DNA of 64,000 nucleotides, from positions 868,001-932,000 of the forward strand of contig NZ_JACCKD010000001.1 of assembly GCF_013450155.1 (NCBI RefSeq). Direction: 5' to 3'. This stretch comes from Haloechinothrix aidingensis (lineage in GTDB: Bacteria; Actinomycetota; Actinomycetes; Mycobacteriales; Pseudonocardiaceae). The notes under the pieces are model-generated. The model was given only the letters and a program-made list of their open reading frames with translations. It made no database searches and was not told the DNA's origin. Position numbers and translations under genes: made by a program. Positions 1-64,000 of this stretch are shown here, one piece after another; position 1 is the stretch's first letter, and each line of letters begins with the position of its first letter.

Positions 1-1
1 C

Positions 2-1549
2 GAGGTCGCTCTCGTACCCGAACCCGTCGCCGCGGCCGTGTTCCACGCCGCCACCCACGCCCCTTCCCACGCTGGTCCCGCCGGCTACCCGCGCGGCGAC
101 GAGCGAACCGTCACGTTTCGCGGGCGAACCGTCGACGCGCTGGCCGTGCTCGACGTCGGCGGAGGGACGGTCGATGTCAGTGTGGTGCAGCAGGACGGCT
201 CGGTAGGCGCGGCACGGTCGGCCGGTGAGTCGTACGGTGGTTTCCGGGTGCTTGCGACGCGGGGAGATCCGGGGTTCGGAGGGGCCGACATCGACCAGGC
301 CCTTCTCGAGCATGTGGGGCGGAGCGTCTCGGGATCGGGCCCGGAATCGTGGCGCGAGCTGCTGGAAGGCCGCGAGCTCGCAACCCGTCGTCGCAGGCGG
401 GTTCTGCGCCAGGACGTCCGGGATGCGAAGGAGACGCTGTCCCGGCACACCTATACGGATGTACCCCTTCCGGAACCGTTCCCGGACGCGCACGTCACGC
501 GCGTGGATCTGGAGAGACTGATCACGGCACCGCTGGGACGGGCGATCGAGATGACGTCGTCGGCGATCGCGGACGCTCGCTTTCGCGTCGGCGATTTGAC
601 CGGCCTGTTCCTCGTCGGCGGGTCGAGCCGGATACCGCTGATCGCTCGATTGGTGCACGAGCGCATCGGCATCATGCCAACGATCCTTGATCAACCGGAA
701 ACGGTGGTCGCTCGTGGGGCCTTGCGCGCCGTGCTGGTCGAGCCCGGCCGGAGAGGGTCGCAGGGGGGCACGCCCTCCCCACCGGCAGGTACGGCCGTTC
801 CTCCGGACCAGCAGCGAACGACGGTCGTCGGGCGTGAGGATGTCCCTTCGCGCGGCCGGCGCCCGCAGGCGCCGCCACAGGTTCCGCCAAGTGTTCCCGC
901 CCCGGCGGCTCGACAAGCGATGCCCGCTGCCGCGCCGGTACCGCAACGCGGACCTGAACCTCCGCCGCCAGCTTCAGATGCCCGGCCGGGGCCTTCTCCG
1001 CCGGCTCGCCCCAGCAGGATCCGAAGAGCCCTGCCGTGGTTGCTGGGTGGTGGTCTGGCTGTCGCCACGGCCGCCGTGGCCGGTGCGGTCTTGCTGCTGC
1101 GCAACGCTGACCCGGACGGCACGACGATCGCGCGGTACGACTACCGCATCACCGCGCCTGCCGAGTGGACACAGGCAGGTGGCGACCAGGAACGAAAACA
1201 GATCATCCTGCGGCCCGAGGGAGCCGAGGGCAGTGACGATTTGATCGTGGTGCAGCAGTTCGACCTGCGCCGCGACGTGGGTGACGGTCTCGATCGCGTC
1301 GCCGACGAGATCGAAGGGCTGCTCGAGGAGGCGGGGGACCGGTACGCCGAGTTCGATCGCGACGCCACGTACGCGGGCAGGGATGTCATCTACTACACCG
1401 AGGCCGGTGAGCAGTCCGAGACGGACTGGTTCGTCGTGGTGGACGGACGTGTGCAGGTCAGTGTCGGGTGCCAGTACACCGATCCGGGTCTCGAACGGGT
1501 CGAATCGGCGTGTGAACAGGTTGTGCGGACGTTGACCATCACCGAGTGA
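2..1549 (+). CDS. Hsp70-fold type VII secretion-associated protein (Rv3446c type), 5' end outside window
   Basis: The reading frame is open from base 2 and reads the Hsp70-like EPVAAAVFHA, so the true start lies left of the window. Visible in order: part of an actin/Hsp70-fold ATPase with the phosphate-2 motif LDVGGGTVDVSVV (about 149-187) and the adenosine motif FLVGGSSRIPLI (about 609-645); a Pro/Ala-rich linker; one membrane segment (about 1027-1107); and a C-terminal domain of about 140 residues outside the membrane. This architecture, followed by two WXG100 genes, matches the protein encoded beside esxU/esxT in mycobacterial ESX-4 loci. The ATPase is short for a full Hsp70 and has no substrate-binding domain. 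Its exact role in secretion is not known. A copy of the interspersed repeat lies inside the coding region at 112-128. Confidence 0.85.
   Translation, partial: EVALVPEPVAAAVFHAATHAPSHAGPAGYPRGDERTVTFRGRTVDALAVLDVGGGTVDVSVVQQDGSVGAARSAGESYGGFRVLATRGDPGFGGADIDQALLEHVGRSVSGSGPESWRELLEGRELATRRRRRVLRQDVRDAKETLSRHTYTDVPLPEPFPDAHVTRVDLERLITAPLGRAIEMTSSAIADARFRVGDLTGLFLVGGSSRIPLIARLVHERIGIMPTILDQPETVVARGALRAVLVEPGRRGSQGGTPSPPAGTAVPPDQQRTTVVGREDVPSRGRRPQAPPQVPPSVPAPAARQAMPAAAPVPQRGPEPPPPASDARPGPSPPARPSRIRRALPWLLGGGLAVATAAVAGAVLLLRNADPDGTTIARYDYRITAPAEWTQAGGDQERKQIILRPEGAEGSDDLIVVQQFDLRRDVGDGLDRVADEIEGLLEEAGDRYAEFDRDATYAGRDVIYYTEAGEQSETDWFVVVDGRVQVSVGCQYTDPGLERVESACEQVVRTLTITE
112..128 (-). repeat. Interspersed repeat, copy inside the Hsp70-like gene
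   Basis: Reverse-complement copy of the TTAGCCCGCGAAACGTG element found between genes elsewhere in this window, with one mismatch in 17. It encodes the TFRGR stretch that separates the EPVAAA and LDVGGG motifs of the Hsp70-like domain. It is the only copy seen within a reading frame and the only one on the minus strand. Confidence 0.7.
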
Positions 1550-1856
1550 GGGACCCCGCGATACCCGCTCGTCCGAGTGAGATGGAACAGGTGCATCCGC
1601 GGAACCGAGCGCGCCGGGTGGAGCCTGACGCTTGTTGCTGCAGGTCACAGGGGTGCTTCGTGGGGCGCACGATGATGTTCGGTATCCGTGACGCGGATCG
1701 CTGATACGTGTCCGTGACGTTGCCGTGTTTGCGCTCGCAACGACTTGCGGAATGTTCCGGACAGTGGGGAACCGGCCATGGCAGGCTCACCGTCGTAGGC
1801 CACGTACGCGGCAATCGACGTACGAGCACAATACGATCGAAGGGGGCTCATCCCAC

Positions 1857-2171
1857 ATGGCAGGCGGTTTCGAAGGTGAGATCGCGCAATTCAGCGCGGC
1901 GCACAAGAGCGTAGAGGAAGCCAAGGGGAATCTGGACAAGATCCTCGGCGACGTTCGCGCGACGGTCCAAGAGACCAGGGCCGGTTGGCAGGGCGATGCC
2001 GAGAAGACGTTCGAGAAGCTGATGGAGCGCTTCAACGAGAACGCGGTGAAGCTCAACAACGCCCTGCAAGGGATCGGTGAGCAGTTGCAGTCTGCCGGTA
2101 GCACCTACGAGGCGCAGGAGATGGAAGTCGCAGAGCAGATCAGCAACATCAGCAAGGGCTTGGACGGCTGA
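1857..2171 (+). CDS. esxU: WXG100 protein EsxU-like (ESX-4)
   Basis: 104-residue helical-hairpin protein of the ESAT-6/WXG100 family. The WXG turn is W44-Q-G46 and the C-terminal YxxxE secretion signal is Y84-E88. The ATG at 1857 is preferred over upstream in-frame starts because it gives the standard family length and has a GAAGGGGG ribosome site just upstream. It lies between the Hsp70-like gene and a second WXG100 gene, as in the mycobacterial ESX-4 locus where EsxU pairs with EsxT. It is probably exported as a heterodimer with its neighbour. Confidence 0.85.
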   Translation: MAGGFEGEIAQFSAAHKSVEEAKGNLDKILGDVRATVQETRAGWQGDAEKTFEKLMERFNENAVKLNNALQGIGEQLQSAGSTYEAQEMEVAEQISNISKGLDG

Positions 2172-2222
2172 CGTTCGAGTCCTGTTCTCAAACTCTCTCG
2201 ACGACTTCCTGGAGGAGAAACG

Positions 2223-2516
2223 ATGCCCGCAGAAATGAAGGTCCACTACGAGACGCTGTTCAACGCTTCAAGCGAGGTGGAAATGGCCTCCAAGGCGATG
2301 ACCGAGGCCAGTGACAACCTCAAGAATGACCTCAACCCGCTGGTCAGTACCTGGAGTGGTGAAGCGGAGCAGAACTATGCAAAGCTGCAGTCGGAATGGG
2401 ACACGGCGCACGCTGAGTTGAATCAGGTCCTTGCTCAGATCGCTACCGCCCTCCAACGGATCGGTGAAGGTTACCGGGATATGGAAGGTCATCAGGCCAA
2501 GAAGTTCCTCGGCTGA
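2223..2516 (+). CDS. esxT: WXG100 protein EsxT-like (ESX-4)
   Basis: 97-residue WXG100 protein with W44-S-G46 in the turn and a Y84-E88 YxxxE motif near the C-terminus. A strong GGAGGAG site lies 6 bases before the ATG. It is 51 bases downstream of the esxU-like gene, so the two are probably co-transcribed and co-folded, the usual arrangement for T7SS substrate pairs. A perfect hairpin directly follows. In mycobacteria the next gene is rplM; here three envelope genes intervene. Confidence 0.87.
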   Translation: MPAEMKVHYETLFNASSEVEMASKAMTEASDNLKNDLNPLVSTWSGEAEQNYAKLQSEWDTAHAELNQVLAQIATALQRIGEGYRDMEGHQAKKFLG

Positions 2517-2532
2517 GTCAGTTGACAGCAGC

Positions 2533-2570
2533 GATGTGGCCCCGGGATTGTGGTCCCCCGGGGCCACATC
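2533..2570 (+). terminator. Hairpin terminator of the esxU-esxT unit
   Basis: Perfect 14-bp inverted repeat (2533-2546 with 2557-2570), 10-base loop, followed by TTTCG. It lies 16 bases after the esxT stop. Confidence 0.8.
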
Positions 2571-2599
2571 TTTCGAAGTCACGGGTATCTGAGTAGCCG

Positions 2600-3589
2600 A
2601 TGCCGCGAAGCATGCGATCAAGCATAGTCCTCGGCTGGTTGTGGACACTGACGCTACTCGCGTCGTGTGCGACAACCGTGGGCGGGAACGCACAGTTCCC
2701 CGAGGACGCCGAGCCGGTACCGCAAGGGCTCGCCGCGATCGACCCGTGCTCGTTGATACCCGAGGATTGGCTCTATTCATTCGAGCTTGAAGAAGGGAAG
2801 TACAACGAAGCCGACGAGCGGGTGCGTGCGCCGCATGGCTGTGACTGGCGGCCCAGCGGTGACCAGATCGGCGGTAGGGGTGTCTCCGTAAGAGTCGCTG
2901 GTGATATGGCCCCAGCTAAATATGATGCTGACATCGATTCGCATTCGGAAATCAGGATTGGGGGTTTAGATTGGAGGGTTTCGGACAACTCTGAATTGTT
3001 GGAAGGGCACTGTTTCCTGATTCATATTGTCGACGACGAGTCATTCGTATCCGTATCGAGTATGAACCTCAGCGACGAGACCAAAGCATGTGACAAGGCC
3101 GAGGAAGTGGCGCCGGTGATTGCTGCGCAGCTGCCCGGGGGTGATCCAGCTCCGGAACCCCCACAGGTCGAGGAGAGCCCGGTCACTGACGTCGACGCAT
3201 GTGAGTTGCTGGCTCATGACGATGCCGAAGAAGAGGGCCTCCAAGCCCCCGGCGAGGAGACGGATTCGGACCTATATCATCGCGGCTGCGAATGGCTCCC
3301 GAGCGAGGATTCATCCGAATTGCAGGCTGTAGTGATCATGATCGATATAGAACGTTCGATAGAGCGGAGATTTGATGCAGAGCCCGATGACACTTTTGAA
3401 GTAGCGGACCGTAGTTGGAAGATCTTCGACAGTCCGTCCGAGGGAGAAGGTTTTTGTTACGTCGGTACTGACACGTCGCCCAGATCCTATGTCGCGATAT
3501 TCAGCTCGAATCACGCGGATCCTGATTCTGGATGCGACCAAGCGACGGACCTGGCGCCGCTAGTGACGGGAAACCTACCTGCAAGTTAG
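2600..3589 (+). CDS. Secreted lipoprotein with two DUF3558-like repeats
   Basis: 329 residues. The N-terminal signal sequence ends in a lipobox, LLASC, with the acylated Cys at about residue 23, so it is probably anchored on the outer face of the membrane. The rest contains two similar modules, each beginning D-x-C-x-L and containing a later C-x-W pair (DPCSLI...GCDWRP and DACELL...GCEWLP), the pattern of actinobacterial DUF3558 lipoproteins; here the domain is duplicated. No catalytic motif is seen and function is unknown. Parts of the gene (about 2900-3500) are visibly more AT-rich than the neighbours, hinting at recent acquisition. The start at 2600 has no strong ribosome site; ATG 2612 is an alternative. 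Confidence 0.75.
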   Translation: MPRSMRSSIVLGWLWTLTLLASCATTVGGNAQFPEDAEPVPQGLAAIDPCSLIPEDWLYSFELEEGKYNEADERVRAPHGCDWRPSGDQIGGRGVSVRVAGDMAPAKYDADIDSHSEIRIGGLDWRVSDNSELLEGHCFLIHIVDDESFVSVSSMNLSDETKACDKAEEVAPVIAAQLPGGDPAPEPPQVEESPVTDVDACELLAHDDAEEEGLQAPGEETDSDLYHRGCEWLPSEDSSELQAVVIMIDIERSIERRFDAEPDDTFEVADRSWKIFDSPSEGEGFCYVGTDTSPRSYVAIFSSNHADPDSGCDQATDLAPLVTGNLPAS

Positions 3590-3611
3590 GTCCAGCATTC
3601 TCGTTTCCAGC

Positions 3612-4055
3612 TTACTCAGGAGCGCCGACCTCGAACTCGGGCTTGTCGTTCAGCACGCGGATTTCCACACTGCGTTCCTCACCTGCGACCTCCACAGTGC
3701 AGGCGAAGGTATGGCCGGGGTCGATCTGTTGATTCGCGGGGCACTGAGCTTTCGACACGTCGTGCTCACCGTAACTGTCGGTGAGCATGTCGATCACGCC
3801 GCGTTCCAGTGATGTCGTGCTGAGTACGTCGCCCTGGAACGCACCAAGCAGCCATGCTCCGAGCGCGCTACCGGCAAATACGACGGTTATAGCTCCGCCG
3901 ACGAGTGCCCGTTTCTTCTTGCCGGACGGTAATGTACTTGTGGCTTGCGCGAAGACGCCGAATCCGCCGTAGGTGTCGTACTGAAAGGTGTGACCTCCGG
4001 GAGTCCCTGGTGGGTGTGTCCACTGAGGTCTTGGTTCGTTCGGGGGGAAGCTCAT
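3612..4055 (-). CDS. DUF4333-domain membrane protein
   Basis: 147 residues. A Pro/Gly-rich cytoplasmic N-terminus is followed by KKKR, one membrane helix (about 48-72) and an extracytoplasmic domain with the DUF4333 signature CPANQQIDPGHTFACTVEV. The two Cys in that motif probably form a disulfide. DUF4333 proteins are actinobacterial envelope proteins of unknown function. The gene converges on the DUF3558 lipoprotein gene and follows the next minus-strand lipoprotein gene by 30 bases, so the two minus-strand genes probably form one unit. Confidence 0.75.
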   Translation of the reverse strand: MSFPPNEPRPQWTHPPGTPGGHTFQYDTYGGFGVFAQATSTLPSGKKKRALVGGAITVVFAGSALGAWLLGAFQGDVLSTTSLERGVIDMLTDSYGEHDVSKAQCPANQQIDPGHTFACTVEVAGEERSVEIRVLNDKPEFEVGAPE

Positions 4056-4085
4056 CGAGTACTCACCGGATCTCCACCTGGCCGA

Positions 4086-4997
4086 TCAGTCGGCAGTGAT
4101 CTCGCCCATCCTGTCGAGGAATTCGTCTGCTTCCTCTTCTGTTTCGAGTTCTGTCACATCTTCGTCATCCGGAAGTTCCGGAAAGTCGCTCTCGGTCGGC
4201 TCGCCCAGTGTCCGGTAGCTCATGCGTAGTTCGAGCTCGTGTTCCTCATGGGATTGCTCGGCCTCTAGTGCTATTTCTTCGACTTTCCTGTCGGAGTCCA
4301 GGATTACTCGTGCCGTAATCGAGTGGTCTTCGAAGGTCTCTCTGATCTGTTCCACCGCATCGTCGGGCAATACGATGACTCTGTTGTCAAAGAAGGTGTC
4401 CCACGGTACCTCGGCGGTAATCTCGACCGATCCGTCGTCGAGGCTGCGAGCGTTCGCGAGAGCGCGCCTGTCCTGTTCGACGCTCTGTTCGATCGCGCCC
4501 GTCATCTTGCACGCGTCCTGTGCGCCGTGCCATACACACTCCGACACGAGGTCGAACTCGTATCGGTCGGGCATGGATACCCACGGAGTATCCACGAGGT
4601 CGCTGTAGGCGCCGCTGAGTTGGACGAACTCCTTGTCAATGTCGGCAGGAAAGTAGTAAACGCGCTGGTCAGCCGGATTCCTATTGTTGCGCTGCGTTGA
4701 TACACGTGCCGGAGGAGTGCCCATGCGGGCGGTTTCAGTCTCGGAGTCCAGCCATCGTTCATCAAGCCTGATGTAACGCTGTATCAGGGTCTTCCTGTCC
4801 TCGTAGGCGAGGATGTCGTCCGTCAGGCCCGCCATGGTGTCCTCGAACTTCGTGCCGATGTGGTTGGACACGGCTTCACCGTCGGCGATGGCGTCGCCGT
4901 CCCGTTCGGCAGCGCATCCCGCGACGAACACAGCCAGGCAGGATGCGATGGCTACGTTACGTAGTCGAGTGCGTCGCGATCGTGACGACGACGTCAC
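4086..4997 (-). CDS. Hypothetical lipoprotein
   Basis: About 303 residues. A short basic N-terminus (SRSRRTRLRN), a hydrophobic core and the lipobox FVAGC make a clear type II signal peptide. The mature part is acidic and hydrophilic with a very Glu/Asp-rich C-terminus (DDEDVTELETEEEADEF) and no recognised domain. GTG 4997 is chosen because GGGGGA sits just upstream and it gives a signal peptide of normal length; GTG 5030 would add 11 residues. Transcribed away from rplM. Function unknown. Confidence 0.65.
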   Translation of the reverse strand: MTSSSRSRRTRLRNVAIASCLAVFVAGCAAERDGDAIADGEAVSNHIGTKFEDTMAGLTDDILAYEDRKTLIQRYIRLDERWLDSETETARMGTPPARVSTQRNNRNPADQRVYYFPADIDKEFVQLSGAYSDLVDTPWVSMPDRYEFDLVSECVWHGAQDACKMTGAIEQSVEQDRRALANARSLDDGSVEITAEVPWDTFFDNRVIVLPDDAVEQIRETFEDHSITARVILDSDRKVEEIALEAEQSHEEHELELRMSYRTLGEPTESDFPELPDDEDVTELETEEEADEFLDRMGEITAD

Positions 4998-5059
4998 ACA
5001 TCCCCCAATGCGGTGCTCGTGCATGCTCACTTGGCTGAGAGTCTGTCCGGTAGGCTTGC

Positions 5060-5087
5060 ACGATAGCAGGGGAAGTACCCCGGTTCA
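5060..5087 (-). promoter_or_regulatory. Candidate promoter for the minus-strand lipoprotein genes
   Basis: On the minus strand TGAACC (5087-5082), 16 bases, then TATCGT (5065-5060). The spacer contains GGGG-AAGTA-CCCC, a short dyad. Placement upstream of the lipoprotein start fits, but this is sequence similarity only. Confidence 0.35.
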
Positions 5088-5196
5088 TGTGGCCTGAACG
5101 CCTACAGGTACATTGGTACCTCGTTGTGCGATGTGGCGCGTCCGCGCTCGGCCCGCACAGACATCCGGAAGCAATGTAGGACACAGAGGTAGCACC

Positions 5197-5640
5197 GTGC
5201 CCACGTATAGCCCGAAGCCCGGCGACATCACTCGCGCCTGGCACGTGATCGATGCTCAGGACGTCGTCCTCGGCCGCTTGGCGACCGAAGTGGCGGCACT
5301 GTTGCGCGGCAAGCACAAGGCGACATTCGCTCCGCACGTGGACACTGGTGACTTCGTCATCATCGTCAACGCCGACAAGGTCGTGTTGACCGGTAGGAAG
5401 CGTGAGCAGAAGTTCGCCTACCGCCACAGTGGCTACCCCGGTGGCCTGCGTAAGCGCAGCTTTGGCGAGATGCTGGACACCAAGCCGGAGCGGCTGGTGG
5501 AGAAGGTCGTCAAGGGGATGCTGCCGAAGAACAAGCTCGGCCGTGCCCAGGCGAAGAAGCTCAAGGTCTACGCCGGCCCCGAGCACCCGCACGAGGCGCA
5601 GAAGCCGCAGCCACACGAGATCACCAAGGTCGCCCAATGA
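5197..5640 (+). CDS. rplM: 50S ribosomal protein L13
   Basis: 147 residues beginning [19 protein letters not shown], the typical actinobacterial L13 start, and containing the family motifs [17 protein letters not shown] and [16 protein letters not shown] 5197 is chosen by homology and an AGAGGT site 6 bases upstream; in-frame codons before it are not conserved. L13 is an early assembly protein of the large subunit. Its stop overlaps the rpsI start by 4 bases (ATGA), the universal rplM-rpsI arrangement. The DNA between 4998 and 5196 must carry its promoter. Confidence 0.96.
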
Positions 5641-6122
5641 GTGAGGAAGAACTTGTGACCAGCACTGAGACCGAGCCCGACCAGGGTGTGACGACCAGCG
5701 AGACGCCGGCGGCGTCAAAGCCCTCGCGAGCGGCCGGCGGCAGTGCGCACGCCGTGGGGCGCCGCAAGGAAGCCGTCGTCCGCGTGCGCCTCGTGCCGGG
5801 TTCCGGCGAGTTCAAGCTCAACGGCAAGCCGCTGGAAGAGTACTTCCCGAACAAGGTGCATCAGCAGCTCATCCGCGAGCCGCTGGGGACGGTGGACAAG
5901 CCGGATTCGTTCGACGTATTCGGCAACCTCACCGGGGGCGGTACGACCGGCCAGGCAGGTGCCCTGCGACTGGCGATCGCCCGGGCACTGGCGGAGATCG
6001 ACGGCGATGACCGCCCTGCGCTGAAGAAGGCGGGCTTCCTCACCCGAGACTCCCGGGCCAAGGAACGCAAGAAGTACGGCCTGAAGAAGGCCCGTAAGGC
6101 TACGCAGTACAGCAAGCGCTGA
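5637..6122 (+). CDS. rpsI: 30S ribosomal protein S9
   Basis: 161 residues. The conserved S9 core starts at [12 protein letters not shown] and ends with QYSKR, the C-terminal tail that in S9 reaches tRNA in the P site. The first about 38 residues are an acidic, Thr/Ser-rich extension typical of high-GC Gram-positives. Translationally coupled to rplM through an ATGA overlap. A perfect hairpin terminator follows 20 bases after the stop. Confidence 0.96.
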
Positions 6123-6142
6123 CCTGCGCGAAAGCACTTCCC

Positions 6143-6177
6143 GAAGGCGCTCACCCGTTATCCGGGTGAGCGCCTTC
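6143..6177 (+). terminator. Terminator of the rplM-rpsI operon
   Basis: Perfect 15-bp stem (6143-6157 with 6163-6177) around a 5-base loop. No long T-run, as usual in high-GC actinobacteria. Confidence 0.8.
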
Positions 6178-6204
6178 GTGCGTGTGCGGCTACCAGGACC
6201 ACGT

Positions 6205-6269
6205 TTAGCCCGCGAAACGTGCACGCCGACGCGCCCGGGTGGGAAGTCGCGGTTAGCCCGCGAAACGTG
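6205..6269 (+). repeat. Pair of interspersed repeats between rpsI and glmM
   Basis: Two direct copies of TTAGCCCGCGAAACGTG (6205-6221 and 6253-6269), both exact over 17 bases, 48 bases apart start to start. Same element as at 11457, 11499, 11734, 20021 and 20079. Confidence 0.85.
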
Positions 6270-6346
6270 CATGGAGCCCCGGCAAGACGTGTCGGTGGCC
6301 ACCCGATACGTTGTTCGGCATCGGAGCTCGGAGGAGGTCGGTGAAG

Positions 6347-7681
6347 ATGGCACGGCTGTTCGGCACGGACGGAGTGCGCGGTCTGGCGAACGGCGAGCTC
6401 ACACCGGAGCTGGCGATGGCGGTCGCGGCCAGCGCCGCCCGGGTGCTCGCCGCGCACGACCGGTCGCACAGGCCGGTCGCGGTAGTCGGTAGGGACCCCC
6501 GTGCCAGCGGCGAGATGCTGGACGCTGCCGTGGTGGCCGGCCTCGCCTCGGCAGGCGCGGACGTGCGCAGGGTCGGGGTGCTTCCCACCCCGGCAGTTGC
6601 GCATCTGGTCGCCGACGTCGGCGCGGACCTGGGAGTCATGATCTCGGCGTCACACAACCCGATGCCCGACAACGGGATCAAGCTCTTCGCCGACGGTGGT
6701 CACAAGCTTCCCGACGGGATCGAGGACGAGATCGAAAAAGGCCTCCACGTCAACGGCACCCGTCCCACCGGTGCCGAGGTCGGTCGAGTCGCCGAGCTCG
6801 ATGACGCGCTCGATCGATATGTCGACCACCTCCTCGGGGCAGCTCCGCAGCGGCTCGACGGGTTACGTGTCGTGGTCGACTGCGCCAACGGAGCGGCGAC
6901 GTTCGCCGCTCCGGAGGCCTACCGCCGGGCCGGCGCCGACGTGGTCGCGATCAACGCTGAGCCGGACGGGGTCAACATCAACGACGCGTGTGGATCCACC
7001 CATCTCGACTCGCTGCAGGCAGCCGTCGTCGAGCACCGCGCGGACCTCGGGATCGCCCATGACGGGGACGCCGATCGGTGCCTGGCGGTGAACTCCGCGG
7101 GCGAGGCGGTCGACGGCGACGAGATCCTCGCGGTGCTCGCGCTGGCGATGGCGAAGTCCGGTGAGCTGGTCGACCAGACGGTGGTCGCCACGGTGATGAG
7201 CAATCTCGGCCTCCACCTGGCGATGCGGGAGCACGGCTTGCAGCTGCGCACTACGGCCGTCGGAGATCGCTACGTGCTCGACGAACTGCGGGCAGGCGGA
7301 TACTCGCTGGGTGGCGAGCAGTCCGGCCACCTCGTCCTCCCCGCTCATGCGACGACAGGTGACGGCCTGCTGACGGCTCTGCGCTTGATGGGGGCGGTAG
7401 CGGCGTCCGGTAAGCCGCTCGCCGAGCTGGCCGGGGTGATGCGCAGGCTGCCACAGGTGCTGGTCAACGTGCGGGTAGCGGACAAGGACGCTGTGGTGGA
7501 GTCTCGTCTGGTCCGCAGCGCGGTCGACGATGTCGAAGGTGAGCTCGGTGAGCAGGGCCGAGTTCTGCTGCGCCCGTCCGGTACCGAGCAGCTCGTCCGT
7601 GTGATGGTGGAGGCTCCCGACCAGGAAACCGCCCAGGTGGCTGCGGACCGGTTGGCGGGTGTGGTGTCCTCCGCGTCGTAG
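6347..7681 (+). CDS. glmM: Phosphoglucosamine mutase
   Basis: 444 residues. Converts glucosamine-6-phosphate to glucosamine-1-phosphate on the route to UDP-GlcNAc and peptidoglycan. Motifs: [12 protein letters not shown] start, the active-site phosphoserine loop ISASHNP with Ser102 (same number as in E. coli GlmM), the metal loop DGDADR, and the phosphate-binding RPSGTE near the C-terminus. ATG 6347 is preferred because GAGGAGG (6331-6337) is well spaced from it. It follows rplM-rpsI, as in mycobacteria, and acts directly downstream of GlmS, encoded 6 kb away. Confidence 0.96.
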
Positions 7682-7876
7682 GCATAGCACCGTAACCGGG
7701 CCCGTCCCCGTAGGCGAAGGTGGTGCGTCCCGGTACGGCGGACACGACGTACGCGAACGGCTGCGACGCGTAGGTCTTCCGGGTAACTTGTGGGGCCGGA
7801 TCGTGGCACCGATCGGTGCCACCGTGCGTCCAAGCTGTCGACGTACGAGATGGACACCGGGGGTAGGTGGTAACAG

Positions 7877-8206
7877 GTGGGCAGCAGCGACGGCCAGGGC
7901 ATCGATACCGAGGGTGTACGCGACATCGGGAAGGACGTAGGCACGCTCGCGGCGGCAGTCGAGGAAGCGGCGCGGCACGCAACTCCCGAGAACATATCGG
8001 CAGACGACTTCGGCAGCTTCCGGAAAGCGGAGTCGGTATCCCACTCGCTTCTGGAGAAGGTCAACGAGCTGGCGGAGGGCATGGGTGCGCTCGCCGAGTT
8101 CACCGAGCGGTTGGACCGGGCGTTGTACGAGGTCGCTGAGGAGGGCGAACAGACCGAGTTCGCGGTCCGTGACGCGCTCGTCAAGCAGCAGGAGGGGCTG
8201 TCGTAA
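7877..8206 (+). CDS. Small ESX-associated (EspC/WXG100-like) protein
   Basis: 109-residue all-helical protein. The N-terminal half resembles EspC-type T7SS proteins (GVRDIGKDVGTLAAAV). There is no WXG, but LYEVAE gives a YxxxE motif at Y84-E88, the same positions as in the two WXG100 proteins at 1857 and 2223. It overlaps the next gene by one base (TAATG), so the pair is translationally coupled. Probably a partner or chaperone-like substrate of the following large protein. The GTG start gives a sensible length; the ribosome site is weak. Confidence 0.65.
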   Translation: MGSSDGQGIDTEGVRDIGKDVGTLAAAVEEAARHATPENISADDFGSFRKAESVSHSLLEKVNELAEGMGALAEFTERLDRALYEVAEEGEQTEFAVRDALVKQQEGLS

Positions 8207-10245
8207 TGGGTTCGGTCGCTTCTATCGCGGACAGTATCGAGCAAATCGCGCTTTCGCGGCACAATGTCGACTCGGACGACGTGAGCGACAATCGCGTCGA
8301 GGAGGTCGCGGAGCTGTCGGATCTGCTTCTCATCGGGAATCTGGGTGAGGTGTACGCGGCCTGGAGAAAATGCTCGTGGGCGGATGGTTTCGACGTCAGC
8401 GTGGGCCTGTGGGAAGAGTGCGACGAGTACGCTCTCTTTCCCGAATTGTATAATCTGCACTGGGGGAAGATCGCTTACCTGAGGAACATCCTGAAGGATA
8501 TGGGGGACATCGGGGGCGAGTTGGGGAACGCGTTCAACGCTGCTCGTACCGGCTTGGATACCGAAGGAGGCTGGCGCGGGGTCGGCGCGGACGCTGCCTA
8601 CGAGCGGATCAGCCGAGTCGTCAATGATGCGGGCAAGTACCAGGACGTGAACTGCGCGCTGGCAGGGGCATTGGATGGTTACCTCGAGGTGACGAGGGAA
8701 GCGATCGGCGAGTTGGTGAATCAGTGCCCCACGGAGATGCTGGACAAGTACCGGCGTGACAGCGACGGCTACTGGGACATCAAGAATACGTATCAAGAAG
8801 TCATCGAGGAATCGCAGAAGGACTCTGATTACAAATATTTGCCCGATCCATTAGCGTGGTGGGCAGGCGGTGAGACGCGCCGCGAGGAGTATGAGGAAGA
8901 AATAGCAACCCTCAACATCTTCGCACAGCACTATGTCAATGCTGTGCAGTACCTTCGGGACATGCTTCCGGCGACCGTCGACGCGCTCGATGCGAGCGCC
9001 GGTGAGTTGCGAGAGGCGTTGAGCGAGTTCCGCCACGACGAGGTCCCGTTCACCCGGTTGGCGCAACCGGACCCGACGGCTTCTGGGAACGGTGGTTCCG
9101 TTGCGGGCGGACACGGAGCCGGAGGGGGTAACGGCGCTGGAGGTCCGGGCCTCCCTGCCGGTGGCGGCGGTGGCGCCGGGGTGGCGCCGCCGACGGGCGG
9201 GGCCGGCAGCACGGACGCTCCCGGGACGGATCGGCCAGGCGCCGACCCACCAGGTCGCACTAGCCCGAGCGCTGCCGTGCCGGACGGTGTCGAGACGGAA
9301 CCCGGAGCAGGTGCCGGCTCGGGTGGGTCCGGCGGCGTCGCGAGCGAGGAATGGGGCGGGGACGACGCGCTGACGGTCACGAAAGGCAGTCACGAGCTGT
9401 CCATGACCGAAGTCGGCGAGGGCGGTCGGATGAGCATCACCGTCGACGACGGTCGCGGGAAGCCACGTGAGCATTTCCTGGACTTCGCGAACGGAGATGT
9501 CGCGACAGCCGGACCCGGCGCGCCAGGCGTCGACGGTGATGTGCTCGAAGGAGACCACGAAGTTTTTACACCGGGTGGGAACGGCGTCATCGAGTTCGAA
9601 TCGGGCGAGCTGACGGTGACGGCGGAACGGCCGGATGGCGCGGGCGGCCCGGTCGAGGTAACCGTGGACGACGGTTCCGGCGAGCCCACGACGTATACGC
9701 TCGAGTCCCCGGGGGACGGCTCAGGATCCGTCCCGGATCAGGCGTGGCCGACCGAGCCTGTCACGGGGGCCGACGAGCCGATCGGCGCGGGGATCGCCGG
9801 ATTGGACAAGTCCGGCGGCGGGGTCGGTGCAGGCGTAGCCGGTGGAGCCGGAGGTGGTGCGCTCGGCGGCGATCTGGGTGGTACCGCTGCCGAACCGAGT
9901 AGCGGTGCGGGGGTAGCGAATACCGCAGAGCTGGGTGCCGGAAGCCAGGCTGGGGCGGTAATGCCACCGGAGACGGGCACCCCCACCAGCGGTTCACCCG
10001 CAGCGGGAGAACCCGGCGGCGGGGCCGGGCAGGGCCAACAGTCCGGTCAGGGACGCATGACGGGCGGCGGCATGATGGGTGGCATGGGCGGCGCCGGTGG
10101 TGGCGGCGGGGGCGATCAGCAGCATGAGCGCCAGTACCAGATCGGCGGTATCGAGGGTCTCTTCGAGGATCTCGAGCTCGATGGTGGAGCGGCGCGAATC
10201 AGCGGGATCATCGGTGATGATGCCGAGCTCGACGGTGAGAGCTGA
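8206..10245 (+). CDS. Large ESX-type protein with helical N-terminus and Gly-rich C-terminus
   Basis: 679 residues. The N-terminal about 290 residues are helical with a WXG-like W123-R-G125, as in large T7SS substrates. The rest is Gly/Pro/Ser-rich low complexity interrupted by two similar beta-type segments, each containing TVDDG (SITVDDGRGKP and VTVDDGSGEP), and ends in a Gly-Met-rich stretch before QHERQYQIGGIE. No toxin domain or catalytic motif is recognised. Coupled to the preceding EspC-like gene. By context it is probably exported through a type VII system; function unknown. The segment 8300-8950 is more AT-rich than its surroundings. Confidence 0.65.
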   Translation: MGSVASIADSIEQIALSRHNVDSDDVSDNRVEEVAELSDLLLIGNLGEVYAAWRKCSWADGFDVSVGLWEECDEYALFPELYNLHWGKIAYLRNILKDMGDIGGELGNAFNAARTGLDTEGGWRGVGADAAYERISRVVNDAGKYQDVNCALAGALDGYLEVTREAIGELVNQCPTEMLDKYRRDSDGYWDIKNTYQEVIEESQKDSDYKYLPDPLAWWAGGETRREEYEEEIATLNIFAQHYVNAVQYLRDMLPATVDALDASAGELREALSEFRHDEVPFTRLAQPDPTASGNGGSVAGGHGAGGGNGAGGPGLPAGGGGGAGVAPPTGGAGSTDAPGTDRPGADPPGRTSPSAAVPDGVETEPGAGAGSGGSGGVASEEWGGDDALTVTKGSHELSMTEVGEGGRMSITVDDGRGKPREHFLDFANGDVATAGPGAPGVDGDVLEGDHEVFTPGGNGVIEFESGELTVTAERPDGAGGPVEVTVDDGSGEPTTYTLESPGDGSGSVPDQAWPTEPVTGADEPIGAGIAGLDKSGGGVGAGVAGGAGGGALGGDLGGTAAEPSSGAGVANTAELGAGSQAGAVMPPETGTPTSGSPAAGEPGGGAGQGQQSGQGRMTGGGMMGGMGGAGGGGGGDQQHERQYQIGGIEGLFEDLELDGGAARISGIIGDDAELDGES

Positions 10246-10287
10246 CCATTGGCGTCATCGCGCGCTGTAGTGGGGAGTGGACGCACG

Positions 10288-10596
10288 TTGATCGACGACA
10301 GCAATCCGGACTACCGGCGTGCGCGTATGCGGTTCGAACCGGTGATGGGGCAGTTCCGTGCCCGCGCCGAGCGGGTCAAGGAGGAGACGGACGCCCGTGC
10401 AGTGGAGATCGCCGAGTACGAACGTACGGTCGAGGAACGGCGCCGTGCTCGCGAGGACGGTCCGGACGAGCAGACCGCTGATTTCCGGGGGTCAGAAGCG
10501 CGGCCGCATCCCCGTCCTACACGCGGGCGTCACGCTAAGCCGGACGAGGACGAGTTCGACGAGGACGATTTCTCGAACAACAACTTCTTGCGCTAG
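10288..10596 (+). CDS. Hypothetical acidic protein of the ESX-satellite cluster
   Basis: About 102 residues. A coiled-coil-like charged region (FRARAERVKEETDARAVEI) leads to a disordered tail ending DEFDEDDFSNNNFLR. No family recognised. It follows the large ESX-type gene closely in the same direction and is probably co-transcribed. TTG 10288 is chosen because GGGGAG precedes it; GTG 10270 or TTG 10249 are possible. Convergent with the hydrolase gene only 12 bases away. Confidence 0.5.
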   Translation: MIDDSNPDYRRARMRFEPVMGQFRARAERVKEETDARAVEIAEYERTVEERRRAREDGPDEQTADFRGSEARPHPRPTRGRHAKPDEDEFDEDDFSNNNFLR

Positions 10597-10608
10597 AGCC
10601 GGCCGTGG

Positions 10609-11430
10609 TCAGCGGGCCGCGTGTGCCGCTGTGGCGCGTTCAAAGTCGATCTCGGCGTGCTTGACGTCCTCGTCGACCAGCGGGAAGTACTCCTTCTCGC
10701 CGGTGAGGTGGTAGCGGAAGAAGGCGGTGAACAGCCCGCGTACGGTGCGCTGCGTGCGGTAGTGAGGTTTGCCGTGAAGCAGCAACCGGCTCCAGTGGAA
10801 CCCTTCGGTCAAGCCCATGTGTGTCGACTTGGACAGGGTGCGCATCTGCACGGGACCGCCCCATGCTGTGGCGATGGCTCTGGCGTGCGCCGAGGCCGGA
10901 GCGACCAGGTCTTCTTCTGCCGCGAGGTGCAGCCCCGGTATGCGCAACGTTCTTGCCGCTTCGACGGCCGAGGGCAGGGTCTCCGCGGGCGCGAACGTGG
11001 CCACGGCACTGATGGCCGGGTCGCTTTCGGCCGCCGCGAGTACCGCCGCCCCGCCACCGGTCGAATGACCGGCCGCTCCGAGTTTCTGCGGATCGACACT
11101 GATGCCGTCGGGGCCCAGCCGTACCGACGTGACGACGTCGAGCGTGGTACGCAGGTCCGTGGCGAGTAGCCGGTGCGAGGGCAGCGGCCCGCGCTGCGTG
11201 GCCGGAGCCGCGGCCACGATTCCCCAGGACGCGAGGTGCCGGAGCAGACCTCGGTACAGCTCGGGCGGCTGCAGCCAGCCATGTCCGAACGCGACAGCGG
11301 GAAGGCCGAGGCCCTCTCGCGGGGTGTACACGACACCGGGGAGGCCGACGAGGGCCAGGTCACCGCGCAGAACCTCGTAAGGCCCCGGCATCACCAGCCG
11401 CTCGAGCAGCGCCTTGGGCTTGCTTGCCAT
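10609..11430 (-). CDS. Alpha/beta hydrolase (dienelactone hydrolase/cutinase-like)
   Basis: 273 residues. Contains VAFGHGWLQP (oxyanion region), the nucleophile elbow GHSTGGG and a late KSTHMGL with the likely catalytic His; an Asp after HLAAEEDLVAP probably completes the triad. No signal peptide, so probably cytoplasmic. The fold resembles bacterial PET-hydrolase/chlorophyllase-like esterases, but the substrate cannot be told. ATG 11430 is chosen over GTG 11454, which lies against the interspersed repeat. Confidence 0.75.
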   Translation of the reverse strand: MASKPKALLERLVMPGPYEVLRGDLALVGLPGVVYTPREGLGLPAVAFGHGWLQPPELYRGLLRHLASWGIVAAAPATQRGPLPSHRLLATDLRTTLDVVTSVRLGPDGISVDPQKLGAAGHSTGGGAAVLAAAESDPAISAVATFAPAETLPSAVEAARTLRIPGLHLAAEEDLVAPASAHARAIATAWGGPVQMRTLSKSTHMGLTEGFHWSRLLLHGKPHYRTQRTVRGLFTAFFRYHLTGEKEYFPLVDEDVKHAEIDFERATAAHAAR

Positions 11431-11456
11431 GGTTCCCGAGGGTAGCCGGGGCACGG

Positions 11457-11515
11457 TTGGCCCGCGAAACGTGACCCGGCGCGTCGGGACGGGGACGGTT
11501 AGCCCGCGAAACGCG
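11457..11515 (+). repeat. Pair of interspersed repeats
   Basis: Two direct copies: 11457-11473 (TTGGCCCGCGAAACGTG, one mismatch) and 11499-11515 (TTAGCCCGCGAAACGCG, one mismatch), 42 bases apart. They lie just upstream of the minus-strand hydrolase. The remainder of 11516-11733 shows no gene or clear signal. Confidence 0.8.
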
Positions 11516-11733
11516 TAACCGGCGCCCGTGGTCGGGATGGGTGGGCGTCACCTCGGGTTGGTTGGGGGATGGGGGCGAATTGTCGCCGTGGCCAGGCCGT
11601 GGCTACTCGTGTGCAAGGTCGTGGTCACGCGGGTCGGCTTCACTCGGATCCGCGGCGCCGAGCGGGGTGACGTGAGGTGACTGTCCCGGAGGTGCCGGAC
11701 GAACTCCGAGGTCGACAGGGGAGGGCTGCACGA

Positions 11734-11750
11734 TTAGGCCGCGAAACGTG
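11734..11750 (+). repeat. Interspersed repeat overlapping a start codon
   Basis: TTAGGCCGCGAAACGTG, one mismatch from consensus. Its last three bases are the GTG at 11748 that begins the phosphoesterase frame. Confidence 0.7.
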
Positions 11751-13811
11751 AAACGGAACCTGGTCCCGCTGTGTCTGGCGCTCGTCGTGGCGGTCGTGGC
11801 GGCCGGGGTGATCGTCGGTGAGGACGTCCCGGCGCGGGCGGAGACGGGCGATCTGCCGACCGATCCGCAGCGTCCGGACGAGAGCACGCTCGAGGCCGGT
11901 CCCGATCCGGGTTACCGGGCCGAGGTCGAGGTCGTCGAGGGCGCACGGCAGGACCCCGACAGGGACACCGTCACCGGCACCGTCTTTCACGACACCGAGC
12001 GCGACGGAACCTACGAACCAGACACCGACTCCGGCGTCGAAGGCGTGACTGTGTCCAACGGGCGCGACGTCGATGTGACCGACTCCGACGGCCGGTACGA
12101 GCTGCCGGCCCGCGAGGACATGACCGTGTCCGTCACCAAACCGGCCAACTACGCGGTGCCGTTCGATGACGACCTGATCCCCCAGATGTCCTACAACCAC
12201 AAACCGGAGGGGTCGCCGCAGCTGCGCTTCGGCGGCCTCGAACCCACCGGGCCGGTGCCGGAGGAGGTGAACTTCCCCATGGTGCCGACCGGTGTGAGCG
12301 AGGACTTCCAGTGCGCCGTGCTCGGCGATACGCAGCCGTACTCCAACAACGAGGTCGGCTACCTCCGGGACAGCGTGCTCGACGCACTGCTCGCGCGCGA
12401 CCTGTCGAGTGCCGAGTGCATGCTGGTCCTCGGCGACGTGCTGGGGGACGACCTGGGCTTGTTCCCCCGTTTCACGGACATGATGAGCGCGGCGGGCCTC
12501 CCGCAGTACTACGTACCCGGCAATCACGACATCGACTTCGACGCCACCGACCAGGATGACTCCACGGACACGTGGCGCCGCGAGTACGGGCCGGACCACT
12601 ACTCCTTCGACATCGGCGAGGTGCATTTCGTGGTGCTCGACAACGTGGTCTACCCGTGTGGTGAGCAGGACGTCGAGCGTGGCGACCGGGAGTTCTGCGG
12701 CGAGGACGAACCGCCGACGTACAACGGCCGCATCGACGACACGCAGATGGAATGGCTCGCCGCCGACCTGGCCACGGTCGACGAGGACCGGCTGGTCGTC
12801 GTCAACCACCACATCCCGCTGGTGTCGTTCATCGACAACGCCTCAACGCAGCACCAGACGGACAACGCCGCGGAGCTCTACGACCTGCTCGGGGACCGCG
12901 AAGTGCTGTCGCTGTCCGGGCACACCCACACGATCGAGCAGCTCGAGCCCGGAGAGTCCTACGAAGGGTGGTCCGAGGCCGTCGGCGTGGACGAGGTGCC
13001 GTTCCACCACATCGTCGCCGGAGCGGCCTCCGGCGCGTGGTTCGGTGGCGACCTCGACATCGACGGTGTGCCGATGTCGATCTCCCGGCTCGGCGAGCCA
13101 CGCGGGTACTACATGATGGACTTCGCCGGAACGGACTACACGGAGCGCTTCCACGCCACGGGCCAACCAGCGGATCGGCAGATGTGGCTGTCGTTCAACA
13201 CCCCGCAGTTCCGGGACTGGTTCCAGCGGCTGCGTAGCTGGACCGGGGAGAACCCGCCGACCGCGGAGCAGGTGCCGCCGGTCAACGTCGGCGACCTGGA
13301 CGACATGAAGCTGGTCACCCCGCAGGATCTGGACGACGGGGTGTACCTGACGGCGAACGTGTGGAACGGCAGCAGGGACAGCTCGGTCACGGCCACCGTC
13401 GGCGGCGGCGAACCGTTCGAGCTGGAACGCACGCAGGACGGTGCCGGCGAGGACGTCCGGTACGGCGTGGACTTCGCCGATCCGTTCGCCACGGTGCGCC
13501 AGCTGCAGGTGGCGCGCTATGCCTTCGAGAGCACCTCGGGTAACGAGCGTGCCCAGGGATGGGAGCAGTTCCGGGGCGCACGGCGCGGCCCCGCACCTCC
13601 GCAAGGCCTGAGCCCGGACCTCATCGCCGAGAAGTCCAGCCACCTGTGGCGGGCCCGGCTGCCGAGCGACCTGCCGCTCGGTACGCACGTGGTGGAGGTG
13701 ACATTCGCCGACCGGTACGGCGCGGAGTTCACCGACCGGATCACGGTCGAGGTGCGCGAGGAACGGCCGGACCGGTTCTGGCGTGACGGCCCCTGGGGCG
13801 ACGGCGATTGA
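11748..13811 (+). CDS. Exported calcineurin-like phosphoesterase
   Basis: 687 residues. N-terminal signal peptide (KRNLVPLCLALVVAVVAAG), a beta-sandwich N-domain (TGTVFHDTERDGTYEPD), a metallophosphoesterase domain with all dimetal motifs in order (LGDTQ, LGDVLGDD, GNHD, NHHIP, SGHTH), then a C-terminal beta-domain. This is the three-domain layout of secreted calcineurin-like phosphoesterases. Probably dephosphorylates an extracellular phosphoester; the substrate is unknown. GTG 11748 is the last codon of an interspersed repeat, and no ribosome site is evident, so translation may rely on a leaderless or unusual context. Confidence 0.85.
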   Translation: MKRNLVPLCLALVVAVVAAGVIVGEDVPARAETGDLPTDPQRPDESTLEAGPDPGYRAEVEVVEGARQDPDRDTVTGTVFHDTERDGTYEPDTDSGVEGVTVSNGRDVDVTDSDGRYELPAREDMTVSVTKPANYAVPFDDDLIPQMSYNHKPEGSPQLRFGGLEPTGPVPEEVNFPMVPTGVSEDFQCAVLGDTQPYSNNEVGYLRDSVLDALLARDLSSAECMLVLGDVLGDDLGLFPRFTDMMSAAGLPQYYVPGNHDIDFDATDQDDSTDTWRREYGPDHYSFDIGEVHFVVLDNVVYPCGEQDVERGDREFCGEDEPPTYNGRIDDTQMEWLAADLATVDEDRLVVVNHHIPLVSFIDNASTQHQTDNAAELYDLLGDREVLSLSGHTHTIEQLEPGESYEGWSEAVGVDEVPFHHIVAGAASGAWFGGDLDIDGVPMSISRLGEPRGYYMMDFAGTDYTERFHATGQPADRQMWLSFNTPQFRDWFQRLRSWTGENPPTAEQVPPVNVGDLDDMKLVTPQDLDDGVYLTANVWNGSRDSSVTATVGGGEPFELERTQDGAGEDVRYGVDFADPFATVRQLQVARYAFESTSGNERAQGWEQFRGARRGPAPPQGLSPDLIAEKSSHLWRARLPSDLPLGTHVVEVTFADRYGAEFTDRITVEVREERPDRFWRDGPWGDGD

Positions 13812-13885
13812 TCTGCCGAATCGGCGCAGATGCCCCGGAAGGGGACGGGCGAACCGCCCTTCCGGGGGTTGCCGGGCGCACCCGA

Positions 13886-13891
13886 TACCCT
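13886..13891 (+). promoter_or_regulatory. Candidate -10 box of leaderless glmS
   Basis: TACCCT ends 7 bases before the GTG start of glmS, which would place transcription start on the start codon. No ribosome site precedes glmS. No convincing -35. Confidence 0.4.
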
Positions 13892-13898
13892 GGCAGCC

Positions 13899-15761
13899 GT
13901 GTGCGGAATCGTGGGATACGTCGGACATCGGCAAGCACTCGACGTCGTGCTGAGCGGGCTGCATCGCCTGGAGTACCGGGGATACGACTCGGCGGGCGTC
14001 GCCGTGCTGGACGGGCACGGGGACCTGCACGTCGCGCGCAAGGCCGGCAGGCTCGCCAACCTGGAGGCGAGCCTGGACAGCACGGGTAGGGACGCGTTCG
14101 CCGGTACGGCGGCCGTCGGGCATACCAGGTGGGCCACGCACGGGCCGCCTGCCGACCGCAACTCCCACCCGCATACCGACACGTCCGGCCGGGTGGCCGT
14201 GGTGCACAACGGCATCATCGAGAACTTCGCTGACCTGCGTGCGGAGCTGGAGTCCGAGGGCGTCGAGCTGGCCAGCGACACCGACACCGAGTCGGTGGCA
14301 CACCTGGTGGCGCGCGCCTACGCGAGCGGCGCAACGGCAGGGGACCTCGCGGCAAGCGTGCGCGCGGTGTGCCGGCGGCTGGTCGGTGCGTTCACGCTGG
14401 TCGTGACGCACGCCGACGTGCCGGATGAGATCGTCGCTGCGCGCCGTTCCTCCCCGTTGGTCGTCGGTGTCGGCGACGGTGAGCACTTCGTCGCCTCGGA
14501 CGTGGCAGCGTTCATCGACCACACCCGGCAGGCCGTCGAGCTCGGCCAGGACCAGCTCGTCGTCATCGGCCGGGACGGCTACGAGGTCACCGACTTCGCC
14601 GGGGAGGACGCTGCGGCGCGCCCCTTCACCGTCGACTGGGATCTCTCGGCCGCCGAGAAGGGCGGCCACGACTACTTCATGCTCAAGGAGATCGACGAGC
14701 AGCCCGAGGCGCTGGCCAACACGCTGCGCGGGCATTTCGCCTCCGGCCGGATCAGCCTGGACGAGCAGCGCATGTCGGATCAGGATCTGCGCGACGTCGA
14801 CAAGGTGTTCGTGGTGGCATGCGGCTCCGCCTACCATTCGGGGCTGGTGGCCAAGTACGCCATCGAGCACTGGTGCAGGCTCCCGGTGGAGGTGGAGCTG
14901 GCCAGCGAGTTCCGCTACCGCGATCCGGTGCTGGACCGGGACACGCTGGTCGTGGCCGTGTCGCAGTCCGGGGAGACGGCGGACACGCTGGAGGCGGTGC
15001 GGCACGCGCGCGGGCAGAAGGCCCGGGTGCTCGCGGTGTGCAACACCAACGGGGCGCAGATCCCCAGGGAGTCCGACGCGGTGCTGTACACCCATGCCGG
15101 CCCGGAGATCGGTGTGGCCTCGACGAAGGCGTTCCTCGCGCAGGTCGCCGCCAACTACCTCGTCGGTCTTGCGCTGGCCCAGGCACGCGGTACCAAGTAC
15201 CCGGACGAGGTCGCGCGGGAGTTCGCCGAGCTGGAGAACGCCCCGTCCGCGGTGCAGAAGGTGCTGGCCACGACGGAGCAGGTGATGGACCTGGGGCAGC
15301 GGATCGCGGACTCCAAGGCGGTGCTGTTCCTCGGCAGGCATGTCGGGTTCCCGGTCGCCCTGGAGGGTGCGCTCAAGCTCAAGGAGCTCGCCTACATGCA
15401 CGCGGAGGGCTTCGCGGCAGGGGAGCTCAAGCACGGCCCGATCGCGTTGATCGAGGAGGGCCTGCCGGTGGTGGTCGTGATGCCCTCGCCGAAGGGCCGG
15501 GCGATGCTGCACTCGAAGCTGGTGTCGAACATCAGCGAGATCCAGGCCCGTGGTGCGCGCACCATCGTGATCGCCGAGGAGGGTGACGAGGTGGTACGCC
15601 CGTACGCCGACGAGCTGATCGAGATCCCGGCCGTTCCGACGTTGCTGCAGCCCATCGTGGCCACTGTCCCGCTGCAGGTGCTGGCGGCCGAGATAGCGCG
15701 TAGCCGCGGCTACGACATCGACAAGCCCCGCAACCTCGCCAAGTCCGTCACGGTCGAGTAG
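13899..15761 (+). CDS. glmS: Glutamine-fructose-6-phosphate aminotransferase (isomerizing)
   Basis: 620 residues. Makes glucosamine-6-phosphate from fructose-6-phosphate and glutamine, the first step to UDP-GlcNAc. The protein starts MCGIVGYVGH, so Cys2 becomes the N-terminal nucleophile of the glutaminase domain after Met removal; this fixes GTG 13899 as the start. Then two SIS sugar-isomerase domains (SQSGETADTLEAV; LKLKELAYMHAEGFAAGELKHGP) and the C-terminal KSVTVE. The nnr gene follows within 10 bases. With glmM (6.3 kb) and alr (17.3 kb) it makes this a cell-wall precursor region. Confidence 0.97.
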   Translation: MCGIVGYVGHRQALDVVLSGLHRLEYRGYDSAGVAVLDGHGDLHVARKAGRLANLEASLDSTGRDAFAGTAAVGHTRWATHGPPADRNSHPHTDTSGRVAVVHNGIIENFADLRAELESEGVELASDTDTESVAHLVARAYASGATAGDLAASVRAVCRRLVGAFTLVVTHADVPDEIVAARRSSPLVVGVGDGEHFVASDVAAFIDHTRQAVELGQDQLVVIGRDGYEVTDFAGEDAAARPFTVDWDLSAAEKGGHDYFMLKEIDEQPEALANTLRGHFASGRISLDEQRMSDQDLRDVDKVFVVACGSAYHSGLVAKYAIEHWCRLPVEVELASEFRYRDPVLDRDTLVVAVSQSGETADTLEAVRHARGQKARVLAVCNTNGAQIPRESDAVLYTHAGPEIGVASTKAFLAQVAANYLVGLALAQARGTKYPDEVAREFAELENAPSAVQKVLATTEQVMDLGQRIADSKAVLFLGRHVGFPVALEGALKLKELAYMHAEGFAAGELKHGPIALIEEGLPVVVVMPSPKGRAMLHSKLVSNISEIQARGARTIVIAEEGDEVVRPYADELIEIPAVPTLLQPIVATVPLQVLAAEIARSRGYDIDKPRNLAKSVTVE

Positions 15762-15770
15762 GAGGCGCTC

Positions 15771-17231
15771 ATGCGCGGCGTGTGGACGACCGAGCGGGTG
15801 CGCGCCGCCGAGGAGCGGCTGATGCGGCGCACCAGGCCGGGCGCGCTGATGCGCCGGGCAGCGTTCGGGGTGTCGGTGCAGGCCGCCCGGATGCTGACCG
15901 AGCACGCCGGTCGTGTCACTGCGCGCAGGGTCGTGCTCCTGGTCGGTGCGGGCAACAACGGTGGGGACGCGCTGTGGGCCGGGGCGTACCTGCGCAGACG
16001 GGGCGTTCGGGTGACCGCTGTGCTCCTGGCGCCCGACCGGACCCACGAAGAGGGGCTGGCCGCGCTGCGAAGGGCGGGTGGTCGCGTCGTGTCCGCCGAG
16101 GCGGGCCCGGCCGTGCTGGCCGAGGCCGACCTGGTCGTGGACGGGATCGTGGGCCTGTCGGCACGTGGCGGGCTGCGCGCCGAAGCCGCCGAGCTGGTCG
16201 CGGCCGTCGACGCGCCTGTGCTGGCCGTGGACCTGCCCAGCGGGGTCGATCCGGACACCGGCCAGGTGCACGGTGTTGCCGTACGTGCCGACGTCACGGT
16301 CACGTTCGGCGCGCACAAGCCCGTGCACGTGCTCAATCCCGCGCGGTGCGGGGATGTGCGCTTCGTCGATATCGGGCTGGCCGGCGAGCTCGGTGAACCC
16401 GACCTGCGGGTCGCCGAGGCCGCTGATGCCGCGGAGGTATGGCCGATCCCCGCCGCGCACGACAACAAGTACACCCAGGGCGTCACGGGAGTCGCTGCCG
16501 GGTCGAGTACCTACGCGGGAGCCGCGGTGCTGACCACGGGGGCTGCCGTGCGCTCGACGGCAGGCATGGTGCGGTTCGCGGGATCGGCGGCGGAGTCGGT
16601 CCGCGCGCGGTGGCCCGAAGTGATCGCGACCGGCACGGTGACCGATGCCGGCCGCGTGCAGTCCTGGGTCGTGGGGCCGGGACTCGGGACCGGGACGGAT
16701 GGCCGCGAGACGGTGCGGGCTGTGCTGTCCGCCGGTGTGCCGGTGTGTGCCGACGCCGATGCCGTCAACCTGCTGGCAGGCACGCCGGAGCTACTCGACG
16801 CGCGGGATCCGGACACTCCGCTGGTGCTGACCCCGCATGCCAGGGAGTTCGAGCGCCTTGTCGGTGCGGATCCGGGTCATGACCGGGTCGCCGCAGCGCG
16901 CGCGGCGGCGCGCAGGTTCTCGGCTGTGGTGCTGCTCAAGGGGCACAACACGGTCGTCGCGGACCCGGACGGCCGGGTGCTGGTCACGGTGCCGCGCGGG
17001 TCGTGGCTGGCCACGGCCGGTTCGGGTGACGTGCTCTCCGGCATGATCGGCGCACTGCTCGCCGCGGGGACGCCACCGTGGACCGCGGCCGGTGTCGGCG
17101 CGTACGTGCACGCCGAAGCGGCGGCGCTGGCCGCTCGGGGTGCGCCGATCTCGTCGTCCGATGTGCTGGATGCGATTCCCGATGCCGTGCGGTCGGTTCG
17201 TGCGGTGCGCCCGGCCGGCGAGCGCGTGTAA
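15771..17231 (+). CDS. nnr: Bifunctional NAD(P)H-hydrate epimerase/dehydratase
   Basis: 486 residues. Repairs damaged NAD(P)HX. The N-terminal YjeF/NnrE epimerase domain carries GAGNNGGDALWAG; the C-terminal NnrD kinase-like dehydratase domain carries TPHAREFERL, LKGHNTVV and AGSGDVLSGMIG with the catalytic Asp. Both activities are fused, as in most bacteria. TAGGAGG, which includes the glmS stop codon, is its ribosome site, implying a glmS-nnr operon. alr follows 31 bases later. Confidence 0.94.
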   Translation: MRGVWTTERVRAAEERLMRRTRPGALMRRAAFGVSVQAARMLTEHAGRVTARRVVLLVGAGNNGGDALWAGAYLRRRGVRVTAVLLAPDRTHEEGLAALRRAGGRVVSAEAGPAVLAEADLVVDGIVGLSARGGLRAEAAELVAAVDAPVLAVDLPSGVDPDTGQVHGVAVRADVTVTFGAHKPVHVLNPARCGDVRFVDIGLAGELGEPDLRVAEAADAAEVWPIPAAHDNKYTQGVTGVAAGSSTYAGAAVLTTGAAVRSTAGMVRFAGSAAESVRARWPEVIATGTVTDAGRVQSWVVGPGLGTGTDGRETVRAVLSAGVPVCADADAVNLLAGTPELLDARDPDTPLVLTPHAREFERLVGADPGHDRVAAARAAARRFSAVVLLKGHNTVVADPDGRVLVTVPRGSWLATAGSGDVLSGMIGALLAAGTPPWTAAGVGAYVHAEAAALAARGAPISSSDVLDAIPDAVRSVRAVRPAGERV

Positions 17232-17262
17232 CCGGCGACTGTCGCGAGTGCGAGGTTGAAGC

Positions 17263-18384
17263 GTGTACCCACCCCGTGCCGAGGTCGAGATCGACCTGAG
17301 TGCGATCAGCCACAACGTCGCTGTGCTCGCGGACGCGGCATCGCGGTCGGGCGCGGCCACGATGGCCGTGGTCAAGGCCGACGGCTACGGGCATGGTGCG
17401 GTTCCGGTGGCACGCGCCGCCGTGCGTGGCGGCGCGACCTGGCTCGGCGTGTGCTCGGTCGAGGAGGCTCTCGAGCTGCGCGAATCCGGTATCAGTACAC
17501 CCGTGCTGAGCTGGCTGAACAGCATGGACGCGGACTTCGCTCGCGCGCTGCGCGCGGGTGTGGACCTGTCGGTGAGCTCGGCTGCGGAGCTGGGCCGGAT
17601 CGTCGAGGCCGCGGCCCGTACCGGCATCCGCGCACGGGTGCACCTCAAGTGCGACACGGGGCTGTGCCGTAACGGGTGCCCGGAGGCGGAGTGGCCCGCG
17701 CTGGTGAAGGCGGCAGCGGCTGCTCACGAGGTGGAGGTCGTCGCGGTCTGGTCGCATTTCGCTTGCGCCGACGAACCCGGCCACCCCTCGATCGGCGCGC
17801 AGGAAGCACGCTTCGATGCCGCCTATCAGCAGGCGCGCCGGGCCGGGTTGGCTCCATGGCGCCATCTGGCGAACTCGGCGGCCACGCTGACCCGGCCGGG
17901 ATCCCATTTCGACCTGGTGCGGCCCGGTATCGCGATCTACGGGCTCAACCCGGTTCCCACCGGTGACGACCTGCGGCCAGCGATGACGTTCCGGTCACAC
18001 GTCGTCCTGGTCAAGCGCCTGGCAGCGGGGGAGTCGGTGTCCTACGGCCATACCTGGACGGCGCCGAGGGACACGACGGTGGCACTGGTTCCGGCCGGTT
18101 ACGGGGACGGCGTTCCGCGCAGCTTGTCGGGCCGGATGAGCGTGTGGCTGGACGGGGCGCGCCGACCCGTGGTCGGCAGGGTGTGCATGGATCAGATCGT
18201 GGTCGAGTGCGGGGACTGGGAGCCATCTCTCGGTGCGGAGGTCGTGCTGTTCGGGCAGGGTGATGTTGGGGAGCCGACGGCGCGAGAGTGGGCGGATCGG
18301 CTGGACACCATCGACTACGAGATCGTCACCGGAATGTTCCGGCCGCGTGTGCGGCGGCGTTACGTGGACACAGAGGGGTTGTGA
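17263..18384 (+). CDS. alr: Alanine racemase
   Basis: 373 residues. PLP-dependent racemase supplying D-alanine for peptidoglycan. The PLP lysine is K38 in VVKADGYGHG; the second catalytic base is Tyr in SYGHTW; MDQIVVECGD and PAGYGDGVPR are also conserved. GTG start by homology (YPPRAEVEIDLSAI). The stop overlaps or abuts the following hydrolase gene, then tsaE, matching the mycobacterial alr-tsaE order. Confidence 0.96.
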   Translation: MYPPRAEVEIDLSAISHNVAVLADAASRSGAATMAVVKADGYGHGAVPVARAAVRGGATWLGVCSVEEALELRESGISTPVLSWLNSMDADFARALRAGVDLSVSSAAELGRIVEAAARTGIRARVHLKCDTGLCRNGCPEAEWPALVKAAAAAHEVEVVAVWSHFACADEPGHPSIGAQEARFDAAYQQARRAGLAPWRHLANSAATLTRPGSHFDLVRPGIAIYGLNPVPTGDDLRPAMTFRSHVVLVKRLAAGESVSYGHTWTAPRDTTVALVPAGYGDGVPRSLSGRMSVWLDGARRPVVGRVCMDQIVVECGDWEPSLGAEVVLFGQGDVGEPTAREWADRLDTIDYEIVTGMFRPRVRRRYVDTEGL

Positions 18385-18389
18385 GTGTT

Positions 18390-19544
18390 GTGAATCGACG
18401 CCTGCTCGGCGTTGTCGGCGGCCTCGGTGCTGTCGCCACCGGTGCCGCGGCCACCGCGTTCGCGGTGGGCAGTCGCAGGGGAACGCACGGGGACCCGTAT
18501 GCCGAGGAGCCGCTTGGCCGGCTGGAGCCCGACCGCACCACGACGGTCGCCGCGGATGACGGCACACCGCTGCATGTCGAGGAGATCGAACCGCTGGATG
18601 GCGGGAAGCCGGATGTCACGCTCATCGGTGTGCACGGCTTCGCGTTGTCCGTACCGAGCTGGCACTTCCAGCGCCGCGACCTCGCCTCGCTCACCCTCCC
18701 GCGGGTGCGCCAGGTGTACTACGACCATCGCAGTCACGGCAGCTCGGGACGTGCCGATGCCGACACGAGCACGATCGAGCAGCTGGCCAGCGATGTGCAT
18801 GCGGTGTTGCGCGCGGTCGCCCCCAGCGGGCCGGTGGTGCTCGCTGGGCACTCGCTCGGCGGCATGACCATCATGGAGCTTGCCCAGCAGCAGCCCGAGC
18901 TGTTCGGTGTCCCTGAGGAGCAGGCGAACGGGAGCAAGGCGGGTAAACACGGCCGGGTGCGTGGTGTGTCGCTGATCGCGACAGCCGCGGGGGAGGTCGC
19001 CTCCACCGGAGTGTCGCGCCCGTTGCTGTCCCGGTACAACCCGCTGACGCGTGGGGTGAGCGGCCTCGCGGACTGGCAGCCCGGTCTGGTGGAGTTCGTC
19101 CGCGCGGCAGGCGGGCAGCTCACCCGGCAGGCGGTGCGCAGGCTGGCCTTCGGAACCGCGGATGTGAGCCCGAGCTTGGTGGACTTCATGTTGCGGATGC
19201 TCGGCGAGACGCCGGTGCGCGACCTGGTCAACTTCATCGGCGCGTTCGGCGAGCACCACCGTTACACCGCGCTCGCCGCCCTCAGTCACACTCGAGTACA
19301 GGTCATCGGAGGTGACGCGGATATCCTCACGCCGTTCTCGCACAGTGAGCGTATCGCCGAGGAAGTGGGAAGCGCCGAGTTGATCCGGGTGCACGGCGCG
19401 GGCCATATGGTGCACCTGGAGTATCCGGAGGAGGTCAACAGCAGCTTGATCGATCTGCTGCAGCGAAGTTGTGAGGTCGGCAGCGACGAGACCGGCACGG
19501 GGCCGTCCGTGCGGGAACGGGTGAGGGGATGGTTGGGCAGGTGA
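18390..19544 (+). CDS. Alpha/beta hydrolase, probably membrane-anchored
   Basis: About 384 residues. An uncleaved hydrophobic N-terminus (LLGVVGGLGAVATGAAATAF), then an alpha/beta hydrolase domain with HGFALS, the nucleophile elbow GHSLGGM, a late Asp (GGDADILTP) and His (GAGHMVHLEYP). Such a gene is commonly found between alr and tsaE in actinobacteria; the substrate is unknown. GTG 18390 has GAGGGG at a workable distance; GTG 18381, overlapping the alr stop as GTGA, is the alternative. Its own stop overlaps the tsaE start. Confidence 0.82.
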   Translation: MNRRLLGVVGGLGAVATGAAATAFAVGSRRGTHGDPYAEEPLGRLEPDRTTTVAADDGTPLHVEEIEPLDGGKPDVTLIGVHGFALSVPSWHFQRRDLASLTLPRVRQVYYDHRSHGSSGRADADTSTIEQLASDVHAVLRAVAPSGPVVLAGHSLGGMTIMELAQQQPELFGVPEEQANGSKAGKHGRVRGVSLIATAAGEVASTGVSRPLLSRYNPLTRGVSGLADWQPGLVEFVRAAGGQLTRQAVRRLAFGTADVSPSLVDFMLRMLGETPVRDLVNFIGAFGEHHRYTALAALSHTRVQVIGGDADILTPFSHSERIAEEVGSAELIRVHGAGHMVHLEYPEEVNSSLIDLLQRSCEVGSDETGTGPSVRERVRGWLGR

Positions 19545-20005
19545 TCGAACTGCTCACGCCGGAGGACACGCGGGCGCTCGGCCGGTCGCTTGGTGCCGGG
19601 TTGCGTGCCGGCGACCTCGTCCTGCTGTCCGGCCGGCTCGGTGCCGGCAAGACCGTGCTGACCCAGGGCATCGCCGAAGGGCTCGAAGTGTCGGGGCGGG
19701 TGAGCTCGCCGACGTTCGTGATCGCCCGATCACACCCGGCTGGCCAGCGGGGCGTGCCGCTCGTGCACGTCGACGCCTACCGCCTCGGTGGTGACCTCGC
19801 CCAGCTCGACGACCTGGATCTCGACACGGACCTGGAGCGCGCGGCCCTGGTCGTGGAGTGGGGCGAGGGCGTGGCGGAGATGCTCGCCGACGACTACCTG
19901 ATGGTCCGTCTCGAGCGGCGCGAGGACGAGACGCGCCTGGTCTCCTTCGAACCCCACGGCGCCTGGGACCGGCGCGCCCTGCCGGTGGCACGCGAGGACG
20001 CCTGA
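19541..20005 (+). CDS. tsaE: tRNA t6A biosynthesis ATPase TsaE
   Basis: 154 residues from GTG 19541, which overlaps the upstream stop as GTGA; ATG 19529 is an alternative that leaves no room for a ribosome site. Walker A is GRLGAGKT (Lys37); SSPTFVIA and HVDAYRL are family motifs. TsaE recycles the TsaB-TsaD complex that makes N6-threonylcarbamoyladenosine at tRNA position 37. In mycobacteria tsaB comes next; here it is 7 kb away, after an inserted accessory block and two interspersed repeats. Confidence 0.93.
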   Translation: MIELLTPEDTRALGRSLGAGLRAGDLVLLSGRLGAGKTVLTQGIAEGLEVSGRVSSPTFVIARSHPAGQRGVPLVHVDAYRLGGDLAQLDDLDLDTDLERAALVVEWGEGVAEMLADDYLMVRLERREDETRLVSFEPHGAWDRRALPVAREDA

Positions 20006-20020
20006 CCGACGGAACCACGG

Positions 20021-20095
20021 TTAGCCCGCGAAACGTACGTGGGTGTGTGCCGGGGACGCGCGTGCCCGGCAGCGACGGTTAGCCCGCGAAACGTG
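20021..20095 (+). repeat. Pair of interspersed repeats after tsaE
   Basis: Direct copies at 20021-20037 (ends in A, one mismatch) and 20079-20095 (exact), 58 bases apart, exactly at the junction between the conserved tsaE cluster and the inserted accessory genes. Confidence 0.85.
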
Positions 20096-20124
20096 TATGG
20101 GCGGGGCGAGAAGCGACAACAGAC

Positions 20125-20153
20125 GTGACAGGTATTCACGTTTTGTCTAGTAT
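20125..20153 (+). promoter_or_regulatory. Promoter of the GH5 glycosidase gene
   Basis: GTGACA (20125-20130), 17-base spacer, TAGTAT (20148-20153): five of six matches to TTGACA and four of six to TATAAT at ideal spacing. Start of transcription would fall about 20160, within 3 bases of the ATG at 20163, so the mRNA would be leaderless or nearly so. Confidence 0.6.
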
Positions 20154-20162
20154 CTGTTGCTC

Positions 20163-21596
20163 ATGGAAGCCCTCATCGACAGCGGTGTGCCGCGTGGGTC
20201 GCGAGTTGCGGGCGTGGTCCTGACCCTCGTCGCGCTGGTGGCCGCCGTGCTCGGTGCCCCGCCCGGAGCGGCGGCCGAGCCGGTGCAGCCGCCCGAAACG
20301 GAGATCGACACTCCGCTGCGCACCGATGGCGAGCGCATCCGGGACGCCGCGGGCCGGGACGTGATCCTGCGCGGGATCAGCGTGATCGACAAGCGAGAGC
20401 CGTTCTATCCCGATGTGGGTCCGGAAGACTTCCGCCGGATTCGCGACCTGGGGCTCAACCACATCCGGCTGGGCATCTCGTGGGAAGGGATCATGCCGGA
20501 GCAGGGGCGGATCGATCAGGGGTACCTGGATGCCGTCCGGAACATCGTGCGGGGCGCGGGCCGGGAGGGGCTGCTCGTCATCCTGGACATGCATCAGGAC
20601 CTCTTCGGCGGTCCGCGTGGCAACGGTGCCCCGGACTGGGCCTACCGGCCAGGATGGTGCCCGCATCTCGAGCTGGCCGAACCGACCGGAGCCTGGGCAG
20701 CCAACTACGCCTCACCGGAGATCAACTGTGCGGTCACCCGGTTCTGGCGGTCGGAGGAGTTGCAGGCGTACTACTCCGACGCCTGGAAGGCCATGGCTGG
20801 GGCCGTCGCGGACGAGGCGAACGTGATCGGCTACGACCTGATGAACGAGCCGTGGCAGGGCTACATCCCGCCGGTGCTCTTCGAACGCCAGTACCTGTAC
20901 CCCAGCCAGGCCCGCTGGCTGGAGGCGATCAGGGAGGTCGACCCCGAGGCGATCGGGTTCGTCGAGCCGAACGTGCTCAAGTCACTGACGGTGGTGTCAC
21001 CCCCGCCTGCGGGGTTGCTTCCGGACAACAGCGTGTACAGCCCGCACCTGTACGGGCCGTGGGACTTCACCAGCGAGAGCGAGCTGTTGCAGGAGACCCG
21101 CCGGCTCGCGGATGTCAACTTCGGCTACAGCGCCAAGGAAGCCTCCGGCGCAGGCGTGCCGCTGTGGCTCGGTGAGTGGGGGGTGTTCACCACCGCGCCG
21201 GGGGCGGCCGACTACGCCACCCATGTCTACGACATGGTCGACGACGCGCTGGCAGGCACCGCGATCTGGGAGTACGGCGACTCCGCGTACGGCCCGTTCG
21301 ACACGTCGACGTGGGAACCCACTCCGCTGTACGAGTCGGTGCTGCGCGCCTACCCGCAGGCCGTTCCGGGCACGCTGCGCGAGATCAACTACGACCCGCG
21401 AACGCGCGGCCTCGATGTCGCCTGGTCCGGCGGGGACGGTGGTGTTGTGTCGCTGCGCGCCCCCGCCGGCCGGTACCCGGAGGGCGTCAGCCTGCGGGGC
21501 AGCTCGGACTGGCTGTGGGACGCGCAGCGTGGCGTGGTGACAGCCCGTGTGCCGCCGGGGGACGGTGAGCTCGCGCTGCGCCCCGCGGGATCATGA
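20163..21596 (+). CDS. Secreted GH5 glycosidase (endoglycoceramidase-like)
   Basis: 477 residues. Signal peptide through AAAEP, then a cellulase-fold GH5 domain: RGISVIDKREPFYP, VILDMHQD, the acid/base Glu in LMNEPW and the nucleophile Glu in WLGEWGVF. A C-terminal beta-sandwich domain (about 400-477) follows. The DMHQDLFGG and NEPW contexts resemble Rhodococcus-type endoglycoceramidases, which release glycans from glycolipids; that specificity is inferred. Promoter evidence points to a leaderless mRNA. Its last 6 bases (TCATGA) overlap the convergent aldehyde dehydrogenase gene. Confidence 0.85.
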   Translation: MEALIDSGVPRGSRVAGVVLTLVALVAAVLGAPPGAAAEPVQPPETEIDTPLRTDGERIRDAAGRDVILRGISVIDKREPFYPDVGPEDFRRIRDLGLNHIRLGISWEGIMPEQGRIDQGYLDAVRNIVRGAGREGLLVILDMHQDLFGGPRGNGAPDWAYRPGWCPHLELAEPTGAWAANYASPEINCAVTRFWRSEELQAYYSDAWKAMAGAVADEANVIGYDLMNEPWQGYIPPVLFERQYLYPSQARWLEAIREVDPEAIGFVEPNVLKSLTVVSPPPAGLLPDNSVYSPHLYGPWDFTSESELLQETRRLADVNFGYSAKEASGAGVPLWLGEWGVFTTAPGAADYATHVYDMVDDALAGTAIWEYGDSAYGPFDTSTWEPTPLYESVLRAYPQAVPGTLREINYDPRTRGLDVAWSGGDGGVVSLRAPAGRYPEGVSLRGSSDWLWDAQRGVVTARVPPGDGELALRPAGS

Positions 21597-23105
21597 CCGC
21601 GGGCGCAATCGCCTGCGCAGATCACGGGCGGTGAGCAGGCGAGTGAGCCGCCGGACGATCCTGCCCTTGAGCGGCGAGTAGGGGTACCACTGCGGCTCCG
21701 TGCGCGGCGTCACGCGTGCCGTGACGATGGCCTGACTGCGCGTGTACTTGCGGATGCCCTGCGCGCCACCCAACCGGGCGCCGATGCCGGACTGCTTCCA
21801 CCCCGCCTGGGGGAGGGGGAGGGTGAACAGGTTGGCGAACACGTCGTTGATGTTGACCGCGCCTGCCTCCAGGCGTTCGGCCACGCGCCTGCCACGTTCG
21901 GTGTCGCGAGTCCACACGCTTGCGGACAGGCCGTAGGCGGTGTCGTTGGCCAGCCGGACGGCCTCGTCGGCACCGGTGACACGCATGATCGGGATCGTGG
22001 GCCCGAAGGTCTCCTCCCGCATGCACGCCATGTCGTGGTCGACGTCGACCAGCACGGTCGGCTCGAAGAACGTGCCGGACCCCACGCGGTTGCCGCCGGT
22101 CAGCACGCGGGCCCCGCGCTCTACGGCATCGGTGACGTGGCGAGTGACGATATCGAGCTGGTCGGAGTTGGCGAGCGCACCGACATCGGCGCGGTAGCTC
22201 TGGTCGTCCTCACCGACGCGCAGCTGGCCGACCGCGTCCACCACGCGACGCACGAACTCGTCGTGCACCCCGGCGTCGACGTACACGCGCTCCACCGATG
22301 TGCACATCTGCCCCGCGTTGCACAGGCCGCCCCAGGCGACGCCACGTGCCGCCCGGTCGAGGTCGGCGTCGGCGAGCACGATCATCGCGTCCTTACCACC
22401 CAGCTCCAGGCTGTAGGGGATGAGGCGCTCGGCCGCGCGCTTGCCGATGGCGCGCCCGGTGCGGGTCGAGCCGGTGAACTGCACGTAATCCACGGCATCG
22501 ACCACGGCGGCTCCTGCCTCGCCTGCCCCGGTCACACAGGTGAACACGTCCGGTGCGCCGATCTCGGACCACCCGGAGGCGACCTCGCTTGTCACCAACG
22601 GGGTGTACTCCGAGGGTTTGACCACCACAGCCGCTCCTGCCAGCAGCGCGGGTATCGCGTCGACGAGCGCGAGTGCGAGCGGGAAGTTCCACGGGGTGAT
22701 CACCCCGACCACGGGGTAAGGCCTGCGGACGAGCCGCTGCCGCTTGGTCAGCGCGAGCGGGCCGTGCGCCGGAGGTGCTTCGGGTGCCAGGAACGACCCG
22801 GCGTGCGTGCAGTAGTAGTTGATCAGGTCGGCGACGTACGGTAGCTCGATCGTCGCCTCGGCCCAGGGTTTTCCGGTCTCGGACTGCAGGACCCGCGCGA
22901 GCCGGTCCTCGTTGTCGAGTAGCCAGTCGCGGTAGCGCTCGAGCCAGGACACCCTGCCGGCCACGCCGAGCGCTTCCCAGCTGCTCTGCCGCTCGCGCAG
23001 CTCGCCGACAACGGTGTCGACATCCTCGGCGGGGCGTTCCGGTACGCGCCCGACAACGCTCCCGTTCGCGGGTGAGCGCACGTCGATGGATGGGGTGGTT
23101 GTCAT
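21591..23105 (-). CDS. Aldehyde dehydrogenase, NAD(P)+-dependent
   Basis: 504 residues. All catalytic elements are present: ITPWNFPL, FTGSTRTGR, the general-base Glu in LELGGKDA and the nucleophile Cys in NAGQMCTS. The C-terminal extension is basic (RRLTRLLTARDLRRRLRP). Overall it resembles succinate-semialdehyde or medium-chain aldehyde dehydrogenases; the substrate is not assigned. ATG 23105 has GGAGGT upstream and overlaps the SDR stop as ATGA, so the two enzymes are translationally coupled and probably oxidise an alcohol to an acid in sequence. Confidence 0.9.
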   Translation of the reverse strand: MTTTPSIDVRSPANGSVVGRVPERPAEDVDTVVGELRERQSSWEALGVAGRVSWLERYRDWLLDNEDRLARVLQSETGKPWAEATIELPYVADLINYYCTHAGSFLAPEAPPAHGPLALTKRQRLVRRPYPVVGVITPWNFPLALALVDAIPALLAGAAVVVKPSEYTPLVTSEVASGWSEIGAPDVFTCVTGAGEAGAAVVDAVDYVQFTGSTRTGRAIGKRAAERLIPYSLELGGKDAMIVLADADLDRAARGVAWGGLCNAGQMCTSVERVYVDAGVHDEFVRRVVDAVGQLRVGEDDQSYRADVGALANSDQLDIVTRHVTDAVERGARVLTGGNRVGSGTFFEPTVLVDVDHDMACMREETFGPTIPIMRVTGADEAVRLANDTAYGLSASVWTRDTERGRRVAERLEAGAVNINDVFANLFTLPLPQAGWKQSGIGARLGGAQGIRKYTRSQAIVTARVTPRTEPQWYPYSPLKGRIVRRLTRLLTARDLRRRLRPRS

Positions 23106-23989
23106 GGGGTACCTCCGGTCAACCGCTGGTGATACCGATCGCGCGCGGTGGGTTCGGCTTGCAGGAACGCGCTGTCCAGCCTGGTGGCCTTCTCTGCGGC
23201 GCGCTTGGCACGCTCGGGTAGTGCGTTGACGGCGCCGAGTACGGCACCGAGCCGGGCCGGAACGGTGACCTTCGGCTTGCCCGTGCCGACCGCGCGCACC
23301 ACCGCCTCGGCGACATCCTCCGGGTCGACCGTTGTCAGCCACTCCAGCCAGGACGGAAACCCCGTACCCTCGGACAGTTCGGTCCGCACCACCCCGGGCA
23401 GTACCGCGCCGACGTGCACGCCGGTGTCCCGGAACTCGCGGTGCAGTGCCTCGGTGAGCCCGACGACGGCGTGCTTGGTCGCGCAGTAGGTAGCCACGCC
23501 GGGGACGCCGAGCACCCCCGCAAGGGACGCGATATTGATGATCGAGCCGTGCCCGCGGGCGGTGAACCTGGCACCCGCCACGCGGCTACCGTCGACGACT
23601 CCGCGCAGATTGATCGACAGCATCCGCTCGGTCATGGACTCGGACTCGTCCAGGAACGCCCCTGTCGGCATGATCCCGGCGTTGTTCACCAGCACATCGG
23701 CCGCCCCGAGGTCGTCCTCGACCCTGTCCAGGAACGCCGCGACGGACGTTCGGTCGGTGACATCCAGCGACCAGCCCCGGACCTCGGCACCCTGCATGCC
23801 GGTCAGTTCACGCGCGGTGGTGCCTGCCAGTGTGGCGTCGATGTCGCCGATGGCTACCCGGGCCCCGCGCGCCAGGAACGCCTCGGCCGTTGCGCGGCCG
23901 ATGCCGCGGGCGCCGCCGGTGATCGCGACGACAGCGCCCCGCATGTCGTGGCGTGCGGGACGGTTCGGCGACGGGGATGGTGTCTGCAC
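23102..23989 (-). CDS. Short-chain dehydrogenase/reductase
   Basis: 295 residues. Classical SDR: cofactor loop TGGARGIGRA, VNNAG, and catalytic Ser...Tyr-x3-Lys (NIASLAG, YCATK). The Asp after the second strand (IGDID) suggests NAD(H). A C-terminal tail (PERAKRAAEKATRLD) extends beyond the fold, as in lipid-related SDRs. GTG 23989 is selected because AAGGAG lies 7 bases upstream; ATG 23944 is conserved but has no ribosome site. Coupled to the aldehyde dehydrogenase and divergent from the PucR regulator. Confidence 0.87.
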   Translation of the reverse strand: MQTPSPSPNRPARHDMRGAVVAITGGARGIGRATAEAFLARGARVAIGDIDATLAGTTARELTGMQGAEVRGWSLDVTDRTSVAAFLDRVEDDLGAADVLVNNAGIMPTGAFLDESESMTERMLSINLRGVVDGSRVAGARFTARGHGSIINIASLAGVLGVPGVATYCATKHAVVGLTEALHREFRDTGVHVGAVLPGVVRTELSEGTGFPSWLEWLTTVDPEDVAEAVVRAVGTGKPKVTVPARLGAVLGAVNALPERAKRAAEKATRLDSAFLQAEPTARDRYHQRLTGGTP

Positions 23990-24086
23990 GGGCGTGCTCC
24001 TTGCGTCTGGATTGTTCTTGCTGGCCAGCATGGTCCACGTTCCCTGCGGTCGGCTTGGGGTATGTGGCCGAGTTGCGCGCGAGATG

Positions 24087-24135
24087 TTGTACTGTCCGGC
24101 CAATAGCGAGCGCTGTGCAGTTCGAGGCAGTACAA
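24087..24135. promoter_or_regulatory. Inverted repeat in the SDR/PucR divergent region
   Basis: TTGTACTG (24087-24094) and its exact complement CAGTACAA (24128-24135), 33 bases apart, in the 169-bp divergent intergenic region. Candidate operator for the PucR-type regulator; binding is inferred from position only. Confidence 0.4.
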
Positions 24136-24158
24136 GAGGCAGCCGCCGGGGAGGGACC

Positions 24159-25430
24159 GTGCAGCAGGCACATCGCGATCGGCACGCCGAGGCGCAGGCG
24201 TGGGTGCGGGAGCACGCCGCGCGGATGCTCACGGATGAGACCGTGGATGCGCTCGTGAGCAGGTTGAACGATCAGCTCACCGGTGAGTTGCCCGAGCTCG
24301 CCGCCGACGCCGGGGTGCGGCGCGATCTCGACGCCAGCACACGAGACGCCGTGCGCACCTACCTGGACATGATGTCCCGGGGTAGCCAGGATGTGACGGA
24401 GGCGCCGGCCGGTGCGCTCGGTCTGGCGCGCACGCTGGCGCAACGGCGTTACGACGCCGGCATGCTGCTGCGCGTGTACCGCGTCGGCCAGCGGGTCTTC
24501 TGGGTCGAGGTGATGCGGATCGTACGGACCGAGATCTCCGACGCCGACCTGCGGATAGCGGTGCTCGAGTTGCTGTGGGACCGGCTGAGCAGGGGCCTGG
24601 AGTACAACATCGACGCGCTGGTGGCGGCGCATGCCGAGGAGTCGGAGCGGCGTCTGCGCGGGTCGCTGGCCCGCAAGGTGGAGACGGTGCACGAGATCCT
24701 GCGTGGCGACTACGTCGATATCGACACAGCCAGCACCCGGTTGGGACACAACCTGCGCCGTCACCAGACCGGGTTGGTGTTGTGGGCGACGGATGCCGTA
24801 GTCGATCCCGATCCAAGCGGCAGGCTCGAGTCCCTAGCCGGTGCGGTGGCCGAGGCGCTCGGCGTCGCGCGCCCGCTGACGGTGCAGTCCAGCGCGCGCG
24901 TCGTCTGGGCCTGGCTGGCGAGCGGCCCCTCGCCGGACCTCGAGAGCATCCGCGATGCGGCGGCGGTGCGGCGCGATCCTTGCCTGCGGATCGCCGTCGG
25001 GGTGCCTGCTCCCGGGGTGGCGGGCTTCCGGGACAGCCACCGGGAGGCGGTGCGCGCGCAGTCGGTGATGGTGCGCTCGGAAGCGGATGAGCCCGTGGTG
25101 CTCTACAGGGACGTGGAGATCGTCAGCTGCCTGTCCGAGAACACCGACGCCATGCGCGCCCTGATGGGCAGGGAACTGGCGGGCCTTGCGGGTAGGGACC
25201 GGGCGTCGGCCCGGCTGCGTGCGACGGTGCACGCGTACCTGGCAGCCGGGTCGAGTGCGCGGGCCGCCGCGGGGACGCTGGGCGTGCACAAGAACACGGT
25301 CCTCTACCGCCTGCGGCAGGCCGAGAACCTGCTCGGCTACCCCGTCGACGAGCGCGGGCTGGCGCTGCGGCTGGCGCTGCTCGTCGAGGCGACCTACGGG
25401 CAGGCATGCCTGCCGGATGGAGAGGGCTGA
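24159..25430 (+). CDS. PucR-family transcriptional regulator
   Basis: 423 residues. An N-terminal helical sensor region (DETVDALVSRLNDQL...), a central CdaR-type GGDEF-like domain, and a C-terminal helix-turn-helix of the PucR type (YLAAGSSARAAAGTLGVHKNTVLYRLRQAENLLG). GTG 24159 is preceded by GGGGAGGG. Divergently oriented to the SDR-aldehyde dehydrogenase operon, which is its most likely target. The effector is unknown. Confidence 0.87.
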   Translation: MQQAHRDRHAEAQAWVREHAARMLTDETVDALVSRLNDQLTGELPELAADAGVRRDLDASTRDAVRTYLDMMSRGSQDVTEAPAGALGLARTLAQRRYDAGMLLRVYRVGQRVFWVEVMRIVRTEISDADLRIAVLELLWDRLSRGLEYNIDALVAAHAEESERRLRGSLARKVETVHEILRGDYVDIDTASTRLGHNLRRHQTGLVLWATDAVVDPDPSGRLESLAGAVAEALGVARPLTVQSSARVVWAWLASGPSPDLESIRDAAAVRRDPCLRIAVGVPAPGVAGFRDSHREAVRAQSVMVRSEADEPVVLYRDVEIVSCLSENTDAMRALMGRELAGLAGRDRASARLRATVHAYLAAGSSARAAAGTLGVHKNTVLYRLRQAENLLGYPVDERGLALRLALLVEATYGQACLPDGEG

Positions 25431-25475
25431 GCGGTACGGCCCTGCCCGGCGGACGCGGGCCCGCACGGGGCAACG

Positions 25476-26924
25476 TCAGGTGCCCAGCGCCCGCTTGGTC
25501 ACCTTGCCCAGGTCGTTCCGGGGCAGCGCGTCGAGGAACCGGACCTCGCGGGGCCGTTTGTGCGGCGCGAGGATCCCGGCCACGTGGTTGCTCAGCTCCT
25601 CGGCGCCGGGGCATTCGCCTGCCGGCACGACCCACGCGACGATCCGCTCACCCAGATCGGCATCGGGTTCGCCGGTCACCGCTACCTCCGCGACGCCGGG
25701 ATGCTCGCCGAGCGCGTTCTCGATCTCGCCTGCACCGATCTTGTAGCCGCCGCTGTTGATGAGGTCGGTCGCCTTGCGCCCGACGATGCGGACGTAGCCG
25801 TCGCCGTCGACGGTCGCCATGTCGCCGGTGCGGAACCACTCCCCGTCGAAGGCCTCGGCAGTGGCGTCCGGGCGGTGCAGGTACTCGGTGAACAGGTTCG
25901 GACCACATACCTGGATCTCCCCGATGGTGCTGCCGTCGCGGGCATCGATCGGCGTCCCGGACTCGTCGACGATCCGCAGGGCGACGCCGTCCAGCGGGAC
26001 GCCGACGGTTCCGGGGCGGTGCGGGCCGTCCACCCGGACGCTGGTGTTCATCAGGGTCTCGGTCATGCCGTAACGCTCGATCACGTGGTGGCCGGTCAGG
26101 CGGGTGAGGCGGTGGTGCTCGCGCTCGGGAAGCGCCGCGGACCCGGATACCAGCAGGCGAGCGGTGCCGATCGCGCGGGCGAGGCCGGGATCGGACTCGG
26201 CGGCATCGGCGAGCCTGGTGTAGTTGGTGGGGACGCCGAACACGACGACCGGCCGGTTGCCCTGCCACTCCCGCAGCGCGTCGCCGAGGGCATCGGGAGT
26301 GAACCGGCCCAGGTGATGCACGGTCCCACCGCGGCGCAGCGGCCCGAGTACACCGAGAATCAGCCCGTGCACGTGGAACAGGGGAAGGCCGTGCAGCACG
26401 ACGTCCCCGGCGTCCCAGTGCCACGCGTCCGCGAGCGCATCCAGGGAGCTGCGTACCGCGGACCGGGGCAGCACGACCCCCTTGGGCGCTCCGGTGGTCC
26501 CCGAGGTGTAGACGATCAACGCGGGTGCGTCCGAACGAGGCTCGGCCGGCTCCTGCCGCACCGTTCCGGTGCCGGTGGTCGCACCGACGTCGACGCGCGC
26601 GATGTCGTTCAGCGGTTCCGGCACGGCGGTGTCGGGTGCGCACAGCAGGCGGGTCACCGCGCTGTCGCGGCGGATGTGCTCGAGCTCCCGGGTTCCGCTT
26701 GCCGGGTTGACCGGTACGGCGGGTACGCCTGCCAGCAGCGCGGCCAGTACGGCTACCGCGGTTTCCAGCCGGGCCTCGGCGAGCACGGCGACAGGGCCGC
26801 CGGTGTCACCGAGGGTGGCGGCCAGCTCGCCGGTGATCGTGTCCAGCTCGGCGTAGCTCAGCGCGCGGCTACCGAACCGGACGGCTTCGACGTCGGCACG
26901 TTCGGCCAGTCGGGGAAACAGCAT
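25476..26924 (-). CDS. matB: Malonyl-CoA synthetase-like acyl-CoA ligase
   Basis: 482 residues. ANL-superfamily adenylating enzyme: P-loop VYTSGTTGAPKG, YGMTETLMNTS (A5), FRTGDMA, and the A10 lysine in NDLGKVTKR. FHVHGLILGVLGPLRRGG and IGAGEIENAL closely match Streptomyces MatB, which makes malonyl- or methylmalonyl-CoA from the free acid. ATG 26924 is preferred to GTG 26942. Convergent with the PucR gene and divergent from tsaB, inside the block separating tsaE from tsaB. Confidence 0.82.
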   Translation of the reverse strand: MLFPRLAERADVEAVRFGSRALSYAELDTITGELAATLGDTGGPVAVLAEARLETAVAVLAALLAGVPAVPVNPASGTRELEHIRRDSAVTRLLCAPDTAVPEPLNDIARVDVGATTGTGTVRQEPAEPRSDAPALIVYTSGTTGAPKGVVLPRSAVRSSLDALADAWHWDAGDVVLHGLPLFHVHGLILGVLGPLRRGGTVHHLGRFTPDALGDALREWQGNRPVVVFGVPTNYTRLADAAESDPGLARAIGTARLLVSGSAALPEREHHRLTRLTGHHVIERYGMTETLMNTSVRVDGPHRPGTVGVPLDGVALRIVDESGTPIDARDGSTIGEIQVCGPNLFTEYLHRPDATAEAFDGEWFRTGDMATVDGDGYVRIVGRKATDLINSGGYKIGAGEIENALGEHPGVAEVAVTGEPDADLGERIVAWVVPAGECPGAEELSNHVAGILAPHKRPREVRFLDALPRNDLGKVTKRALGT

Positions 26925-26996
26925 GCCACCAGACTGCCGCACGCGCGTACCGACCTGTTTCGCAGGGACCGATGCCGGTCGGCCTTCGGGTGGCCG

Positions 26997-27002
26997 TACG
27001 CT
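26997..27002 (+). promoter_or_regulatory. Candidate -10 box of leaderless tsaB
   Basis: TACGCT ends 8 bases before the GTG start of tsaB, and no ribosome site is present. Its own promoter would be needed here because the block upstream reads the other way. Confidence 0.4.
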
Positions 27003-27010
27003 TGTGCGGT

Positions 27011-27679
27011 GTGTTGGTTCTCGCGCTCGATACCTCGACCCCCGCGGTCACGGCGGGTGTGGTGGCACTCGGCAGCGACATCGATGTGCTCGCCTCCCGC
27101 GTCACGGTGGACGCCCGTGCCCACGGGGAGCTGATCACCCCGCACCTGCAGGACGCCGTCGCCGCTGCCGGGGCCACGCTGCGTGATGTGCACGCGGTGG
27201 TGTGCGGAGCGGGACCGGGACCGTACACCGGGCTGCGCGCCGGGATGGTGAGCGCGGCAGCGCTGGCGCACGGTCTTGATGTACCCGCCTACCCGGTGTG
27301 CAGCCTGGACGCGACAGCAGCCGAGGTCGGCTCGCCCGGTCCGTTCCTCGTGGTCTCGGACGCGCGAAGGCGTGAAGTGTACTGGGCGCGGTACGGCACG
27401 GACGGTCTGCGCGTGTCGGGACCACGGGTGGACGTGCCATCCGAGGTCGACGTCGCGGGTGTGTCGTACGCGGCGGGTGACGGTGCACGGCTGTACGAGG
27501 GCAGGCTCGGCGACGGCGCGGTGCGGCCGGTCGAGCCGCGTTACCCCTCCGTACGGGGATTGGTCGCGTGCGCGGCCGAGGCGCTGCGCTCCGGTGCCGC
27601 TCCTGACGCGCTGACGCCGCTGTACCTGCGCAAGCCGCACGCGAAGCAGCCGGGAGAGCGGAAGAGGGTGAGCGCATGA
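27011..27679 (+). CDS. tsaB: tRNA t6A biosynthesis protein TsaB
   Basis: 222 residues from GTG 27011 (MLVLALDTSTPAVTAG). ASKHA fold: VLALDTST and CGAGPGPYTGLRAG are the TsaB motifs. Non-catalytic scaffold that dimerises with TsaD. Upstream in-frame codons are not conserved. Overlaps rimI by 4 bases (ATGA). tsaB-rimI-tsaD is the normal actinobacterial order. Confidence 0.94.
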   Translation: MLVLALDTSTPAVTAGVVALGSDIDVLASRVTVDARAHGELITPHLQDAVAAAGATLRDVHAVVCGAGPGPYTGLRAGMVSAAALAHGLDVPAYPVCSLDATAAEVGSPGPFLVVSDARRREVYWARYGTDGLRVSGPRVDVPSEVDVAGVSYAAGDGARLYEGRLGDGAVRPVEPRYPSVRGLVACAAEALRSGAAPDALTPLYLRKPHAKQPGERKRVSA

Positions 27680-28206
27680 CGGCGGCACCGGAACCGTCGT
27701 GGGCCGAGCCCACGCTCGCGCGGCTGCGCCGCGCCGACGCGGCGCGCTGTGCCGAGATCGAGCTGGAGCTGTTCCCGGCGGACTCCCCGTGGAGCGCGAG
27801 GGCCTTCCGGGCCGAGCTGGACTCCGGCGCCTATTACCTGGGTGCCTACGACACCGAGGGCGCGCTCATCGGGTACGCGGGGCTGGCGATCGTCGGGCGG
27901 CCCGGCGAGTACGAGGCCGAGGTACACACGATCGGTGTCACTGCCGAGGCGCAGGGCCGTGGGGTGGGCCGCGCCCTGCTCGACGGGCTGCTCGCCCGTG
28001 CCGACGCGTTCGACGCCGTGGTGTTCCTCGAGGTGCGTACGGACAACGTGGCGGCCATCGCGCTGTACACCGGTGCCGGCTTCCGCACGGTCGGCCTGCG
28101 CGAGCGCTACTACCAGCCGTCCGGAGCGGACGCGTACACCATGCGCCGCCCGGCCGCGAGCGAGTCGGGCGGTGCCGCGAGCCGCGGTAGCGAGGGGAGC
28201 AGCTGA
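27676..28206 (+). CDS. rimI: Ribosomal-protein alanine N-acetyltransferase RimI
   Basis: 176 residues. GNAT fold with the acetyl-CoA loop [13 protein letters not shown] and the C-terminal [19 protein letters not shown] and RERYYQP characteristic of RimI, which acetylates the N-terminus of S18 and other proteins. Overlaps tsaB and tsaD (ATGA and TGATG), so it is fully coupled. The tail after [10 protein letters not shown] is disordered. Confidence 0.92.
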
Positions 28207-29252
28207 TGTCGCGCATCGTGATGGGTATCGAGACCTCCTGCGACGAGACCGGGGTGGGCATCGTCGAGCTCGCGGACGGGCAGGCTCCCCGGTTGCTCGC
28301 CGACGAGGTCGCCTCCAGCGTCGAGCAGCACGCGCGGTTCGGCGGCGTCGTTCCGGAAGTGGCCAGCAGGGCACATCTGGAAGCGATGGAGCCGATGGTG
28401 CGCCGGGCGTGTGCCACGGCCGGGGTGGCACTCGGCGAGCTGGACGCGATCGCCGTCACCGCCGGTCCGGGACTGGCCGGGGCGCTGTTGGTGGGCGTGG
28501 CCGCGGCCAAGGCGTACTCGGCGGCGCTGGACGTTCCGCTGTACGGGGTCAACCACCTCGCGGGCCATGTCGCCGTGGACACCCTGGAGCACGGTCCGCT
28601 CCCGCGGCCGTGCCTGAGCCTGCTCGTCTCCGGTGGTCACACTCAGCTGCTGCGCGTCGACGACGTCGCTTCGGGGATCACCGAGCTCGGCTCGACCGTC
28701 GACGATGCCGCAGGGGAGGCCTATGACAAGGTCGCCAGGGTGTTGGGTCTGCCGTACCCGGGTGGTCCTCCGATCGACAAGGCCGCGCGGGACGGTGATC
28801 CGGACGCGATCGCGTTTCCCCGCGGCATGACCGGCCCGTCCGACGCGGCGTTCGACTTCTCGTTCTCCGGGTTGAAAACGGCGGTCGCCCGGTGGGTGGA
28901 GGCCGCGGAACGGCGCGGCGAGACGATCCCGGTCGGCGATGTCTGTGCCTCGTTCCAGGAGGCGGTCGCCGACGTGCTCACCGCCAAGGCGGTCTCGGCA
29001 GCCCAGCGGACCGGTGTGCACACGCTGGTGATCTCCGGTGGGGTGGCCGCCAACTCGCGCCTGGCCGCCCTGGCACGGCAGCGGTGTGCGGAGGCGGGCG
29101 TCGAGCTGCGGGTGCCCCGCCCGAGGCTGTGCACCGACAACGGGGCGATGATCGCCGCGCTCGGTGCACATGTGGTCGCGGCGGGGGGCAAGCCATCGGG
29201 GCTGGACTTCTCACCCGACCCGGCACTGCCTGTGGATACCGTCACGGTGTGA
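28206..29252 (+). CDS. tsaD: tRNA N6-adenosine threonylcarbamoyltransferase TsaD
   Basis: 348 residues. Catalyses the last step of t6A synthesis. Motifs: [14 protein letters not shown], metal ligands in [33 protein letters not shown] and TDNGAMI. Starts on the last base of the rimI stop. After its stop, 68 bases separate it from the convergent M23 gene, with no strong hairpin seen. Confidence 0.96.
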
Positions 29253-29320
29253 GCCGGGTGGGCCGGTGCCGCCCGCCGGTGCCGCGGCCCCTGCCGATGA
29301 GTCCCGCAGACCCCTGGTGG

Positions 29321-30667
29321 TCACTGCCGGCCTGCGGTGTACCAGCCCCTGATCCAACCGCGCTGGCCCTCGTGGTCGATGCGGTACCAACCGTTCCGGC
29401 TCCCGGTGACAGTCACCCGGCTACGCATGCGCAGCCGGTCGAGGGTGGTGCCGGTGTCCGGGTAGCTCTGCCCGTCGACGAGCACGTCGCCGTGTACCGC
29501 GAGCCGTCCGGTGCGGGTGCGCGCCGCGAAGTAGGACGTGGGGTAGCTGACGTTGGCGCTGATCCACCCGTACTTCGTCGACCGGGTCGCCGCCAGGCCG
29601 GGGCAGCCACCCGTCTCCCGTGCCCTGTCGGCCGCCGTACTGCTCCGGTTCGTGTTCGCGGTGCACGGCCATTGCACCCGGTACCAGTTCCCGGAGCCGT
29701 CGGCGCCGAACGCGGTGAGCCTGCTCCCTCCGGGCAGCACCCCGATGACCTCCCCTCCGGGTGAGCGCCGGACGTTGACGGCCCGGTACTCCGGGCTGAC
29801 GCGGATCCCGGATATCGCGGAGTCGGTGGGTCGGGTTCCGGTGTGGGCGAGCCAGCCGGTGCGGTCGCCGTGCTGCACCCGGTACTGCCCTTGGTGGCTG
29901 TCGAGGACGGTGAGCACGGTGCCCTCCGGGACGGTTCCGAGGCGCTCCTCGGGACCGCGCTGCGGCGTCTCGTAGAGCATGAGCCCGTCCTGCTCGGTGA
30001 CCCGGACGTCGAACGGCCGGGACGGCTCGTGCGCGATGGGGGTGAGCCCGTCGAAGCGACCGGGGATGTACTGCCCGGCCGTGACCCAGCTGCCCATGGT
30101 GAGGTCGGGTATGGCGAGGTCCCGGTCCTGACCGGTGCTCTTGTCGATGCGGGTGATACCGAAGTGCACGTGTGGCCCGCTCATGTCGGCACTGCCGGTG
30201 CGGCCGACGTACCCGAGTACGCTGCCGCCGTCGTAGACGTCGGAGACCAGGTCGCCCGGGCTGACCCGCGGCTCGTCGAGAAGGTGCGCGTAGCGGGTCC
30301 GGTAGGTGTAGCCGTCGAGGCCGCCGTGATCTATGCGCACGTACCACCCGTTGGCCTGGCTCCAGCCGGTCGCCTCGACCCGGCCGGACCGCGCCGGCCG
30401 CACCGGCGTGTGGTGCGCGGCCGCGATGTCGGCAGAGCCGCTGTGATGGGCTCCGGTCGCGTACACCTGGGTCGCAGCCACCCAACCCGAGACCGGCCAG
30501 ACGAACTCGTTCCCGCTGCCTTCTGGCACGGACGTATGGCTCGCCGGGAAGGTCCGAGCGGTGGATGCCTGGCCGGTGGGCGTGGTCAGTATCGCCGCGA
30601 GGACGGCGACCAACACGGCCAGTACGCTGTACGCGCTCCGGTTGATGCCCCCTCGAGCTGTCTGCAC
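29321..30667 (-). CDS. Exported M23 endopeptidase with SH3 domains
   Basis: 448 residues. N-terminal signal/anchor segment (YSVLAVLVAVLAAIL), an M23/LytM domain (HSGSADIA, DHGG, YAHLL, GPHVHFG) and three SH3-like repeats (VRVTEQDGLMLYET; VNVRRSPGGEVIG; a C-terminal one ending RGWIRGWY). The first metal motif is H-x4-D rather than the usual H-x3-D, a spacing used in some M23 subgroups, and the second motif HVH is intact, so it may still cut peptidoglycan cross-bridges. Transcribed toward tsaD. GTG start; no strong ribosome site. Confidence 0.83.
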   Translation of the reverse strand: MQTARGGINRSAYSVLAVLVAVLAAILTTPTGQASTARTFPASHTSVPEGSGNEFVWPVSGWVAATQVYATGAHHSGSADIAAAHHTPVRPARSGRVEATGWSQANGWYVRIDHGGLDGYTYRTRYAHLLDEPRVSPGDLVSDVYDGGSVLGYVGRTGSADMSGPHVHFGITRIDKSTGQDRDLAIPDLTMGSWVTAGQYIPGRFDGLTPIAHEPSRPFDVRVTEQDGLMLYETPQRGPEERLGTVPEGTVLTVLDSHQGQYRVQHGDRTGWLAHTGTRPTDSAISGIRVSPEYRAVNVRRSPGGEVIGVLPGGSRLTAFGADGSGNWYRVQWPCTANTNRSSTAADRARETGGCPGLAATRSTKYGWISANVSYPTSYFAARTRTGRLAVHGDVLVDGQSYPDTGTTLDRLRMRSRVTVTGSRNGWYRIDHEGQRGWIRGWYTAGRQ

Positions 30668-30825
30668 ACGCGATCCGTCCGTCGGTGTCGGACACCCCTA
30701 GCGGTGTCCCTCGTTAGGCTGATTTTCTGCTACTCCGGGTGATCGTTTCAAGCAACGAGACGAGTGGTTACTCAGACGGAACCGAGCTGTTGTCCCGGTC
30801 GGCCGGCCCCTGCGACCGGTCCCGG

Positions 30826-31809
30826 TCAGTCCGGCAGGAGCAGGACCCACAGCCGGCCGGTACCGAGTGCGATGCGGTCGCCGTCGTCGGTGGTCAGCTC
30901 CATCGGGTCAGTGGCGCCGGATCGCTGCCATGTGCCCTCGTGCAGCCGGCCGTCGCGGAGTACCGCGGCCTCGCCTTCGCCGACCGTGCGGGCGAACGGG
31001 GACAGCCTGCCCGCGGCGTCGGTGATGCCCAGCCCGGTATCGGTGCTGACGTCGAGCACGACGACCGTCTCGGCTCCTAGCTGCCCGTGCTCGGCAGAGG
31101 TGAACGCGCTTCTGTTCCGCGATACGAGCCAGCTGCGCCGGTCGGAGGACCAGGTGAAGTCATAGGTGTCGCTGGGGTACGAGACCCGGTAGCTGCCGGT
31201 CGGCTCGCCACCGGCCGGTGGTGCGCCGGTCGGGAACGGCCGGCGGGTCCGCGGGGTTTCCGGCAATTGGTTCGGCCGCGCGTACAGGTCGTTCGCAGCG
31301 GATTGGTCGGGGTCCCTGTAGAAGGCATCCGGTACGGCGTCGGGGGTGGCCGAGACGACGTCGCCACCGGTGACGAGCGGGAGCAGCGCCGGGGCGGCCC
31401 CCGAGTACGCGAGGACCGGATCCTCGAACTGCCCGAGCAGCTCGAGGTCGGTCTGCCGCGCGCTGCTCACCGGGCCGAGGACATCGGGCCGGTCGCTCCA
31501 ATGCACGGCGAGCAACATGGTCAGACCCCCCTCGACCGGCTCGACGATCATCGCGCCCGCGGAACCGAGGCCGGTGTGCCGCGTGTCCGAGTCACCGGTG
31601 TCGATCTTGGTGATCAGTGCGGGCGGGAACGGTTCCGGCTCCGGGGCCGGGTCCGGAGCGTGTTCGGCGGTGGGGGGCGGCGGTCGCCCCTGGGGCGGTC
31701 GTGGGTCGTCGTCCCCGCTCCGGGTCAGCCACACCCCGCCCGCCACGATGCCGAGCACGGCCGCGACCCCGAGCAGGGCGATCAGCGTCTCAAGGGGGCG
31801 GGGCTGCAT
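30826..31809 (-). CDS. DUF3048-domain membrane-anchored protein
   Basis: 327 residues. One N-terminal membrane helix (LIALLGVAAVLGIVAGGVWL), a Pro-rich spacer, and the DUF3048 module: VEPVEGGLTMLLAVHW, GPVSSARQTDLELL and the C-terminal LGTGRLWVLLLP. Homologues include YerB-type lipoproteins of unknown function. ATG 31809 follows GGAAGGTGG; GTG 31833 would lengthen it by 8 residues. It ends 159 bases before the M23 gene, and both probably act outside the membrane. Confidence 0.8.
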   Translation of the reverse strand: MQPRPLETLIALLGVAAVLGIVAGGVWLTRSGDDDPRPPQGRPPPPTAEHAPDPAPEPEPFPPALITKIDTGDSDTRHTGLGSAGAMIVEPVEGGLTMLLAVHWSDRPDVLGPVSSARQTDLELLGQFEDPVLAYSGAAPALLPLVTGGDVVSATPDAVPDAFYRDPDQSAANDLYARPNQLPETPRTRRPFPTGAPPAGGEPTGSYRVSYPSDTYDFTWSSDRRSWLVSRNRSAFTSAEHGQLGAETVVVLDVSTDTGLGITDAAGRLSPFARTVGEGEAAVLRDGRLHEGTWQRSGATDPMELTTDDGDRIALGTGRLWVLLLPD

Positions 31810-31983
31810 ACCACCTTCCCGTCGAGCTCGCACGGTGTCCCGTCCCGGGTCCCGTCCCGGATCCGCCGGGAGTGAACGCCGTGCAGCGGGACCTCGGAGC
31901 AGCTGTCTGTGGGATGGTTGTAGCGTCGGTGCTGGTCGATGCTAGCAGCGGCGCAGCAGTGTGCGCGCTGGAATCGCCCCCGC

Positions 31984-32013
31984 TTGCGCGTCTAGCACTC
32001 ACATGGGTAGAGT
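31984..32013 (+). promoter_or_regulatory. Promoter of groES-groEL1
   Basis: TTGCGC (31984-31989), 18 bases, TAGAGT (32008-32013). The -10 lies inside the right arm of the CIRCE element, so repressor binding would block RNA polymerase directly. Confidence 0.5.
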
Positions 32014-32018
32014 GCTAA
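31992..32018. promoter_or_regulatory. CIRCE operator (HrcA binding site)
   Basis: CTAGCACTC - 9 bases - GAGTGCTAA: 17 of the 18 bases of the CIRCE consensus TTAGCACTC-N9-GAGTGCTAA. CIRCE is the operator of the heat-shock repressor HrcA and is placed upstream of groES in most actinobacteria. Confidence 0.95.
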
Positions 32019-32237
32019 CACGACGGCGCCAAGCACGCCCCGGCAACCCGCGACGACGGGGTGGTAGGAGTCGTACCCCTGCGAGATGACGGGCATGTGC
32101 GCGCCCAGCTTGCTGTTCTCCTGGGCTCGGTCGAGCCCGGATCCGGGCGGCGAGCAAGCCCGCACACGGTTCGGCATCGAGCATGTAACCATCGAAAACC
32201 TGCCAACGCTTTCTTTCGACCCGTGGAGGTCAAACCG
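32019..32237 (+). other. Long 5' leader of groES
   Basis: About 218 untranslated bases between the predicted transcription start and the groES GTG. Contains GGGCTC-GGTC-GAGCCC (32123-32138), a CCCGGATCCGGG palindrome (32136-32147), and a GGAGGT ribosome site at 32225-32230. No open reading frame is supported here. Role, if any, unknown. Confidence 0.5.
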
Positions 32238-32531
32238 GTGAGCGTGAACATCAAACCGCTCGAGGACAAGATCGTTGTCCAGGCGAGTGAGGCCGAGGAG
32301 ACGACGGCCTCTGGTCTCGTCATCCCCGACACAGCCAAGGAGAAGCCCCAGGAGGGCAAGGTCCTGGCCGTAGGCCCGGGCCGCATCGACGAAAAGGGAA
32401 ACCGGATCCCGCTGGACGTCAAGGAGGGTGACGTCGTCATCCACTCCAAGTACGGCGGGACCGAGGTCAAGTACAACGGTGAGGAGTACTTGATCCTCTC
32501 CGCGCGCGACGTGCTGGCTGTCGTGAACTGA
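32238..32531 (+). CDS. groES: Co-chaperonin GroES
   Basis: 97 residues starting [15 protein letters not shown], with the mobile loop [20 protein letters not shown] and the dome region; ends [15 protein letters not shown] 32238 is fixed by homology and GGAGGT 7 bases upstream. Caps the GroEL ring. Under CIRCE control. A strong hairpin separates it from groEL1. Confidence 0.96.
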
Positions 32532-32558
32532 CGTACGCCAGGCGACAAACTACCAGCG

Positions 32559-34329
<1,771 letters not shown>

Positions 34330-34362
34330 GTGCGGGCCTCCTGGCGCCCTACTCGCGCAGTT

Positions 34363-34412
34363 GCTCAGGGGCGGCGTCCCGGTATCTCCGTACCGGGACG
34401 CCGCCCCTGAGC
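34363..34412. terminator. Bidirectional terminator between groEL1 and whiB3
   Basis: Perfect 22-bp inverted repeat (34363-34384 with 34391-34412) around a 6-base loop, midway between two convergent genes. Confidence 0.88.
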
Positions 34413-34437
34413 GCGTCGGGGCCCAGTTGGACGGGAG

Positions 34438-34749
34438 CTAGTTTCCCGCAAGCGCGGGTTCGGGGGCGCGGGAGTTGCGGTTCTTGATGATGTTCTCGCG
34501 TTCCGACTCGGACAGCCCGCCCCACACCCCGTACGGTTCGTGGGCCGCGAGGGCGTGCGCACGGCACAGCTGGAGCACCGGGCAGCCCTGACAGATCGCC
34601 TTGGCGATCGCTTCACGACGTGCTCGAGCCGGGCCACGTTCCCCGTCCGGATGGAAGAAGAAGGCGCTGTCCATCCCTCTGCATGAACCTTCGAGTTGCC
34701 AGTCCCACACGTCCGCGTTGGGGCCGGGAAGCCTCCGTGTGTCTGCCAT
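34438..34749 (-). CDS. whiB3: WhiB-family iron-sulfur regulator (WhiB3/WhiD type)
   Basis: 103 residues. Four Cys at 23, 53, 56 and 62 (C...CxxC...C) bind a [4Fe-4S] cluster; GVWGG at 74-78 is the signature turn that contacts sigma factor. LPGPNADVWDWQLEGSCRGMDSAFFFHPDGERG matches mycobacterial WhiB3 and Streptomyces WhiD, and so does its position beside groEL1. WhiD is needed for spore maturation; WhiB3 senses redox state. ATG 34749 follows AAGGCGG. Confidence 0.93.
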   Translation of the reverse strand: MADTRRLPGPNADVWDWQLEGSCRGMDSAFFFHPDGERGPARARREAIAKAICQGCPVLQLCRAHALAAHEPYGVWGGLSESERENIIKNRNSRAPEPALAGN

Positions 34750-34850
34750 GGTCGCCGCCTTACGAGTGAAGTAGTACGTGCGGTTGTCGTTGTTGAACTG
34801 GTCAGCCTGCTTCTGTCCGCTGTACTGCTCCATTTGGCGCAGTGGCCGTA

Positions 34851-34879
34851 ACGTTAGAACCGCGCCAAGAGTTGTTCAA
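34851..34879 (-). promoter_or_regulatory. Promoter of whiB3
   Basis: Minus strand TTGAAC (34879-34874), 17-base spacer, TAACGT (34856-34851). Transcription would begin near 34844, leaving a leader of about 95 bases. Confidence 0.55.
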
Positions 34880-34933
34880 GAGACGATGGTCAATTCAGGC
34901 CGGCTTTATCCCCCGACAGCGTGATGCAGGGCC

Positions 34934-34939
34934 TATGAT
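34934..34939 (+). promoter_or_regulatory. Candidate -10 box of the MerR-type gene
   Basis: TATGAT, five of six matches to TATAAT, 45-68 bases upstream of the candidate start codons. No recognisable -35. Confidence 0.4.
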
Positions 34940-35001
34940 GCGGGTGGCTCCGGTTGCTCGGCTCTGCGTACGCCGGAATATTGATGGGAGTGCCCGCAGA
35001 C

Positions 35002-36099
35002 ATGCCCGCTGACAGCGCGGACCCCACGGAGTCGCCGGCCGCGGACGGGACCGCCGCCGGCGACGGTGGTGCCGGAGCGGGGTCCGTATCGGGTTCGTCC
35101 GGACCGCCGAGCTCGGGTGAGCCGACCCTGCCGGTGGCTGCGGTCGCGCGCAGGCTCGGGGTGGCTCCGGCCACCCTGCGGACCTGGGATCGCCGGTACG
35201 GTGTCGGGCCGAGCGCGCACACCGACGGCAAACATCGTCGCTACGCTCCGGGCGACGTGGCGCGGCTCGAGGTGATGCAGCGAGCGTTGCTCAGCGGTGC
35301 GTCGACGGCCGAAGCGGCGAGGTACGCGCGGGACTGCGAGGTGACGATCGACGCCGCCCGGCCGGACCCGAAACCGGGGGCCGGGGCGGGTGCCGAGCCG
35401 GGCGCCGGGACTGCCGTTCCGGATGACAGGGAGCGCACCAGCAGGCTCGCGCGTAAGCTCAGCGCGGCAGCGTTCGCGCTGGACGCGCGCGCGGTGCACC
35501 GGACCCTTGGCGAGACGCTGGACGCGGAGGGGCCGCTCGTCGGCTTCGATGAGGTCCTCGCCCCGGTCCTCGCCGCGATGCGCGGTGGCTGGGAAGGTGC
35601 CCGCGCCGGTGCCGAGGCGGAGTACGTGCTCGTCGAGTGCGCGCTGCTGGCCTTCGCCCGCGCGACGCCCGCTGTGGAGCGTCCGAGCAACCACCATCCG
35701 GTGCTGCTGGTCTCGGCCCATCAGGTGCGGCGCAACGTCGCGCTGTACGCGCTGGCGGCCGGGCTGTCCGCCCGTAGCGTCGACACGCTCGTGCTCGGTT
35801 CCGCGGTACCGCCCGAGACCCTGGTGACCATCGCACGCCGCAGCGTCCCCTCGGCGATGGTGGTGTGGGACCAGGGCTCGAGCGGGGGCGGCCGGGACCT
35901 GGTGACGAGGCTGGCACGGAGCAAGCAACGGAGCAGGGTGTTCACCTGGGGGCCGGGCTGGGACGCTGCCGAGCTGCCCGGCACGGTCGAGCACCTCGGC
36001 ACCGCACAGGAGGTCACGGATCGAGTGACCTACGTGCTGACCGGGTCACCGGCAGAGCCGCTCGGAGCAGGCTCGCCCGCTCCGGCCGACGAGGGCTGA
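35002..36099 (+). CDS. MerR-family regulator with B12-binding-like C-terminal region
   Basis: About 365 residues. A disordered N-terminus, then a MerR winged-helix (PVAAVARRLGVAPATLRTWDRRYGVGPSA, HRRYAPGDVARLEVMQ), a helical linker domain, and a Rossmann-like C-terminal half (VLLVSAHQVRRNVALYALAAGL, LVLGSAVPPETL) laid out like the cobalamin-binding half of CarH/LitR regulators. The B12-ligating ExxH or DxHxxG motif is not seen, so it may not bind cobalamin. ATG 35002 has GGGAG upstream; ATG 34984 is possible. The next gene starts 7 bases after it, suggesting an operon. Confidence 0.75.
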   Translation: MPADSADPTESPAADGTAAGDGGAGAGSVSGSSGPPSSGEPTLPVAAVARRLGVAPATLRTWDRRYGVGPSAHTDGKHRRYAPGDVARLEVMQRALLSGASTAEAARYARDCEVTIDAARPDPKPGAGAGAEPGAGTAVPDDRERTSRLARKLSAAAFALDARAVHRTLGETLDAEGPLVGFDEVLAPVLAAMRGGWEGARAGAEAEYVLVECALLAFARATPAVERPSNHHPVLLVSAHQVRRNVALYALAAGLSARSVDTLVLGSAVPPETLVTIARRSVPSAMVVWDQGSSGGGRDLVTRLARSKQRSRVFTWGPGWDAAELPGTVEHLGTAQEVTDRVTYVLTGSPAEPLGAGSPAPADEG

Positions 36100-36106
36100 T
36101 CACCTC

Positions 36107-37099
36107 GTGAACCCGGTGCAGCGGCGCGTGTACGAGGCCGCGTTCGGCGGCGATCCGTGCCTGGACGAGGAGATCGTCGCCGGTGCGGAGTCGGGTCCGC
36201 CGCGGATGCGCTGGCTGTCCGCGGTGCTCAACGGGGCACGCGGACGGTACGCGCGCGCGGCGGTGGTGCTGGGTGACCTCGTTCGGGACACCGACCCCGT
36301 AGTGAGCTCGCTGGCGGCGAGTACCCATGCGGCACATCGCCGGCAACTGGGTGGTCACGCGGCGGCCCGCCGGTGGGACGCGCGCGCTCTGGCGCGGATT
36401 GTCGCCGGTTACGGGACCGGCGATGCGGTCGCACCGGACGGGACGGACCGGTGCGGTGTGACCGCGCACGCCGCGCTGCTGGACGCCCGGCTCGGGCTGG
36501 CCGCTGACGCGCTGGCGCTGGGACGCGGGCGGGAGGCTCGTGTCTTGCTTGCCGGGGCGGAAGCCGCCGCGTCACACCCGGGGACCGGCTGGCGAAGCAG
36601 GGTGCGATGCCGTTGGGTGCGGGCAGAGCTGGAGCTGGCCACGGGGCGTCCCGCCGCGGCGTGCGCACCCGCGGAGCGGGCCGCGGAGCTGTCCCGCGAA
36701 CACGGCGCGGTCCGGCATGCGGTCAAGTCCGACATCGTGCTCGCCTCGGCCCGGACGGCTGCCGCGCGGGGAGATCCCGGCTGTACGGCGCACGCCGGGG
36801 AGCTCGCCGAGCGCGCCGCCGACACCGCGGAAAGCTACGGGCTGTTGTCGCTGCTCTGGCCGGCCGCGCTGGTGGCAGCGGAGTGCCGTGCCGCGGACGC
36901 GGCGGACTGTAGGGATGTGGCCTGTCGTGCTGCGGACGCGGCTGAACATGGGGATGTGGCCTGTCGTGCTGCGGACGCGGCCAAACATAGACATACTGTG
37001 CTGAGTACGTTACACAGAGTGCTACGACAGACCGATCCGGAGGGTAGGGAATGTGCCATCGCCTCGCCGTGGGTCCCGGTGACGGGTGATGCTCGGTGA
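36107..37099 (+). CDS. Hypothetical helical-repeat protein (positional counterpart of Rv3415c)
   Basis: 330 residues, Ala/Arg-rich, predicted helical solenoid (TPR-like pattern: ARAAVVLGDLVRD, ADALALGRGREARVLLAGA, CAPAERAAELSREHG). Near the C-terminus three 13-residue tandem units occur (CRAADAADCRDVA, CRAADAAEHGDVA, CRAADAAKHRHTV). No family is firmly recognised. It occupies the place between whiB3 and sigD taken by a conserved hypothetical gene in M. tuberculosis. GTG start 7 bases after the MerR gene. Confidence 0.65.
   Translation: MNPVQRRVYEAAFGGDPCLDEEIVAGAESGPPRMRWLSAVLNGARGRYARAAVVLGDLVRDTDPVVSSLAASTHAAHRRQLGGHAAARRWDARALARIVAGYGTGDAVAPDGTDRCGVTAHAALLDARLGLAADALALGRGREARVLLAGAEAAASHPGTGWRSRVRCRWVRAELELATGRPAAACAPAERAAELSREHGAVRHAVKSDIVLASARTAAARGDPGCTAHAGELAERAADTAESYGLLSLLWPAALVAAECRAADAADCRDVACRAADAAEHGDVACRAADAAKHRHTVLSTLHRVLRQTDPEGRECAIASPWVPVTGDAR
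36874..36990 (+). repeat. 39-bp tandem repeat inside the helical-repeat gene
   Basis: Three in-frame units of 39 bases starting at 36874, 36913 and 36952. Units 2 and 3 are nearly identical; unit 1 is diverged. Each encodes 13 residues, so copy-number change would not shift the frame. Confidence 0.75.
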
Positions 37100-37495
37100 C
37101 CGTGGTGCGTCCCGGCGGACGGCCAGAGCCGCAGCGGCGCTGCCCGGCTGCCGGTTGGCTGGGCCGCTCGCGTGGTGACGGGCGTCGGGGCGGTCCTTGG
37201 CGCGGCGTTCCGGGTCGGTGCTCGGTTGGTCGCCATGGGGGTACGTGGCCCGCGCGTGCCGGGTGTGCGGACGAGGGCACCGGCTCCTGCCGTGCCCTGC
37301 TCGCAGGGTGATGACAGGCGGGGCGGTTATACCGGACGTGGGTACCGGGGTCCCCGGAACATCTACCGATGTGAGCACGCGTGCAGACATCTGGGCGAAA
37401 GTCGCCGAAAAAAAGCCACCGGATCGTGTCAAGGTTGGGCCAAAAGTGTCCGATAGGGGAAGTGGAACGTCACCCGGCTGCAGGAAGGAATCCCC
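37100..37495. other. Non-coding interval upstream of the bldM-like gene
   Basis: 396 bases without a supported gene. It must carry the bldM promoter. GAAGGA before the GTG at 37496 is the ribosome site. I see no strong sigma-70 promoter, and no CGTAAC/CGTTGA pair of the SigBldN type known upstream of Streptomyces bldM. Confidence 0.4.
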
Positions 37496-38092
37496 GTGAC
37501 GACGGTCTTGATCTGCGATGACCGACGCAGTGTTCGCGAAGGACTGACTCGCGTGATGTCGGCTGTGCCCGGAGTCAGCCGAATCGACTGTGTTGCGCAC
37601 GGAGAGGAGTTGCTGACGAGATACTCGCGGCAGCCGGTCGATGTGGTGCTCGTCGGCACCCAGCGTGCCGTACCGACCGGCGTCGAGGCGACCAGGCGGT
37701 TGGTCTCGGCCAGCCCGCAGGCGAACGTGATCGTGTTCGGGGCTCCCGACGACGCGAGCAGCATCGCCGCGGCGATCGCCGGCGGGGCACGCGGTTACCT
37801 TCGCTGGGACGCCTCGCGCCCCGAACTGGTCGCGGCCCTCGCGCACACGCTCGCCAGTACCTCGGTGCCGACCCAGCGGCAACCCTCCGACCCGGCCGTA
37901 CAACTGACCGACCGGGAGCTTCAGGTGCTACGCGGCATGAGTCAAGGGAAGAGCAACGGCCAGATCGGCCGCGAGCTCTACCTGTCGGAAGACACCGTGA
38001 AGACGCACGCGCGACGCCTGTTCCGCAAGCTCGGCGTGCGCGACCGGGCGCAGGCCGTTGCCTACGGCTTCCGTCGCGGCCTCGTAGCCTAG
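37496..38092 (+). CDS. bldM: BldM-like orphan response regulator
   Basis: 198 residues. A receiver-like domain (about 1-120) and a LuxR-type helix-turn-helix (LTDRELQVLRGMSQGKSNGQIGREL, LSEDTVKTHARRLFRKLG). The C-terminal half closely matches Streptomyces BldM, and the neighbours (whiB3/whiD, sigma factor, guaB) agree. In the receiver the acidic pair CDD is kept, but the phospho-acceptor position reads VVLVGTQ: Gly54 where BldM has Asp54, and the conserved Lys is Trp (GYLRWDAS). Phosphorylation is therefore impossible at that site. No kinase gene is adjacent. BldM controls early development in Streptomyces, alone or with WhiI. Confidence 0.85.
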   Translation: MTTVLICDDRRSVREGLTRVMSAVPGVSRIDCVAHGEELLTRYSRQPVDVVLVGTQRAVPTGVEATRRLVSASPQANVIVFGAPDDASSIAAAIAGGARGYLRWDASRPELVAALAHTLASTSVPTQRQPSDPAVQLTDRELQVLRGMSQGKSNGQIGRELYLSEDTVKTHARRLFRKLGVRDRAQAVAYGFRRGLVA

Positions 38093-38114
38093 GTCACACT
38101 CGCGGGCGCGTGGC

Positions 38115-38147
38115 CGTGGCCGCCGCTATGCGGCTGTCGCGGCCACG
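38115..38147 (+). terminator. Terminator of the bldM-like gene
   Basis: 9-bp perfect stem CGTGGCCGC/GCGGCCACG (38115-38123 with 38139-38147), 15-base loop, 22 bases after the stop. Confidence 0.6.
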
Positions 38148-38182
38148 ACTTCCCGATTCCACACGCTCACCGTCGACACCTT

Positions 38183-38200
38183 CGAGGTCAGTGGACCTCG
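38183..38200. promoter_or_regulatory. Dyad upstream of sigD
   Basis: CGAGGTC-AGTG-GACCTCG, a perfect 7-bp inverted repeat, followed by the possible -10 boxes TACCGT (38206) and TAGAGT (38211). Candidate operator; it could also be part of the leader RNA. Confidence 0.35.
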
Positions 38201-38296
38201 CAGGGTACCGTAGAGTGGTCACCGGCGGCGCTGGCCGACCGAGTCCGCGCCGTAACCCCTGCTCGCCTACACGTAACGCCAGGACCCTTGTCTGCG

Positions 38297-38869
38297 ATGT
38301 CGAATGTGGGGGATGGACTCGACGAGTCGGTAACGGCTGCGGTCGAGGGCGATCCTCAAGCGATCGAGCGGCTACTGTCCGCTATCCGTCCCCTCGTGGT
38401 GCGGTACTGCCGCGCCCGGGTCGGGATGCAGGAACGTTCGTTCGCCTCTGCGGATGACGTCGCTCAGGAGGTGTGTCTGGCAGTGCTGACCGCGTTGCCT
38501 AGCTACCAGGATCAGGGGAGGCCGTTCCTGGCCTTCGTATACGGCATCGCGCAGCACAAGGTCGCGGATGCGCATCGGGCGGCCAAGCGAAACCGGATCG
38601 ACCCGGTTTCGGAGGTCCCGGATGACGTCGAGACCGGTGGCGGGCCCGAGCAACGTGCTATGCAGGGCGAGCTGAACGCGCGGATGTCGCAGCTGCTTGA
38701 CGTGTTGCCCGACAAGCAGCGCGAGATCGTGTTGTTGCGGGTCGTGGTCGGGATGTCCGCGGAGGAGGCCGCCGAAGCTGTGGGGTCGACTCCTGGGGCG
38801 GTTCGGGTCGCTCAGCATCGCGCGCTCGCGCGGCTGAGGAAGGCCCTGGCCGCGGAGGAGGTGGTCTGA
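38297..38869 (+). CDS. sigD: ECF sigma factor SigD
   Basis: 190 residues. Region 2 (PLVVRYCRARVG, DDVAQEVCLAVLTALPSYQDQGRPFLAFVYGIA) and region 4 (LPDKQREIVLLRVVVGMSAEEAA, GSTPGAVRVAQHRALARLR) match mycobacterial SigD closely. ATG 38297 or TTG 38288. The anti-sigma gene rsdA begins immediately after its stop, and guaB lies downstream, as in mycobacteria. Likely governs stationary-phase or lipid-related genes. Confidence 0.92.
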   Translation: MSNVGDGLDESVTAAVEGDPQAIERLLSAIRPLVVRYCRARVGMQERSFASADDVAQEVCLAVLTALPSYQDQGRPFLAFVYGIAQHKVADAHRAAKRNRIDPVSEVPDDVETGGGPEQRAMQGELNARMSQLLDVLPDKQREIVLLRVVVGMSAEEAAEAVGSTPGAVRVAQHRALARLRKALAAEEVV

Positions 38870-39772
38870 GTGACCGATCGAGAATGGCAGTACGGTCCTG
38901 ACGGTCAGAACCCTGAGCCCGATGATCTTGCTCAGATCCAGGCCGACGACGCGTTGCTGGATGCCCTGGGGGGTGCCGACCCGAACAAGGCGGATGAGCT
39001 CGGCGAGGCGGAGCTCAACGCCCTCCTGCTGTCCTGGCGGCGTGACGTGGACGGCGAGTCGATGCCCGAGCTGGTGGACACCGGCACCGCGGTGACGACC
39101 GTTCGGACGGCCGAGATGGCCAGGAAGCACAGCTCGAGCGCGCGGAGATGGAAGTACCTGGTTCCGGTGGCGGCCGCGGCGACCGTGCTCGGCATCGCGT
39201 TCGCGGGCACCGGCATCGCCGCACGGGACGCGCAGCCGGGTGACGCGCTGTGGGGTGTTACCAAGGTGCTCTACGCGGACAAGGCGCGTTCCATCGAGGT
39301 CGCCTCGGAGGTTCGTCACGACTTCGAACTCGCCAGGTCCGCGATCTCGAAGGGGCAGCTCAACCAGGCTCGTTCGGCGCTCGACGAGGCGAAGGTCGCA
39401 CTGGACTCGATCGTGCTCGAGGAGGAGCGCGCGGAGCTGAGCGAGCAGCACGAGGAGCTGATGACGCAGCTCGACGAGGACTCCGGCGGTGACAGCGGGT
39501 CGACGGATCAGGATGACGGTGACGCGGCACCCGCCGCGGACGAGACCTCGGCAACCAGCTCGAGCCCGACATCGTCGTCGGAACCGCGCTCGTCGACCTC
39601 GGCTCCGACGACCTCGTCCGAACCGACCGAGAGCAGCGAGCCGACCACGACCTCGTCCAGCCCGACCTCGAGCTCGACGCCGTCGACGAGCGAGCAGTCG
39701 CCGCGGATCGGGACGTCCGAGCCCGGCGAGGACGAGGGTGAAGGGCAGCAGAGCGAGGACAGCCAGGAGTGA
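38870..39772 (+). CDS. rsdA: Anti-sigma-D factor RsdA
   Basis: 300 residues. N-terminal cytoplasmic part (about 1-95) that would hold SigD, including an acidic stretch (QADDALLDALGGADPNKADEL); one membrane helix (about 96-116); and an extracytoplasmic region with a helical hairpin (RHDFELARSAISKGQLNQAR) and a long Ser/Thr/Glu/Pro-rich tail that could lie in the cell wall. Starts at the base after the sigD stop, so it is coupled. Release of SigD presumably needs proteolysis of RsdA, as shown for the mycobacterial protein. Confidence 0.88.
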   Translation: MTDREWQYGPDGQNPEPDDLAQIQADDALLDALGGADPNKADELGEAELNALLLSWRRDVDGESMPELVDTGTAVTTVRTAEMARKHSSSARRWKYLVPVAAAATVLGIAFAGTGIAARDAQPGDALWGVTKVLYADKARSIEVASEVRHDFELARSAISKGQLNQARSALDEAKVALDSIVLEEERAELSEQHEELMTQLDEDSGGDSGSTDQDDGDAAPAADETSATSSSPTSSSEPRSSTSAPTTSSEPTESSEPTTTSSSPTSSSTPSTSEQSPRIGTSEPGEDEGEGQQSEDSQE

Positions 39773-39810
39773 CGGAAGGGAGCCGTGCGGGTACGGCTCC
39801 CTTCCGTCAC
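39769..39810. terminator. Terminator after rsdA
   Basis: Perfect 18-bp stem (39769-39786 with 39793-39810), 6-base loop; the left arm includes the rsdA stop codon. It lies between convergent genes and can serve both directions. Confidence 0.85.
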
Positions 39811-39868
39811 CGTCCGTCACGGCCGATGTGCACGGCGCGGGCCGGTGCCGGCCGGCGGTGAGCTCGGT

Positions 39869-40246
39869 TCAGTTGGCCGTCGTGACGCCGTCGGCGAATC
39901 CCCGGCAGTACTCCCAGCTCACGTAGTCGTGCGGGTCCGGGTCGAAAGCCGGCTCGTGAGGTCGCATGCGCTCGTCGGTCAGCAACTGCTCCAAGCTGGC
40001 CCGGAGTAGATGCCACTCGTGGAAGTGCGCTTGCTCACAATCGACGCAGTCGACCACGATTCCCTGGACGCCGCGTGGCTCGAGCAGCGCCTGGTAGATG
40101 GAGAGATCCGCGAGGTCGGCAAGAAGCTCCGCCCGCTCAGCCTCACTGATCGGTTCGCCTCGGTCGTCGTCCATGGCGTCCAAGCTCTTGGCAGGATCGT
40201 TCGGATCGTTGGCGAAGGGATCTGGGGGCAACAAGTTGTGCGGCAC
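39869..40246 (-). CDS. DUF5319 family protein (Rv3412 type)
   Basis: 125 residues, cytoplasmic and acidic. Conserved features: VVDCVDCEQAHFHEWHLLRASLEQLL with a CxxC and nearby His residues, and DYVSWEYCRGFADGV at the C-terminus. The CxxC/His set could bind a metal (inference). Rv3412 occupies the same place between rsdA and guaB in M. tuberculosis. Function unknown. GTG start; no ribosome site, but a -10 box is suitably placed for a leaderless mRNA. Confidence 0.82.
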   Translation of the reverse strand: MPHNLLPPDPFANDPNDPAKSLDAMDDDRGEPISEAERAELLADLADLSIYQALLEPRGVQGIVVDCVDCEQAHFHEWHLLRASLEQLLTDERMRPHEPAFDPDPHDYVSWEYCRGFADGVTTAN

Positions 40247-40252
40247 GCTAGC

Positions 40253-40258
40253 ACGGTA
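40253..40258 (-). promoter_or_regulatory. Candidate -10 box of the leaderless DUF5319 gene
   Basis: Minus strand TACCGT ends 6 bases before the GTG at 40246, the spacing that puts transcription start on the start codon. Confidence 0.45.
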
Positions 40259-40313
40259 CTAAAAGGGGAAGGACGGTAGCTCGAACAGGGGGGCCGAAAC
40301 GTCCGCCTGCCGT

Positions 40314-42235
<1,922 letters not shown>

Positions 42236-42340
42236 CGCGGACGCCCACCGAGTCGGAAGCCCCCACCCCGTCCGCTGCAGCCGGGCGGTGCGGGGAGAAT
42301 GCTCGCGACGCATGTTCGCGTTCAGGCGAAGGGAATTCAC

Positions 42341-43477
42341 GTGCGGGATCTTGTCGAGATCGGCATGGGGCGCACCGCCCGCAAGGCCTATGACCTCAAT
42401 GACGTCGAGATCGTGCCGTCCAGGCGGACACGCTCGTCGAAGGTTGTCTCCACGGCGTGGCAGATCGACGCGTACCGCTTCGAGCTGCCACTGGTCACCC
42501 ACCCCTCCGATGCGATCGTATCCCCGTCGAGCGCGGTAGCGATCGGTGAGCTGGGTGGTCTCGGCGTGCTCAACGCCGAGGGGCTGTGGGCGAGGCACGC
42601 CGACGCGGAGGGAGCGCTGGCCGGCCTCCTGCGTACCGCGGAGAAGGCAGACGACCCCACGATGCTGATCCGTGAGCTGCAGGACCTGCATGCCGCGCCG
42701 GTACGCGGGGAGCTGATCGCCGAAGCGATCAAGTCGGTACGCGAGTCCGGGGTCACGGTAGCGGCACGGGTCAGTCCGCAGCACGCGGCGGAGCTCGCTC
42801 CCGACCTGCTTGCGGCCGGTGTGGAGCTGCTGGTCGTGCAGGGCACGATCGTCTCGGCCGAGCACGTCTCCCAGGAGGGCGAGGAGCCGCTGAACCTCAA
42901 GGAGTTCATCGCCGATCTCGACGTCCCGGTCATCGCGGGCGGGGTCAGCGACTACCGGACCGCGATGCACCTGATGCGCACCGGCGCGGCGGGCGTCATC
43001 GTCGGTCAGGGCTACACCCCTGGAGTGACCAGCACCGATCGTGTGCTCGGCATCGGGGTGCCGATGGCGACCGCGCTGGTGGACGCGGCCGCGGCTCGGC
43101 GGGACTACCTCGACGAGACCGGCGGGCGTTACGTGCACGTCCTCGCCGATGGCGGTATCACCTGCAGTGGCGACATCGCCAAGGCGATCGCCTGCGGCGC
43201 GGACGCGGTCATGCTGGGGTCCCCGCTGGCAGCGGCAGCCGAGGCGCCGGGGCGGGGGCTGTACTGGACCTCGGCAGCGGCGCATCCCTCGCTGCCACGG
43301 TCGCGGGTCGCGTCGGCCACCGACCAGGAAGTCGACCTCAAGACGCTGTTGCTCGGCCCGGCCTCGGACGCGGACGGGACGATCAACCTGTTCGGCGCGC
43401 TGCGACGGGCGCTGGCCAAGACGGGCTACTCCGACCTGAAGGAGTTCCAGAAGGTCGAAGTGACCGCGCGGGTGTGA
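42341..43477 (+). CDS. guaB3: GuaB3 family IMPDH-related protein
   Basis: 378 residues, start GTG 42341 with AAGGGA upstream (RDLVEIGMGRTARKAYDL). IMPDH-like TIM barrel without CBS domains: IVPSRRTRSSK, VIAGGVSDYRTAMHLMRTGAAGV, HVLADGGI. The loop that holds the catalytic Cys in GuaB reads PGVTSTDRVLGIG here and has no Cys, so it is unlikely to be a conventional IMP dehydrogenase. The enzyme is conserved beside guaB across actinobacteria; its reaction in this group is unsettled. Confidence 0.92.
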   Translation: MRDLVEIGMGRTARKAYDLNDVEIVPSRRTRSSKVVSTAWQIDAYRFELPLVTHPSDAIVSPSSAVAIGELGGLGVLNAEGLWARHADAEGALAGLLRTAEKADDPTMLIRELQDLHAAPVRGELIAEAIKSVRESGVTVAARVSPQHAAELAPDLLAAGVELLVVQGTIVSAEHVSQEGEEPLNLKEFIADLDVPVIAGGVSDYRTAMHLMRTGAAGVIVGQGYTPGVTSTDRVLGIGVPMATALVDAAAARRDYLDETGGRYVHVLADGGITCSGDIAKAIACGADAVMLGSPLAAAAEAPGRGLYWTSAAAHPSLPRSRVASATDQEVDLKTLLLGPASDADGTINLFGALRRALAKTGYSDLKEFQKVEVTARV

Positions 43478-43610
43478 CCGTCCGGGCGCGAACCGGGGTG
43501 ACGGCAGTCGCCCGCGGGCAGCCGAACCCGCGTTGTTGTGTCGAGATCACGCTCGCCGGTCAAGGTGACTGATGGGTAACCTGGCTATGGCTCGCCGCGG
43601 TACGCGGGGT

Positions 43611-43616
43611 TATGCT
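43611..43616 (+). promoter_or_regulatory. Candidate -10 box of the leaderless choD-like gene
   Basis: TATGCT ends 7 bases before GTG 43624. No ribosome site precedes the gene. Confidence 0.4.
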
Positions 43617-43623
43617 ATTTGCT

Positions 43624-45345
43624 GTGACTGCGCGTAACACTACGACACGTGAGGCCGACTACGACGTCATCGTGGTCGGGTCCGGATTCGGCGGGAGCGT
43701 TGCCGCGCTACGGCTGACCGAGAAGGGCTATCGGGTCGCCGTCGTCGAGGCGGGCAGGCGGTTCAGCGACGACGAGCTCGCCAAGACGTCCTGGGACCTA
43801 CCCAAGTACCTGTGGGCACCTGATCTCGGCTGCTACGGGATCCAGCGCGTCCACATGCTCAAGGACGTGATGATCCTCGCCGGTTCCGGCGTCGGCGGAG
43901 GTTCGCTGGTCTACGCCAACACCCTGTACCGGCCCCTGCGTGGTTTCTACACCGACAGCCAGTGGGCCCACATCACGGACTGGGAGACCGAGCTCGCCGC
44001 GCACTACGACCAGGCGAGCCGGATGCTCGGTGTCGTCGACTACCCGGGCAGCACCCCGCACGACGACGTGATGCGCAAGGTCGCAACGGACATGGGGGTC
44101 GCGGACAGCTATCACCCGACACCGGTCGCGGTGTACTTCGGCGAGCCGGGCGAACGGGTGTCCGACCCGTACTTCGGTGGTGCCGGGCCGGACCGGACCG
44201 GCTGCACCGAGTGCGGGCAGTGCATGACCGGTTGCCGGGTCGGGGCGAAGAACTCGCTGGTAAAGAACTACCTCTACCTCGCGGAGCAGGCCGGGGCACA
44301 GGTCATCCCGATGACCACGGTTACCGCGCTGCGCCCCCGGGGGGACGGGTCCTACGAGGTGGACGTACGCAAGACGGGACGGCATACCCGTAGGTTCCGG
44401 CACACGCTGACAGCCGGGCAGGTCGTTCTCGCCGCGGGGACCTGGGGAACGCAGCGGCTGCTGCATTCGATGCGCGACACCGGCGCGATGCCGCGGATCT
44501 CCGCCAGGCTCGGTGAGCTGACCCGCACCAACTCCGAGGCCATCCTGGGCGCGGGGAGGCTGTCGGTGGATCCCGACGTCGACTTCAGCCAGGGAGTCGC
44601 GATCACCTCCTCCATCCATCCCAACGAGACCACCCATATCGAACCCGTCCGCTACGGCAAGGGCAGCAACGCCATGGGGCTGCTGCAGACCATCGCCACC
44701 GACGGGGACTCGCCGGTGCCACGCTGGAAGCAAGCGCTGCGGTACATGGCGCGCCACCCCATCGAGACAGCCAGGTTGCTGCGTACCTACCGGTGGAGCG
44801 AGCGCACGATGATCCTGCTGGTCATGCAGTGCCTGGACAACTCGATCACGACGTTCACCAAGAAGGGCTGGTTCGGTCGCAGGCGCTACACCTCCAGGCA
44901 GGGCCACGGCGTGCCCAACCCCACCTTCATCAAGGAGGGCTACGAGGCGACGAACCTGGTGGCTGAGCACATCGGTGGGGTGGCAGGTGGCACGTGGGGC
45001 GAGCTGTTCAACATCCCGCTCACCGCGCACTTCATCGGTGGCTGCGCCATCGGTTCCACCGCTGACGAAGGCGTCATCGACCCGTACCACCGGCTGTACG
45101 GTTATCCGGGCGTCTCGGTCATGGACGGTTCGGCGATCACGGCGAACCTCGGTGTCAACCCGTCGCTGACGATCACCGCGCAAGCCGAACGCGCGTGCTC
45201 GTTCTGGCCCAACCGGGGCGAGCAGGACCCGAGGCCGGCGCAGCACGAGGGTTACCGGCGGATCGAGGCCGTGGCGCCGCGGCATCCCGCCGTTCCGGAC
45301 GGGGCGCCCGGCGCGCTGCGCCTGCCGATCACCGAGGCGCGCTGA
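43624..45345 (+). CDS. choD: ChoD-type GMC oxidoreductase (putative cholesterol oxidase)
   Basis: 573 residues. FAD-binding DVIVVGSGFGGSVAALRL at the N-terminus, GSGVGGGSLVYANTLY, LAAGTWGTQRLL and the GMC C-terminal block NLGVNPSLTITAQAE. Close to mycobacterial ChoD (Rv3409c), also next to guaB3. A CxxCxxCxxxC cluster (Cys194, 197, 200, 204) sits in TGCTECGQCMTGCRVGAKN; the spacing is that of a [4Fe-4S] ligand set. True cholesterol oxidase activity of this group is disputed. ATG 43612 is an alternative start; GTG 43624 fits the -10 position. Confidence 0.88.
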   Translation: MTARNTTTREADYDVIVVGSGFGGSVAALRLTEKGYRVAVVEAGRRFSDDELAKTSWDLPKYLWAPDLGCYGIQRVHMLKDVMILAGSGVGGGSLVYANTLYRPLRGFYTDSQWAHITDWETELAAHYDQASRMLGVVDYPGSTPHDDVMRKVATDMGVADSYHPTPVAVYFGEPGERVSDPYFGGAGPDRTGCTECGQCMTGCRVGAKNSLVKNYLYLAEQAGAQVIPMTTVTALRPRGDGSYEVDVRKTGRHTRRFRHTLTAGQVVLAAGTWGTQRLLHSMRDTGAMPRISARLGELTRTNSEAILGAGRLSVDPDVDFSQGVAITSSIHPNETTHIEPVRYGKGSNAMGLLQTIATDGDSPVPRWKQALRYMARHPIETARLLRTYRWSERTMILLVMQCLDNSITTFTKKGWFGRRRYTSRQGHGVPNPTFIKEGYEATNLVAEHIGGVAGGTWGELFNIPLTAHFIGGCAIGSTADEGVIDPYHRLYGYPGVSVMDGSAITANLGVNPSLTITAQAERACSFWPNRGEQDPRPAQHEGYRRIEAVAPRHPAVPDGAPGALRLPITEAR

Positions 45346-45359
45346 GCGGGCGGCGCGCC

Positions 45360-46811
45360 CTACCCGACTCCCGTGCCCGCCTCGGCGAGGAACACCGTGC
45401 GGCGCTCGGCGAGCAGCGTGTCCACCATGGCGCGTACTCCCTCCACACCGGCCTCTCCAGCTGTGCCGTCGGCACATCGCTCGCCGGAGAAGGGGGACAC
45501 GTCACCGATGATCACGCTGCCGGCGTCGATCCGCTCGCACGCGTGCAGCGCGCGCCGGGTGTCGCGGGTGAACACGCCGGCCGCCGAGCCGTCAGGCGTG
45601 TGGCAGGCCAGCGCGTACGCCTCGTCTGCGGTGCCTGCCACCCGTACCGCCAGCACGGGCCCGGTCACCGGCCGGTCCCACAGCGCGACCCCTGCACCGA
45701 CGTCGGTGAGCACGGTGGGTTCCACGACAGCTCCGTCGCGCGTACCGCCCGCCCGGACCCGCGCGCCTGCCGAGGTGGCTTCGGCGATGGCATCGGTGAC
45801 ACCGGCCGCGGATTCCTCGTCCGGCAGCGGGCCGACGTCTACCGCGTCGTCGTAGGGGCTGCCGGTCCGTCGCTGCCGCACCGCCTCGCTCAGTAGCCCG
45901 ACGAACTCGTCGGCGACCGGCTCCTCGACGATGACCCGCTGGGTCGTGCGTGACGAGACACCGCCCGGCGCCGTTCCCGCTGCCGCGACGCGTTCCGCGG
46001 CGCGGTGCAGGTCCGGCCAGTCGGACAGCACGATCGCCGTGCCCAGGCCACCGCTCTCGTGAGCGACCCGCTTGCGGCCCGCCGCCGAGGCGATCCGGTC
46101 ACCGGTGGATCCCGCTCCACTGGACAGCACGACGGGCAGCCGGGGATCCGCGGCCAGCGCCCGGGTGGTCTCGTGCCCGGCCGGGAGCACGGAGAACCAG
46201 CCGGTGGGCAGTTCCGCGTCGGCGAGCAGCTCGCCGAGCAGCAGGGCGGACAGCGGGGCCCGCTGAGCGGGCTTGAGCACGATCGGTGCGCCTGCGGCGA
46301 GGGCCGAGGCGGCCTGCCGTACCGCCACCCACAGTGGTGCACCGCTCGAACCGATCCCCAGCACGGGGCCGCGCGGCGCCGGGCGGATGGTCACCCATGC
46401 TGCCGGGTGGTCCTGTACCGCGGCGTGGTGGTGGGCACGGCCGGTGCCGCACGGAGCCGTCTCGGCAGCCGCCTCGCAGAACGCCGCGGCCTGCGCGACC
46501 TCGGCAGGCGTGCGGGTGATCGGTGTGCCGCACTCCGCGGTGAGCAGTTCGGTGATCTCCTCCTCCCGGTCACGCAGCCGTGCCGCCAGCGTGACCAGGA
46601 CGGCAGAGCGGGTACGGGCCGGTGTGCTGCGCATCGCGGCCACGGCGGCGGACGCGGCCTGCACGGCACGCTCCACCTGCTGATCGCCGGGTACGGCGGC
46701 GTCGGCGACCGGGCTGCCGTCGTACGGGTGGGTTACCGTCGCCGTCGTCTCGCCCTGCTCGGGCGTGCCCGCGATCCAGCAGGCACGGGGCTCGGGCATG
46801 ATCGTGTCCAT
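45360..46811 (-). CDS. Degenerate aldehyde dehydrogenase-fold protein
   Basis: 483 residues with an ALDH fold (ACWIAGTPEQGE, VLKPAQRAPLSALLLGELL, LTDVGAGVALWDRPVTGPVLAV). At the catalytic site the usual GQxC reads GGVSSRTTQRVIVEE: Ser replaces the nucleophile Cys. The segment around the general base reads HESGGLGTAIVL, so that Glu is kept. The asparagine motif PWN is also replaced (GSSGAPLWVAV). An oxidising activity is therefore doubtful; the protein may have another role. Convergent with choD, divergent from guaA. ATG 46811 is preferred. Confidence 0.75.
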   Translation of the reverse strand: MDTIMPEPRACWIAGTPEQGETTATVTHPYDGSPVADAAVPGDQQVERAVQAASAAVAAMRSTPARTRSAVLVTLAARLRDREEEITELLTAECGTPITRTPAEVAQAAAFCEAAAETAPCGTGRAHHHAAVQDHPAAWVTIRPAPRGPVLGIGSSGAPLWVAVRQAASALAAGAPIVLKPAQRAPLSALLLGELLADAELPTGWFSVLPAGHETTRALAADPRLPVVLSSGAGSTGDRIASAAGRKRVAHESGGLGTAIVLSDWPDLHRAAERVAAAGTAPGGVSSRTTQRVIVEEPVADEFVGLLSEAVRQRRTGSPYDDAVDVGPLPDEESAAGVTDAIAEATSAGARVRAGGTRDGAVVEPTVLTDVGAGVALWDRPVTGPVLAVRVAGTADEAYALACHTPDGSAAGVFTRDTRRALHACERIDAGSVIIGDVSPFSGERCADGTAGEAGVEGVRAMVDTLLAERRTVFLAEAGTGVG

Positions 46812-46940
46812 ACGCTCACCGTATGTGGTCGCCTTCACCGGACCGACGGTGGACGGGTACATCCCTGACCTCCCCGCGCACGCGCACGAGCCCACCTGGG
46901 AAGATGAGGGCACGGTCTACCAGCCACCGGGAGGAACGCC

Positions 46941-48512
46941 GTGCCTAGCCCTATCGGGCCGGATTCGACCGGCCCCGTTCTGGTTATCGATTTCGGTGCG
47001 CAGTACGCTCAGCTGATCGCGCGCCGCGTGCGTGAGGCACAGGTGTACTCCGAAGTGGTGCCGCACACCCTGTCCGCTGCCGAGATCCTGAGCAAGCGCC
47101 CTGCCGCGGTCGTACTCTCCGGCGGCCCGGCCAGCGTGTATGCCGAACAGGCCCCGGACGTGGCCCCGGAGCTGCTCGATGCGGGCGTGCCGGTCTTCGG
47201 GATCTGCTACGGCTTCCAGCTGCTCGCCCGGGCGTTCGGCGGCACGGTGGAACGCACCGGAACGCGGGAGTACGGCAGAACCGACCTCGATGTGACGGGT
47301 ACCGGCGGCAAGCTGCACGAGGACATGCCCGGCAGGCATCCGGTGTGGATGAGTCACGGGGACAGCGTGACAGCCGCACCAGAGGGTGCGACCGTGACCG
47401 CGCGAACGGATGGATCCCCGGTGGCGGCGTTCGAGGACGTCGAGCGCCGCATCGCGGGCGTGCAGTATCACCCCGAGGTCGCGCACTCGCCGCACGGACA
47501 GGAGGTGCTGCGGCGGTTCCTGCACGAGATCGCCGGACTGCGCCCGTCGTGGACCACCGCCTCGATCGTGGAGGAACAGGTCGCCGCGATCGCGGAGCGG
47601 GTCGGCGAGGGCCGCGCGATCTGCGGGCTGTCCGGCGGGGTCGACTCCGCGGTCGCGGCCGCCCTGGTCCACCGCGCTATCGGTGACCGGCTCACCTGCG
47701 TGTTCGTCGACCACGGGCTACTGAGAGCGGGGGAGCGAGCCCAGGTCGAACACGACTTCGTCGCCGCGACCGGGGTACGGCTCGTGACGATCGATGCGCG
47801 GGAGGATTTCCTCGGCGCGCTGGCCGGGGTGACCGACCCGGAAGCCAAACGCAAGATCATTGGCGGCGAGTTCATCCGGGTGTTCGAGAAGGCCGAGCGT
47901 GACCTCGCCGCGCAGGGTGACTACCGGTATCTCGTACAGGGGACGCTGTATCCGGACGTCGTCGAGTCCGGCGGCGGTACCGGAACGGCCAATATCAAGA
48001 GTCACCACAACGTCGGCGGCCTGCCGGAGGATCTCGACTTCGAGCTGGTCGAGCCGTTGCGCCTGCTGTTCAAGGACGAGGTTCGCCGGGTCGGCCTCGA
48101 GCTGGGGCTGCCGGAGACGATCGTCTACCGGCAGCCGTTCCCGGGGCCGGGCCTTGCCATCAGGGTGGTCGGTGAGGTCACCGGTGATCGGCTCGACACG
48201 CTCCGCGCCGCCGACGCGATCGCGCGCGAGGAGCTGTCCCTCGCCGGGCTGGACCGGGACATCTGGCAGTGCCCTGTGGTGCTGCTCGCCGATGTGCGCA
48301 GCGTCGGTGTGCAGGGGGACGGCCGCACCTACGGTCATCCGATCGTGCTGCGCCCCGTCTCCAGCGAGGACGCGATGACCGCTGACTGGACCAGGCTGCC
48401 CTACGAGGTGCTGGAGCGGATCTCGACGAGGGTCACCAACGAGGTGACGGGGGTGACCAGGGTGGCGCTCGACGTGACGTCGAAACCGCCGGGCACCATC
48501 GAGTGGGAGTGA
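46941..48512 (+). CDS. guaA: GMP synthase (glutamine-hydrolysing)
   Basis: 523 residues. Aminates XMP to GMP. Glutaminase domain with Cys in GICYGFQLL and the His/Glu pair (QYHPEVAHS); ATP-pyrophosphatase P-loop [15 protein letters not shown]-terminal dimerisation domain ending [13 protein letters not shown] 46941 has GGGAGGA upstream. With guaB and guaB3 it completes the guanine branch within 8 kb. Confidence 0.96.
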
Positions 48513-48532
48513 CCGCTGCCCCTCGAGTAGCG

Positions 48533-48593
48533 GGCGAGCCGAAGGACTCCTCGGGTACGAAATATGTACTGAAGGAGTCCTTCGGCTCGCCCA
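48533..48593. terminator. Long palindromic terminator after guaA
   Basis: Perfect 20-bp inverted repeat (48533-48552 with 48574-48593) enclosing a small GTAC-GAAATAT-GTAC element. It lies between guaA and the convergent small membrane protein gene, so it probably acts in both directions. Confidence 0.82.
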
Positions 48594-48602
48594 GCACGGC
48601 CG

Positions 48603-48815
48603 TCAGGAGCCGCGGCGCAGGGAGCTGATCAGCAACACGACGCCGATGGTGATCGCCCCGCCAGACAGTAGCCAGTGCGGGTCCAGGCCGGCCGGCACCA
48701 TGGCGCCGTCACTGAGCACGTACCCGGCGATCGCCAGTGTCGCCAGGCCGGCGAGCAGGGTGACCGCGTCGAGACGGCGGCCGGTGTGCCGGGAGTGCTC
48801 GTCGCCCTCAGCCAC
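48603..48815 (-). CDS. Small membrane protein
   Basis: 70 residues with two predicted membrane helices (VTLLAGLATLAIAGYVL and GAITIGVVLLISSL) and a charged N-terminus. GTG start overlaps the end of the upstream PspC-domain gene by 8 bases, so it is translationally coupled and probably works with it. No family name. Confidence 0.7.
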   Translation of the reverse strand: MAEGDEHSRHTGRRLDAVTLLAGLATLAIAGYVLSDGAMVPAGLDPHWLLSGGAITIGVVLLISSLRRGS

Positions 48816-50103
48816 GCCGGACCTCCACCGTGCCCAGCGTGCTGTGCAGGTCGAGGGTGATCAGCCGGTCGGAATCCGGATCCTCGCTCTCGATCGTGCC
48901 GGAGGTCTCGCTACCGAAGCCGTCCCGGTGATACCCGAGGCAGTCCACGGTGCCCACGGCGCTGGAGCAGCTGAACCGCACATCGGCGTTCTCCGGCACG
49001 GTCACCGTCGTGTTGCCCATGACGTTGCGTACCTCGGTCCGGACCGGATCCGTGCCGGACAGGCGCGTCAGGTCGAGCGTGACGTTACCGGCCGTGCTCT
49101 CGTAGCGCTGCTGCACCTGAGCGGCCGTGGCCGGCGTCGCGTCGATGTTGCCCCAGCTGCCCCAGTACAGGTCGTGCCCCGGTATCGCGGTCAGCGCCAG
49201 CCCGGCGACCGACAGGGGCACAGCCAGTGCGATCAGGCCCCGGCCCCCGCCGAACAGTGCCCCGGCCAGCAGTCCGAGCCCGACCACGGCGAGTGCTAGC
49301 CCTACGATGTGCTGCGCGGAGAACCACGGGTAGCCCGCCAGCCCGAGTGCGGTACCCGCACCCGCGATGAGCAGCATGGCTCCCGTGGTGACCAGCCCCA
49401 CCCGCGTGCGGCCGCGGGGAGCACCGGTGGCGGGCTCGGGCTCGGCCGCGTCCTGCTCAGCGAACTCCCACCCGAACGGTGACCCCCCCAGCGGGTCCCA
49501 CGACTCCGGCGACCGGGCTACGCCGGTAGCCGCGCTTTCCGAGCTGTGCGATTCCGTGCCCGCCGCGTACGGGTCGTACAGGGCATCGCCGTTCGCTCTC
49601 GCCTGACCCGCGTGCGCGCTCGTCCCGGACCCTGAGGCGGGCGTGACCGGCCGGTTCTCGTGCCCCCTGCTGCGGTGCAGCAGGTACAACCCCACGGCAA
49701 GGAGCACGAACCCGACGAACCCGCCGCCGTGCATGCCCATGCCGAGGGTGCCGCTCGCCACCGGGATGAGGGCGATGCACAGCACGATGGTCAGCGTGTG
49801 GGACGTCGAGCTGCGACCTCGTCCGAGAAGCGACTCGACGGGGGAGACCTCATCGCCCTCCTCGGGGAAGAGCAGCCATCCCAGCAGGTATGCCAGGATG
49901 CCCGCACCCCCGACGAACGCGGCCACCACGAGCGCGACTCGCACGACGACGGGATCGATCGCGTAGCGGTTGCCGATCGCAGCGGCCACTCCGGCGCACT
50001 TGCGTCCGCGGCGTGGCCGGCGTGGCCTGCTCGTCCACAAGTCCCGCAGCGTGGCCTCGATGCCATCAGCCGCCGATGACGTCGTGCCTCCTCCAGCGTT
50101 CAT
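48808..50103 (-). CDS. PspC-domain membrane protein with LiaF-like C-terminus
   Basis: 431 residues. N-terminal PspC domain (CAGVAAAIGNRYAIDPVVVRVALVV... WLLFPEE), several membrane helices, an intrinsically disordered stretch, two or three more helices (GLALAVVGLGLLAGALFGG), then a beta-rich external domain (NVTLDLTRLSGTDPVRTEV, GTVEVRRG) like the C-terminal domain of LiaF/VraT envelope-stress proteins. ATG 50103. Divergent from a histidine kinase that also has a PspC domain. The set looks like an envelope-stress sensing module. Confidence 0.82.
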   Translation of the reverse strand: MNAGGGTTSSAADGIEATLRDLWTSRPRRPRRGRKCAGVAAAIGNRYAIDPVVVRVALVVAAFVGGAGILAYLLGWLLFPEEGDEVSPVESLLGRGRSSTSHTLTIVLCIALIPVASGTLGMGMHGGGFVGFVLLAVGLYLLHRSRGHENRPVTPASGSGTSAHAGQARANGDALYDPYAAGTESHSSESAATGVARSPESWDPLGGSPFGWEFAEQDAAEPEPATGAPRGRTRVGLVTTGAMLLIAGAGTALGLAGYPWFSAQHIVGLALAVVGLGLLAGALFGGGRGLIALAVPLSVAGLALTAIPGHDLYWGSWGNIDATPATAAQVQQRYESTAGNVTLDLTRLSGTDPVRTEVRNVMGNTTVTVPENADVRFSCSSAVGTVDCLGYHRDGFGSETSGTIESEDPDSDRLITLDLHSTLGTVEVRRG

Positions 50104-50134
50104 GCCTCGATCATCCGCGCTCCGGTGCCTTCCG

Positions 50135-50182
50135 GCATCAGGGGCCGTCCCTGAGATTGCTCCTGGGGGCCTTCCCTGATGC
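50135..50182. promoter_or_regulatory. Candidate operator between divergent PspC genes
   Basis: TCAGGG-GCCGT-CCCTGA (50138-50154), plus a second CCCTGA half-site at 50174-50179; the outer arms GCATCAGGG (50135-50143) and CCCTGATGC (50174-50182) are also perfectly complementary. It fills an 88-bp divergent region and may be bound by the neighbouring response regulator. Confidence 0.45.
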
Positions 50183-50191
50183 GCGGGCCGG

Positions 50192-51595
50192 GTGAACCGT
50201 GTGAACATGGACGCTGTGCAGGAACGGGCCCCGGCGCAGGATGCTGAGCGCGAGCGCTCGGCTGCGCCTGTCGAGGTGGCGGAGCGCGCGGGCACCGAGC
50301 CGCGCTCGATCCCGGACACCCGCAGCCCCGAGCTGACCGACGGTGGGCGTGCTCCGAAGCTGTACCGCCGCCGCAGCGGCCGCGTGATCGCGGGCGTATC
50401 GGCGGGCCTCGCGGAGCATCTCGGCGTGCGGGTGCTGTGGGTGCGGATCGCGTTCGCCCTGTTGTGCGTGCTCAGTGGCGCCGGCCTGTTCGCGTACGGC
50501 CTGCTGTGGATGTTCGTTCCGCAGGGCGCGCGGAGTGACACCGCGCGCGACGTGTCGGCGGCCGAGCGCCAGCAGGCGTTCGGGGTGCTCGCTCTCGCTG
50601 TGGGGCTCACGGTCGCGGGCGGCATGCTCTCCGGCGTGTTCAGCGGGTGGATGGCCGGGCCGCTCGCGCTTGCCGTGCTCGGTGCCGTCGTGGTGTGGCG
50701 GGAAGCCGACGAGTCGCAGCGGGACCGCTGGCGCACCGGCGCCAGGGCAGGCGTGGCGGGCATGGTGCGTGGCCGCGGTGGCTGGACGGCGACGGTACGG
50801 ATCGTCGCGGGCGCGCTCCTGGTGGCATCGGGGCTCGGCCTGGTACTGCTGCGCGGCGGGAGCTTCGATCAGATGCAGTTCGCGTTGCTCGCGGTGCTCG
50901 CCACGTTGGTCGGGGTGGCCGTGCTCACGGTGCCGTTCTGGCTGCGGTTGGTGCGTGACCTCGGCGAGGAGCGGCGCGCACGGATCCGTACCCAGGAGCG
51001 CGCCGAGATCGCAGCGCACCTGCACGACTCGGTGCTGCAGACGCTCGCGTTGATCCAGAAACAGGCCGAGGCGCCCCGCGAGGTGGCCAAGCTCGCGCGC
51101 GGGCAGGAGCGGCAACTGCGCAGGTGGTTGTACGGACCGTCGGGGTACGGCAGCGGTGGACAGGACTCCGACCAGGCAGCGCGTGCGGAGCAGCACTTCG
51201 CCGCGGCGTTGCAGGCGGCGAGCGCCGAGGTGGAGGACAGTTTCGGTATCGCCGTCGACCAGGTCGTCGTCGGCGACACCGAGCAGGACGGGCAGTTGGG
51301 CGCGCTGGTGATGGCGGCGCGGGAGGCGATGATGAACGCGGCCAAGCACGCCGGCGTCGCCGAGATCAGCGTCTATGCCGAGGTGGAGCCGGAACAGGTT
51401 GCGGTGTTCGTGCGCGACCGGGGGAGCGGCTTCGACCCGGAGCGGGTTCCGGAGGATCGGCGGGGTTTGATCGAGTCCATCCACGGCAGGATGGAGCGCC
51501 ATGGTGGCGACAGCACGGTGCGCGCCGCGCCGGGCGCGGGAACCGAGGTCGTGCTCACCATGCCACGGGTGGTGACCAGGGAAGGGGCATCGTGA
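50192..51595 (+). CDS. PspC-domain sensor histidine kinase
   Basis: 467 residues. N-terminal PspC domain (LYRRRSGRVIAGVSAGLAEHLGVRVLWVRIAFAL), about five membrane helices, then a HisKA_3 dimerisation helix with the phospho-acceptor His in AAHLHDSVLQTLALIQ, and an ATPase domain with N-box REAMMNAAKHAG and G-box RDRGSGFDP. The architecture of MacS-like kinases. Overlaps the response regulator gene by 4 bases (GTGA). GTG 50192 or ATG 50207. Confidence 0.9.
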   Translation: MNRVNMDAVQERAPAQDAERERSAAPVEVAERAGTEPRSIPDTRSPELTDGGRAPKLYRRRSGRVIAGVSAGLAEHLGVRVLWVRIAFALLCVLSGAGLFAYGLLWMFVPQGARSDTARDVSAAERQQAFGVLALAVGLTVAGGMLSGVFSGWMAGPLALAVLGAVVVWREADESQRDRWRTGARAGVAGMVRGRGGWTATVRIVAGALLVASGLGLVLLRGGSFDQMQFALLAVLATLVGVAVLTVPFWLRLVRDLGEERRARIRTQERAEIAAHLHDSVLQTLALIQKQAEAPREVAKLARGQERQLRRWLYGPSGYGSGGQDSDQAARAEQHFAAALQAASAEVEDSFGIAVDQVVVGDTEQDGQLGALVMAAREAMMNAAKHAGVAEISVYAEVEPEQVAVFVRDRGSGFDPERVPEDRRGLIESIHGRMERHGGDSTVRAAPGAGTEVVLTMPRVVTREGAS

Positions 51596-52302
51596 CAGGG
51601 AACGGTACTGCGGATGGTGACGCAACCGCCACCGAGGGCGGTGGCGATGCCGGGCCGGTGACGGTCTTTCTCGTGGACGATCACGCGCTGTTCCGCGCGG
51701 GCGTGCGTACCGAGCTGGAGCAGATCAGCGACCGGGTTGCGGTGGCAGGTGAGGCCGGTTCGGTACGGGAGGCGATCACCGGTATCGCGCGAACCCGGCC
51801 CCAGGTCGTGCTGCTCGACGTGCACATGCCTGACGGCGGTGGAGCCGAGGTCCTCCGGCAGCTGCGCCCGGAGCTACCGGAGGTGGTCTTCCTCGCCCTT
51901 TCGGTCTCGGACGCGGCCGAGGACGTGATCGCGGTGATACGGGGAGGTGCACGCGGCTACGTCACCAAGACGATCTCGTCCGACGAGCTGGTCGACGCCG
52001 TGCTACGCGTGGCCGAGGGGGACGCCGTGTTCTCTCCCCGGTTGGCGGGGTTCGTACTCGACGCGTTCGCGGACCGGCCGGGCGCGGCACCGGTCTCCGA
52101 TCCGGAGCTGGACGTGCTCACGGTGCGGGAGCGCGAGGTGCTGCGGCTGCTCGCGCGGGGATACGCCTACAAGGAGATCGCCTCGGAGCTGTTCATCTCG
52201 GTGAAGACGGTGGAGACGCACGTGTCGAGCGTGTTGCGCAAGACGCAGCTGTCGAATCGCTACGAGCTGTCCCGCTGGGCATCGGATCGCAGGTTGGTGT
52301 AG
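51592..52302 (+). CDS. LuxR-type response regulator
   Basis: 236 residues. Receiver with acidic pair VDDH and phospho-acceptor Asp in VVLLDVHMPDGGG, Lys in YVTKTIS; C-terminal LuxR helix-turn-helix LTVREREVLRLLARGYAYKEIASEL...SVKTVETHVSSVLRK. Unlike the BldM-like protein, all receiver residues are intact. Partner of the PspC histidine kinase. Confidence 0.92.
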   Translation: MTGNGTADGDATATEGGGDAGPVTVFLVDDHALFRAGVRTELEQISDRVAVAGEAGSVREAITGIARTRPQVVLLDVHMPDGGGAEVLRQLRPELPEVVFLALSVSDAAEDVIAVIRGGARGYVTKTISSDELVDAVLRVAEGDAVFSPRLAGFVLDAFADRPGAAPVSDPELDVLTVREREVLRLLARGYAYKEIASELFISVKTVETHVSSVLRKTQLSNRYELSRWASDRRLV

Positions 52303-52620
52303 CGCGGCGGCCACCGGGATCCTGCGCGGGTGACGGTCGCGCCGCGGCTGCGGTGACCGGTCCGTGACGAGGACCACCGGCGGTCGTGTCGCCTGCGTCA
52401 TAGCAACTCCGGGCCCCAGCGCGGACAGTGGGGGAGCGGTCATTCCGTGTGGCGGATGGCGTAGGTTTGCACCAGCCGTGCGGGAGTCCGGCGAGAGGCA
52501 GGTCACGGGCGATGCTGCGTGATCTGGTGGAGTGAACAGCCCGACTTACGAACAGCCCGCAGCCCGCTCGTGTATGCGGTCCATGCTCTGCCGGGGCGTT
52601 GCCAGGAGGATCACACGCGA
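52303..52620. other. Intergenic region before the DUF445 gene
   Basis: 318 bases. I see no coding potential that stands out and no clear promoter. AGGAGGA at 52604-52610 is the ribosome site of the next gene. Confidence 0.4.
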
Positions 52621-53895
52621 ATGGAACAGGCACTGCTGCTCCATTTGGTAACGATACCGCTGTTCACCGGCGGTATCGGTTACGTGACCAACTGGACCGG
52701 CGTCATCATGCTCTTCCAGCCGTTGCGTTTCTACGGTGTTCGCGTTCCCGGTCTGAAGGTGCTCTTCCCGTTCTTGCCCCGGCGAATCCAGATTGTTCCG
52801 GCCATCAGCTGCGACGGCCGTTTCGGTTGGCAGGGTATCGTTCCCTCGCGCGCGTCGAAGATGGCGAGTATCGCGGTGGACAAGGGGCTCGCCAAGCTGG
52901 GAAGTATATCCGACTTCTATCGCGAGCTGGATCCGGACAGGATCGCTCAACAACTGACCCGGGTGGCCCAGTCCGAGATTCGCGATGTGGTGGAGCGGAT
53001 CATGGCACGGGAAGAGCCCGAGCTGTGGGCCGAAGTTCCGCAGCAGGTCAAGAACGCTGTGCATGAGCGCGTCCGGGCGCAGCTCCCGGGTATCGTGCGC
53101 GAGCTCACGACCCGGATCGGCGAGAACATCGATCAGTGCATCGACGCCAAACTGATGGTGATGCGTCACCTGGAGCGTCACCCCGAACTGCTGAACGACA
53201 TGTTCAAAAAGGTCGGCAAGAAGGAGCTGAGGTTCATGCAGAACTTCGGCTTCTACTTCGGGTTCCCGATGGGGTTCGTTCTTGTCGCGGCGGTCGAGAT
53301 CTGGCCGTACTGGTGGGTTCTTCCTGTCGGTGGCGTCATCATCGGGTACGTCGTGAACTATCTCGGAATCGCGATGATATTCGAGCCCGTGTACCCGAAG
53401 AAGTGGGTTCCGTGGCGTCAGGGGTTGTTCATCAGACGCAAACCCGAGATCGCGGACGTCTACGCGAAAATAATCTCGGACAACGTGATAACCATTCAGA
53501 ACGTGGGGCGTGAGCTGCTGCACGGACCCCGCTCGGACCGTACGCGGCAGCTGCTGGAGTCCGCGTTGCGTCCTGCGGTGGATCGTGCGATGGGCCCCGT
53601 TCGCCTGCCGGTCCGGCTGGCGATGGGCGCGGGGACGTACGAGCGCATCCGTAGCTCGGTGGCTGTAGAGGCCAGCGCGTTCGCGCCCACCGCCTTCGAC
53701 GATGAGCGATTCAACGTGCAGCAGGCCAACCGGATCTTCCGGTTCGTCGGTGCGCAGATGCGCATGATGAGCCTTGACGACTTCAACGAGCTCATGCGTT
53801 CGGCGATCAAACAGGATGAATGGTTGCTGTTCCTGCACGGTGCCGTGCTCGGGTTCGGCGCGGGTCTTTTGCACCTGGCGATATTCGGAGTGTGA
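52621..53895 (+). CDS. DUF445 family membrane protein
   Basis: 424 residues. A duplicated hydrophobic hairpin, GYVTNWTGVIMLFQPLRFYG near the N-terminus and GYVVNYLGIAMIFEPVYPKKW near residue 245, flanks a long helical soluble region (AKLGSISDFYRELDPDRIA...). This paired G-Y-V-N-x-x-x-I/A-M-x-F-x-P pattern defines DUF445/YheB proteins, whose role is unknown. ATG 52621 with AGGAGGA upstream. Parts are less GC-rich than the neighbours. The next gene follows or overlaps, suggesting an operon. Confidence 0.85.
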   Translation: MEQALLLHLVTIPLFTGGIGYVTNWTGVIMLFQPLRFYGVRVPGLKVLFPFLPRRIQIVPAISCDGRFGWQGIVPSRASKMASIAVDKGLAKLGSISDFYRELDPDRIAQQLTRVAQSEIRDVVERIMAREEPELWAEVPQQVKNAVHERVRAQLPGIVRELTTRIGENIDQCIDAKLMVMRHLERHPELLNDMFKKVGKKELRFMQNFGFYFGFPMGFVLVAAVEIWPYWWVLPVGGVIIGYVVNYLGIAMIFEPVYPKKWVPWRQGLFIRRKPEIADVYAKIISDNVITIQNVGRELLHGPRSDRTRQLLESALRPAVDRAMGPVRLPVRLAMGAGTYERIRSSVAVEASAFAPTAFDDERFNVQQANRIFRFVGAQMRMMSLDDFNELMRSAIKQDEWLLFLHGAVLGFGAGLLHLAIFGV

Positions 53896-53918
53896 GCGTA
53901 GTGGGAGGACGCGACGGT

Positions 53919-54710
53919 ATGCGGCGGTACGACACGGCCCGCGGGGCGCGGAACGCGGATGCGAGCCTGATCGATGCGGCGCCGGGGTTGGCGAAGCTGG
54001 CGGCGACGGGGTGCGCGCGGCTCGTGACGTGGGCTGTCGACACCACCGTGCAGACTGGCACGCGGGCAGTCGCCTCCGCGGTCAACGGCGCGGCGCCATC
54101 GCGGCTCGCCCAGGACGCCGCGAGCGAGCTGGTCGTACGTACCCGCAAGGCGCTGGAGTCGAGCGGGGAAGGACAGGTCCAGAAACTGCCGGGCAGGAGC
54201 GTGAGCGTGCACTGCTCGCCCGAGGAGCTGCGTTCCCGGGGCGCGGAGTTACTCTACCGTTCTGCGGATGTGCGTTGCACCGAAGGGATGCACCCGGCGT
54301 ACGAGCGTATTCTCGACGAGATCGCGCCGGACGAGGCCAGGATCCTGCGTCTGCTGGCCGTGCGGGGGGCGCAGCCGACGGTCGACGTGCGGACGGGACG
54401 GCCGTTCGGCGTCGGTTCGGAGCTGGTGGCCGAGCGGATGTCCATGATCGGGCAGGAGTCGGGGTGCCGGTACGTCGAGCGAACCGGCGCCTACCTGAAC
54501 AACCTGTTCCGGCTCGGCCTGGTGTGGTTCTCCTCGGAGAAGGTCGAGCCCGGCCGCTACCAGGTGGTGGAGGTTCAGCCCGCGGTCATCGAGGCGATGC
54601 GGCGGGCTGGCCGATCCGCGAGCACGGTGCACGGAAGCGTGCATCTCACCGCTTTCGGCCTCGACTTCTGCTCGGTTTGCCTCCCACTGGACGGTCCCGT
54701 GCGCAGCTAG
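53919..54710 (+). CDS. DUF4393 (Abi-alpha-like) protein
   Basis: About 263 residues. The central and C-terminal part (HPAYERILDEIAPDEARILRLLA, RTGAYLNNLFRLGLVWFSSE) has the layout of DUF4393, a domain described from abortive-infection proteins of lactococci. The N-terminal part is helical and amphipathic. ATG 53919 has GGGAGGA 9 bases upstream; GTG 53892 would overlap the DUF445 stop as GTGA. A defence role is not shown; it may simply work with the DUF445 membrane protein. Confidence 0.7.
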   Translation: MRRYDTARGARNADASLIDAAPGLAKLAATGCARLVTWAVDTTVQTGTRAVASAVNGAAPSRLAQDAASELVVRTRKALESSGEGQVQKLPGRSVSVHCSPEELRSRGAELLYRSADVRCTEGMHPAYERILDEIAPDEARILRLLAVRGAQPTVDVRTGRPFGVGSELVAERMSMIGQESGCRYVERTGAYLNNLFRLGLVWFSSEKVEPGRYQVVEVQPAVIEAMRRAGRSASTVHGSVHLTAFGLDFCSVCLPLDGPVRS

Positions 54711-54753
54711 GGCGTGTCTCCGGTCAGGAGCGTGCCGTACGGGACGGTGCTCG

Positions 54754-55746
54754 TCACCGCATCAGCAGTTCGACGACCAGGATCCCGCACAGCGCGGCCG
54801 CGCAGGAAGCGAGCACGGTGACGGACACCCGGGCGAGGACCTGGCCCCGTCGCCTGCGTGGCGGTGTGCGTGGTGGTACGGGTGCCGCATCGCGCACAAC
54901 GGGTCGTGACGGGGGCGGTGATGCCGCCGGACGTTGGGTGCGCGGCGGCGCGGGCGATCGGTCGGGCGCCGACAGCGATGCGGGGTCGGGCGAGCGCCCG
55001 TGTGCCAGCGCGGTCAGGGCTCCTTCGACCCCGTACATCGTGGGGCGTGCCGCGGGGTCGCGGGTCAGCATGCGCAGCAGCACCTCGTGCAGTGTTCCCG
55101 TGGGGCAGGTCGTCCCGTCGTGTTCGGGTAGCGGGGTTCCGGTGGTCGCGCGGTGCAGTGTCGCCCCGAGCGAGTACACATCCGCTGCTGCGGTGGCGGT
55201 GAGGGTGTCGCGTACCTCGGGGGCGCGGTACGGCGAGTCCCCGTACGTCAGGCCGACGACGAAGTCGGTGATCTGCACGTCACCGTCCTCGTCGAGCAGT
55301 ACGGCCGCGGGATCGACGGCACGGTGCACGAGACCGAGGTCGTGCGCGGCGCGCAGTGCGCCTGCCAGTCGCATGCCGAGGGTGCACACCTGTGCTGCGG
55401 GGAAGGGTGCGCCCGCGGTCAGTACGTCCGACATCGTCCTCGAGGGAACGTACTGGGTGATCAACCAGATGTCGTCGTGCTCGGCCACGGCCCCGTAGAC
55501 GGTTGCGGCACACGGGTGGCGCAGTTCGCTGGCCAGTTCGGCGTCCCGGAGCGCCAGTACCTTTGCGCGTTGGGCGATTTGCCCTGCCTCGTCTCGGGCA
55601 TGTCCGGGGCGGGCACTCAGCGGCCTGGCGGCCACGGTGCGATGCAGCTGTTCGTCGCTGGCGAGCCAGACGACGCCCCACTGCCCGCGGCCGAGTGGCT
55701 GCTCGAGCCGGTACCGGCCGCCGATCAGAGTGCCCTCGTCCGACAC
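54754..55746 (-). CDS. Membrane-anchored pseudokinase
   Basis: 330 residues. Clear protein-kinase fold: Gly-rich loop GRGQWGVVW (19-27), hinge region, APE-like RAPEVRDT, DVYSLGATL. All catalytic residues are changed: beta-3 Lys is Arg41 (TVAARPL), HRD is HRA (141-143) with the downstream Lys/Asn also lost (VDPAAVLL), and DFG is DFV (161-163). A Pro-rich linker and one C-terminal membrane helix (SVTVLASCAAALCGILVV) follow. It lies 7 bases downstream of an intact kinase gene, so the two are co-expressed and probably interact. GTG 55746 follows AGGGG. Confidence 0.88.
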   Translation of the reverse strand: MSDEGTLIGGRYRLEQPLGRGQWGVVWLASDEQLHRTVAARPLSARPGHARDEAGQIAQRAKVLALRDAELASELRHPCAATVYGAVAEHDDIWLITQYVPSRTMSDVLTAGAPFPAAQVCTLGMRLAGALRAAHDLGLVHRAVDPAAVLLDEDGDVQITDFVVGLTYGDSPYRAPEVRDTLTATAAADVYSLGATLHRATTGTPLPEHDGTTCPTGTLHEVLLRMLTRDPAARPTMYGVEGALTALAHGRSPDPASLSAPDRSPAPPRTQRPAASPPPSRPVVRDAAPVPPRTPPRRRRGQVLARVSVTVLASCAAALCGILVVELLMR

Positions 55747-55753
55747 GTGACCC

Positions 55754-57385
55754 CTAAATCTGACTGCTGGTAGCGGTGTTCTGATCACCGTCGCCGGCGC
55801 CGTCGGCACCACCGTCGCCACCGTCGGTGCCGTCGTCGCCACCACCATCGGCACCACCGTCGCCACCGTCGGTGCCGTCGTCGCCACCACCATCGGTGCC
55901 GTCGTCTCCGCCGCCGGTCTCGTCACCACCGGTGTCGCCGCCATCAGCGGTGCCGTCGTCACCGCCGCCGCCGGTCTCCTCACCACCGGTGTCGGCACCA
56001 CCGGTCTCGCTCGACGTGGGGTGGGTGGTCGTATCCCTGGATGTGGTGGTGCTGTCCGTTGGGTCGCCGGTGTCGGTGGTGCGCGCGGGCCGAGGGGTCG
56101 GCTCCGGCTCCGGTTCCGGCTCCGTGGTCGTCCGTGACCGCGTCGTGGTGCTCGTGCGCTCGGCACTCGTCGTCGGCTCCGTCGTGTCGTCCGTGACCGG
56201 CGGTGTCGGTGACTCGCCGTGTGACGTGTCCGGTTCGGCGAACACCCACACGGCCAGTGCGACCATGATGCTGGCCGCGAGCCCACTCGCGGCCAGCGGT
56301 TTCCAACGGCGCCCCGATCGGTCGTGCTCGGCATCGGTGTCTGCTCCCGCGCCTTCGGGGCCGGGTTCCGATCCCATCGCGGCAATCGGTGCGACGCGGG
56401 TCGCGTCCGGCCCGTCGGTGGCCAGTCCGGTGAGGGTTCCCGACGTGCTCGCCTGCTCCACGTCACCGTCGTAGAGCTTGTCGGCGGGGTCCTCGCCGGC
56501 ACCGGCGGCACCGGCTCCGGCGGCACCGGCCTCTTGCGTGACGGGGCCACCCACCGGCGTCTCGCCACGTGCGACCGCGGCCAGTACCTCCTCCGCCCGC
56601 TCGGCGTCGGGCCGTTGCTCCTTCTCCGGATGTAGCAACAGGGCCAGTACGCTGGTCAACGGGCCGGACTGGACAGGGGGGTTGATCTGGCCGGCTGCTA
56701 CGGCATGCAGCAGGCTGAGGGTGTTCTCGCTGAGACCGAACGGCGGTTGCCCTTCGGTCGCCGCGTACAGCGTGGAGCCCAGGGAGAAGACGTCGGACTC
56801 CGGGCCCGGCTCGTTGCCGAGCGCGACCTCGGGAGCGAGGTAGGCGGGTGTGCCCGCGATCAGTCCGGTCTTGGTGACGCTGACATCGTCCTTGGCTTTC
56901 GAGATGCCGAAGTCGGTGATCTTCACGATCCCGTCGTCGGTGAGTAGGACATTGCCCGGCTTGATGTCGCGGTGCACGATGCCGACCTGGTGGGCGCTCT
57001 TCAGGGCGGAGGCCACTTGCTCGCCGATCCGTGCGACCTCCAGCGGCGGTACCGATCCCCGGTCCTGGATCACGGTCGCGAGGCTGGTGGACTCCAGGTA
57101 TTCCATGATCAGGCACGGCTGCCCGTGCTCGTCGGTGACCGCGTCGAAGACGGTGATCGCGTTAGGGTGATGCAGGCGGGCGGCGATGCGCCCCTCGCGC
57201 ATCGTGCGCTGCCGCGCCTCCTCCGCTTCCGCGGCCTCGAGCCCGGGCTGCAGGAGCAACTGCTTGATGGCGACGACGCGCCCCAGCAGCTCGTCGCGAC
57301 CCTGCCAGACTGCGCCCATCGCACCGGTACCGATTCGCCGGGTGATGCGGTAGCGGTCGGCGACAAGTTGCCCCTCGTCGCTCAC
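55754..57385 (-). CDS. Membrane Ser/Thr protein kinase
   Basis: 543 residues. PknB-type kinase domain with GTGAMGAVWQG, VAIK (Lys41), HRDIKPGNVLL, DFGISK and a complete activation segment. A membrane helix (SGLAASIMVALAVWVF) leads to an extracellular tail of Thr/Glu/Pro and then Gly/Asp repeats; there are no PASTA domains. GTG 57385 follows GAGAGG. First gene of a kinase-pseudokinase operon, with a TM protein and an acidic TM protein encoded upstream on the same strand. Confidence 0.93.
   Translation of the reverse strand: MSDEGQLVADRYRITRRIGTGAMGAVWQGRDELLGRVVAIKQLLLQPGLEAAEAEEARQRTMREGRIAARLHHPNAITVFDAVTDEHGQPCLIMEYLESTSLATVIQDRGSVPPLEVARIGEQVASALKSAHQVGIVHRDIKPGNVLLTDDGIVKITDFGISKAKDDVSVTKTGLIAGTPAYLAPEVALGNEPGPESDVFSLGSTLYAATEGQPPFGLSENTLSLLHAVAAGQINPPVQSGPLTSVLALLLHPEKEQRPDAERAEEVLAAVARGETPVGGPVTQEAGAAGAGAAGAGEDPADKLYDGDVEQASTSGTLTGLATDGPDATRVAPIAAMGSEPGPEGAGADTDAEHDRSGRRWKPLAASGLAASIMVALAVWVFAEPDTSHGESPTPPVTDDTTEPTTSAERTSTTTRSRTTTEPEPEPEPTPRPARTTDTGDPTDSTTTSRDTTTHPTSSETGGADTGGEETGGGGDDGTADGGDTGGDETGGGDDGTDGGGDDGTDGGDGGADGGGDDGTDGGDGGADGAGDGDQNTATSSQI
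55805..55899 (-). repeat. 45-bp tandem repeat in the kinase tail
   Basis: Two consecutive 45-base units (from 55805 and 55850) plus a partial one, encoding a 15-residue Gly/Asp-rich repeat. In frame, so length changes would keep the protein intact. Confidence 0.75.
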
Positions 57386-57536
57386 TGCGTCGCCTCTCTC
57401 ATGGTCGGTATCGGTTGTCTCCCCCGCCCGCGACACCACCAGCGGATGGCGGTGTCCGTAGCTCAGTGCCGTCCCTGCCGATGTGACCGGCTCGTGACAA
57501 GGCTATGCGTTCACTCTCCGCACATGAATCTGGCAC

Positions 57537-58537
57537 TCAGGAACCCTGGAGAGGCACGTGTTGGGAGGAAAGCAGCCGTACCTCCGTAATACGGGGTTCG
57601 GGTTCGGTCGAGACGCGCAGGAGCTGGTCGAGCCGGAGGCGGGCGCCGGTGGGGTCGGTGAGTGTCACCAGGGCGCGAATCACGTCGTCCGACTGGACGT
57701 GCAACTCGTGTACCTCCAGGTCCGACGCGGTTCTCCAGACGTGTCCCCGGGAGGTCTCGATGGAAGCCTCCACGACCTCGTCGGTGAGCATCGCGATCGC
57801 ACCCTCGGGATCTGTCGGAACGCGATCGTAGAAGGTGCGCACGACATCCTCCGCGGACTGCGGGCTGTCGGCCGTCGCGGAACCGGATTCCTGCCCGCGT
57901 CGAGGTGGCTGCGGTGCACGATCGGTTGCCGGGTTCGTCGCTGAACCGGGTGAGTCCGGTGCAGGGTCGGCGGTTCCGGGGGAGACATCGCCCGCGGTAT
58001 CTCCGGGTGGCGGGGCCGCCGTTCCCAGGAGCGCCCGTATCCCGGTCGCGGTACCGGCGTCGAGCGTGGCGGTGCGCGCTGGTTCGGACGACGCGTTGAC
58101 CAGCGCGGGGGAGGCCGTGACGGCGCCGCACAGCAGCGCCGTCGCGAGCACGAGCCCGGCGAGTTTGACGGCGCGGGTGATCGTGCCGTGCGGCCGGGGC
58201 CCTTCCGGTCGGTGCTGGTCCGGCCGGTGCTGGTCCGGTCCGGCCGGTGCTGGTCCGGTCGGTGCTGGTGCGGCCGGGCGTCCTCGGCAACGGCGGCGTC
58301 GTCCCGGGTCGCGGCCAGTACGGCCGGATCGCGCAGCAGTGCGTCCAGCTCGCCGTGATCGATCCACGGGTCGTCGTGCAGCTCCGGATCCAGCAGGTCG
58401 ACCGCCGAGCGTGGCACGGCGGTCGCGCGGGGCTGTGTTCGCCTTCTCCAGGGCACCGTCTCGACCCCCTCGCTCGCTGCGTAGTGGCTACGTGTCGGCT
58501 CGTCCCCGACCTGGCCCGCGATCGAGCGGCTCGTCAT
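57537..58537 (-). pseudogene. Membrane protein gene frameshifted in a 15-bp repeat
   Basis: Two overlapping frames make one protein. The N-terminal part (ATG 58537: TSRSIAGQVGDEPTRSHY... SAVDLLDPELHDDPWIDHG) is acidic; the C-terminal part, in another frame, has a membrane helix (AVKLAGLVLATALLCGAV), a Pro/Thr-rich linker and a small folded domain (SAEDVVRTFYDRVPTDPEGAIAML... ITEVRLLSSQHVPLQGS) resembling anti-sigma or kinase-associated envelope proteins. The break lies in a DQHRP repeat, where one unit is 20 instead of 15 bases. Removing 5 bases restores one frame of about 331 codons. It may be a true mutation, a phase switch or a sequence error. Confidence 0.75.
58211..58275 (-). repeat. 15-bp tandem repeat containing a 5-bp insertion
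   Basis: GGTGCTGGT begins at 58211, 58226, 58246 and 58261: spacing 15, 20, 15. The extra 5 bases (a duplicated CCGGT/CCGGC-like segment) in the second unit shift the reading frame of the gene that spans it. In the restored frame the unit encodes DQHRP. Confidence 0.85.
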
Positions 58538-58672
58538 CGGGTGCGCTGCGTTGCCGGTGGTCCTGTAGCCCAGGAAACAACATGTGCGATGCTGCTGCCA
58601 GCCGGCGTCGGCGAGGGTGCGTCTACGGTCGGCGAGCGGCGAGTGAATCGTCTGTTCGGGTGAGGATCACGC

Positions 58673-60025
58673 TCAATCCGAGGTGATCTTGTCACCTTCC
58701 TCGAACCGCAGGGTGCGCTGTTCCTGCGTACTCGAGCCGTCGTTGTAGACGACCTTGACCGTGTTCACGGTCATGCGCTTGCGCTGGTCGATATGGATGT
58801 GCTCGATCTCGAAGTAGGCGATGTGGGAGTACCGCTCCGCGATACCGTCCGCGCCTTCCTCGTGCAGCTCACCGCCGGTCTGTTCGTGCGCACGTTCCGG
58901 GTTCTCGGTGATCTCGTTCAGGAAGATCTCCGATCGGTCCCCCATGGTCTCGGCGTCCGGAGGGAACGAGTACAGGGGAGCGCGGCGGGTCTCGCGTGGT
59001 GCCGGGCTCGGTGATGGCTTCTGCGGGGGTTGCGTGGTCGTCGGGGGCGCCGATCCGGTGTCCTGTCCACCCTGTGACGGCCCGGATCCTCCGGTCCCGG
59101 CGGATGCGGAGTTGGTTGTTTCCGGCGTGCGTACACCGGCCAGATCGCTGATGCGCTCGGGGTCGGTGGTGGTGGGTCCGCCCTCGGTAGTGGTGGTGTC
59201 GTCCCCCGGCTCGTCGGTCGGGCCAGGCAGCCCATCGTGGTGCAGCTCGGGCTGGTCCCCGCGAAGCCCCGGCCAGCCGTCGTCGGCCAGCTGGTCGGTG
59301 GGCTGGCTCACCAGGTGCGAGCCGGCCACGAGCAGCGCGACGACGACACCCCCTGAGGACATCGTCGCGAACCAGGCGGCCTTGCGCCAGGAGCGCGGCG
59401 GGGTGACCGAAGCCGGGACGGTGCCCAGGTCGAACTTGCCGAGGCCGTCCGGGGGTGGTGCCGCGTATACCCGGGCATCGTCCTCCGGCTCGTCCTGCGG
59501 GATGAGGGTCACTCGGGTACGGGCCGGACGCTGGTCGTCCACGCCCACCCGCTCGGGGGGTGCCAGGGGCGGTACGTCCGGATCGGCGCCTGCCGTCGCG
59601 AGATCGCCACGGTCGCGCTCGGGCGGCTCGACCGGGGTATCAGCCGGCTCGACCGGTGTCCCGGGTGGATCCGGTGGGAGAGCCGCACCCCCGGACGAGG
59701 TGTCGGTGGGCAGGGTGCCCGCGATGTTCTCCCGCCCCGGCTGCTCGGGAGGTCGCCATGGGGATGTGTCGCCGGTGGGCGCCGGGAAGGCGACCGGTGG
59801 CGGCGCGAGCGAGCCGGACATCGAGGTACTCGTCCTCGCCCTGGGTACCGTGCTCGTCGCCATGCCGGCGGCGGCGGTGCTGTCCTCCGGACCGTCGGGC
59901 ACCCGGTGGCGGGCCCCGCTCTTGCGCTTGGGCACGGTCGGGGTCCACGTCTTCGACCCGCCGCTACGGCGATGCCGGCCCGGCAGGGTTGGTTGGTCCT
60001 CCGGATCGTTGCTGTCGTGGGTCAT
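58673..60025 (-). CDS. Hypothetical Pro/Thr-rich single-pass membrane protein
   Basis: 450 residues. A long disordered cytoplasmic region with many Thr-Pro/Ser sites (e.g. TPTVPKRKSG, TRVTLIPQDEPEDDA), one membrane helix (AAWFATMSSGGVVVALLVAG), a Thr/Pro linker and a C-terminal domain of about 90 residues (DRSEIFLNEITENPERAHEQ, YFEIEHIHIDQRKRMTVNTV). Not a known family. Being next to kinase genes, it could be a kinase substrate (inference). ATG 60025 follows GGGAGGG; GTG/ATG codons further upstream are not favoured. Confidence 0.72.
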   Translation of the reverse strand: MTHDSNDPEDQPTLPGRHRRSGGSKTWTPTVPKRKSGARHRVPDGPEDSTAAAGMATSTVPRARTSTSMSGSLAPPPVAFPAPTGDTSPWRPPEQPGRENIAGTLPTDTSSGGAALPPDPPGTPVEPADTPVEPPERDRGDLATAGADPDVPPLAPPERVGVDDQRPARTRVTLIPQDEPEDDARVYAAPPPDGLGKFDLGTVPASVTPPRSWRKAAWFATMSSGGVVVALLVAGSHLVSQPTDQLADDGWPGLRGDQPELHHDGLPGPTDEPGDDTTTTEGGPTTTDPERISDLAGVRTPETTNSASAGTGGSGPSQGGQDTGSAPPTTTQPPQKPSPSPAPRETRRAPLYSFPPDAETMGDRSEIFLNEITENPERAHEQTGGELHEEGADGIAERYSHIAYFEIEHIHIDQRKRMTVNTVKVVYNDGSSTQEQRTLRFEEGDKITSD

Positions 60026-60402
60026 GCCGTCGTGACCCTCCCTTGGCTCCCGTCTGACGGCATAACCCAGCATATGCCCTCGAATGGAGCAGTGGTACGC
60101 GGCTCGGCCGCGGCGGCGTACCGGCTACCCCGCGCGTGGTACCGCGTACCGGCGCTGTCCGGGTGCGCCGGCCGCGTACGCAACGACGGGGCCGAGGTAC
60201 TCACGCGAACCAGGGTAAGCCGATCGGTGTCTCATCACAGCACCGGACCCTGAGAAAGGAGAGAGATCACTCTGACGCGCGCCGCCATATGGGTGATACC
60301 CGAGGAAACATGTGTTAGGAGAGTTCACAACGCTTGCGCACGATCGCCCGATGCGGTAGTGGGACTGGGCCCACAGCAGTGCCGAGGTCGCCACCGGCCC
60401 GC
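60026..60402. other. Intergenic region between the hypothetical membrane protein and chorismate mutase
   Basis: 377 bases. On the minus strand TATGCT (60074-60069) is a fair -10 box for the gene at 60025. No RNA gene or riboswitch is recognised. AAAGGAGAGAG (about 60253-60264) looks like a ribosome site but precedes no supported frame. Confidence 0.4.
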
Positions 60403-60705
60403 TTACCGGCCGAGCCGCCCACGGCCCAGGTTCAGCAGTGCCATCGCGAGCTGGCGCCCTTCCGGCCCGAGCTCGCCGTAGCGGGTGAGTACGTCCATCT
60501 CCCTGTTGTAGACGATCCGGGTGCCGCCCGCTGCCATCCGCGCGGCGCCGATCTGGCGGGAGACGTCCACCCTGCGCTTGATCAGCCTGAGAATCTCGTC
60601 ATCGAGCCAGTCGATCTCGTCTCGGAGCTGGTCGACGTCGGCGGTATCAACGTCGGAGACTGGTTCCTCGTCGCGTTCCGCGCCGTCCGGTGCCCGTGTT
60701 GTCAT
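60403..60705 (-). CDS. Chorismate mutase (AroQ type)
   Basis: 100 residues. All-helical AroQ mutase converting chorismate to prephenate for Phe and Tyr. Matches the intracellular mycobacterial enzyme (Rv0948c): LRDEIDWLDDEILRLIKRRVDVS, GGTRIVYNREMDVLTRY, and the C-terminal LGRGRLGR. That enzyme is poorly active alone and is stimulated by binding DAHP synthase. ATG 60705 follows GGAGG. Its leader carries a Phe/Tyr attenuator (next entries). Next to uvrD1, as in mycobacteria. Confidence 0.93.
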   Translation of the reverse strand: MTTRAPDGAERDEEPVSDVDTADVDQLRDEIDWLDDEILRLIKRRVDVSRQIGAARMAAGGTRIVYNREMDVLTRYGELGPEGRQLAMALLNLGRGRLGR

Positions 60706-60752
60706 GTGATCCTCCGGTCGGTCCGGATGTCGCCAGTCCCCTGAGACAACGA

Positions 60753-60782
60753 AAGCCCCAGGGTCTGCCGACTCCGGGGCTT
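60753..60782 (-). terminator. Attenuator terminator in the chorismate mutase leader
   Basis: On the minus strand, 60782-60770 pairs with 60765-60753: 13 positions with one A-C mismatch and one G-U, GGCA tetraloop, then TTTCGTTG. It lies 47 bases before the chorismate mutase ATG and 21 bases after the leader peptide stop. Its left arm CCGGAGTC (60777-60770) is also exactly complementary to GACTCCGG (60828-60821) in the leader peptide, giving the alternative antiterminator. Confidence 0.8.
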
Positions 60783-60803
60783 GCTGTGATTGCTGGCTGT
60801 GCA

Positions 60804-60863
60804 CTACGCGATCACGGGAGCCGGAGTCCGGATCCCGTAGAAAAATCGAGTCACGTTGTGCAT
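60804..60863 (-). CDS. Phe/Tyr leader peptide controlling chorismate mutase
   Basis: 19 codons, MHNVTRFFYGIRTPAPVIA, stop TAG. The run Phe-Phe-Tyr (60845-60837) sits just before a hairpin arm: GGGATCCGG (60836-60828) pairs with CCGGCTCCC (60824-60816). A ribosome stalled at FFY would cover the first arm and free the second to pair with the terminator's left arm; an unstalled ribosome would let the terminator form. This is the classical ribosome-mediated attenuation design, in front of a gene of Phe/Tyr synthesis. No strong ribosome site precedes the ATG; a leaderless mRNA is possible (CACGAT 7 bases upstream). Confidence 0.78.
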   Translation of the reverse strand: MHNVTRFFYGIRTPAPVIA

Positions 60864-61023
60864 ACAGCTATCGTGACACACTGCGGCGCGCCGCGTCGAA
60901 CGGGCCGTGTGTGCCGCGGGGTCCACGGCGGCCGGCAACGGACTGCTGCGGAGCTGTGCCGGAATCCGCATGCGGCCCTCTGCCCGCTGGGATGTCCGTG
61001 CGTACCGGTAGCGTGGTGAGACG

Positions 61024-63453
61024 ATGAGCACCCTGTTCGACCGCCCCGGGGCGTACGCTCCGAGTACGGCTGACCACCCGGACCTGCTGGCCGACCTCAA
61101 CGACGCGCAACGCGACGCGGTGACCCACACCGGTGGTCCCCTGCTCGTCGTCGCCGGAGCCGGATCCGGCAAGACCCGGGTGCTGACGAGGCGAATCGCG
61201 TACCTCCTCGCGGAGCGGGGAGTGCACCAGGGCCAGATCATGGCGATCACCTTCACCAACAAGGCAGCGGCCGAGATGCGTGATCGCGTCGGTGAGCTGG
61301 TCGGGGTGCGCTCCAACACGATGTGGGTGTCGACCTTCCATTCGATGTGCGTGCGCTTGCTGCGGCGGGAGGCGAAGACGGCCGGGCTCGGGTCGAACTT
61401 CTCCATCTACGACGCCGACGACTCGAAGCGCCTGCTCACCCTGGTGGCGCGCGATCTGGACCTCAACACCAAGAGGTACACGCCGCGCACGCTGGCCGGT
61501 CAGATATCCAACCTGAAGAACGAGCTGGTCGACCACACCGACGCGGCGTCCAAGGCGAGTAACGAGCTCGAGCGCACGGTCGCGGAGGTGTATGCCGAGT
61601 ACCAGCGCAGGCTCCAGCTCGCCAACGCGCTCGACTTCGACGACCTGATCATGCGCACGGTACATCTGCTGCAGGCGTTTCCCGAGGTCACCGAGTACTA
61701 CCGGCGGCGATTCCGGCACGTGCTCGTTGACGAGTACCAGGACACCAACCACGCGCAGTACACCCTGGTGCGGGAGCTGGTGGGTACCGGCACGAGCCCG
61801 TCCGGGGTCGAACCGGCCGAGCTGTGCGTCGTGGGCGACGCCGACCAGTCGATCTACGCGTTCCGCGGGGCCACGATTCGTAATATCGAGGAGTTCGAGC
61901 GGGACTTCCCCGAGGCGCGCACGATCATGCTCGAGCAGAACTACCGCTCGACCCAGACGATTCTGTCCGCGGCCAACGCGGTGATCTCCCGTAACCCCAA
62001 CCGCAGGGACAAGCGACTGTGGAGCGATCTCGGTGCGGGCGACAGTATCGTCGGCTATGTCGCCGACAGCGAGCACGACGAGGCGGCCTTCGTCGCAGGC
62101 GAGATCGACGCGCTTGCCGACAGCGGCGAGGCCGGCTACTCGGATGTCGCGGTGTTCTACCGGACCAACAACCAGTCCCGCGTGTTCGAGGAGATCTTCA
62201 TCCGGCTCGGGCTGCCGTACCGGGTCGTGGGGGGTGTGCGGTTCTACGAACGCAGGGAGGTGCGTGACGCGCTGGCCTACCTGCGGGTGCTCGCCAACCC
62301 GGAGGACACCGTCAGCCTGCGCCGCATCCTCAATGTCCCCAAGCGCGGCATCGGGGAACGCGCCGAGGCCGCCGTCGCCCATCACGCCGAGCGCGAGCGC
62401 CTCTCGTTCTCGGCCGCGCTGCGTGCCGCGGCCGACGGGCGTATCCCCGATCTCAACTCCCGCGCACAGCGGAACATCGCGGCTTTCGTCACGCTGCTCG
62501 ACGAGCTGGGCGAACGTGTCGAGCGCGGTGACGACGTCGCCGATGTGCTCGAGGCGGTACTGGAGCGCACCGGCTACCGGGACGGCCTGGCCGAGTCGGA
62601 CGATCCGCAGGACGCGACCCGGTTGGACAATCTCACCGAGCTGGTGACCGTAGCGCGGGAGTTCGCCGAGAGCGCTGTGCCCGCCGAGGCCGCGGAGGCC
62701 GCGGAGGCCGCGGAGGCCGTCGACGAACTCGACGAGGAAGGCGAGGAACAGGCCCTCCCCGCGGGGTCGCTGGCCGCGTTCCTCGAGCGGGTGTCGCTTG
62801 TCGCCGACGCCGACTCGCTTCCGGCCCCGGACGGGGGCGATGCCGAGGACACCGAGCAGTCCGACAGCGGGATGGTCACGCTGATGACGGTGCACACCGC
62901 CAAAGGGCTGGAATATCCTGTCGTCTTCGGCACCGGGATGGAGGACGGGATCTTCCCGCATATGCGCGCCCTCGGAGAAGAGGCCGAGCTGGCCGAGGAG
63001 CGCAGGCTCGCCTACGTCGCCGTCACCCGCGCCCAGCGTCGCCTCTACCTTTCCCGCGCGCTCACCAGGACGGCGTGGGGTCAGCCGATGAGCAACCCGG
63101 CCTCGCGCTTTCTCACCGAGATCCCGGGCGAGCTGGTCGAGTGGCGACGCTCGGCCCCCTCCGGTGACTCGTTCGGTGGTTCCGGTGCGCCACGGGCCGC
63201 GACCACCTGGGCGGGGTCCGGTCAGGGAAGCGGCCAGTCGGGTCCGGTGCGCGGTACCGCGAGTACGGGTTGGAAGGACGCGGTACCGATGAAGCTCGAT
63301 GTCGGAGACAGGGTCAGTCACGACAAGTACGGGCTGGGCACGGTGGTGGCGACGGAGGGGACGGGTCCGCGCGCGACCGCGACGATCGACTTCGGCGCAT
63401 CGGGGCAGCTCAAGCTGATGCTCATCGGCAGCGTGCCGATGAGCAAACTCTGA
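61024..63453 (+). CDS. pcrA: ATP-dependent DNA helicase UvrD1/PcrA
   Basis: 809 residues. SF1A 3'-5' helicase. Walker A AGAGSGKTR (Lys50), FTNKAAAEM, Walker B VDEYQDTNH, QNYRST, TVHTAKGLEYPVVF, VAVTRAQRRLYL. An Ala/Glu repeat (PAEAAEAAEAAEAVDE) lies in domain 2B. The C-terminal about 55 residues (KLDVGDRVSHDKYGLGTVVA) form the Tudor-like domain through which UvrD/PcrA binds RNA polymerase. Works in nucleotide excision repair and replication-conflict resolution. Only a half LexA site (TCGAAC, 60896) is seen upstream. Confidence 0.96.
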   Translation: MSTLFDRPGAYAPSTADHPDLLADLNDAQRDAVTHTGGPLLVVAGAGSGKTRVLTRRIAYLLAERGVHQGQIMAITFTNKAAAEMRDRVGELVGVRSNTMWVSTFHSMCVRLLRREAKTAGLGSNFSIYDADDSKRLLTLVARDLDLNTKRYTPRTLAGQISNLKNELVDHTDAASKASNELERTVAEVYAEYQRRLQLANALDFDDLIMRTVHLLQAFPEVTEYYRRRFRHVLVDEYQDTNHAQYTLVRELVGTGTSPSGVEPAELCVVGDADQSIYAFRGATIRNIEEFERDFPEARTIMLEQNYRSTQTILSAANAVISRNPNRRDKRLWSDLGAGDSIVGYVADSEHDEAAFVAGEIDALADSGEAGYSDVAVFYRTNNQSRVFEEIFIRLGLPYRVVGGVRFYERREVRDALAYLRVLANPEDTVSLRRILNVPKRGIGERAEAAVAHHAERERLSFSAALRAAADGRIPDLNSRAQRNIAAFVTLLDELGERVERGDDVADVLEAVLERTGYRDGLAESDDPQDATRLDNLTELVTVAREFAESAVPAEAAEAAEAAEAVDELDEEGEEQALPAGSLAAFLERVSLVADADSLPAPDGGDAEDTEQSDSGMVTLMTVHTAKGLEYPVVFGTGMEDGIFPHMRALGEEAELAEERRLAYVAVTRAQRRLYLSRALTRTAWGQPMSNPASRFLTEIPGELVEWRRSAPSGDSFGGSGAPRAATTWAGSGQGSGQSGPVRGTASTGWKDAVPMKLDVGDRVSHDKYGLGTVVATEGTGPRATATIDFGASGQLKLMLIGSVPMSKL

Positions 63454-63513
63454 GCCGACACGCCCGGAAGCGCACCCTCGTGCGGTAACGCGCAGATACG
63501 TGGTACAAGTGAC

Positions 63514-63529
63514 TCGAACGAATGTTCGA
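63514..63529. promoter_or_regulatory. LexA (SOS) box
   Basis: TCGAAC-GAAT-GTTCGA, a perfect match to the actinobacterial LexA consensus TCGAACN4GTTCGA. It lies 40 bases upstream of the GTG at 63569 and 61 bases after the pcrA stop. Confidence 0.88.
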
Positions 63530-63568
63530 TCAACAGTGCCGAGGCGGTGCCGACGTGAGGGGTGCGAG

Positions 63569-63847
63569 GTGGATGAGTGGTTCCCGCTGTTCGCGGCCGC
63601 AGTGTGGCGGTACCTGGACGCGGCCGCCCGCCGGGCGGATTCGGATCCCTCCGCGGCAGCGGTGGACGTGCGTACGCTCGCGGCCGCGTGGCGCACCCTG
63701 CTGCGCGTTCACCGCGGCGTGGAACACGGTGGGTCGTGCGCGCGGTGCGTGCGACGGCGCAGGCGCGGTGGCGGGCGCACCGAGGTGTGCTCGGTCTGGC
63801 AGGTGGCGATCGGTTACTTCGTGCGGAGGCCACCTGGCGACCGCTGA
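63569..63847 (+). CDS. Small SOS-controlled protein of unknown function
   Basis: 92 residues. Helical N-terminal half (DEWFPLFAAAVWRYLDAAARR, VRTLAAAWRTLLRVHRGV), then a Cys/His/Arg-rich part HGGSCARCVRRRRRGGG and EVCSVWQVAIGYFV. The His and three Cys could form a zinc site. GTG 63569 is chosen because GAGGGG lies 6 bases upstream and it starts the conserved-looking MDEWFP. With a perfect LexA box upstream it should be induced by DNA damage. No known SOS cell-division inhibitor or mutagenesis motif is recognised. Confidence 0.65.
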   Translation: MDEWFPLFAAAVWRYLDAAARRADSDPSAAAVDVRTLAAAWRTLLRVHRGVEHGGSCARCVRRRRRGGGRTEVCSVWQVAIGYFVRRPPGDR

Positions 63848-64000
63848 CCGGGCGGAGCGGCCGTGGCGTGGCACGGCGCGTCAGGGGCATTCGCCGCCGG
63901 GTGGCCGGCTCGTCCGGATACGTCGCCGGCTGGTGCGCCGGCTACTGCCCGCAGGACCACCGGGATGCGGGCCAACGCCGTCAGTAGTGGATGCCGTGCT
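63848..64000. other. Right edge, no supported gene
   Basis: 153 bases. An Arg-rich plus-strand frame ends at 63987 but has no ribosome site or recognisable product. A gene could enter from the right on the minus strand; the sequence shown is too short to tell. Confidence 0.35.

What the first reader, a model, noticed from the sequence alone, without database searches (positions are those of the whole stretch)
60753..60863. Complete Phe/Tyr ribosome-mediated attenuator upstream of chorismate mutase
Seen: a 19-codon leader frame with Phe-Phe-Tyr, a protector hairpin starting right after the Tyr codon (60836-60828 with 60824-60816), an 8-bp exact antiterminator pairing (60828-60821 with 60777-60770), and a 13-position terminator stem (60782-60770 with 60765-60753) just before the chorismate mutase ribosome site. 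Known: chorismate mutase feeds Phe and Tyr, and this logic is that of classical pheA/trp attenuators. Inference: chorismate mutase transcription rises when charged tRNA-Phe or tRNA-Tyr is scarce. I do not know of this control being described for the AroQ gene next to uvrD1.
Basis: partly seen in the sequence, partly recalled or inferred. Interest (0 to 1): 0.82.

Follow-up and report, generated by a model that had tools for sequence, protein, structure and literature searches.

The report
Phe/Tyr attenuator of chorismate mutase
Just before its only chorismate mutase gene this actinomycete carries an RNA switch in which a tiny peptide rich in phenylalanine and tyrosine most likely decides whether transcription goes on; the same switch is conserved across a large class of bacteria, including mycobacteria, and I found no description of it at this gene.

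Summary
The leader MHNVTRFFYGIRTPAPVIA*, the protector hairpin, the 8-bp antiterminator and the terminator all lie where stated, and comparison shows they are a real conserved element. 128 of 130 fetched loci with a related chorismate mutase (CM) gene carry the leader. All three mutually exclusive stems show compensatory changes, above shuffled and shifted controls. Five single-base frameshifts after the FFYG codons scramble the peptide but keep the RNA stems. A covariance model, used blind on 297 genomes of the class, gave 29 strong hits besides the window: 28 lie just upstream of CM, the 29th upstream of DAHP synthase. A conserved -10 box 6-7 nt before the start codon implies a leaderless leader peptide. 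DAHP synthase in the same genome has its own leader with Tyr, Trp and Phe codons; Trp occurs in 17 of 17 such leaders but only 4 of 86 CM leaders, so control codons match each enzyme's end products. The mechanism is classical ribosome-mediated attenuation. The closest described case is the AroR leader of Corynebacterium aroF; I found no description of it for chorismate mutase. No RNA, translation or response data could be obtained here.

The parts
60895..60900 (-). TTCGAC, weak -35-like hexamer
   Evidence: sequence; TCGAC recurs at this distance in many, not all, relatives
60870..60880 (-). extended -10 box TGTGT-CACGAT; places the transcription start at or next to the leader start codon
   Evidence: a [TC]ANNNT hexamer, mostly preceded by TGTGN, 6-7 nt before GTG/ATG in 106 of 118 unique loci by a strict pattern; 3.6% at other start-like codons
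60804..60863 (-). 19-codon, probably leaderless leader peptide MHNVTRFFYGIRTPAPVIA*
   Evidence: leader found in 128 of 130 loci
60837..60845 (-). control codons TTT TTC TAC (Phe-Phe-Tyr), ending directly before strand 1
   Evidence: FFY or a Phe/Tyr variant conserved; at least 3 F+Y in 85 of 86 unique leaders, Trp in 4 of 86
60816..60836 (-). protector hairpin 1:2 (60836-60828 with 60824-60816)
   Evidence: covariation score 0.223 vs 0.072 in shuffles, 0/500 as high
60821..60828 (-). antiterminator 5' strand GACTCCGG (inside the Arg-Thr-Pro codons)
   Evidence: 94.9% of cells paired with 60777-60770; 4 pairs with double changes; 0/500 shuffles as high in score
60770..60777 (-). antiterminator 3' strand CCGGAGTC, shared with the terminator
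60753..60782 (-). terminator hairpin 3:4, followed by an imperfect U-tract (TTTCGTTGTCTC from 60754)
   Evidence: 7 pairs with double changes, 0/500 shuffles; 4.7 T in 10 nt after the stem vs 1.5 background
60711..60715 (-). GGAGG ribosome-binding site of chorismate mutase
   Evidence: sequence
60403..60705 (-). chorismate mutase gene (AroQ type, CM_2), the regulated gene and the only CM_2 gene found in the genome
   Evidence: Pfam PF01817 E=2.5e-10, NCBIfam NF005894 and TIGR01808 above cut-off; single match in the genome; relative of M. tuberculosis Rv0948c structures

Best explanation
It is a ribosome-mediated transcription attenuator that ties chorismate mutase synthesis to the supply of charged tRNA-Phe and tRNA-Tyr. 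A transcript starts at, or within a base or two of, the ATG of the leader, so a ribosome starts on the leader without a Shine-Dalgarno site (inferred from the conserved -10 box). If Phe or Tyr is short, the ribosome stalls on FFY and covers strand 1. Strand 2 (GACTCCGG) then pairs with strand 3 (CCGGAGTC), the terminator cannot form and the CM gene is transcribed. If both are plentiful, the ribosome reaches the stop codon, where its rear edge lies over strand 2, so strand 3 pairs with strand 4 and transcription ends near 60745-60752. Shown here: the parts, their conservation, the covariation, the geometry and the promoter box. Inferred: stalling, termination and the amino-acid response.
For: (1) Exact anatomy. 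(2) Leader in 128 of 130 fetched loci, most in Pseudonocardiaceae but also in most other Mycobacteriales families sampled. (3) Compensatory change in 1:2, 2:3 and 3:4, above 500 shuffles and above slid registers. (4) Five frameshifts downstream of FFYG (L009, L031, L037, L077, L079) keep the stems and a nearby stop, so RNA and not peptide is selected there. (5) Geometry: strand 1 starts directly after the Tyr codon; the stop lies 30 or 33 nt from there in 112 of 118, putting the rear edge of a terminating ribosome on strand 2. (6) Folding with the stalled ribosome's footprint removed gives 2:3 at mean probability 0.77; with the ribosome at the stop, 3:4 at 0.99. (7) T-enrichment after the stem, 4.7 vs 1.5 per 10 nt. 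(8) The model finds CM blind in 28 of 29 strong hits across the class. (9) Code logic: DAHP synthase leaders contain Trp (17/17), CM leaders hardly ever (4/86), Fisher P = 5e-16. (10) Conserved -10 box 6-7 nt from the start codon.
Against: The U-tract is imperfect here (UUUCGUUGU) and poor in mycobacteria, so termination may need NusG or another factor. At equilibrium 2:3 competes well even with strand 1 free, so the switch must rely on order of folding and on the ribosome. No transcript ends, ribosome profiling or expression response could be examined. A few relatives lack the leader (L038, L043), and some mycobacteria have lost the terminator (L170, L193) or the control codons.
Confidence: 0.92

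Rival explanations
1. Same sensor, different output: stalling changes the fate of the transcript through Rho- or NusG-dependent termination, or through translational control of CM, rather than through an intrinsic terminator.
For: U-tract imperfect here and poor in mycobacteria; strand 4 can also pair with a downstream segment in many sequences; cysteine leaders in mycobacteria act at translation (cited in PMC13236596).
Against: Clear T-enrichment after the stem; strand 4 covaries with strand 3; folding of the stretch from strand 4 towards the CM ribosome site is hardly more stable than shuffles (mean z -0.42); the CM ribosome site lies about 40 nt beyond the hairpin.
Confidence: 0.15
2. The leader encodes a conserved small protein with a function of its own, and the hairpins are incidental.
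For: The peptide looks conserved (FFYGxRTPAPVxA) over a family.
Against: Five frameshifts after FFYG keep the RNA stems; base changes follow base pairing; the peptide beyond FFYG differs between families while the stems persist.
Confidence: 0.02
3. A plain terminator or insulator upstream of CM, with a chance Phe/Tyr frame.
For: A good hairpin with a T-rich tail lies there.
Against: Control codons, strand 2 and spacing are conserved together with the hairpin; W/F/Y codon content tracks the regulated enzyme.
Confidence: 0.01

Closest known systems
AroR leader of the aroF (DAHP synthase) operon, Corynebacterium glutamicum (Neshat et al. 2014, as reported in PMC11802643 and PMC4046766)
   Same: Actinobacterial leader peptide with Phe-Tyr-Phe; Phe-responsive attenuation in the aromatic pathway
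pheA (PheL) and trp attenuators of enterobacteria
   Same: Leader with tandem control codons, 1:2, 2:3 and 3:4 stems, terminator before the gene; pheA also encodes chorismate mutase activity (fused to prephenate dehydratase)
   Different: No Rfam match to any leader family; here a free-standing AroQ, Tyr also a control codon, leader probably leaderless
Leaderless leader peptides of Streptomyces lividans (leuL, trpL, ilvL and others; PMC8079986) and of Corynebacterium ilvB
   Same: Leader transcribed without a 5' UTR, hairpins after it
   Different: Other amino acids and genes; the eight leaders listed for S. lividans include none for Phe/Tyr or chorismate mutase
ilvB1 attenuator of Mycobacterium tuberculosis (PMC13236596)
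   Same: Same order, experimentally supported transcription attenuation by a leader ORF
   Different: Branched-chain control codons; chorismate mutase not named in the main text

Membership tests
Ribosome-mediated transcription attenuator (pheA/trp type, mechanistic class) | short leader ORF with tandem codons for the end products of the regulated enzyme | tested here: met
   FFY before CM; Trp almost absent from CM leaders and present in DAHP synthase leaders
Ribosome-mediated transcription attenuator (pheA/trp type, mechanistic class) | mutually exclusive 1:2, 2:3 and 3:4 stems under selection | tested here: met
Ribosome-mediated transcription attenuator (pheA/trp type, mechanistic class) | intrinsic terminator with U-tract before the gene | tested here: met
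   stem alignable in the 32 diverse sequences; T-rich though imperfect tail; some mycobacteria lost it
Ribosome-mediated transcription attenuator (pheA/trp type, mechanistic class) | stop codon placed so that a terminating ribosome covers strand 2 | tested here: met
   stop at 30 or 33 nt in 112 of 118; rear edge computed at mean +12.8 with an assumed footprint
Ribosome-mediated transcription attenuator (pheA/trp type, mechanistic class) | leader translated; CM expression rises on Phe or Tyr limitation | not testable with these tools
   no transcriptome, ribosome-profiling or reporter data
Rfam Phe_leader and other Rfam leader families | covariance-model score at or near the gathering threshold | tested here: not met
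   no Rfam hit in the window; only two chance miRNA matches far below threshold in the region at E<=10
AroR leader of Corynebacterium aroF | sits upstream of aroF and is homologous in sequence | tested here: inconclusive
   gene differs here; a related leader does precede AroF in other families, but the AroR sequence itself was not at hand

The most novel reading that the evidence does not exclude
Two related leaderless attenuators run the aromatic pathway of the class Actinomycetes as a pair, one old element split by function: the chorismate mutase copy reads only Phe and Tyr, the DAHP synthase copy reads Phe, Tyr and Trp, so the branch point and the entry point are set separately by tRNA charging. 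The chorismate mutase copy has been eroding in part of the genus Mycobacterium.
Probability: 0.45. Interest if true: 0.68.

Novelty: new member of a known kind. Interest (0 to 1): 0.56.

Why it matters
A 2005 survey of actinobacteria reported no RNA control of Phe or Tyr genes (PMC1262725). This element shows there is one, class-wide, at the branch-point enzyme. Intracellular chorismate mutase of M. tuberculosis is poorly active alone and is activated by DAHP synthase (PMC4281200 abstract), so the amount of CM is a plausible control point on top of allostery. Attenuators are also where RNA polymerase of rifampicin-resistant M. tuberculosis terminates too often (PMC13236596), and engineering of laboratory actinomycetes for aromatic products could use or remove such a terminator.

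Tried and rejected
Rfam search at gathering threshold and at E<=10: no relevant family. Search for further copies in the same genome with the CM model: none convincing. A conserved 4:5 hairpin after the terminator: present in many sequences but hardly beyond composition (mean z -0.42), so not claimed. Other aromatic genes of the genome: type II DAHP synthase and prephenate dehydratase have no aromatic-rich leader upstream, DAHP synthase type I has one. Literature: no paper found describing this leader at chorismate mutase; two likely relevant papers were not held. M. tuberculosis itself was not among the genomes I could identify, so nothing is claimed for it. Plain-terminator and small-protein readings were considered and rejected for the reasons given under rivals.

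Full report
What is there. On the minus strand, 60863-60804 reads ATG...TAG and encodes MHNVTRFFYGIRTPAPVIA. Strand 1 (GGGATCCGG, 60836-60828) starts on the base after the Tyr codon; strand 2 contains CCGGCTCCC (60824-60816) and overlaps GACTCCGG (60828-60821); strand 3 is AAGCCCCGGAGTC (60782-60770) and strand 4 GACCCTGGGGCTT (60765-60753), followed by UCGUUGUCUC. The gene downstream, ATG at 60705 with GGAGG at 60715-60711, is an AroQ-type chorismate mutase (Pfam PF01817, NCBIfam NF005894 and TIGR01808), the only CM_2 gene found in the genome. The divergent neighbour at 61024 is a PcrA/UvrD helicase.

Conservation. All 60 relatives searched have the CM gene. Of 50 loci read, 48 have a Phe/Tyr leader frame; with 80 named loci from the genome collection the count is 128 of 130, 118 of them distinct. 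In Pseudonocardiaceae the pattern is FFYGxRTPAPVxA; elsewhere it is FFYGYRSAVPV, YFGYRIPVPV, FYGHRSPVPV and so on. L038 and L043 lack it, and L044 and L047 are weak.

Covariation. In a 32-sequence alignment made without structure information, the protector has 88.9% of cells paired and a covariation score of 0.223 against 0.072 in shuffles; the antiterminator 94.9% and 0.193 against 0.097, four pairs with changes on both sides; the terminator 87.0% and 0.147 against 0.064, seven such pairs. None of 500 shuffles reached any of these scores, and sliding the partner by 1-3 columns lowers them all. The shuffles do not control for relatedness; the slid registers do in part. Pair 12-28 (the wobble base of the Gly codon with the first base of the second Pro codon) changes from G-C to C-G or U-A in several families, which a purely coding reading does not predict. 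The strand-3 position that is unpaired in the terminator in most sequences pairs with strand 2 in 31 of 32.

RNA, not peptide. Five loci have one-base insertions or deletions after FFYG (L009, L031, L037, L077, L079): the peptide is scrambled, the stems remain, and the new stop is still close. The stop lies 30 or 33 nt after the Tyr codon in 112 of 118 loci, which puts the computed rear edge of a terminating ribosome at about +12, the first base of the CCGG of strand 2. With the stalled footprint removed, 2:3 forms with mean probability 0.77; with the ribosome at the stop, 3:4 forms with 0.99. These are equilibrium calculations with an assumed footprint.

Leaderless start. A [TC]ANNNT hexamer, mostly preceded by TGTGN, lies 6 or 7 nt before a GTG or ATG in 106 of 118 loci by a strict pattern, against 3.6% at other start-like codons of the same loci; several of the remaining 12 have near matches. 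In 84 of 106 the start is 10 codons before the Gly that follows Tyr. The transcription start was not measured; leaderless leader peptides are documented in Streptomyces (PMC8079986).

Breadth. A covariance model of 109 positions found only this convincing copy in its own genome. Across 297 genomes of the class, 29 further strong loci were read: 28 have CM directly downstream, and 26 of those genomes were not in the model. They include a genus that must be Mycobacterium (CM 77-92% identical to Rv0948c) and a genus of about 6-11 Mb genomes that is probably Streptomyces, with the leader xxFTYGNRPxGCHGRAA. In the mycobacterial sample 29 of 30 loci match the model and most have a leader like VLNxQRRFFYGYRPAVPVV.

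The internal control. The 29th locus, and others like it, lie before AroF-type DAHP synthase with leaders such as MQRNFWRFYGYRPDTPVACRALR or MRTAWSFWYGDGP.... The window's own genome has DAHP synthase type I with MQRYRWFIGPARTGHGATTMR, and 17 Pseudonocardiaceae loci, this one included, share a leader of the RYFWFSGPA type. All 17 contain Trp; 4 of 86 CM leaders do (P = 5e-16; related sequences are not independent, so the P value is only indicative). DAHP synthase feeds all three aromatic amino acids and CM only Phe and Tyr, so codon content follows product.

Known and new. A survey in 2005 found no RNA element at actinobacterial Phe or Tyr genes (PMC1262725). The C. glutamicum aroF operon has a leader with Phe-Tyr-Phe, AroR, responding to Phe and not Tyr (PMC11802643; PMC4046766). 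An Acholeplasma aroF uORF motif exists (PMC8632094). The S. lividans list of leaders has no Phe/Tyr entry. Searches of the open literature found nothing at chorismate mutase; subscription papers were mostly not searchable, so priority cannot be certified. I therefore call it a new member of a known kind: it works like the pheA and trp attenuators, it meets every defining feature testable here, and it matches no Rfam family.

Limits. No experiment bears on stalling, termination or response. Whether Tyr alone is sensed is open, since AroR was reported not to respond to Tyr. The U-tract is weak here and more so in mycobacteria, so a factor may assist termination. Some mycobacteria have eroded the element.

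Noticed in passing
L221 about 1120-1330 (contig C8 of the window's genome), upstream of DAHP synthase type I: Leader MQRYRWFIGPARTGHGATTMR* with Tyr, Trp and Phe, with a GAGCCGG/CCGGCTC hairpin after it; 16 further Pseudonocardiaceae loci share it (RYFWFSGPA type), many with a TAnnnT box near the start codon. L222, L224 and L233 also have a strong hairpin followed by a T run in between.
   Followed up: partly
L165, L172-L174, L177, L178, L180, L182-L184, L186-L188: In other actinomycete families the attenuator model hits upstream of AroF-type DAHP synthase, with leaders holding Phe and mostly Trp and Tyr (MQRNFWRFYGYRP..., MRTAWSFWYGDGP...).
   Followed up: partly
L170, L193 (terminator lost); L169, L190, L199, L217 (FPY or FPN); L214 (FFC); L218 (FFH): In part of the genus Mycobacterium the CM attenuator is decaying: terminator deleted or control codons replaced.
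   Followed up: partly
A1 columns 100-127; window 60765-60738: Strand 4 can pair with a CGGG-rich segment just after the U-tract in many sequences, a possible fifth strand; hardly beyond composition in a simple test.
   Followed up: partly
L061: A record named Rhodococcus rhodnii carries a CM locus whose leader and downstream sequence match those of Kibdelosporangium aridum (L057), so the record is probably contaminated or mislabelled.
   Followed up: no
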